From contig JADFVX010000075.1 in the NCBI GenBank assembly GCA_015222755.1, positions 1 through 37,797 of the forward strand: 37,797 bases of DNA. The letters run 5' to 3'. This document shows, one piece after another, positions 1 to 37,797 of this stretch. The notes beneath the pieces were generated by a model. It worked only from the letters and a program-made list of their open reading frames with translations. It ran no database searches and was not told the DNA's origin. Each line of letters begins with the position of its first letter. The stretch's first letter is position 1. The DNA is from Pseudomonadota bacterium. Its GTDB lineage: Bacteria; Desulfobacterota; JADFVX01. The translations under genes were made by a program, and so were the position numbers.

Positions 1-98
1 ATCTAAGATGATGCCTGCAAGCAAGTGGAGAAAGGACCAGTGCTTAGCAATTACAATCAAAGAGATAACCGCATTTAGCCGGTTAATCACTGCCTCTA

Positions 99-899
99 TC
101 AATACTGTCCAAGTGTTCCCGAAACCTTTGCACGCTGTGTGGCCACCGTAAAGGTCCACAGTCCCAATGGGAACAGAATCAGAGCAAAGAGCATCAAGGC
201 AGTTAGTTCTGGTAGGAGCTCCATAGGGCTTGCGCCCAAGAGGATCGCTTTGCGGATTCCGGCCAGTGCGTGCGTGAACGGGAAAAACTGGGCAACAGTT
301 TGCAATGGTGCCGGCAGAACACTTATCGGATACAGAACGCCACTTAAGACAACCGTTGCGCCTGTGAGGATCGTGGTTGCGATCTCGCCGCGCTTGATGG
401 TCAGTGTGAGACTTGCTGTCAGAATCCCGAGTGCTGCGAAACTCAGGATGGCAAGGGACATAGACAGTAAAAACGATAGAATGTTAGCGTGGCTCAAATC
501 GAGCCCGAAAAACAAGCCTGTTAACAAGTAGACCATGAACCGTAAGGATGTAAATACGTAACCCCAAAGGGAAGAATAGAGAAGGATGACTGAAACCGGC
601 GTCGGCGAAAGCATAACGATCTCAAGGGTACCCATCATCTGGTGTTCCCGGATGCTCGTGTTAAAAGAGGAGAGGCTGATCGTCGTATAGTCCTGGAATG
701 CTATGCCGAGCAGGAGAAACGGGAAATACACTCCGCCGTATGGCTTGAGGGAGGCAGATTCGGCACCTCCGAAGACCTGGGTGACATAGAAAAGAACCGG
801 CACAAAAAAGGCGATCCCGACCAGCTCTATCACTAAAGCGCCACGGTAGCTGATTTTCAGCAGGAAATCCCTACGTATAAAGGCCCAAGCCAAACGCAT
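99..899 (-). CDS. ABC-2 type transporter permease
   Basis: 266 aa, about six hydrophobic segments, directly abuts an ABC ATPase gene (stop/start at 899). Confidence 0.85.
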   Translation of the reverse strand: MRLAWAFIRRDFLLKISYRGALVIELVGIAFFVPVLFYVTQVFGGAESASLKPYGGVYFPFLLLGIAFQDYTTISLSSFNTSIREHQMMGTLEIVMLSPTPVSVILLYSSLWGYVFTSLRFMVYLLTGLFFGLDLSHANILSFLLSMSLAILSFAALGILTASLTLTIKRGEIATTILTGATVVLSGVLYPISVLPAPLQTVAQFFPFTHALAGIRKAILLGASPMELLPELTALMLFALILFPLGLWTFTVATQRAKVSGTLGQY

Positions 900-1909
900 T
901 ACAGCTTACCTCCAGTGGAAGATGAGATAATACGGCTGAATATCTCCTGTAGTGAAGCGGACACCTCACTACAGTGTGTGACCTCGCCACCACCGGAGAG
1001 TAAGGTGCGGAGGACATCCGATATAACACCGTTCCTACCGCTTAGCGTTATTTCAAGATGGGTAATCCCTTCGTGTCGTGAACTTTGGACCCCTACGATA
1101 TCTCTCATTCCCTCAATTACCTCCAGGCAACCTGGCTGAAGTTTGCTTACTATGAGCCTATACGACTTGTCCGTTGAGACGCTCTGACTGAGTTCATAAA
1201 TTGTTCCGCAGTGAAGGATCCTGGAGCGGCCCATAATGGCAACCTTGGTGCACAACTGCTCTATCTCCTTCATGTTGTGCGAGGTCATTATGACCGTGGG
1301 ACTCCATAAGGCCATGATCCGCTCCCGGATCAGGTGGATAAGTTCAGTTGATGCGAGTGGATCAAGCCCTTTGGTTGGCTCGTCCATAAAGATAACACTC
1401 GGCCGGTGCAGCAGCCCTCTGGCGAAAGCAAAACGTTGGCGGATACCGGTAGAGTAGCTATCGAACCTGCGATCAGCGTAGGGCCGGAGGTCTAAGACGT
1501 CAAGCAGCTCTTCTATCCAACTTTCGCTTTCCCGATGGGAAATATGATAAAGGTTGGAGAAGAAATGCAGGTTCTGTCTTCCCGTTAACCGCCAGTAAAA
1601 GCTGCGCTCGTTACTTGTTACAAGTCCGACAAACCGCCGGACATCTGAAGCCTCCGTCAACACATCCTTATCACCTACCCACGCCGAACCAGATGTGGGA
1701 ATAATGAGCGTACAGAGGATATTAATGAGGGTCGTCTTGCCGGCCCCGTTCGGCCCCACCAGTCCCAATATCTCGCCCTTATCTACAGTCAGTGATACAC
1801 GATCGAGCGCAACGACCTCTTCGGTGTTCTTCCGTTCTCTATGGAACGATGAGAAGAGGGCGGTATTGGGGTAGACCTTGACAACATCCTTTAACTCAAT
1901 AGCCTTCAT
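899..1909 (-). CDS. ABC transporter ATP-binding protein
   Basis: Walker A GPNGAGKTT, signature-like STGIRQRFAFARGLLHRP, Walker B VIFMDEPTKGLDP, H-loop MTSHNM. Confidence 0.95.
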   Translation of the reverse strand: MKAIELKDVVKVYPNTALFSSFHRERKNTEEVVALDRVSLTVDKGEILGLVGPNGAGKTTLINILCTLIIPTSGSAWVGDKDVLTEASDVRRFVGLVTSNERSFYWRLTGRQNLHFFSNLYHISHRESESWIEELLDVLDLRPYADRRFDSYSTGIRQRFAFARGLLHRPSVIFMDEPTKGLDPLASTELIHLIRERIMALWSPTVIMTSHNMKEIEQLCTKVAIMGRSRILHCGTIYELSQSVSTDKSYRLIVSKLQPGCLEVIEGMRDIVGVQSSRHEGITHLEITLSGRNGVISDVLRTLLSGGGEVTHCSEVSASLQEIFSRIISSSTGGKL

Positions 1910-2047
1910 TAAACTCCCTTATATTCAACCTGTTTCACAATAACAGCTGTTCAACTTGGCGTCTGATGCCATCATCACATTTTGCGGTCTGTAAATAGCA
2001 TCGTTCACCGGCTATACCATGTGTATTTCTGTCACAATCCCTCAACT

Positions 2048-3238
2048 TCATGAGGAGGGTTCCGGTACGTAGCTGTCACTGCCGTTGACGACCTGCTCAT
2101 ACACCGCCTCTGTAAGCTCGGCATACCGGTCCCATGAGTACAGCTCGGCGGTCTCTCTACATCTTTTACCTATACTCTTACCCAACTCTGGATTCTCCAT
2201 GAGAGTGCGGATCCTCTCTGCCATCTCATTGACATCCCACGGGCAGCCAACGACAAAACCGTTATGGCCATCCCGTATCACCTCGTCTCCGAATGCGACA
2301 GTTCGCGCAGTAACAACGGGAAGCCCTGATGCCATAGCTTCCAAAACAACAAGCCCAAACGATTCATACAAACTTGGAAAAAGCAGCGCATCGACCGCAC
2401 CGTAGTAACGCCAAACCTCCCGGTCCTGGCCGACAAATACAACACGACGTGACAGCATTAGACCTTCAAGCAAATCCTGAGAACCGGGAATACTTTTGGG
2501 GTCTCCGGCCCCAACAACAACAAGGACTGCCTTCTCAGGAAGGCGGGCAATGGTCTCTATAGCATAACGGACGCCTTTATAACGGAAATCGTTCCCGATA
2601 AAGAGGAGAAGAAACTGGTCATCTCGAAATCCGAGATCGGCCCTTGTCCTCTTCCGCCACTGCTTAACCAACTGTGGATGGAAAAGATCAAGGTCAACCC
2701 CGTTGGGAATGACCGGAACCTCCTCTGGCTGCCGCCGACTAAAGCTGACGACTTCCTGCCGTACCCGCTCTGTTACGGCTGTAATCAATGTCTTTCGGTG
2801 CAAAATGTGATAACTAAACAGCAGTAGCTGTATGTAGTCGATAAGTATCCGCCGATACAAAACGTCCCTGCGCGGTCTGCTCGGGAAGCGCCGCATGCTC
2901 CGGAAGGCTGACAGAAAAACACCGTGAGAGGTAAGCACCTGCGCCGGTAACAACACAGGAGCATGAAGGTGGACCACGTCAAAGCACTCACGTTTCACCT
3001 CTGTGCGAACCCGTAGAATGAACTCACACTCAGCCGGATATTGTCGACGAAAGCGCAAATCTATCTTGTGAACGTTGACTCCTTCCGGAGGTGATTGCTC
3101 AAAGGCACTGGCAAATATATGAACCTCATGGCTGGAAACCAGACGGTTTGCCAACTCCACTACGCACCGACTGACGCCCTCATACGTATTATAGCTCCAT
3201 GTCACCAGTGCAATCTTCACCGGCGTTTTTCCCTGCAC
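2048..3238 (-). CDS. Glycosyltransferase family 4 (GT4-like)
   Basis: GT-B features: VIPNGVDLDLFHP, LLFIGNDFRYKGV, LFPSLYESFGLVVLEAMASGLPVV. Confidence 0.92.
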   Translation of the reverse strand: MQGKTPVKIALVTWSYNTYEGVSRCVVELANRLVSSHEVHIFASAFEQSPPEGVNVHKIDLRFRRQYPAECEFILRVRTEVKRECFDVVHLHAPVLLPAQVLTSHGVFLSAFRSMRRFPSRPRRDVLYRRILIDYIQLLLFSYHILHRKTLITAVTERVRQEVVSFSRRQPEEVPVIPNGVDLDLFHPQLVKQWRKRTRADLGFRDDQFLLLFIGNDFRYKGVRYAIETIARLPEKAVLVVVGAGDPKSIPGSQDLLEGLMLSRRVVFVGQDREVWRYYGAVDALLFPSLYESFGLVVLEAMASGLPVVTARTVAFGDEVIRDGHNGFVVGCPWDVNEMAERIRTLMENPELGKSIGKRCRETAELYSWDRYAELTEAVYEQVVNGSDSYVPEPSS

Positions 3239-4473
3239 TGAACAGATCCATCATCTCCACCAGATATTACGCGCTTTAGGCGATGGTAAACCAGTCGCAC
3301 CAAAGCCGTCAAACCGCCCTCTGACGCTACTGAGAGGGCCTTATGGACTCTTGGCAACCTTCGCTCCATCCACGGAAGCAAGACAAAAAAGAACCATCGT
3401 AAATAAAATGCATGCAAAGACCGTTTTGACACAACAAGTCGCGTGTTTTGCCGCGCATCCGTTGTCCAGTCGCCCTTATAGGTCTCATCGCCTCGGAGAA
3501 AATCTATTTCGTCATCCCCGGAAAGCCAGTAATGCTCGAGCATACGTAACATTAGAAGCTTCCCCACCCCTAATTCTCTAAACTCATCAAGATATGAAGA
3601 CATGTAAGTGTAATGTCGCCTGTTATACCGGAACCCGAGGTAATAGGCGACTGCCCTACCGTCACACTCCATGAGGGCTATATTCAGCCATCCAAGCATC
3701 GCAAATTGTGGAAAAACATCCTCGAAAAACTTCCTATATGCATCCGTATTGAGTTGTCCCGGACGACCTCGTTTGACATCCGGATGATGTCGTTCCATTT
3801 CTGCCATTATATCAAGTAACCCTGGTTCATCTTCAAGAGATGTCACGAACCGAAGGCGTATATCTCCTCCAGCTTTTAGATTGCGCCATTCACGTTTATG
3901 CTCTTTCCTCCTTCGGTTTTTGAAACGGCTTTTGTAGTAATCCTCCCAGTCACCCTCTATGTGAATAAATCTACAGATATTATCTAACCCCATAGATCGT
4001 GCGAAACCAGCATTTTCAATAAGCCCCTCAAGAACAGACCTATTTGGTGAAGCACCATAAAAATCTCTTAGCTCGATCATGTCCCACTCAACGGTGTAAC
4101 CGGCGAGATGCCGGACAATATTCTGAAGCATCGCGTCTCTGCTCTCTGCAATGATGAAATCAGAGTAGTCCGAGACCCCGTGTCCCAAAAACCGCACTAT
4201 GCGTGCCGATATACCTAAGAACCTTTCTTCTTCTATAAAGAAGGGGGCAATTCCACAGAGCCTTCCTCGTATGCGCAGCGCAAGCACAAAGAGTTCAGAT
4301 CGTTTAAGAGAACTCTGAGGGCGGCCGAAGTGGCGCCACCAGTACGCGACCCACTCATGAGTCATGAAGAGCATGTTGCTATCACTCCGCTCAAGCAGTT
4401 CGTTCCAATCGTTCTTAAGAGACAATAGATTCTCTTCGCTACGCACCTCTTCTACAACAATATCTTCCGCCAT
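3217..4473 (-). CDS. GNAT/FemAB-like (CelD/BcsL-type) acyltransferase
   Basis: N-terminal THEWVAYWWRHFG and GNAT-like C-half (AVAYYLGFRYNRRHYTYMSSYLDEFRELGVGKLLMLRMLEH); overlaps the GT4 gene by 22 bp. Confidence 0.8.
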   Translation of the reverse strand: MAEDIVVEEVRSEENLLSLKNDWNELLERSDSNMLFMTHEWVAYWWRHFGRPQSSLKRSELFVLALRIRGRLCGIAPFFIEEERFLGISARIVRFLGHGVSDYSDFIIAESRDAMLQNIVRHLAGYTVEWDMIELRDFYGASPNRSVLEGLIENAGFARSMGLDNICRFIHIEGDWEDYYKSRFKNRRRKEHKREWRNLKAGGDIRLRFVTSLEDEPGLLDIMAEMERHHPDVKRGRPGQLNTDAYRKFFEDVFPQFAMLGWLNIALMECDGRAVAYYLGFRYNRRHYTYMSSYLDEFRELGVGKLLMLRMLEHYWLSGDDEIDFLRGDETYKGDWTTDARQNTRLVVSKRSLHAFYLRWFFFVLLPWMERRLPRVHKALSVASEGGLTALVRLVYHRLKRVISGGDDGSVQCREKRR

Positions 4474-4570
4474 TATGGCCTCAAGCTCGTCGGTCCTGGA
4501 TCTCTACCTTTATCGGACAGCATATCGTTAGCAGCACATCTATATAAAATTGTCTTCCTATAGGAGATAG

Positions 4571-6538
4571 TCAAAGAGAGCACAGTATCTCCAGATTCCT
4601 ATCGTTTTGCTCAGGGCGGGCGATCGGGAATATAATATAGCGATCCTTTAACACCCCTCTGGATAAAAAGATTCCTTCTTCTTCAAATGCGCTATAGACC
4701 TTCTCCGGCGGTATCGGGGTCTCTACCAGCATGAAATGAATCTCGCTCGGAAGATAGTCAAGTCCCGCTGAGGCCAAGCGCTTCTGGATGCGCACCCTCT
4801 CCCGATTCGTATTCTCTAATATCCGGGTTGCATACTCCTTGTCTTCGAGAGCAAGAATGGCCGCCGACTCTGCAATAGGCGACAAGGCAAAAAGTGGCTC
4901 AAGCCGATTAAAAAGTTGTAACGCCTTTGGTGAAGCAAAAGCATAACCAATTCGCAAAGCAGCTAGTCCGTAAAATTTAGAGAATGTTCTTAATCCGATA
5001 ACAAGCCGGTCGGTTTCACCTATTATCTCATTAGTACGCAAGGTTTGTGGGTTTGTACTAAACTCGATATATGCCTCATCCACTACAACGGGGATATGCG
5101 CCGGAATGCGTTGAAGAAAATGCATAAATTCATCCCTGTCTATACCGACACCCAGCGGATTGCTGGGATTTATAAGATAGATTAGACGTGTATTAACAGT
5201 GATTTCCCCTGCCATAGTGTCAAGATCAAAATGAAACCTCCCATTGGTCTTTTTAAATGGGACACTGCGATTCACCACACCTAAAGCGGCACAGTATCGA
5301 TCAAACATGAACCATCCTGGGGCAGTAGTAAGAGCCTCTTTGCCTGGAGGAACAAAGGTCCGGACAGCACGTTCAACCAACTCTGAAGACCCGTTTCCAA
5401 AAGTAAAACAATCCTCTGAAATTTCAAGGTGTTCGCTCAGTTTTTTTCTGAGTGATGGATATCGCTCATCAGGATAACGCGCAAAGTTGGCATCATTTGC
5501 CATACGAGTCAAAAGACCACGAACACTTTCAGGCATCCCATAACAATTCTCAGCTCGGTCAAAGCAAACGATATCAGGATCAAGCCGATTTATGACTTTA
5601 TCGTCTTTCTTAAGAGGTGGAAAAACCATACGATCCAGCATTGTGAGAGGACTTGTCAATATTGTCTCTATTTCTCTATCTTTCTCTAACCCCCAAGCTG
5701 ACAGAATCCGTCCATGGATCTGGATTCCCGGTACTGAAGCCATATAGAGAAACAGAGGAACCACTGTCTCAGGTGGTGAAAGGGTCAGAAAATAATCCAG
5801 TGAAAAAAACGATTTTGACATTTCGGTTTGCAATGAGCCAAGCTCAATACCCGCTACAGTTATGTTGTTCCATCCTGCATCAAGCGCCGTAGTACTTGTC
5901 AAAGATTCAAGTCCACATTTACTCACAATGTAAGGGGACATTTTCGGCATTTGTGTATGAGTTGCTCCTGTAGAAACATTAATAATACGTCCTGAAACTC
6001 CATTGTTCATCATCCAGGTAGCAACTAATCTTGAGCAGAGAAAAGCCCCGGTAATGTTGACTGCCATTACTTCCCGCCACTCTTTGGGTGTTATCTCCCA
6101 TACATGGCTCTTGCATGGGCCCAGTAAAGCCGCATTGTTAATTAATATATCAATTCTGTCAAACTCTCTAATGGCCGTGTCAACCAACTGCTGTGCACCC
6201 GCATCTTCAGAAATGTCTGCACATATGCCGGTTGCAGTACCTCCTGCCTTTCTTATTTCCTGAACAGCCTGATCCACAGCACCTTTAGACCGTCCGTTCA
6301 CGACAACCTTGGCCTTTGCATCAGCAAAGGACTTGGCAACGGCCAAACCTACACCTCTGGTAGATCCCGTTATAACAACAACTTGCCCACTAATATCCTT
6401 CCGGGATGTATCTTCCTTAATATGTTTAAGTACCTTGGTAATTTCATCTGGTTCAATTAGACGCGTCCACAGATGTAGTACTCGGCTTACAACACGTCTT
6501 ATTATCCAGCTAAGCTTTCTAGTAATCCTATTACTCAT
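4571..6538 (-). CDS. Fusion: short-chain dehydrogenase/reductase + PLP-dependent class I/II aminotransferase (HisC-like)
   Basis: SDR: TGSTRGVG, INNAALLG, S...YIVSK. Aminotransferase: NPSNPLG, VVVDEAYIEF, TFSKFYGLAALRIGY. Both in one continuous 655-aa ORF. Confidence 0.9.
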   Translation of the reverse strand: MSNRITRKLSWIIRRVVSRVLHLWTRLIEPDEITKVLKHIKEDTSRKDISGQVVVITGSTRGVGLAVAKSFADAKAKVVVNGRSKGAVDQAVQEIRKAGGTATGICADISEDAGAQQLVDTAIREFDRIDILINNAALLGPCKSHVWEITPKEWREVMAVNITGAFLCSRLVATWMMNNGVSGRIINVSTGATHTQMPKMSPYIVSKCGLESLTSTTALDAGWNNITVAGIELGSLQTEMSKSFFSLDYFLTLSPPETVVPLFLYMASVPGIQIHGRILSAWGLEKDREIETILTSPLTMLDRMVFPPLKKDDKVINRLDPDIVCFDRAENCYGMPESVRGLLTRMANDANFARYPDERYPSLRKKLSEHLEISEDCFTFGNGSSELVERAVRTFVPPGKEALTTAPGWFMFDRYCAALGVVNRSVPFKKTNGRFHFDLDTMAGEITVNTRLIYLINPSNPLGVGIDRDEFMHFLQRIPAHIPVVVDEAYIEFSTNPQTLRTNEIIGETDRLVIGLRTFSKFYGLAALRIGYAFASPKALQLFNRLEPLFALSPIAESAAILALEDKEYATRILENTNRERVRIQKRLASAGLDYLPSEIHFMLVETPIPPEKVYSAFEEEGIFLSRGVLKDRYIIFPIARPEQNDRNLEILCSL

Positions 6539-6554
6539 AATACTTTTCCTTATT

Positions 6555-7724
6555 CTAATTTTGGGTAAAACCAGCCTTACGATAACCTTGTATTTTTCTT
6601 TTTATCTCTTCAAAACAGTTAATTATACTTGAATACAAATGATTGTTATAAACCACAAGCTGTTCAAACCCTCTTATCTCAGATGCCCATCTTTCAGAGA
6701 ACATGATACGCCCAACAAAATCCAAGCCGTTCAACTCACTTTCCCATATATCTTTAAAGATATGAGCAATGAGCGTTGAACCAGGTGAACAGGCATTTGA
6801 AGCAAACTTTTCTTTAGAAGATGTTTTAATCGTATATAAAGTCCTATCATCACGTAGGCATAGAAAAGCTGAAGCGGGTTCCCCTGAAACCCGCAGAACC
6901 CATATCTGACAGTGGCTCTTCTTAACACACTGCCTTGCCAGATCCGCATAGTAAGCGCCTATCGTTGTATTTAAGGCAAGGCTTTCTCCGGCCCTTGCTT
7001 TCCAACTTTCACCATCGATCTCCATGAACAGCCGTAATCCAATATCGATTGTCTCAGGCTTATCAAAACACTCCACCCTTAAAGCCCCCATAATTTCAAG
7101 AGAACGCTCCGAACGACGCATCTGCTGACGAAAATTCCTGCTCTTTTGTGCAAGATACTGTTCCCATGTTCCATCAAAAGCAATGTATGAATGATGCCAA
7201 GGTGAACTCTCGTAAGTCTTTAACCCCATTCGAGTAATTTCATTGCGAAATGCAGCTATAACTCCAGATCTTTGGGAAATACCATCCAGCAGCATGACAT
7301 CCCAAGCTTTGCTCTTTGATAAAAAGTTAACTATAGCAGCAATTGCTTCCTTGGGGTTACATGTCAGTACGATTCCACTACGCGGTGCATGACTGTTCAG
7401 TGGAGGCGCCAGTATCCGTGCCGGACATCTTCTCCATTGCCCCCTAAGCAAAATCAATGGAGCAATACCTATAAGCTCGCCTTTATCCCGCACCAATATA
7501 ACATGCAGGCGTGCATCCTTCCCACCGATGCCGATCAGATTGTGGTCGTCATGAAGCTCATGAGTGCTACGTTCTGTGCCATTCCCAAAGTGTTCCCACC
7601 AGTTCAGGAACCAATCAAAGCTTGTAAAGATATCAGCGGTAGAATCCTTTATCCAAAGAGTTTCCCAAGCCTCCTCCAAGGCCCGCAACCCATCCATGGT
7701 TTCGATCAACTCAACATTTAACAT
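6555..7724 (-). CDS. GNAT/FemAB-like (CelD/BcsL-type) acyltransferase, paralogous to 3217..4473
   Basis: FTSFDWFLNWWEHFG N-terminal motif; GNAT-like C-terminal half; same layout as the 3217..4473 protein. Confidence 0.8.
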   Translation of the reverse strand: MLNVELIETMDGLRALEEAWETLWIKDSTADIFTSFDWFLNWWEHFGNGTERSTHELHDDHNLIGIGGKDARLHVILVRDKGELIGIAPLILLRGQWRRCPARILAPPLNSHAPRSGIVLTCNPKEAIAAIVNFLSKSKAWDVMLLDGISQRSGVIAAFRNEITRMGLKTYESSPWHHSYIAFDGTWEQYLAQKSRNFRQQMRRSERSLEIMGALRVECFDKPETIDIGLRLFMEIDGESWKARAGESLALNTTIGAYYADLARQCVKKSHCQIWVLRVSGEPASAFLCLRDDRTLYTIKTSSKEKFASNACSPGSTLIAHIFKDIWESELNGLDFVGRIMFSERWASEIRGFEQLVVYNNHLYSSIINCFEEIKRKIQGYRKAGFTQN

Positions 7725-7883
7725 ACTAATACCTTCCCGAATGCTGTGACCATAGCCAATGGTGAAGTTCTCAACTTAACCTTGTTTGAATCCTCGGAGC
7801 AAGTTTCAAAGAACCATTCTTCCTCTCACTACTAAACATACAATACGTCGCAGCGCATATGATCTTATAAATTGCACACCCCA

Positions 7884-9980
7884 TTAAAAGGCCGTTTCTT
7901 TTTTAACGTCATTTTCAACTTTATACAAGAGTCCTATAACGCACCAAAGTGTCTTTGTTAATAGAGCAGTTCCAAGAGATTCATATATATGGGAGACTTT
8001 CTCATATATTAAGGTCACCGCTGTCTTTAATAGACTTTTCGATTGAATAACCCTCTTTAAAAAGCTTCGTAATTTATTTGAATGCCTATACGTCAATGTT
8101 CCTGCCGGGCAAACTTGAAGAAAGTTCTTGTAAGCATTTGTTGGATAAACCGCTAAACTAAGGTACTTCCCACTAACATTCATTATAAGCCGCTTATCAA
8201 TAAGTCTTTGTATCGATAATTTGAGATCACTTTCTGCCACATCTGCCTTGAAATAATCAAGTATTTTAGAGAGTTTTTGTGCTTTGTCACAATATTCATA
8301 AATACTGCGGTCAATACCGGTTAAACGGATCCATATTTGTTGACGACAAGATCGAGTGTCTATTATGATCAAGCTTTTCTTTCTAGGGATGGCAACTAAA
8401 TGTGATCTAGGATAGGCCTTGCACCAATTGGAAGTAGTTTTTTTTAATCTCTTGAATATTTCACCTTTCAATTTTGCTTTCAAGAAATCAGATTGGTAAT
8501 AACAAGCAAGTTTTTTTAGCGATTTATATTCAAATGGATACACGTGTTTATAAGGTGTTGGTACGGAAACAGGTACTAAACCGTATTGCTCTGGGTCTTC
8601 AAAATATGGGCTGAAACGATCCAGGTGAATTACAGCTGTATTGGCAGGGGGTTGCAGGTGGTGAATCATCTCGCATATTTCGTCTATCTTTTCAGATTCG
8701 TTCTTTTCCTCAGGGAAGCCACAGAGGTGGTTCCACATAACGAAAACACCCAATTCAGTACTCCACTTAATCAATTGGATATTCTGAACAGCAGTAGTCC
8801 CTTTCTGCATAAGCTGCAGAGAATGATCACTAAGGCTTTCAATGCCCGGTTGAATCATCCTTATATTTGCCTCTGCCAACATTTTGACTTGCTCTTTAGT
8901 CAAATTAGCTTTAGTTTCACAAACAAGTTCAGCAATTGGGTTAGCTGCAAGCCGAGGAATGACTGTTTTAAAATAGTTCATATCAAGTATGCTATCAACC
9001 AACAAAACCCTGCCTATGCCATACTTTTTGACTAAATCATTCAATTCATCTAATATACGTTGCGGGGATTTACTTCTGAAGGCAATCCCTTCACCATTCA
9101 ATCCGCAAAAAGTACACTTCTTTTTTTCTCCCCACCAACAACCCCTGGAGCTTTCCATAACTAAACCAGGGACAATTTGATTTTTGAAACTGGCAGCATC
9201 AAGCTGATCAAAGTAGTCATCAAAATCTGGATAGGGCAGATCATCCAAAGTCTCACTACCGAGCGAAGTTGAAGAATCGGCAAGCGGTTGAGCCATTCTC
9301 GTAAGAATACCCGGCACGTATCGTTTACCGTCGTCATACTGTAATGACCTTAGTAGTTCCACAAATGATTTATCACCTTCACCCTGTCCAATGTAATCTA
9401 TATAGTTGAAGCATGAAAATAGTTCTTCCCCCATTTCAGACTCACAATTTCCGCCACCCATCATAGTAATGATGTTAGGATTTCTATCCTTGATCAGCTT
9501 GATTAGATAGACCGCTCCACAGTTCTGCTGAAAACTTGAGGTTACTCCAAGCACCCATGGTTGACGGGTTAATATTTTTTCAACTTCATTTTTGTAACAA
9601 TCATAAGCTTTTTTTATGAGATGAAGAACAATCTCTGAGAGACTTTTGTCGGGAAAATGTTCTATAAGTGAATGTATCTCATTATCCTCTTGAAGAACTT
9701 CCTTAACATACTGCTCCACAGCCCTTTCATTTCGTTCAAACAGCAAATGTGAAAATATAAACTCACCTAGCAACTGCCCCATAGGCTTATCAGTGATCCA
9801 TTCATGCAGGTAGGGACCAATATGCTCTGCAAAACGCAAATTCAGATAAATCAGTTCTGTCGGAAAACCTTCTTTTTCTGCCGCTGCCTTCAGCAGGCTT
9901 ACACCTAGAGATGGGCGATTTATCGAATGAAATGGCGGAATAACGAGAAAAACAGGTTTTATTTCTTCATTGTTACACAT
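7884..9980 (-). CDS. B12-binding-domain radical SAM protein, RiPP maturation radical SAM C-methyltransferase type
   Basis: N-terminal B12-binding-like region (PSLGVSLLKAA, MMGGGNCESEMGEEL, YIGQGEG); SSRGCWWGEKKKCTFCGLNGEGIAFRSKSP (CX7CX2C); C-terminal winged-helix-like LIDKRLIMNVSGKYLSLAV. Confidence 0.85.
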   Translation of the reverse strand: MCNNEEIKPVFLVIPPFHSINRPSLGVSLLKAAAEKEGFPTELIYLNLRFAEHIGPYLHEWITDKPMGQLLGEFIFSHLLFERNERAVEQYVKEVLQEDNEIHSLIEHFPDKSLSEIVLHLIKKAYDCYKNEVEKILTRQPWVLGVTSSFQQNCGAVYLIKLIKDRNPNIITMMGGGNCESEMGEELFSCFNYIDYIGQGEGDKSFVELLRSLQYDDGKRYVPGILTRMAQPLADSSTSLGSETLDDLPYPDFDDYFDQLDAASFKNQIVPGLVMESSRGCWWGEKKKCTFCGLNGEGIAFRSKSPQRILDELNDLVKKYGIGRVLLVDSILDMNYFKTVIPRLAANPIAELVCETKANLTKEQVKMLAEANIRMIQPGIESLSDHSLQLMQKGTTAVQNIQLIKWSTELGVFVMWNHLCGFPEEKNESEKIDEICEMIHHLQPPANTAVIHLDRFSPYFEDPEQYGLVPVSVPTPYKHVYPFEYKSLKKLACYYQSDFLKAKLKGEIFKRLKKTTSNWCKAYPRSHLVAIPRKKSLIIIDTRSCRQQIWIRLTGIDRSIYEYCDKAQKLSKILDYFKADVAESDLKLSIQRLIDKRLIMNVSGKYLSLAVYPTNAYKNFLQVCPAGTLTYRHSNKLRSFLKRVIQSKSLLKTAVTLIYEKVSHIYESLGTALLTKTLWCVIGLLYKVENDVKKETAF

Positions 9981-10159
9981 AAATTTACTCCTTATCCCTC
10001 AGCATAAGTAGTTTGAGGCCTTTTAAACCTGAATTTACTTCACATTCACCTTAGCCCCAAACTCGTTCATCAAGGGTCCTGCTGAAAATGTCTCCTGAAT
10101 ATTTTTAATTATTTATACGACCTCACCAACTCCAGATAGGCATGATTACAGATGCCACA

Positions 10160-10276
10160 ATCATTCACCAATACGCTTCATTACCCAACGAAGTTTTATA
10201 GTAATCCTATTACTCGCAATATTTCCTTACTATAGTTTTGAGTAAAACTATCTTTACCCTGAAGTCACGGATCCAG
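10160..10276 (-). pseudogene. Decayed remnant of a GNAT 3' end / SDR-aminotransferase 5' end junction (paralogue of about 6494-6580)
   Basis: 10173-10257 aligns with 6494-6580 at about 78% by hand count, including a 17-nt identical core (TAGTAATCCTATTACTC). Frame after the lost start reads SNRITIKLRWVMKRIGE* vs MSNRITRKLSWIIRRVV; start ATG is now GCG. Confidence 0.7.
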
Positions 10277-10390
10277 GATATTAATAGGAAAACTGCTTCA
10301 AGTGTACGGAAGTTATTGCTCCAGTGAGGATCGACCACTGAAGATGAAATATCCGCTTATTCAGTTTTAGAAGCCATAATGTAGCTATAT

Positions 10391-11185
10391 TCACGGCGTA
10401 ACTATGAAATTGGACCTACTGTCTTTGCCTGAGAGCACATCCTCTGCTTCCGGGTAAAGGATAATACCCGTTTCCAATGTTACTATCGGGTTGAGTACCG
10501 TCGCTAAATGATTGAAGAATCGATCAACCATAGCAACGTTACTGAGCGATACATAGAGAACATCACCTCTCTGAAGGTAGGCATTGTGCAATGCCAACTC
10601 ATTCTTTCCGGGTGCTTCCGATGTCAGGACTATCGGTTTTGATTGGCCATCCTTTTGTCTTCTCATAAGTACGACCTTCTGTTTTTTTGCATCGCGGTTA
10701 AATCCACCTGCAGAGCCAATTGCCTCCATTGCCGTCATCGGGCCATCGAGAAGGTAAACTCCCGGCCTGTTTACCTCCCCAAGGACATAAATCTTCTGCG
10801 ATCTTGCATTCTTCACCTGAACAGTCACCTGGGGATTGCGAAGATACTCAGATAATCCTTTGGTAAGCGCAGATTGAAACTCTGTTAGACTCATACCAGA
10901 CGCCTTAATTGCCCCAGCCAGTGGCAGCTGAACCGTCCCATTAGTTTGCACCTTGACTTCACGATTTATATCATCATGACGCCAAACTTGAATGTCCAAA
11001 GAATCGCCGGGGCCTATGATATATTCAGTTAACCGAATGGCTGGGATTTCGATTTGTTCCTGATGTTCCTGTACAATTGTTTGTTTTTGGCCCGGAGTTG
11101 TGCAACTCAGCAGGAAAGAAAAAAACAATATCCACAACTGGATGCTTTTCGATTTTATTATCTTTCCTTCCCGATTATTGTCCAT
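10391..11185 (-). CDS. Polysaccharide biosynthesis/export lipoprotein (Wza-like, SLBB)
   Basis: Lipobox FLLSC; YIIGPGDSLDIQVWRHDDINREVKVQTNGTVQLPLAGAIKASGMS; SLBB-like KIYVLGEVNRPGVYLLDGPMTAMEAIGSAGGF. Confidence 0.93.
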   Translation of the reverse strand: MDNNREGKIIKSKSIQLWILFFSFLLSCTTPGQKQTIVQEHQEQIEIPAIRLTEYIIGPGDSLDIQVWRHDDINREVKVQTNGTVQLPLAGAIKASGMSLTEFQSALTKGLSEYLRNPQVTVQVKNARSQKIYVLGEVNRPGVYLLDGPMTAMEAIGSAGGFNRDAKKQKVVLMRRQKDGQSKPIVLTSEAPGKNELALHNAYLQRGDVLYVSLSNVAMVDRFFNHLATVLNPIVTLETGIILYPEAEDVLSGKDSRSNFIVTP

Positions 11186-11259
11186 AGCTATATCACCATA
11201 TTTAGCAGATTTTAAGAATTAATAAGAGACTTGGTTTCCCATACTAAGCTAATATATCT

Positions 11260-13032
11260 CTATTTTGCCCCAACTCCCTTTATTACAGCCATTATTGTCT
11301 TTAAAAATATTTTCATATCCATTTTAAAGGACTGGCTCTTTACATAGGCGATATCGTATCTTATCCAGTCGTGGAACGATGTATCACTCCTGCCGTTTAC
11401 CTGCCATAGCCCAGTTATACCCGGCTTTACATTGAGCCTTATATCTCTCCAGCTGGGAGCAAATTTCATCTCCTCCATAACCAATGGTCTCGGTCCGATC
11501 AAGCTCATGTCGCCATTTAATACATTAAATAACTGTGGAAGTTCATCAAGACTTGTCTTCCTTAAGAACGTGCCCACCTTTGTGAGTCTTGGATCTCTAT
11601 CCATCTTGAACATTGGACCGTCGACATCATTCTCTTTCAAGAGTTTTCCTTGTATCTCGTCAGCATCTTCAATCATTGTTCTGAACTTATACATGGGGAA
11701 TTCCTGCCCGTCTTTACCGCACCTTCTCTGGCAGAAAAAAACATGTCCGCGCGAGTCCCTCTTTATAAGCAATGCGATAAAAGTAAACAGCGGCAGCAAA
11801 AAAAGCAATCCCAACAAGGAACAAATTATATCCAACAACCTTTTGGCAACAAAAAAGAGCTTGTGTTTCAATAGATTGCGTAATCTTGGCCCTGGAATAC
11901 TCATATTGAAAACGGTTTTTAAATCTTTATCATCATTAAGATTAGAAGAGACAAAGTTCAGAATACCATCACAGCTCTTATCCTGAACTACAACGGCATT
12001 TCTGACAGTTTCATCCTCTGAAACAACGCAGGACTCTCCAACAAGGCTATATTCGACACGGGACTTATTCATCAAACATGCATTTTCAAGTATTATGCTC
12101 TCGTGCACCAGAACATCATTTCCTATGTTTGATCCGCTGCCTATAGTTGAAGGCCCTATCACTTTCGAATTACCTTCTATGATACAATTGTCACCGATGA
12201 TAGCCGGCCCCAAAAGATAAGCATCCTGCGATATTTTGACATTCTTCCCAACCCAAATGCGATCACCGAACTTTTTCCAGGAACAAAATGTTTTATTGTG
12301 CTTATCCAGGCCATTCAAAAGGAGTTCCCGGTTCAGCTTAAAATAACCTGTAAGGCTATTGATTTTTATCGTCTTTGTTTCTGTCTTGTAAGTATGTACC
12401 GGAATCCCTTTAGCATTCAGGATCGGAACAAGCTGTTCCTTAATATCCATATAGCCTGTTTCCGGTATGTAGCCCAACATATCCGGCTCAAATACATATA
12501 TTCCAACGGGTCTTATATAGTGACGGTTGTCCCTTGAATGGTGGAGTATATGGAATCTTTTAACAGTTCCGTCTTCACCGACTTCAATGCGCTCAAGATC
12601 TCTCCTCCCTGGATTGTCTTCTTCTACAACTACTGTTGCCCCTGACTGCCTGCTTGTATGAAAATCTAGAATTTTAGATAAGTTCAGACCTTCAATGAAG
12701 ACATTGGAACAGATAACCCAGAATGGAGACCTTCCGAGAAAGTCTTTAAGTTCTTTTAATGACCCTGCTGTGCCTCTTGGGTAGTCCTCAAAAAAATAGG
12801 AGACCTTCACCCCTTTCGCCTCATAATTATTCAGTCTCTCGATTATATTGTCGATACTATCTATGTTACGTGGCAAGACGATGGCAACTTCCGTCACAGC
12901 ATTTTTTTTTAAAACATTTAAGTGGTGTACAAGTAAAGGAACATTACCCAAGGGCAAGGCTAACTTCGGGTAATAGTTCGCGAGAGGAAAGATTGCGCTT
13001 CCTGGACTTCCAGATAATATGACAGCCTTCAT
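11260..13032 (-). CDS. Fusion: sugar-1-phosphate nucleotidyltransferase with left-handed beta-helix + monotopic phosphoglycosyl transferase (bacterial sugar transferase)
   Basis: N-terminus MKAVILSGSPGSAIFPLANYYPKLALPLGNVPLL; hexapeptide repeats; C-terminus KRLLDIICSLLGLLFLLP, YKFRTM, KTSLDELPQLFNVLNGDMSLIGPRP, KPGITGLWQVNGRS. ORF track starts at 13044; MKAV start at 13032 preferred. Confidence 0.92.
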   Translation of the reverse strand: MKAVILSGSPGSAIFPLANYYPKLALPLGNVPLLVHHLNVLKKNAVTEVAIVLPRNIDSIDNIIERLNNYEAKGVKVSYFFEDYPRGTAGSLKELKDFLGRSPFWVICSNVFIEGLNLSKILDFHTSRQSGATVVVEEDNPGRRDLERIEVGEDGTVKRFHILHHSRDNRHYIRPVGIYVFEPDMLGYIPETGYMDIKEQLVPILNAKGIPVHTYKTETKTIKINSLTGYFKLNRELLLNGLDKHNKTFCSWKKFGDRIWVGKNVKISQDAYLLGPAIIGDNCIIEGNSKVIGPSTIGSGSNIGNDVLVHESIILENACLMNKSRVEYSLVGESCVVSEDETVRNAVVVQDKSCDGILNFVSSNLNDDKDLKTVFNMSIPGPRLRNLLKHKLFFVAKRLLDIICSLLGLLFLLPLFTFIALLIKRDSRGHVFFCQRRCGKDGQEFPMYKFRTMIEDADEIQGKLLKENDVDGPMFKMDRDPRLTKVGTFLRKTSLDELPQLFNVLNGDMSLIGPRPLVMEEMKFAPSWRDIRLNVKPGITGLWQVNGRSDTSFHDWIRYDIAYVKSQSFKMDMKIFLKTIMAVIKGVGAK

Positions 13033-13119
13033 ACTACCACCCAATTTAGAGGAAAAACGTGTAATGTATTTTTCTCTACAATAAAGTCAATATCAAAATA
13101 AGCTTAACAGCCTTATGCA

Positions 13120-13467
13120 CTATAACAGTCTCAGGCCTGATGCATTTACCGATCTATCAATTTTTTTCGTCCACACGGTCTTTGCAGCTCTATGGATATC
13201 GAGATCATCAACGCTGACATGGAGATCAGTGTCAATGATCAAAAGTTCTCCCATATAAACAATCATTGCTCCATCATCTGAGTAATCTTCCATTGTTCCT
13301 GACCGTTTTTTGTTTTCTATTGAAAACAGAAAGTCTATCCCTGCTCTTGTTCTTTCTTGATGTCTGCCAATAAAAATACAACCGCAGTGGGGGCAGGGTG
13401 GACAACCCGCCTCGGAGTGAATATAAAAAGCTTTAAAGCACTCTGGGCAAAGCCTGATTTCTACCAT
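13120..13467 (-). CDS. Zinc-ribbon + PilZ domain protein
   Basis: CPEC...CPPCPHC ribbon; PilZ hallmarks RHQER (RxxxR) and DYSDDG (DxSxxG). Confidence 0.72.
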   Translation of the reverse strand: MVEIRLCPECFKAFYIHSEAGCPPCPHCGCIFIGRHQERTRAGIDFLFSIENKKRSGTMEDYSDDGAMIVYMGELLIIDTDLHVSVDDLDIHRAAKTVWTKKIDRSVNASGLRLL

Positions 13468-13563
13468 CTCTTTTTCAAAAATATCTTAAAAGATTGACAT
13501 TGGCACTGTTAAGCTTGAGTATATCTTCCGAATAGGGGAAGTCAATACACCAAAGGGATAAAA

Positions 13564-13584
13564 TTTACATCTTTTTGATGTAAA
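13564..13584. repeat. Perfect 8-bp inverted repeat TTTACATC-ttttt-GATGTAAA
   Basis: Read directly; about 100 bp upstream of the PilZ gene, in the spacer after the LuxR-type gene. Confidence 0.8.
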
Positions 13585-13769
13585 CCTTATAGATGAATAA
13601 TTTTTACAACTTTTCATCGATATGGTGGATAGAGTGAGAAGTGCTGAGGTTTGCAAGGTGTAGGATGGTGACTTGTGGCTTAAGTGTCCCGGTGTGGCCT
13701 TTTATAAAAATGGCATCTTGAACCTCAGGATGAAGAGATCAGGTGGCCAGAGCGAGATATAGTGATGCT

Positions 13770-13788
13770 CCCCGCTTACAGAGCGGGG
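13770..13788. repeat. GC-rich hairpin CCCCGCT-ttacag/loop-AGCGGGG
   Basis: 7-bp perfect stem with a 5-nt loop, 66 bp from the LuxR-type gene stop; no T-tract. Confidence 0.6.
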
Positions 13789-13853
13789 CATGCTGTCAGC
13801 ACCTAGTCAATGGCCTGCCGGGTTTGAATATATTTCTATGGCGGTTTAACTTT

Positions 13854-14489
13854 TCATAAATTTTTCTGGTAAATATCATGGTTATTCAGTACATAAGTTA
13901 TCAATTGAGGCCTGTTTCTGACGTTCAGTTTCTGAAAGACACGGTGGAGGTGAGTCTTCACGGTAGGTTCACTGATATACAGTTTCTGGGCGATCTCTTT
14001 GTTCTTGAAGCCCTTACCGACTAGGGCCACAATCTCTTTCTCTCTTTTGGTAAGCATAGGGGATTTGCTGTTCTTCCTTATTGCGTTCATGCCGGTTATC
14101 AGATTTTTGACGGTTGACTTATCCAGCCACACCTCACCTCTTGCTACTGACCTGATGGACTTCATAAGGAGATCAGGTGGTGTGTTAGCCAGGATCAAAC
14201 CTTTTATTTCCTTTGAAATAACAGCAGAAATTATATTGTCTTCACCACAGCAGGTATCAAAGAGGATAAAATTAATACCGGGTGTTTCATCGAAATCAAC
14301 GAATACATTATAGAGAGCTGTAAGATCAACCAGAATTACATCCGGCTTCAAGGACTCTATGATTTTGCCAGGGCTGGCACCAACATCCAGGATTCCTACA
14401 ACCTCGATATCACCTACATCCTCAAACAGTCGGAGCACACCCTCTGAAAATAGTGAGTTACTGAAAACTATCAGCACTTTAATGGACAT
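13854..14489 (-). CDS. LuxR/NarL-family response regulator with atypical receiver
   Basis: C-terminal HTH LTKREKEIVALVGKGFKNKEIAQKLYISEPTVKTHLHRVFQKLNVRNR; receiver-like N-terminus with PDVILVDLT. Start MSIKV at 14489 preferred over the upstream Met. Confidence 0.9.
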   Translation of the reverse strand: MSIKVLIVFSNSLFSEGVLRLFEDVGDIEVVGILDVGASPGKIIESLKPDVILVDLTALYNVFVDFDETPGINFILFDTCCGEDNIISAVISKEIKGLILANTPPDLLMKSIRSVARGEVWLDKSTVKNLITGMNAIRKNSKSPMLTKREKEIVALVGKGFKNKEIAQKLYISEPTVKTHLHRVFQKLNVRNRPQLITYVLNNHDIYQKNL

Positions 14490-14655
14490 ATACCTCCCCC
14501 TCTCCCGAAAAAGCAGTGTGAACTTGCAAAACTTCCACAATTCAAATCAAAAAAACAACTTTATATCATAAAAAATCCGTCGTTGCGAGATATATTGAGG
14601 GGATATTATTCTTATATCACTATTGTCTGATTAACTTTTAAACGACACTAGCTAA

Positions 14656-14898
14656 CTCAGGGAAAACAGTTTTTTCACAATTACTTCAGCATCTAACACC
14701 TTATCAACCTTATCAACCTTATCAACCTTAATAAATGCATTAATTGCTACTACCTTGGCCGATACCAACGAACTCCGGGATTACCGGATATATCAGGACT
14801 TCGGATACCATTTAATCGACTGCCACTGCTGCAATCACTGCCTGCCTCGCAGCGGTGCGCAGGAACTCATGGAAAGCTGGGGTTACGTGTGCAAATAG
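14656..14898 (+). other. Stop-to-stop open frame lacking ATG, Cys-rich C-terminus (possible non-ATG small gene or gene remnant)
   Basis: Reads ...LSTLSTLSTLINALIATTLADTNELRDYRIYQDFGYHLIDCHCCNHCLPRSGAQELMESWGYVCK*; only a TTG (14755) is available as an internal start. Confidence 0.35.
14699..14730. repeat. 9-bp tandem repeat (TTATCAACC), about 3.5 copies
   Basis: ccttatcaaccttatcaaccttatcaacctta read directly. Confidence 0.95.
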
Positions 14899-14934
14899 GG
14901 GAAGCCTTATTGCAAGGCGTATAAAAATGCTGCG

Positions 14935-15117
14935 TTAGGCTTTCTTCTTTGCTTCACGCAGTTCCCAGTGTTTACACCCTTTATCTACTACGTCCGGCGG
15001 GATCTCCTTATTATCACCCTTTTCATTCTCTTTAAACCAGGTGCATGTTCCCAAGAAGGTGCTATCCGTGTAGTTCTGGTACCTGCATTGCCAGCAGGAC
15101 CTCTCGTTATCTGCCAT
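14935..15117 (-). CDS. Small Cys-rich protein of unknown function
   Basis: 60 aa, CWQC...C...C pattern (SCWQCRYQNYTDSTFLGTCTWF...GCKHW); follows the 15133 gene on the same strand. Confidence 0.55.
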   Translation of the reverse strand: MADNERSCWQCRYQNYTDSTFLGTCTWFKENEKGDNKEIPPDVVDKGCKHWELREAKKKA

Positions 15118-15132
15118 AAAACACCATATATT

Positions 15133-15891
15133 TTATTGTTTTGCGCCCCTGCCGCCACGTCTTCCTGCCTTAGTGCGTCCACTCCGGCCTGTCGCTTTTG
15201 CAGGTCCCGCCCTCTCAAGACGCGTTGCTATATATACAATATGCCTCAAACCGCCCTTGCCGGGCCTTTGTTTTTCAAAGGAGAACCCGGCATTTTTAAG
15301 GCGCCCTTCAAATGACTTGTCGGGGTCTTCAGACCATACGGCAAACACACCTCCCGGTGCAAGGGCCTCATGGGTAAGCTCCAGCGCGCCATCGCCGTAG
15401 AAGGCCTCACCTTTCCCCCCATCAGATTCAAATGGCCCTTCGTAGAGATCGAGTATTATTGCATCAAAGCGGCCAGAATCCTCTCCCACAGCCGCCTTCA
15501 TTATTAGTAAAGAAACGTCTTCAATCTCAACGGATACCCGGGGATCCGTCACGGCACTATCTGTAAGGGATGCCAGTGGCCCCTTGCACCATCTTGGCAT
15601 GATTTCGTTGAGCTCTGCCACCTTGATCGATGCGGCAGCAGGAAGGACATCAAGTGCTGCCTTCAGCGTACAGCCCATTCCAAGCCCACCGATCAGCACC
15701 CTGGGGGCCCGTCTCTTCCCCATAGCGTCACAGGCAAGTTCAGAAAGGACGCACTCGGAACGATTGGCAAGAGAGTTCATGAGAACGCGTCCGTCTATAG
15801 TGATAAGGAAATCTCCCTCACCACGCTTGCGCAGCTCAAGTAAGCCGTCAGGGCTTTCAGTACTTTCTATTGTCTCCCAGCGTTTTGCCAA
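15133..15891 (-). CDS. Spermidine synthase-like SAM-dependent methyltransferase
   Basis: VLIGGLGMGCTLKAAL, VAELNEIMPRW, FDAIILDLYEGP; basic C-terminal tail. Confidence 0.75.
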   Translation of the reverse strand: MAKRWETIESTESPDGLLELRKRGEGDFLITIDGRVLMNSLANRSECVLSELACDAMGKRRAPRVLIGGLGMGCTLKAALDVLPAAASIKVAELNEIMPRWCKGPLASLTDSAVTDPRVSVEIEDVSLLIMKAAVGEDSGRFDAIILDLYEGPFESDGGKGEAFYGDGALELTHEALAPGGVFAVWSEDPDKSFEGRLKNAGFSFEKQRPGKGGLRHIVYIATRLERAGPAKATGRSGRTKAGRRGGRGAKQ

Positions 15892-16055
15892 TATACTCCC
15901 CTGCTTTCCCCTTTAAAGGCTCAGCATTCCAGCATAAAAGATTATAAATTAGTGAGTTCGGATAGCACCCGGGCTGCGGGTCTGGGAATGAGTGTCTGAG
16001 TCATATTGAAATAGACCTCTGATGAGGAGATGTTGTCAAATGACACGCCCATGCT

Positions 16056-16556
16056 CTATCTCCCTTCCCCCGCCTTGATGATTTTTTTCTCCTTGAGCCA
16101 GTCCCTGATAGCCTCACGCATGCCCTTATCGCAAAGATCGGCCCATCGCTCTTTTTCTTCAGGGTATTCAAAAAGGGCCTTTTCAAAGGCCTCTACAGGA
16201 CTACCATCTTCAAGTACTGCATGAAGTTCCTTCTTTAATGCATTATCGGGCAAGCTATTTATAAACTCGGCCATGAGATGCTTTATCATGAAGACAAGTA
16301 CTTTCGGGATGTCTAAGTAACGTTCCTTTTCATAGAACAGGATGTTCTCTGCCGTTTCGACGAGGTCTTTTTTCCACTCCGGCAAAGAGGCTATCTGCTC
16401 GACATCGCTTTCTTTAACGGCCTGCATGACATCATTTGAGACCACCACTATCTCATATTCCTGCCTATCGAAACACAGCCTGCTCCCGTCAAGATCCGGC
16501 CTTTCCAGCTGGTCTATCATGGCATCCATATCTATAACTTTGCCTTTAGTTGTCAT
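16056..16556 (-). CDS. UPF0158-like protein
   Basis: Compact acidic 166-aa protein with ALFEYPEEKERWADLCDKGMREAIRDWLKEKKI, resembling the UPF0158 C-terminal pattern; overlaps the next gene by 4 bp. Confidence 0.6.
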   Translation of the reverse strand: MTTKGKVIDMDAMIDQLERPDLDGSRLCFDRQEYEIVVVSNDVMQAVKESDVEQIASLPEWKKDLVETAENILFYEKERYLDIPKVLVFMIKHLMAEFINSLPDNALKKELHAVLEDGSPVEAFEKALFEYPEEKERWADLCDKGMREAIRDWLKEKKIIKAGEGR

Positions 16557-17932
16557 TTTATGATCCTGTAGCAGGGGACATACTCTCCTGATAGCTTCAT
16601 CCGTCTCTGGGCTGCGAAGCCGGCAAGCATCTTATCCATAGACTCCATGATGGCCGCCTCTCCACTTATCTCGAATGGGCCATTGGCCTCTATGCTACGT
16701 ACCCCCTCGTCCTTCACGTTGCCTGAAACGATACCGGAGAAGGCCCTGCGTAAATTGGCAGCCAGGTGGTGCCTCTCCTGGTCTTTATGGAGATCAAGCG
16801 AGGCCATATTCTCATGTGTAGGTTCGAATGGATGCTGGAAGGGCTCATCTATCTTTAGCAGCCAGTTGTAGTAGAATGCGTCGCTTTTTGCCTTGCGAAA
16901 TTCATAGACCTGTTCTATGCCCGCCTTCATTTCGCGGGCAACGGAGTCGGGATCATTTATGATGATCTTATAGCGCTGCTGCGCCTCAAGGCCCAGCGTG
17001 TCACCGATAAACAGGTTTATCTCTCTGAAGTAGTCACGGGCAGATTCAGGGCCTGTAAAGATCAGAGGAAATGGTATCTCCTTATTGTCAGGGTGGAGAA
17101 GCACGCCCAGGATATAGAGGATCTCCTCTGCCGTTCCGGGCCCGCCGGGAAACACGATAACACCGTGGCCTGTGCGTACAAAGGCCTCCAGGCGCTTTTC
17201 TATGTCCGGAAGTATGACGAGGTCGTTTACGATTGGGTTTGGCGGTTCAGCGGCGATTATGCCAGGCTCGGACATCCCTATGTAGAGACCGCTCCTTATG
17301 CGCTGCTTGGCATGGGCGATTGTGGCCCCCTTCATTGGCCCTTTCATGGCACCGGGGCCGCATCCTGTGCAGATATCCAGGCCCCTGAGTCCCATGGCGT
17401 GCCCTACTTCACTGGTATATTTATATTCTTCTTCATTTATGGAGTGCCCTCCCCAGCATACGACAAGGTTCGGCACGGTGCGGGGTACCAGTATCCTTGC
17501 ATGGCGCAGTATATGGAACACTGTATTGGTTATCCCTTGCGATGTATTCAGGTCAAACTTGCAGGTGTTCCTGTATACCTCATCCTGAAGGAAGACAACG
17601 TCCCTCAGCACGGCAAAGAGATGCTCGTTTATACCCTTTATCAGTTCTCCGTCTACAAAGGCGCTTGCGGGGGCGTTTTTGAGTTCAAGCTTTATCCCCC
17701 TCTCCTGCTGCACGACCCTTATATCGAAGGATTCAAACTTTTCCAGCAGCTCCTTCCCGTCGTCTATATGGCTGCCGCAGTTGAGAACCGCCAGCGAGCA
17801 GTTGCGGAAGATGCTGTGCATCTCCCCTTCACTGGCATCCAGCAGCCTTGTCACTTCCGTCTTGGAGAGTACCTCCATCCGTCCCTGCGGAGTTATCCGC
17901 GCGTCAAGCACTCCATCTATATTGTTTGTCAT
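16553..17932 (-). CDS. ppnN: Pyrimidine/purine nucleotide 5'-monophosphate nucleosidase (LOG family)
   Basis: LOG motifs CTGCGPGAMKGPMKG and GVIVFPGGPGTAEEILYILG, with N- and C-terminal extensions as in PpnN/YgdH. Confidence 0.87.
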   Translation of the reverse strand: MTNNIDGVLDARITPQGRMEVLSKTEVTRLLDASEGEMHSIFRNCSLAVLNCGSHIDDGKELLEKFESFDIRVVQQERGIKLELKNAPASAFVDGELIKGINEHLFAVLRDVVFLQDEVYRNTCKFDLNTSQGITNTVFHILRHARILVPRTVPNLVVCWGGHSINEEEYKYTSEVGHAMGLRGLDICTGCGPGAMKGPMKGATIAHAKQRIRSGLYIGMSEPGIIAAEPPNPIVNDLVILPDIEKRLEAFVRTGHGVIVFPGGPGTAEEILYILGVLLHPDNKEIPFPLIFTGPESARDYFREINLFIGDTLGLEAQQRYKIIINDPDSVAREMKAGIEQVYEFRKAKSDAFYYNWLLKIDEPFQHPFEPTHENMASLDLHKDQERHHLAANLRRAFSGIVSGNVKDEGVRSIEANGPFEISGEAAIMESMDKMLAGFAAQRRMKLSGEYVPCYRIIK

Positions 17933-18034
17933 GGCTTCAAGCTTCCTTTTTTTTGGATTTCAAATAGTAGCAAAAAAAGGGAGCAAAAGAAATTCCTTTC
18001 TCCCTCTCCCGAGTAAGGTGAATGGCGGCTGCAA

Positions 18035-20479
18035 CTATCCCACAGTTGCAAACTCCAGGCGGCCCCTCCACCTCTCCTTAAGCACAGCACCCACTCTTTT
18101 GTTTTCCGGAGATGAAAGTTCCGGGTCGGCGGCTACAAGGGCAAAGGCATCTTCACGTGCCTCTTTGAGTATCTTTTCGTCTTTTATGATATTTCCTATG
18201 CGGAAATCCGGCATACCCGACTGGCGGGTACCAAGGAAATCGCCCGGCCCGCGTATCTTGAGATCCGCCTCGGAGATATCGAAGCCGCTGGTGTAGCGCT
18301 CCATTACTGAGAGCCTCTGCCTTGCCTCATCGGACTTTTGATACTGGGCAAGAAGAATGCAGAGGGATTTTTCGCTTCCCCGCCCCACCCTGCCCCTCAG
18401 CTGGTGAAGCTGGGAGAGGCCAAAACGCTCGGCATGCTCTACCACCATAATGCTTGCGTTGGGGACATCTATGCCCACCTCTATAACGGTGGTAGAAACA
18501 AGTATCGTGATATCCCCGGCCTTGAATGCCGACATGACGGCATCCTTATCGCCCGGCTTCATCTTTCCATGTATGAGGCCTACACTGAAGGAAGGGAAAT
18601 GCGTCTTGATCTCCTCTGCCATGCTTGTGGCATCGAGAAGGTCCATCTTCTCAGACTCTTCAACTAGCGGATAGACAATGTAGGCCTGCCTGCCCTTTCC
18701 AAGTTCATTATTTATTATAGAGTATACCTTCAGGCGGTCGCGCTCATGATAGACCCTGGTATTAATGGGCTGCCTTCCAGGCGGTAACTCGTCTATTACG
18801 GAAAGCTCCAGGTCACCGTATACTGTCATGGCAAGGGAGCGCGGTATGGGCGTTGCCGTCATGACAAGCATGTTGGGATAGCGGCCTCCGGCCCCCATCT
18901 TCTTGAGCTGGGCGCGCTGCATAACGCCAAAGCGGTGCTGCTCGTCTACAATTCCAAGGCCAAGATTTCTAAAGCTGACACCTTCCTGTATCAGGGCATG
19001 GGTACCTATGACGATATCGGCATCTCCGGCTGCTACCTGCTCTATGTACTCACGTTTTTCTTTGCCCTTCTGGCTTCCCTTTATGAGGGCCACCTTAATG
19101 CCCAGCTCTTCTGCAATACTGCCTATGCTCAGGTAGTGCTGCTCGGCAAGTATCTCCGTTGGCGCCATTATGGCAGCCTGATAACCTGCCTCAATGGCGG
19201 TCAGGGCGGAAGCTAAAGCCACCAGGGTCTTTCCGCAGCCAACATCCCCTTGTATGAGGCGATGCATGGGGAAAGGCGCTGCAAGGTCTGCGTCTATCTC
19301 TCCTATTACGCGTTGCTGGGCCGAGGTAAGCTTAAAGGGAAGTAAGGAGATGAGTTTCTTTCGCAATGCATTGGCAGATCTAAGCTCTATGCCCGGCTCG
19401 ATCTCCACACCATGCTGGCGCAGTGCTATGCCTGCCTCAAGAAAAAAGAACTCATCATAAACAAGGCGCCTGTGGGCCTGGGTGCTTTTATCATTCAATG
19501 CCTCTATGTCTGCATCAATTTCCGGGCGGTGTATTATCCTGAAAGCATCCCCCATTGGCATAAGCTTCCTCTGTCTGCGCAGTCTCTCAGGTATACCGTC
19601 GGGTATAGAGACTGCAAACTCATCTACAATGCGGGACATGATTTTGCGCATCCTCCTCTGTCCCAGCCCTTCTGTAAGGGGGTAGACGGGGAGTATCTGC
19701 TTAAAACTCTCAAGGGCATCCTCACCGGCCTTCAGGCGCTCTGCTTCAGGATGTATCATCTCCCTGCTGCCGCCGAAGGACTTTACATCTCCCGAGGCAA
19801 GTATCTGTTCACCTTCCTTGAAATTGGATTTTATATAACGGAGGTTGTAGTTGAACCACTTAAGGGTAAGGGTGCCAGTACCATCGCCTATGACTACCTC
19901 GAAGACCTTGCGCCTCCCCCTTCCCAGAGGCGCTTCCCCCATGGCAAGGACCTCTCCTGCGACCTGCTGAATCTCACCAGACACTAAATGGGCAATCTTT
20001 TTTAGGTTTCGCCTGTCATCATAGCGGTGAGGTACAAGGTAAAGCGCGTCTTCTACGGTATTTATCCCTTTCCTTGCCAGCAGAGAGGATATCTTTGGCC
20101 CTACCCCCTTTATGACTTGCAGCTCTGTAGACATAGCCCTGCAAGAGACCTCAGTATCTACTGAGGAAGCGTGTCTCTCATTACCTTGGGCATCTTGCGG
20201 TTGACCAGGAGTATTTAGGGAATTGATTGTATTAAGGGCTGTGGCAATGTTTTTTTGCCTGTCTTCAAGGGAGAGGCCGTCAAATCTTGCAAAGTCTTGC
20301 CTTAAGGCTTCGAGTTGTGCTTTCTGGATGTCAGATGCAAGGGGATTTGCGCTGTCTATAAGAGTGGGGATGAGACTTGCGAGATCTTTCACCTTGGCAA
20401 GGTTCGCAAAGCCCTTCTTTGATGCAAAGAGAAGCGGCTTTTGAATCGCCAGAAGCCTCTTTTCAAGTTCGCTTTCCAA
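18035..20479 (-). CDS. recG: ATP-dependent DNA helicase RecG
   Basis: LIQGDVGCGKTLVALASA, IVDEQHRFGVMQR, MTATPIPRSLAMTVYGDLELSVIDELPPGR, QLRGRVGRG. Confidence 0.97.
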   Translation of the reverse strand: MESELEKRLLAIQKPLLFASKKGFANLAKVKDLASLIPTLIDSANPLASDIQKAQLEALRQDFARFDGLSLEDRQKNIATALNTINSLNTPGQPQDAQGNERHASSVDTEVSCRAMSTELQVIKGVGPKISSLLARKGINTVEDALYLVPHRYDDRRNLKKIAHLVSGEIQQVAGEVLAMGEAPLGRGRRKVFEVVIGDGTGTLTLKWFNYNLRYIKSNFKEGEQILASGDVKSFGGSREMIHPEAERLKAGEDALESFKQILPVYPLTEGLGQRRMRKIMSRIVDEFAVSIPDGIPERLRRQRKLMPMGDAFRIIHRPEIDADIEALNDKSTQAHRRLVYDEFFFLEAGIALRQHGVEIEPGIELRSANALRKKLISLLPFKLTSAQQRVIGEIDADLAAPFPMHRLIQGDVGCGKTLVALASALTAIEAGYQAAIMAPTEILAEQHYLSIGSIAEELGIKVALIKGSQKGKEKREYIEQVAAGDADIVIGTHALIQEGVSFRNLGLGIVDEQHRFGVMQRAQLKKMGAGGRYPNMLVMTATPIPRSLAMTVYGDLELSVIDELPPGRQPINTRVYHERDRLKVYSIINNELGKGRQAYIVYPLVEESEKMDLLDATSMAEEIKTHFPSFSVGLIHGKMKPGDKDAVMSAFKAGDITILVSTTVIEVGIDVPNASIMVVEHAERFGLSQLHQLRGRVGRGSEKSLCILLAQYQKSDEARQRLSVMERYTSGFDISEADLKIRGPGDFLGTRQSGMPDFRIGNIIKDEKILKEAREDAFALVAADPELSSPENKRVGAVLKERWRGRLEFATVG

Positions 20480-20494
20480 AGATAGCTTACCCTG

Positions 20495-20695
20495 TCAGCC
20501 TGAAATCGCCTTATTCAGGTCTTTGACCAGTCTTTCAAGGTCAAGCCCGTGTGACCACGCGGCGTTTCTCACTGACTCCTGCTCGATGCCAAGGCATCCG
20601 AAACAGTCCAGTTTGTATTTTTTTACAACGTCTTTGGTTTCCGGGTATTTTTTAAACATCTCGCCTATCTTTGTTTCTTCCGTTATTTTAGCCAT
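20495..20695 (-). CDS. DUF1858-type small redox-disulfide domain protein
   Basis: 66 aa, KKYKLDCFGCLGIEQESVRNAAWSHGLDLERLVKDLN. Confidence 0.8.
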   Translation of the reverse strand: MAKITEETKIGEMFKKYPETKDVVKKYKLDCFGCLGIEQESVRNAAWSHGLDLERLVKDLNKAISG

Positions 20696-20715
20696 AATCC
20701 TACCAAACCTTATTT

Positions 20716-22221
20716 TTATTTTTTACTAACTCTATTAATTATCTCTATTTCAATTTTTCCAATAAGTGCCATTATCCTAAGCTGTGCCTCAAAAGAGCCC
20801 TCAGCCAGCTTGATATGAGTAGCGTCGGCAGGAAAGCCGCCTAATATGGTATCAATGGCCAGCCATTTACCTACCCAGACTTCATTCCAGGCATGATACA
20901 TAAAGCCCTCATATTCTGTGGAATAGACTATCCCCGAGATGACTTTTGTCGGCAGGCCTGCAGCCCGGGCAAGGGCCGCATAAAGATTGGCATGTGCCTG
21001 GCACTCACCCTCCCCGCTTTTCAGTGTATCAAGAGCCGATACGGTATCTACAAGGCGCTTACCAATATTGCTGTCCATCCAGCTGTATATTTTCCGGGCC
21101 ACCTCTAAGGCAGAAGTCTCACTCCCTGCAATTTCCCTTGAAAGACCTAAAATCTTTTTATTATCCGAGTTAATTACATGGTCTGCCCCAAGGTAGATTT
21201 CGAAGCTGCCATCCCTGGCCGGCAGGCCGAGAACACGCTCAGGCACAGGCTGTGAAACTACGTTAAGTAAATAGTCCACGCTATCGTTTTTATTGACTGT
21301 TTCCACCACGCTTTGATGGATATCATCAATGAAAGGATAGTCACTGGGGACATTTTTAAGCATGACCCGCAGAGTCTTAATATCTCTGGGAGACTGAAGT
21401 TTTATGTTGCTTTTGACCCTCGTTGAAAGCAGCAGCTCAGCCATTGAAAGTGGTGCAGCAGGGGCAAGGGCATCGACTTTTTCGGCGCGAACAAGACGGA
21501 AGCCGTTGGGAGAGACCTCCTCCACAGTGTCCCCTTCTGCTGTGAGGATCAATTCACCTACAATGCCTTTGAAGCGTTCTTCAAAACGATAGAGCTTGGT
21601 CTTTTCACCTCTGAAAAAACCGCTCTCCTCGGCCATGAGCTTAACAGTCACTTTTTCTACTGCAAGTAGCGGCTCAAGGAGGACATCAAAAACAGCCTCT
21701 TCGCCGACCTTCAGCTTCCTGTCAAGGAGAGCCTGTTTCAAAAGGACCGATGTATAGAGATTCTTACTCCAGTCATATAGCTTGCTGCGCCTGTCACCTG
21801 CATTTATCTCTACAAAAAACTTGTCTCCCCTGCGCTCACCACGGACAGACATACGGTGTTCCATGATGTTCTGTCTATAGTCGAAGGCGAAAAGATGTCC
21901 ATCCTTATCAAGATAAGCGGTCTGTTCCAGCTGGGTGAAGGTTTTATCACCCTCTACTTCCATCTCAATATGGGCAAAACTTTTAACCTGCTGGACCTCT
22001 TTCCCGCCCAGAGTGCCACTTGAAGTCACTCCATGGACGTAACCGATCTTCTTTCCCTGAAAAAAAGCCTCCATCCATTCGTCCTGCAAGATAGACAAAG
22101 ACTTAAATTCGCCGTCAACGATTGCCGGTTTTCGTGACTCAGAGTGACAGGCAGGAAGAAATATCAGTAAAACCGCAAGTAAGGCAGCTTTCTTACTTAA
22201 AGGCGACATCCACGATTTCAT
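20716..22221 (-). CDS. Lipoprotein with transglutaminase-like domain
   Basis: Lipobox FLPACHS; transglutaminase-like core GEGECQAHANLYAALARAAGLPTKVISGIVY...YHAWNEVWVGKWLAIDTILG (Cys-His-Asp). Overlaps greA 3' end. Confidence 0.85.
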   Translation of the reverse strand: MKSWMSPLSKKAALLAVLLIFLPACHSESRKPAIVDGEFKSLSILQDEWMEAFFQGKKIGYVHGVTSSGTLGGKEVQQVKSFAHIEMEVEGDKTFTQLEQTAYLDKDGHLFAFDYRQNIMEHRMSVRGERRGDKFFVEINAGDRRSKLYDWSKNLYTSVLLKQALLDRKLKVGEEAVFDVLLEPLLAVEKVTVKLMAEESGFFRGEKTKLYRFEERFKGIVGELILTAEGDTVEEVSPNGFRLVRAEKVDALAPAAPLSMAELLLSTRVKSNIKLQSPRDIKTLRVMLKNVPSDYPFIDDIHQSVVETVNKNDSVDYLLNVVSQPVPERVLGLPARDGSFEIYLGADHVINSDNKKILGLSREIAGSETSALEVARKIYSWMDSNIGKRLVDTVSALDTLKSGEGECQAHANLYAALARAAGLPTKVISGIVYSTEYEGFMYHAWNEVWVGKWLAIDTILGGFPADATHIKLAEGSFEAQLRIMALIGKIEIEIINRVSKK

Positions 22222-22669
22222 ACTCTTTCGAACCGGCCGGTGTGGTGATAGTTACCTCGTCATCCACATTCCTGCCAATAAGCCCTCTGGCAATAGGGGA
22301 CTGCACGGATATTCTACCTGCATTCACATCGGCCTCATCAAGGCCTACTATCTTGTATGTCACCTTTTGATCTGTATCTATATCACAAATAGTAACGGTG
22401 GCCCCAAAGACCACCCTATCGCCTGAAAGTTTTGATATATCGATTATTTCACAGCAGGCAAGTTTAGTATTAATTTCCTTGATGCGTCCTTCGATAAAGC
22501 CCTGTTTTTCCTTTGCGGCATCGTATTCTGCATTTTCCGACAAGTCACCGTGGTCCCGCGCTACTGCAATCGCTTCTATGACCCTGGGGCGCTCTATTGT
22601 CTTTAATCTTTTCAATTCTTCCTGAAGTGCCTTGTGCCCGTCTACAGTAATAGGCTCTCTTCCTTCCAT
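22193..22669 (-). CDS. greA: Transcription elongation factor GreA
   Basis: RPRVIEAIAVARDHGDLSENAEYDAAKEKQGFIEGRI; SPIARGLIGRNVDDEVTITTPAG. Confidence 0.96.
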   Translation of the reverse strand: MEGREPITVDGHKALQEELKRLKTIERPRVIEAIAVARDHGDLSENAEYDAAKEKQGFIEGRIKEINTKLACCEIIDISKLSGDRVVFGATVTICDIDTDQKVTYKIVGLDEADVNAGRISVQSPIARGLIGRNVDDEVTITTPAGSKEYEIVDVAFK

Positions 22670-25600
22670 TAATTTGTCTCCTGTTTTTTATGATATTCCT
22701 GTAAGGGCTTTACGCTAAGCCCTTCCTCAAGCTCTGCCTCTATACCCTTAACCGCCGCTTTTGCGCCTGCCACAGTCGTAAAATAAGGTATATTTTTCAA
22801 GAGAGAGGTTCGTCTTATAGAGTATGATGCGGCAATGGCCTCCTTGCCTATAGTCGTGTTTATAACCATGCCTATCTCTGAGCTCTTAAGCCTGTCTACA
22901 ATGTCGGGTCTGCCCTGGCCGACCTTATGTACGAATGTGACAGGAACGTCCCTCTCTATTAGATAGTCTGCCGTACCCTTTGTGGCAACGATCTCAAAAC
23001 TATTTTTGTGAAGGCGCTTAACTGCATCAAAGACGGCAGCCTTGTCCTCATCCCGGACACTGACAAAGATGCGCCCTTCCTTAGGCAACAGCACACCGGC
23101 CCCTTTCTGGGCCTTGGTAAATGCCCGACCGAACTCCTTGTCTATACCCATAACCTCACCGGTAGAGCGCATCTCAGGCCCTAGCAGGGTATCGACTCCC
23201 GGAAATTTCATAAATGGAAAAACGGCCTCCTTGACAGATATAAAATCTGTGCTGATCCTGCCTGAAATACCAAGTTCCTTAAGAGTCATGCCGGACATTA
23301 CTTTAGCCCCGATCTTGGCCAGCGCTACATTGGTGGCCTTGCTGACGAAGGGAACGGTCCTCGATGCCCGGGGATTGACCTCTATGATATAGACCTCGCC
23401 GTCCTTTATGGCGTACTGTATATTCATAAGGCCCTTCACATTAAGCTCCAGTGCCAGAGCCTCTGTCTGCCGGTGTATTTCGTCAAGCATATCCTCTCCT
23501 ACAGAATAAGGAGGGAGTGAACAGGCACTGTCACCGGAATGTATGCCCGCCTCTTCAATATGCTCCATAATGCCTCCCACTACCACGTCGGTGCCGTCCG
23601 ATATGGCATCAACATCAAGCTCTACGGCATCGCTCAGGAAACTGTCTATAAGCACAGGGTGTTCCGGTGAAGCCTTTACAGCGGTATGCATATAAGTTTC
23701 AAGCCCTGCAAGATCGTAGACTATCTCCATAGCCCTTCCGCCCAGCACGTACGAAGGCCTTACAACAACGGGATAGCCGATCTCATCAGCGATCTTTATC
23801 GCTTCGTCCACGGACCTTGCAGTACCATTCTCAGGCTGCTTCAGGCCAAGCTTCTGTAGCATTTCCTTAAAACGTTCCCTGTCTTCAGCCCTGTCTATGC
23901 TGTCAGGGGATGTTCCTATAATAGGCACGCCTTTTTCCCAAAGCGACAGGGCCAGCTTAAGCGGAGTTTGTCCGCCGAACTGCACTATAACGCCTACAGG
24001 CTTTTCTATTTCAACAATATTCAGGACGTCCTCATAGGTAAGAGGCTCGAAGTACAGCCTGTCAGAGGTATCATAGTCGGTACTGACCGTTTCAGGATTG
24101 CAGTTGACCATAATAGTCTCGTAGCCTTCCTCTGCAAGGGCAAAAGAACCGTGAACGCAGCAATAATCAAACTCAATTCCCTGCCCTATGCGGTTAGGCC
24201 CGCCTCCCAGGATAATAATCTTCTTTCTGTCCGTTACATCAGACTCGTCCTCACTCTCGTATGTAGAGTAAAGATAAGGGGTGTGGGCAACAAACTCGGC
24301 ACCGCAGGTATCGACCGTTTTATAGGTAACATTAATTCCGGCAGACAGGCGCTCTAAGCGGACTTCTTCTTCCGTCTTGCCTGAAAGGACGGCTATACGC
24401 CTGTCGGAAAAACCCATCTCCTTGGCCTTTCTAAATACGGCAACATCAATATTTCCACCCTTTGCAGATGCGGCTATTTTAACTTCAAAGGCCACGATCC
24501 GGCGTATATTTTCAAGGAACCAGCGGTCTATCATTGTCAGCTCGAAGACATCATCGATAGACATTCCCCCTCTCAGCGCATCAGCGACATACCATAGCCT
24601 GTCCCACCCGGGAATAGTAAGCTTTTCCCTGAGCTTTGCGCCTTTTTCCTCATCTATACGGCACTTTCCCGACCTGAGCTCTTCAATGCTGAAAAGCTCG
24701 CTTTCAAAGCCGTAGCTGTCGATCTCAAGGGAACGCAGAGACTTCTGAAGGGCCTCCTTGAAGGTACGGCCTATGGACATTGCTTCACCGACAGATTTCA
24801 TCTGCGTTGTCAGGGTCGCATCGGCCTGGGGGAACTTTTCAAAGGCAAACCTGGGGAATTTTACGACTACGTAATCTATAGTCGGTTCAAATGAAGCAGG
24901 CGTTTCCTTTGTTATATCATTCGGTATCTCATCAAGGCTGTAGCCTACGGCCAGCTTTGCAGCTATCTTTGCAATAGGGAAACCGGTTGCCTTGGAAGCA
25001 AGGGCTGAACTCCTTGAAACACGGGGGTTCATCTCTACTATGGCCAGCTTGCCGTTTTCAGGGTTGATTGCGAACTGGACATTTGAACCACCTGTATCGA
25101 CTCCTATTTCACGGATGATCTTTATTGCCGCATCCCTTAAGATCTGGTATTCCTTGTCTGTCAGTGTCTGGGCAGGGGCAACGGTAATACTGTCACCTGT
25201 ATGCACACCCATAGCATCTATATTCTCAATGGAACAGATGATGACGACGTTGTCTTTAGTATCACGCATCACCTCAAGTTCAAACTCCTTCCAGCCAATC
25301 ACCGACTCTTCAAGGAGAACCTCATTGACAGGGCTGGCCTCCAGACCTGCCTTTACCTTCTCTTCATATTCCTCGGCATTGTAGGCTATACTTCCCCCGC
25401 TTCCTCCCATAGTAAAGGAGGGCCTGATAATGACAGGGAAGCCTATTTCGGCAGCTATTGCAAGCGCCTCGTCTATTGTGTGGGCAAAGCCGCTTTTCGG
25501 GACTTCAAGGCCGACACGTTCCATTGCATCCTTAAACTCTTCCCTGTCTTCTGCCATCTTTATGGACTTAAGATTTGCACCGATAAGCTCAACGCCATAT

Positions 25601-25929
25601 TTCGCCAGGACCCCGTTTTCAGCCACTGCCACCGCTACATTGAGGGCCGTTTGTCCTCCCATCGTCGGAAGAATGGCGTCAGGGCGCTCCTTTTCTATTA
25701 TCATCTCCACTACATCCGGAGTTACAGGCTCTATGTAGGTCCTGTCGGCAAAATCGGGGTCGGTCATGATTGTTGCCGGGTTCGAGTTTACAAGCACAAC
25801 CTCAAAACCTTCCTCTTTCAGCGCTTTACAGGCCTGGGTCCCGGAGTAATCAAATTCGCATGCCTGGCCTATCACAATAGGGCCTGCACCGATTATCATT
25901 ATTTTTTTAATATCTGTCCTTTTTGGCAA
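22669..25929 (-). CDS. carB: Carbamoyl-phosphate synthase large subunit
   Basis: 1086 aa, two ATP-grasp halves: [21 protein letters not shown] and [21 protein letters not shown]. Confidence 0.98.
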
Positions 25930-25931
25930 AG

Positions 25932-26546
25932 TCAGTTCTCCTTAATCTTGTATATATCCTCTAAGTGATAATTTCTAAATCTCTCCCACTTGAGGCTCAT
26001 GTTGGCCAGCATCCTGAGTGCCGATCCCATGTCCTGCCTGTTCTCCGCATCTTTAATCATACGGACAATAAACTTTTTTGCCTTGAGGGGGTGAACAATG
26101 TTAGATCCCGTCAGGTAGTATTTGCCACCATAAGGCAATAGCCTGCCGTCAAGAAGATCTCCGCGATTCAAACCCGCCATGCAACAAGTAGGAGCGGCTA
26201 AATAACGCTTGCCATTACGAAGATCTACAAGATGTGCAAGTTTGTCATCCGCTTTTTTTAGTTCAAAGACAGTTCGCACTCCCTCTTTCAGGCTTTCATA
26301 TATTTCCTTTTCTTCACTGTCTTCAATGGAACCTACAAAATCCTCCAGGAGCGTTTTGCCGCCTGCAGTCCTGTCAAAGATATACCACTCCAGAAAATTG
26401 GCAATCCGCATATCATAGGTCGCCTCATCGCCATGCAAGGGCCCTGAATCCCTGAAATAGCTTGCCCTTGCAGCAGATATATCACCTTCCCGTCCACTTT
26501 CCGATATATAGGCCGTCAGCTTATCAAGAAGCTCCTCTACCTTCAC
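25932..26546 (-). CDS. Conserved-looking protein of unknown function inserted between carA and carB
   Basis: 204 aa ORF overlapping carA by 4 bp and ending 2 bp before car[22 protein letters not shown] motif. Confidence 0.7.
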
Positions 26547-27655
26547 GATGACATCATGTCTGTGAAGCGTTTAAAAAGATAGGATGCATCATGAGGCCCC
26601 GGTGATGCCTCAGGGTGATACTGTACGGAAAATGCGGAATACTCTTTTGACGCAATCCCCTCTACAGTCTTATCATTCAGATTGATATGGGTAAGCTCCG
26701 CCCTGCCCTTGAGGGACTCAATATCTACGGCAAAACCGTGATTTTGAGATGTTATCTCCACCTTTCCAGATTGTAAATCCTTAACAGGCTGGTTTCCTCC
26801 CCGATGACCGAACTTAAGCTTGTAGGTCTTTCCTCCCAGTGCGATAGAAAGAAGCTGATGTCCGAGGCATATACCGAAGATCGGTTTTTTGCCCAGCAGA
26901 TTTTTTATGTTCTCCACGGCGTAAGTGACAGGCTCAGGATCGCCCGGGCCGTTTGAGAGGAAAATTCCGTCAGGAGACATTCCCAGCACATCTTTCCAGG
27001 AAGTTGCGGCAGGCACAACGGTAACTCTGCATCCATTTGATATCAGGTTGCGCAGAATATTGCGTTTTATGCCAAAATCATATGCAACAACGTGAAAACG
27101 GCTGTCTCCACCCGCAGTATATCCAGCGTCAAGATCCCAGCATCCTTCCGTCCATGTATAAGCCTCATCACATGTAACTTCTTTAACAAGGTCCCTTCCG
27201 GCAAGGCCGGGAAGTCCCTTGGCTTTGGTCTTGAGGCTGTCAATATCCAGATTTGATGATGATATGATAGCGGGTTGTGCGCCATTATCCCGTATGTGTC
27301 TTACCAGGGCTCGCGTATCTATGCCATGAATTCCTACAACATTATTTTCGGCAAGAAAATCCCCCAGACTGCCCTCTGCACGCCAGTTGCTCGGCATATC
27401 CATATATTCCTTAAGGATGAAGCCGCTGAGATGAGGCTCCTTTGACTCGTAATCTTCCTTATTTACGCCATAGTTCCCTATCTGCGTATAGGTCATAGTC
27501 ACAAGTTCACCCTTGTAGGAAGGGTCTGTAAGTATCTCTTGATAGCCCGTCATGGAGGTATTAAAACAGACCTCCCCCGTCGCCTCACCTGAGGCACCGA
27601 ACGACTCTCCACTAAAGACTGTCCCGTCAGCCAGGACCAAAACTGCATCAGTCAT
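26543..27655 (-). CDS. carA: Carbamoyl-phosphate synthase small subunit
   Basis: [61 protein letters not shown]. Confidence 0.98.
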
Positions 27656-28940
27656 AATTATCCTCTTTATAGACGACTTTACCGTCTACGATAGTATAAA
27701 CCGCCTTTCCCTTCATCTCCCATCCGTGAAAGGGCGTGTTCTTGCTTTTAGACTTCATCTTTTTCCTGTCAACTTTAAATTTCATCTCCGGATCTATTAT
27801 CGTAATGTCGGCAGGCATCCCTTTTTTAAGGCTCCCGCCCTCGACGCCTATAATGGCAGCAGGATTTACAGAAAGCTTTTCTACCATCTGCGTAAGGCTT
27901 AGCACTCCTTCATCGACAAGTCTTAAGGTCAGGGGTAGCAGCGTTTCCAGACCTATAATGCCATTGGCGGCGTGATCAAACTCTACGTCTTTTTCAATTG
28001 TGGAATGCGGCGCATGGTCTGTGGCGATAAGGTCTATCGTGCCGTCTTTCAGTCCCTCCTTGATCGCCTGAATATCACTACTTTCCCTTAAAGGGGGCGA
28101 CATCTTGGCATCTGTCCTGTAACCCTTTACTGCATCTTCTGTAAGGCTGAAGTGGTGAGGTGCAGCTTCGGCTGTCACCCTTATGCCGCGTCTTTTAGCC
28201 TCTCTAACGAGAGATACAATACCTGCCGTACTTATATGGGCTATATGAAGCTTTGCTCCAGTCAGCTGTGCCAGAGCTATATCGCGCATGACCATAACAT
28301 CTTCTGCTGCCCTTGGTATGCCCTTAAGTCCCATAATTGTGGAGAGGTAGCCCTCGTTCATGGAACCGCCGGCAGAAAGCCCCAGGTCTTCCGGGTGGGA
28401 TATGACGGTCAGATCAAGAGGACGGCAATACTCAAGTCCGACCCGCATCATCTCCGAACTTACAACGGGCATACCGTCATCGGAAACAGCTACAATTCCT
28501 GCTGACTTCATGGAGGCGATCTCCGCCAGCTCCTTGCCAGCCAAGCCCTTTGTCATGGCGCCTATGGGGTAGACCCTTACATGACCGGTATCTCCAGCTT
28601 TTTTGAGTATATCCTGAGTAATGGCGGCATTGTCATTAACCGGCTTTGTATTTGCCATACAGGCAACTGCCGTCACACCGCCTGCAGCGGCTGCCAATGT
28701 TCCGCTTTCTATGTCTTCCTTGTATTCATAACCTGGATCGCGGAGGTGGGTGTGGATATCTATTATACCGGGTATGACTAAAAGTCCATCGGCATCTATG
28801 ACTGTAGCGACATCTGATTTACCCTTCCCTGCGGGGCTTACATCTGCAACTTTCCCATCCTTAAGCAGAAGGTCATATAGCCCGTCAAGACCTTGTGCTG
28901 GGTCAATAAGTCTGCCGCCGCGAATCAGCACTTTCATCAA
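27648..28940 (-). CDS. pyrC: Dihydroorotase
   Basis: [35 protein letters not shown]. Confidence 0.97.
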
Positions 28941-29866
28941 TTATCCCCCTGCTTGAGGCCTGCAAGCAGATATAAGAGAGCCATACGCACTGCAACACCG
29001 TTTTTCACCTGATCCAGAATAAGAGAATGCGAACCATCAGCCACCTCGGGCGCTATCTCAACACCACGGTTTATAGGCCCCGGATGCATTATGACTACAT
29101 CTTTTTTTGCAAGTTCCAGCCTCTTGCTGTTTAGTCCAAAGGCTATAGAATATTCACGCTCAGTGGGGAACAGAGGGTTAGACAGCCTTTCTTTCTGAAT
29201 GCGGAGCATCATGATAACATCGGCACCTTTTATGGCCGCATCTATTGAATAGGCAACATCAACGCCCATCTTTTCGATACCTGCAGGCATCATAGTCGGC
29301 AGGCCGGCGACAACAAGATCTGCACCCATAGTCTTAAGACCGTATATATTTGACCTTACTACCCTGCTATGCTCTATGTCCCCTATAATAGCAACACGGC
29401 ATCCTTCGATACTGCCCTTTGCCTGCCTGATAGTTAAGAGATCAAGCAATCCCTGACTGGGATGTTCGTGGCAGCCATCACCTGCATTTATAACCGATGC
29501 GTCTATAGCCTCCGCGATCATATGGGGCGCCCCGGAAGATGCGTGTCTTACAACTACGACATCGGGGCTCATAGCCTGGAGGTTCCTGGCAGTATCTATA
29601 AGTGTCTCACCCTTGACCGTACTGCTGGATGAGGCGGATATATTGATCACATCGGCACTCATACGTTTCCCGGCGATTTCAAAGGATGTGCGCGTACGTG
29701 TACTGGCCTCAAAGAAGAGGTTGATTATCGTCTTGCCACGCAAAGTGGGTACTTTTTTTATGTCTCTGTCAGAGACCTCCCTGAGCGATTCCGCTGTATC
29801 AAGGATAAGTTCAAGCTCTTCCTTTTTGAGATCGCTAAGGCCCAGTATGTCTTTTCTTTTCAGCAA
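28937..29866 (-). CDS. pyrB: Aspartate carbamoyltransferase catalytic subunit
   Basis: [46 protein letters not shown]. Confidence 0.98.
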
Positions 29867-29876
29867 TTTAAAAAGC

Positions 29877-30407
29877 CTAATCGTTAATTATTATATCAAC
29901 ACCGATATCGCCTTCAAGGGAAGCCTTGATCACATCGTTTGGCGAAGTAGGTATGTTCTTTCCAACAAAATCTGCCCTTATAGGCAGTTCCCTGTGGCCC
30001 CTGTCTATGAGCACGGCCAGTTTTATCATCTTGGGACGGCCGAAGTCTATGAGTGAATCCATGGCTGCCCTGACAGTCCTACCGGTGTAGAGTACGTCAT
30101 CTACTAAAACAAGCTTTTTATCGTCTACAGAAAAATCTATTTCCGTGCTTCGCAGGGCAGGATGGTGTGTGCCGGCAGAAAGATCGTCGCGGTAGAGGGT
30201 TATATCTACGATCCCCAGGGGAACGTCGAGGCCTTCTATCTTTTTTATCTCCCTGGCCAGCATCTGAGAAACTATGACGCCTCCACTTCTTATTCCAACA
30301 AGCGCAAGGTCACCGATGCCCATGTTTGCCTCAAGTATTTCATGAGCAACCCTTGTGACGGCCCGTTGAACGCCAAGGGCATCTAGAACCTGCTTTTGTT
30401 TAGCCAT
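29877..30407 (-). CDS. pyrR: Bifunctional pyr operon regulator / uracil phosphoribosyltransferase
   Basis: [40 protein letters not shown]. Confidence 0.97.
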
Positions 30408-30416
30408 AGTGTACCT

Positions 30417-30453
30417 AAAAAAAACCTCTCTGCCCGAAATAGGTAGAGAGGTT
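30417..30453 (-). terminator. Intrinsic terminator/attenuator immediately upstream of pyrR
   Basis: Minus-strand RNA AACCUCUCU-(13 nt)-AGAGAGGUU followed by U-tract (A8 on + at 30417-30424); 9-bp perfect stem; about 9 nt from the pyrR ATG. Confidence 0.88.
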
Positions 30454-30493
30454 CTGTGACAAATTTAGATTTGCTTGATCCATGAGTCCCTTA

Positions 30494-30511
30494 TTAATCT
30501 CACAGGATTAA
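30494..30511 (-). promoter_or_regulatory. Candidate PyrR-binding hairpin (anti-antiterminator)
   Basis: Minus strand UUAAUC-CUGUGA-GAUUAA: 6-bp stem with hexaloop matching CNGNGA; core AAUCCUGUGAGAUU differs at one specified position from ARUCCNGNGAGGYU. Confidence 0.75.
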
Positions 30512-30575
30512 TTTAAAGGTAAATATTTGTGATTTCGTGAGTTATTCTAGCCGAAGAGCCGGAGAAGGTCAATTG

Positions 30576-31574
30576 TTAATTTGACGCTGACCCAGGCTTT
30601 CCCGGCATCTCTTCATAGTCTCTCATGGTTGCCTTTATAAGGCGTTCTATGCTGTTTTCAACAGGCCTGTTCCAAAGATGAACGACCCGCTTGCTTATCT
30701 CCTGGAGATTTTTAGCCGCAACAGAATCACGGCAATTAGACACAAGGGGCAGCCTTTTTTTAACTGCCCTCCGAACGCTAGGGTCTTCAAAGACAAAACC
30801 TATATAGTCAGCTTCTATGCTTAAACGCTCTCTTAGTGCCTTGTCAAAGGCATCCAGAACATTCAGTTCATCCGGGTGGTCACCCATGTTAAAGATAAAG
30901 CGCGGTCGACATTTATCACAGACATAGCGCATTTTTTCTGCCACTTCAGCATCTATGTCTCCAGCCTTTATTATAATTTCTTCAACATTAGGGACTTCGG
31001 CAGATATAGGCTGGTGATAGAGTTCCTCAAGCATCTCGCATATCCATTTATTATGACGTGAAACCTGCCTGAATAACCTGTAAATGAAGTTTCTAAGGAA
31101 ACCAAGCACGTTCATCATGGAAGAATAGTCAAAGGTGGCAACAATAATACCGCTGTGTGCAAGGCCGAAGTAATCCAGAACATTGTAAGAACTGCCGGCA
31201 CCGAGGTCGAGGATAATATAATCGGCAGGAAGTCGTTTTATCTCCTTTAAAAGTTTAATCTTCTGCACATATTGGATGTTCGCCATAAAGGGCGTATGCC
31301 CGTCTCCAGGCAAAAAATGCAGATTAGCATGGGCAGTTGGCACAAGCAGGGATTCAAGATCACCGGCTTTTGCTTTAAGATAATCACCTATACCCGGGTT
31401 TGTATTATGAAGGCCGAGATAGTTATGCAGGCTGGATCCACCAAGATCAAGATCTACTGCAATTGTGGATTTTCCGAGTTCGGCAAGGGATATAGCAATA
31501 TTGGCAGCAACAAGGCTTTTACCTACACCGCCCTTCCCTCCTGCCACAGGTATTATAGTTGGTTCAGCTTCCAT
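30576..31574 (-). CDS. MinD/ParA-family P-loop ATPase
   Basis: Deviant Walker A GGKGGVGKS, AVDLDLGGSSLHNYLG, YIILDLGAGSSYNVLDYF. Confidence 0.9.
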   Translation of the reverse strand: MEAEPTIIPVAGGKGGVGKSLVAANIAISLAELGKSTIAVDLDLGGSSLHNYLGLHNTNPGIGDYLKAKAGDLESLLVPTAHANLHFLPGDGHTPFMANIQYVQKIKLLKEIKRLPADYIILDLGAGSSYNVLDYFGLAHSGIIVATFDYSSMMNVLGFLRNFIYRLFRQVSRHNKWICEMLEELYHQPISAEVPNVEEIIIKAGDIDAEVAEKMRYVCDKCRPRFIFNMGDHPDELNVLDAFDKALRERLSIEADYIGFVFEDPSVRRAVKKRLPLVSNCRDSVAAKNLQEISKRVVHLWNRPVENSIERLIKATMRDYEEMPGKPGSASN

Positions 31575-31615
31575 ACCGGTCTCATACTTCGGGTTGATTT
31601 ATATATAAGGAACCC

Positions 31616-32737
31616 GTGAATTATAACTCCCTTCAATATCTTGTCAAAGAAAAACTTGCTTGCGCAGTCCACCGGATACCCTCTTTGTGTTATTATGCTT
31701 CCAAAAAATCAAGGAGAACTCCTTTGTTCCGTAATGATCCTGCCCGACAAGGCCTTTACAACTCAGCTCAAATATCCCTGGATGCAGACAAGAAATGGGT
31801 CTTTAAGACTACAGGCATAATACAGTCCTCAGCTGTGGTCCATAAAAAAACTGTATATTTTGGCTGTAATGATGAAAAAGTCTATGCTATAGATACAGAT
31901 ACAGGAAGTGAAGTATGGAGCTTTTCTGCTGAAGAAAGGGTAAAGGCTACGCCTGCAATAGTGGATAATATTCTCTACACTGGATGTCTTGCCGGCTACC
32001 TCTACGCGCTGGATGCAAATAATGGACAAGAGCTGTGGCGCTTCAAAACAGAAGGTGCCATCAAATCCTCAGCCCTTGTGTCCGAAGGCCGCGTATTTTT
32101 CGGAAGTACCGATGAGGCTGTCTATGCCATTGATGCAAAAACCGGTGATGAAATATGGTTCTTTGAGGCAGAAGGAGGGATAGATTCCTCACCTGCTCTT
32201 TATGGCGGGACACTCTTTGTCGCCAGCTGGGACAAGAAGCTTTACGCCTTATCAGTTGAAGATGGAAGGGAGCTATGGAGATTTGAAACTGAAGGCCCTG
32301 TCATGTCAACACCGGCCATAAAAGATGGAATTATTTATTTCGGCAGTAATGACAGTTATTTTTACGCACTCGACTGTAAAACGGGCCGGAAACTCTGGAG
32401 GTTTACGGCTGGCAGCAAGGTGACCTCTTCAGCAGCCATTAAGGACGATATTATTGTTTTTGGGGGGGGAGACGGTGACCTCCATGCATTAAACAGAAGT
32501 GATGGAAAAGAGATCTGGAGGGCAAAAGTTGGGAGCTGGGTATATTCATCACCTTCGATTGCAGGCGACCAGCTGTATGTAGGAGGTAATGACGGAAATC
32601 TCTACGCTTTTTTGCTTGAAACGGGGCAGGAGATTTGGCGTCTCAAGACAAGCGAGCCTATAGAATCCTCCCCGGCAATAGCTGAGGGGGTGCTCTATTT
32701 CGGAGGATGGGATGAGAACATGTATGCCATATCTTGA
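31616..32737 (+). CDS. PQQ-like beta-propeller repeat protein
   Basis: Eight about-40-residue repeats of the form SSPAI..G.lYfGs.D..lYALd..tG.e.WrF; GTG start. Confidence 0.9.
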   Translation: MNYNSLQYLVKEKLACAVHRIPSLCYYASKKSRRTPLFRNDPARQGLYNSAQISLDADKKWVFKTTGIIQSSAVVHKKTVYFGCNDEKVYAIDTDTGSEVWSFSAEERVKATPAIVDNILYTGCLAGYLYALDANNGQELWRFKTEGAIKSSALVSEGRVFFGSTDEAVYAIDAKTGDEIWFFEAEGGIDSSPALYGGTLFVASWDKKLYALSVEDGRELWRFETEGPVMSTPAIKDGIIYFGSNDSYFYALDCKTGRKLWRFTAGSKVTSSAAIKDDIIVFGGGDGDLHALNRSDGKEIWRAKVGSWVYSSPSIAGDQLYVGGNDGNLYAFLLETGQEIWRLKTSEPIESSPAIAEGVLYFGGWDENMYAIS

Positions 32738-32792
32738 AATTCACCTTGTTGAGATCAGCAAGGGATCAGCTCTGAGCTTTTAACCCAAGGCT

Positions 32793-33425
32793 ATGGCAGA
32801 TGGCAAAAAAATATGCAGCTTGCTGTTTGAGCAATTCCCCTCTCCTGAAATTGCGCTCAACTTTTCAAGCCCACTGGAACTGCTTATAGCAACAATACTT
32901 TCGGCACAATGCACTGACAAGAGGGTCAATATAGTAACAAAGCCCCTTTTTGAAAGATACCGGACAGTAGATGATTATTCTGAGGCTGAGCTCTTAGAAA
33001 TTGAGCAATATATCCACTCAACGGGCTTTTACCGCAACAAGGCGAAGTCTATCAAGACCTGTTGCCAGATAATAAACAAACAATTTAAGGGCAGTGTCCC
33101 ATCCACAATGGAAGACCTTCTCACACTTCCCGGTGTGGGCCGTAAAACGGCAAATGTTGTACTGGGAGCTGCATTTGGAATACCTTCTTTGCCGGTAGAT
33201 ACCCATGTTATACGCGTCAGCAACAGGCTGGGACTTGCCGACAGCAAAGATCCTGATAAGATAGAACTGCAGCTTATGAAACAGGTGTCCAGAAATGACT
33301 GGATGCATTTTGCTACATCACTGATCCTTCATGGCCGGCAGATCTGTAAGGCAATAAAGCCGGAATGCGGGTCTTGCTACATATACAGCGAGTGCGAATG
33401 GAAAGAAAAACCTGACTACAGCTGA
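32793..33425 (+). CDS. nth: Endonuclease III
   Basis: LPGVGRKTANVVLG, VDTHVIRVSNRLGL, C-terminal 4Fe-4S CKAIKPECGSCYIYSEC. Confidence 0.96.
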   Translation: MADGKKICSLLFEQFPSPEIALNFSSPLELLIATILSAQCTDKRVNIVTKPLFERYRTVDDYSEAELLEIEQYIHSTGFYRNKAKSIKTCCQIINKQFKGSVPSTMEDLLTLPGVGRKTANVVLGAAFGIPSLPVDTHVIRVSNRLGLADSKDPDKIELQLMKQVSRNDWMHFATSLILHGRQICKAIKPECGSCYIYSECEWKEKPDYS

Positions 33426-33479
33426 AAAACTCTTTGGAAATATATAATGCGGGATGTTTCTTTCCCGTCCCAGGCGCTT

Positions 33480-33496
33480 CACCCTGAAGGAGGGTG
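33480..33496 (+). terminator. Hairpin CACCCT-gaagg-AGGGTG between convergent nth and the 33504 gene
   Basis: 6-bp perfect stem, 5-nt loop in a 78-bp convergent spacer; weak T-richness downstream. Confidence 0.5.
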
Positions 33497-33503
33497 TCCC
33501 TGT

Positions 33504-33947
33504 TTACTTCTTTCCTCTACCCTTCCCTTTCCTCTCTTTATTCTTCCCACCGCCCTTATCCGTGCCACCCTTAAGGTCGTGACCCGCCTTTAGGGCATGA
33601 AAGGCCCTGGAGCCCGGCTTTATTTCGAGACCTTTAGCAACGACACCCCATCCCTTCCCCTTGGACTTTTTGTACTCCCTCAGCACATCCTCTACAGGCT
33701 GGTTCGACAGCTCGCCCAGTCTGAGCACCATATAGGCGTCTGCCGGCCTGTCGACATTGCTGAACACGGCCTTAAGCTGCACGTCGCCTACCTTAAAGCG
33801 GGTCGTCAGTCTTGTCTTAAAACCCGATGAATCCCCTTTTACCTCGATGTTAAGCTCCTTTATCCATTCGAAATCACCAGCCGAAGCGGCAGGAGCAAAG
33901 AGGAAAAAGCCTGCCTGGACGAGGAAAAGATATTTTAGATACTTCAT
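33504..33947 (-). CDS. Secreted protein of unknown function with basic C-terminal tail
   Basis: Signal peptide MKYLKYLFLVQAGFFLFAPAASA; tail GGTDKGGGKNKERKGKGRGKK. Confidence 0.7.
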   Translation of the reverse strand: MKYLKYLFLVQAGFFLFAPAASAGDFEWIKELNIEVKGDSSGFKTRLTTRFKVGDVQLKAVFSNVDRPADAYMVLRLGELSNQPVEDVLREYKKSKGKGWGVVAKGLEIKPGSRAFHALKAGHDLKGGTDKGGGKNKERKGKGRGKK

Positions 33948-34180
33948 TTGAGCCTCCCTTTATTTTTCACGATTGTTTTGAATTAAGTATGCCGTCCCCC
34001 GAATTCCCTGAGATCACAGTATACTCCCCTGCCTTAAGAAACAAAACCTCTATCACGCTAGTTACTGGCCGGTGCAGAGCAGAAAAGAAACTATTGTGAG
34101 GATAAGGGTCTAAGTCGCCTTATTAAGCTGAAAGGATCTGTCCTAGAGGGACAGAAAGTTGTAAGAGAAAGCGGGTAATG

Positions 34181-35386
34181 TCACTCCTCATTCCCGTATT
34201 TATATAGTACCATCTTGTTGATGGTATCCTCCATGCGGACCTTCAGATAGCGATTCAGAGTCTCTTCTATGTTGGGATATCTCTTCCCGTAGCCCTTTAG
34301 GTCATCCCTTTTAAGTTCCATAACCTCTACATCGCCCAGTGCCCGCACCGTTGCCGTCCGCGGCTTACCCGTGATGAGTGAGACCTCGCCGAAAAATCCC
34401 CCCTCCTTCAGCTCCGCGAGCCTAAGCTGCCCCTCATCCTTATTCGTAAGTACCTCTACATGGCCGCTCTTTATGATGAACAGGGAGTCCCCCTCATCAC
34501 CCTCCCTTGTCAGGATATCCCCCTTCTTGAAGCTCCTCAGGGTAAAGTGCTCAAGGAGCCCCAGCCTGTCCTCTCTCTTAAGGGTGTTGAAGAGTGGCGA
34601 TACGGCCAGGATCTTGTCCAGTACCCTCGTTCTGAAGTGGAAATCAAGGATCTCCAGTATTCTGGGATGCCCCTTTGCTATACTTTCCACATCAGCCCTT
34701 GTCATCTGGAGAACCTCCGTATCGTCAAGTGCCATGACAGATGCGTGGCGTTTGCCGTCGGTAAAGAAGCCCGTTTCACCGAAGAAGTCCCCCTCCTTCA
34801 GCTGGGCTATCTCCACCCTTTCACCTACAACCCCCTCTATAAAGAGCCGCACCGCACCTCTGCTTATTATGTTGATGGAGCGCCCCTCGTCACCCTCACG
34901 CCATATGATGCTCCCCATGGGGAATGTGAGCCTCTTGAATGTCTCCACAAGGGGCAGGAGGTCCTCCTTCTTAAGCTCCGTAAGTAAAAGGAGTGAAGGT
35001 CTCCCTCCACTGGCTGGCCCTTCGGCATCTTTCGATTCTGCAGCCTTTTTCTTCTCCTCTAACTCCTGGCGGGCACAGAGCTCCTCCATCTTCTCCTTGG
35101 GAGTGCCAAGAGAGGGGTCCATCTCCAGTATCTTCTTGTATAGGGACAGGGCATTGATAAAGAACCCCCCCTTTGCATAGCTCTCTGCAACATCCTCGTA
35201 GAGTTCTATAGCCCAGCCATCATCGCCCATCCTTTCTATAATCTCAGCTAGTTTCAGCTGAATATCGAGGTCGGCGGGAAACCTCCTATGCAGCTCCTGG
35301 CAGGCGGACTGACTCTTGCTCAACTCCCCCCTCCTGAAGGACTGGATCACAATTTCACGAAGTTCATCGACACTTAGTTCCTGCAT
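34181..35386 (-). CDS. Protein with TPR-like N-terminus and two cyclic nucleotide-binding-like domains
   Basis: Two repeats: GDFFGETGFFTDGKRHASVMALDDTEVLQM and GGFFGEVSLITGKPRTATVRALGDVEVMEL. Confidence 0.88.
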   Translation of the reverse strand: MQELSVDELREIVIQSFRRGELSKSQSACQELHRRFPADLDIQLKLAEIIERMGDDGWAIELYEDVAESYAKGGFFINALSLYKKILEMDPSLGTPKEKMEELCARQELEEKKKAAESKDAEGPASGGRPSLLLLTELKKEDLLPLVETFKRLTFPMGSIIWREGDEGRSINIISRGAVRLFIEGVVGERVEIAQLKEGDFFGETGFFTDGKRHASVMALDDTEVLQMTRADVESIAKGHPRILEILDFHFRTRVLDKILAVSPLFNTLKREDRLGLLEHFTLRSFKKGDILTREGDEGDSLFIIKSGHVEVLTNKDEGQLRLAELKEGGFFGEVSLITGKPRTATVRALGDVEVMELKRDDLKGYGKRYPNIEETLNRYLKVRMEDTINKMVLYKYGNEE

Positions 35387-35498
35387 ATCAGTTTTTCCTT
35401 CTCTCTTTCATAATAGATATATACCTCATTATTCTGTGAATACAAGTTTAATTCTACAAGTCCCGGCCTTGAAACACAAAACCTCTGTCAGCTTAGCA

Positions 35499-36389
35499 TT
35501 ATCCCGCTGCCAGCCAGGCGGTGATGACAATCAGAAGCGCAGCTGTGCCGAGTGCGGCCTGATAGACGGCCTTAAGTCTCACTCCACTGCCGAATCTCCC
35601 GTAGAAGGCGCCGATGGCTGCGCCTGAAATAAAGCCTGTAATATGAGACGTTACATCGATGCGCTCCCCCGGCCCTCCAAGAAGGCCGAGCAGCATCATA
35701 CCGCCGATGATAGGCATCCAGCGGCGCAGCCTCCGGTAAGGGCTCTTATGGCCTGTCCTCCATGTATGGGCTGCAACTATCCCCAGTGCGGCGAAGACGG
35801 CAGTTGAGGCCCCGATGGAGTTATGTGACGGTGAGTGGATGAAGGCGCTCACTATATTCCCCGCTGTGCCGGCAATGAGGATGCTGAGCCATGCGACGCC
35901 GCTGCCCAGGATCTGAGAGGCAAAGAGGCTAAAGACAAGGCCAAAACCGATATTTCCTATAAGGTGAGGAAAGTCGGCATGAAGCGTAAGTGCCGTTACG
36001 GCCCGCCAGCACTCACCCTGGCGGATCAAAGCGGCATTTGCGCTCCCGATCTCATTCAGATCAAGGCTGATAAGATTGTAATTTGGAACTGAATCGACAA
36101 GGAGCAGGATTGATACATAGGTGAGCGATCCCGGCAGACCCTTTAAGATACCCGGTCTTTCTGGTTTCTTTTTCCCCTCTTCCTCTCTATTTTCCAGAAA
36201 GTAGAGGCGGAGCTGCTCCCTGGACTCTGCAAGCTTGTCGGGACGCACTATAAGAAGGAAATGGCCCTCCCATGGAAGCACTTCAGAGGAGATTCCAAGT
36301 GATTCAAGTACAAGGGCAGCATCAAGGCAGGGCTTACGTTTTCTGCTCTGGTATACGATCCCCTTATTAAGATTGCTCGTATCAATCAA
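35499..36389 (-). CDS. Rhomboid-family intramembrane protease-like protein
   Basis: HADFPHLIGNIGFGLVFSLFA, SIGASTAVFAALG (GxSx), DVTSHITGFISGAAIG; TTG start as listed. Confidence 0.87.
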   Translation of the reverse strand: MIDTSNLNKGIVYQSRKRKPCLDAALVLESLGISSEVLPWEGHFLLIVRPDKLAESREQLRLYFLENREEEGKKKPERPGILKGLPGSLTYVSILLLVDSVPNYNLISLDLNEIGSANAALIRQGECWRAVTALTLHADFPHLIGNIGFGLVFSLFASQILGSGVAWLSILIAGTAGNIVSAFIHSPSHNSIGASTAVFAALGIVAAHTWRTGHKSPYRRLRRWMPIIGGMMLLGLLGGPGERIDVTSHITGFISGAAIGAFYGRFGSGVRLKAVYQAALGTAALLIVITAWLAAG

Positions 36390-36393
36390 AAAA

Positions 36394-36425
36394 GTGCCCC
36401 TGTAATATAAGAGAGAAGATGCCCG
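36394..36425. repeat. Direct repeat copy 1 (TGCCCCTGTAATATAAGAGAGAAGATGCCCG)
   Basis: About 26/31 identical by hand count to 37007-37037. Confidence 0.7.
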
Positions 36426-36442
36426 GAAAAGAAGCCGGACAT
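36421..36442 (-). terminator. Putative terminator hairpin after the macro-domain gene
   Basis: Minus strand TGTCCGG-loop-CCGGGCA, one G-U pair, pyrimidine-rich downstream. Confidence 0.45.
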
Positions 36443-36453
36443 GACCCTTTTCT

Positions 36454-36975
36454 CTAGCCCTTGCCTTCCAGTATCTTTAGGTCATAAGCTGCCTTATCCT
36501 GCAATCTGACCCTCAGCTCTCTAACAACGATCCTCACATGCCCATCATATTGAATTGTAGAGAGTGTATCCCTTATAAGTTTCAGGACTACTTCCTGATT
36601 TGAACCACCTGTGCCAGCCCCTATGAGGGGAAAGGCAAGCGATGAGTATCCTTTAGCTTTTACTATCTCCATGGCGCTGTGTATGGAGTCGGTAATTGAT
36701 TTTTCTGTAGAAACCCAAAAGAAGTTTATTCCGGCAACATGGATGATCGCCTTATAGGGGAGCTGGCCGGACGATGTTTCTACGGCGCCGCCCAGAGGGA
36801 TGGGGCCCTTTTTTGCGAGCTCCCTGAAAGGTCCCAGGCCTCCTCTTTTCTTGATAGCGCCTGAAACTCCCTGTGGCAGCAAAAGCCACCAGGGGATAAT
36901 GTTCCTGTTCCAGGGATTTACGATTACCTCGACCTCCTGGTCCAGGAGATCACCTTCAACGATTTTAAGATCCAT
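36454..36975 (-). CDS. Macro-domain protein (ADP-ribose-binding/hydrolase-like)
   Basis: EGDLLDQEVEVIVNPWN, GVSGAIKKRGG, AIIHVAGI, SLAFPLIGAGTGGSNQEVV. Confidence 0.9.
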   Translation of the reverse strand: MDLKIVEGDLLDQEVEVIVNPWNRNIIPWWLLLPQGVSGAIKKRGGLGPFRELAKKGPIPLGGAVETSSGQLPYKAIIHVAGINFFWVSTEKSITDSIHSAMEIVKAKGYSSLAFPLIGAGTGGSNQEVVLKLIRDTLSTIQYDGHVRIVVRELRVRLQDKAAYDLKILEGKG

Positions 36976-36991
36976 TAAAAGCCTACCTTTT

Positions 36992-37032
36992 ATACTCTCT
37001 TTAAAATGCCCCTGTCATACAGGAGAGAGTAT
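36992..37032 (-). promoter_or_regulatory. Nested inverted repeat in the macro-domain gene leader
   Basis: Outer 9-bp arms ATACTCTCT (36992-37000) / AGAGAGTAT (37024-37032); inner CCTGT-cat-ACAGG (37011-37023). Confidence 0.75.
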
Positions 37033-37142
37033 GCCCGCAATTATCTCTCCCCGATTTTTAATGGAATATATCTCTATCTTTTCATAAACGGTCTCAGAAC
37101 TCCAGACAGTTTATCTCCTTCTGGCATATTTGCAGGAAAAGC

Positions 37143-37172
37143 TTGACACATTTGTAGCTTAGCACAAATAAT
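37143..37172 (+). promoter_or_regulatory. Sigma70-type promoter for class 3 FBPase
   Basis: -35 TTGACA (37143-37148), 18-nt spacer, -10 AATAAT (37167-37172). Confidence 0.65.
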
Positions 37173-37179
37173 ACCGCCT

Positions 37180-37797
37180 ATGAATTATCTCCATCAAACT
37201 GAGCCCTCTCTGGATGAGCAGATAGATGAGCTTGAACAGGAAATCCTGAAGATCGACAGTCGCCTGGCCTCTCACATCCCTTCCACTCTATGGATTTCCG
37301 ACCTCCACGGTGAAGGTGAGCGTTTTAAGTCTATCCTGCGGGGACGTTTCGGACTGATCTACCAGACCTGCAGGGAGGTCCTGCATCAAAGCATATCAGA
37401 TCAGAGGATCCGGCATCTGGTGCAGATAATCCGCAAGCAATCCTACACGAGATCAGATCAGGATGAGTTCAGTGTTCATGAAATCATTGGATTATTGACT
37501 CAGGTCATCAAGTTCAAGATGGATCATGTGGAATATGAGGCAGAAAAAGCCATCCTGCCGGAGTACCGCCAGTATATCCTCAAGCTTATTGCAGGAGAGG
37601 AGATCCCGGGCGATCTGCTTAAGGTAGAGAGGGTTGCCAGGGCCCTAGTCCTTAACCTTTGCCACACCCTTAAGCATGTTCTTCTGGACAGGATTCTGGT
37701 GCTGGGAGACATCTGGGATCGGGGGCCTCAGCCGGATCAGATTATCCGCATCCTCTCTTCCAGGCAATATGCGCCCTTTGTGGATATAGTCCTGGGC
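37180..37797 (+). CDS. fbp: Fructose-1,6-bisphosphatase class 3 (truncated by window end)
   Basis: Read from the sequence: MNYLHQTEPSLDEQ...STLWISDLHGEGERFKSILRGRFG...LVLGDIWDRGPQPDQIIRIL; open to the window edge. Confidence 0.88.
   Translation, partial: MNYLHQTEPSLDEQIDELEQEILKIDSRLASHIPSTLWISDLHGEGERFKSILRGRFGLIYQTCREVLHQSISDQRIRHLVQIIRKQSYTRSDQDEFSVHEIIGLLTQVIKFKMDHVEYEAEKAILPEYRQYILKLIAGEEIPGDLLKVERVARALVLNLCHTLKHVLLDRILVLGDIWDRGPQPDQIIRILSSRQYAPFVDIVLG

Follow-up and report, generated by a model that had tools for sequence, protein, structure and literature searches.

A probable PoyB/PoyC-type B12-dependent radical SAM C-methyltransferase stranded in an exopolysaccharide locus

The window analyzed here is a 37,797-nucleotide stretch of Desulfobacterota DNA (assembly GCA_015222755.1, contig JADFVX010000075.1, positions 1 to 37,797), in which a gene of the TIGR03975 family of radical SAM enzymes lies among genes for polysaccharide assembly. 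Genome mining for RiPPs employs TIGR03975 as a rule, and the locus raises the question of what such an enzyme methylates in these surroundings. The enzyme type is already known, and no peptide substrate is recognizable close to the gene. The gene and its product feature the following elements.

7884 to 9980, minus strand: coding sequence of the B12-dependent radical SAM C-methyltransferase, TIGR03975 family, 698 amino acids, ATG start
9988 to 9992, minus strand: Shine-Dalgarno sequence AGGAG, 7 nt 5' of the ATG
9354 to 9584, minus strand: B12-binding-domain-like stretch, residues 133-209, within the N-terminal cobalamin-binding fold (Pfam PF02310 and fold match)
9105 to 9140, minus strand: [4Fe-4S] cysteine motif C281-X7-C289-X2-C292 (sequence reading and alignment)
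8688 to 9155, minus strand: radical SAM core, residues 276-431 (Pfam PF04055, 52.5 bits, over the cut-off)
8151 to 8399, minus strand: predicted RiPP-recognition-element-like winged helix, residues 528-610, with LSLA at its end (AF2 and Foldseek)
7884 to 8141, minus strand: C-terminal extension, residues 614-698 plus stop, with a P-x-G motif and then two low-confidence predicted helices

The original prediction placed the protein in a TIGR03975-like family of RiPP C-methyltransferases on the basis of its motifs. A profile search of the 698-aa protein confirmed this placement, matching TIGR03975 (rSAM_ocin_1) with 603.1 bits and an E value of 5.8e-181 over positions 1-606 of the 606-position model, against a curated cut-off of 281.85 bits. 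The score is far above chance expectation and shows full-length family membership, while identity to relatives reaches at most ~36% and the context is that of an orphan. The cysteine motif SSRGCWWGEKKKCTFCGLNG is present with the CX7CX2C spacing that had been claimed, and C281, C289, and C292 are invariant across 25 aligned proteins. In two reviews CX7CX2C appears as an unconventional motif of the polytheonamide enzymes PoyB and PoyC, and one of them ascribes it also to the bottromycin C-beta methyltransferases (PMC5682303, PMC11285071). Compared by published description, the PoyC and PoyB C-beta methyltransferases have both this motif and the cobalamin/radical SAM architecture in common with the window protein.

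The B12-binding-like N-terminus that had been proposed is better seen in the predicted fold than in the profile search, where the Pfam B12-binding domain PF02310 scored 26.9 bits, under its cut-off of 32.1. A full-length AlphaFold2 model built from the 25 aligned proteins has a mean pLDDT of 85.2 and a pTM of 0.83, and its best PDB matches over most of the length are OxsB, TsrM, TokK, MgmA, and CysS. The B12 assignment leans on the fold more than on Pfam because all five of these are cobalamin-dependent radical SAM enzymes, and the model thus predicts the N-terminal cobalamin-binding domain expected of a class B radical SAM methyltransferase. The C-terminal segment around LSLAV had been described as winged-helix-like, and AF2 models support that description. 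Modeled alone (pLDDT 90.7), residues 505-615 fold into three strands and three helices plus a hairpin. Foldseek matched this domain best to TbiB1 with its leader peptide (5v1v) and CteB (5why), with a probability of 1.00 and weak E values of 0.01-0.06. Residues 528-610 are predicted to share the winged-helix fold of the RiPP recognition elements in these two proteins, at ~10-16% identity and with E above 0.001. Topology and best matches both point to a RiPP recognition element, which is a suggestive reading and no proof. The domain is family-wide, and therefore a peptide substrate is not proven by the domain alone. The C-terminal tail that follows is the longest among the members compared.

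Relatives were surveyed across the phylum, where 67 of 395 genomes carry TIGR03975 proteins. These fall into two score groups, at 576-662 and 284-403 bits, which separate in the tree at 100/100 and mostly differ in cysteine spacing. The low-scoring clade occurs in about 50 of the 395 genomes at approximately one copy per genome, with no recurrent precursor in the loci read (including L053-L062), and it probably differs in function despite the shared family name. That the window protein belongs to this one-per-genome clade, with a non-RiPP function in the phylum, would agree with how common the clade is and with its precursor-free loci; the idea is nevertheless hardly credible, since the window protein is set apart from the clade at 100/100, scores in the high group across the gap in bits, and differs from the mostly CX4 or CX13 spacing of the low group. 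Both tree and motif contradict the membership. A sponge-metagenome study set aside antiSMASH TIGR03975 matches as likely false positives (PMC9426513), a view that agrees with the low-scoring orphan clade and not with the clade of the window protein.

In the tree the window protein stands on a long branch (1.21) beside a clade that travels with NHLP-like and Nif11 precursors and PoyD-type epimerases, with moderate support of 82/76. The P-x-G motif after LSLA is common to the window protein and the Nif11/PoyD clade. Nif11 and PoyD (8 each) lead the neighbor families of the high-scoring group, counted among 92 genes, and the families listed also include a YydG-type epimerase (2), a subtilase (2), and an NHLM exporter (1). 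Nif11 precursors adjoin relatives at three of the loci read (L044, L049, and L051), and an NHLP-like precursor at a fourth (L048) is weak, at 18.9 bits under its cut-off. On plasmids of S. meliloti, R. johnstonii, and M. huakuii the relatives are accompanied by Nif11 precursors and PoyD, and in S. globosus the relative is accompanied by a pheganomycin-family precursor. Relatives in S. clavuligerus and at L052 have no obvious precursor. The searches covered ~650 genomes of the phylum, plasmids, and the species contigs of bacteria and archaea; the relatives found were ~30-36% identical, with none above ~36%. Two further classes of the phylum held none above 35%, and viral contigs held no relative.

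These comparisons bear on the two possibilities originally left for the enzyme, a distant or unrecognizable precursor and recruitment to a glycan, lipid, or amine building block. The first fits better. A conserved precursor gene near homologues had been named as a refuting finding, and such genes do co-occur with homologues among which the window protein groups. The reading favored here, with somewhat better than even confidence, is that the gene encodes a PoyB/PoyC-type B12-dependent radical SAM peptide C-methyltransferase, probably acquired horizontally and stranded in an exopolysaccharide locus. By analogy with the family, an unactivated sp3 carbon would be methylated by the joint action of a 5'-deoxyadenosyl radical from the cluster and methylcobalamin bound in the N-terminal domain. 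Characterized relatives suggest a peptide target, most likely at the C-beta of a hydrophobic residue, and the C-terminal winged helix may capture this peptide by its leader. The peptide partner might be unlinked or lost, carry a leader of an undescribed type, or be encoded beyond the contig end or where the genome is unassembled.

The surroundings of the gene were described correctly in the original prediction, which named GNATs, an SDR-aminotransferase, a Wza-like lipoprotein, and a sugar transferase, and found no convincing precursor in the two flanking gaps.

11260 to 13044, minus strand: fusion of a nucleotidyltransferase and a bacterial sugar transferase
10391 to 11185, minus strand: Poly_export/SLBB outer-membrane polysaccharide export lipoprotein
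9981 to 10390, no strand: upstream gap of 410 nt without a leader-like ORF (small-ORF inspection)
7725 to 7883, no strand: downstream gap of 159 nt without a precursor-like ORF (small-ORF inspection)
6555 to 7724, minus strand: Acetyltransf_6 (PF13480) GNAT
4571 to 6538, minus strand: fusion of an SDR and a class I/II aminotransferase (HisC/CobD-like), 655 aa
3217 to 4473, minus strand: second Acetyltransf_6 (PF13480) GNAT
2048 to 3238, minus strand: GT4 glycosyltransferase
99 to 1909, minus strand: ABC-2 permease and DrrA-like ATPase

On its downstream side the locus reaches the end of the contig (window position 1), and its downstream part therefore falls outside the view. It does not classify as an XrtA/PEP-CTERM exopolysaccharide locus, as its export protein scores 119.4 bits against the 180-bit TIGR03027 cut-off. 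Promoter-like sites occur at chance frequency, with none within the 410-nt gap and no promoter or terminator setting the gene apart, and no RNA family was found at 7000-11500. A short run of KVDKVDKVDKV-coding repeats lies between genes at 14652-14768 of the window, before a LuxR-type regulator gene.

In both gaps together the sole small ORF with an ATG and a recognizable ribosome-binding site has 11 codons (10035-10070, minus strand). Its product, MNEFGAKVNVK, was rejected as a minimal precursor, being too short for leader and core, with a ribosome-binding site of four bases. Genome-wide searches returned no NHLP leader and no C39 exporter/protease; the best Nif11 leader (12.8 bits) and the best PoyD epimerase (15.2 bits, partial) were both under cut-off. 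Comparison of the relatives' precursors with small ORFs in ~1.4 Mb of the same genome gave nothing better than E 0.36. Only this one TIGR03975 protein was found in the genome, and the seven other classified radical SAM enzymes (ArsS, MoaA, YgiQ, TIGR03960, RlmN, HemN, and MtaB) include no RiPP maturase. The genome is a MAG of 1.9 Mb in 142 contigs, 86% complete, and a comparison of overlapping ends across stretches of C1-C121 gave no adjoining contig. The absence of a precursor must be read with this completeness in mind, as well as the truncation of the contig at window position 1 and possible undescribed precursor types. Unlike the systems of PoyC and PoyB, the window genome is without a detected precursor, epimerase, or C39 exporter, and its enzyme features an exopolysaccharide context and extra C-terminal helices.

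This lack of a known-type precursor genome-wide, together with the polysaccharide genes of the same strand on either side, would be expected if the enzyme had been recruited to methylate a non-ribosomal product made by the locus itself, for example an amino-acid or amino-sugar building block. Such a block could come from the SDR-aminotransferase and the GNATs, with the ABC pair as its exporter. A precedent is DscE, the discodermin cobalamin-dependent radical SAM C-methyltransferase, which acts on a non-ribosomal peptide (PMC12858407). DscE resembles the window enzyme in being an enzyme of this kind outside a RiPP cluster, but it has an NRPS partner, and in the window genome no NRPS condensation domain was found over the cut-off. 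Family members without obvious precursors, such as that of S. clavuligerus, also accord with recruitment. The neighborhoods argue the other way: RiPP precursors co-occur with homologues, whereas exopolysaccharide genes do not recur near relatives among the first 25 neighbor families listed, a depth at which a lone polysaccharide gene beside one relative could escape. The same arrangement was found in no other genome searched, and a search of 58 relatives at 1e-60 gave no match to the SDR-aminotransferase fusion. The 410- and 159-nt gaps part the gene from its neighbors, while the downstream genes are mostly closer-spaced. An enzyme recruited to act on a glycan or an amino-acid building block is possible, and no positive support for one emerged here; action on a non-ribosomal product of the locus is judged unlikely.

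In a more specific form, a PoyC-type peptide methyltransferase would have been rewired for C-methylation of a building block, amino acid or sugar, from which an exported glycoconjugate is made; this version is considered very unlikely. We know of no TIGR03975-family member that serves polysaccharide assembly, and an enzyme rewired in this way would be the first of its family to do so.

The composition of the gene is atypical. Its GC content of 0.384 compares with a genome mean of 0.478; it ranks at the 2nd percentile of 880 genes and is the lowest among window genes of at least 100 aa. Horizontal acquisition is probable, since atypical GC is combined with the lack of any relative above ~36% identity. 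The adjoining sugar-transferase gene is AT-rich too, though less so, and neighboring polysaccharide genes are somewhat AT-rich; the transfer may therefore have taken in more than one gene. Atypical composition, absent partner genes, and the lack of close relatives would all suit a relic, namely a RiPP gene that arrived horizontally, was left without substrate and partners, and has no specific present role. That history is quite unlikely, as decay is expected of a long-idle gene and the ORF is intact: no frameshift or internal stop interrupts it, every invariant residue is present, and its ribosome-binding site is good. For the peptide C-methyltransferase reading, the family score, CX7CX2C, tree placement, P-x-G motif, relatives' precursors, fold, and low GC were counted in favor, and the missing flank precursor, the lack of RiPP partners over cut-off genome-wide, the moderate tree support, and the E values of the recognition-element match were counted against.

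The survey suggests that a TIGR03975 match alone does not predict a precursor, because members of the high-scoring clade usually have one nearby, those of the low-scoring clade do not, and the window gene is an exception. As a high-scoring exception, the window gene offers a clean test of whether enzymes of this kind can function in the absence of a clustered peptide.

The loci of other family members feature several further genes. On a Paracoccus plasmid an unannotated Cys-rich ORF of 130 aa lies directly upstream of the TIGR03975 gene (L192:6571-6963); it contains repeated CVIQQC/CVISQC-like units and is likely a new precursor type. TIGR03975 genes of two families adjoin subtilase (S8) genes (L046:8324-12609 and L047:9395-13985), and a small ORF at 8324-8773 of L046 resembles a protease propeptide. 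Homologous AprA-MT2-like methyltransferases are found near TIGR03975 genes in two families (L044:13824-15470 and L045:381-2021). Directly upstream of a Pyrinomonadaceae TIGR03975 gene lies an MvdD-like ATP-grasp pre-domain protein (L002:9001-9963), possibly a graspetide-type partner.
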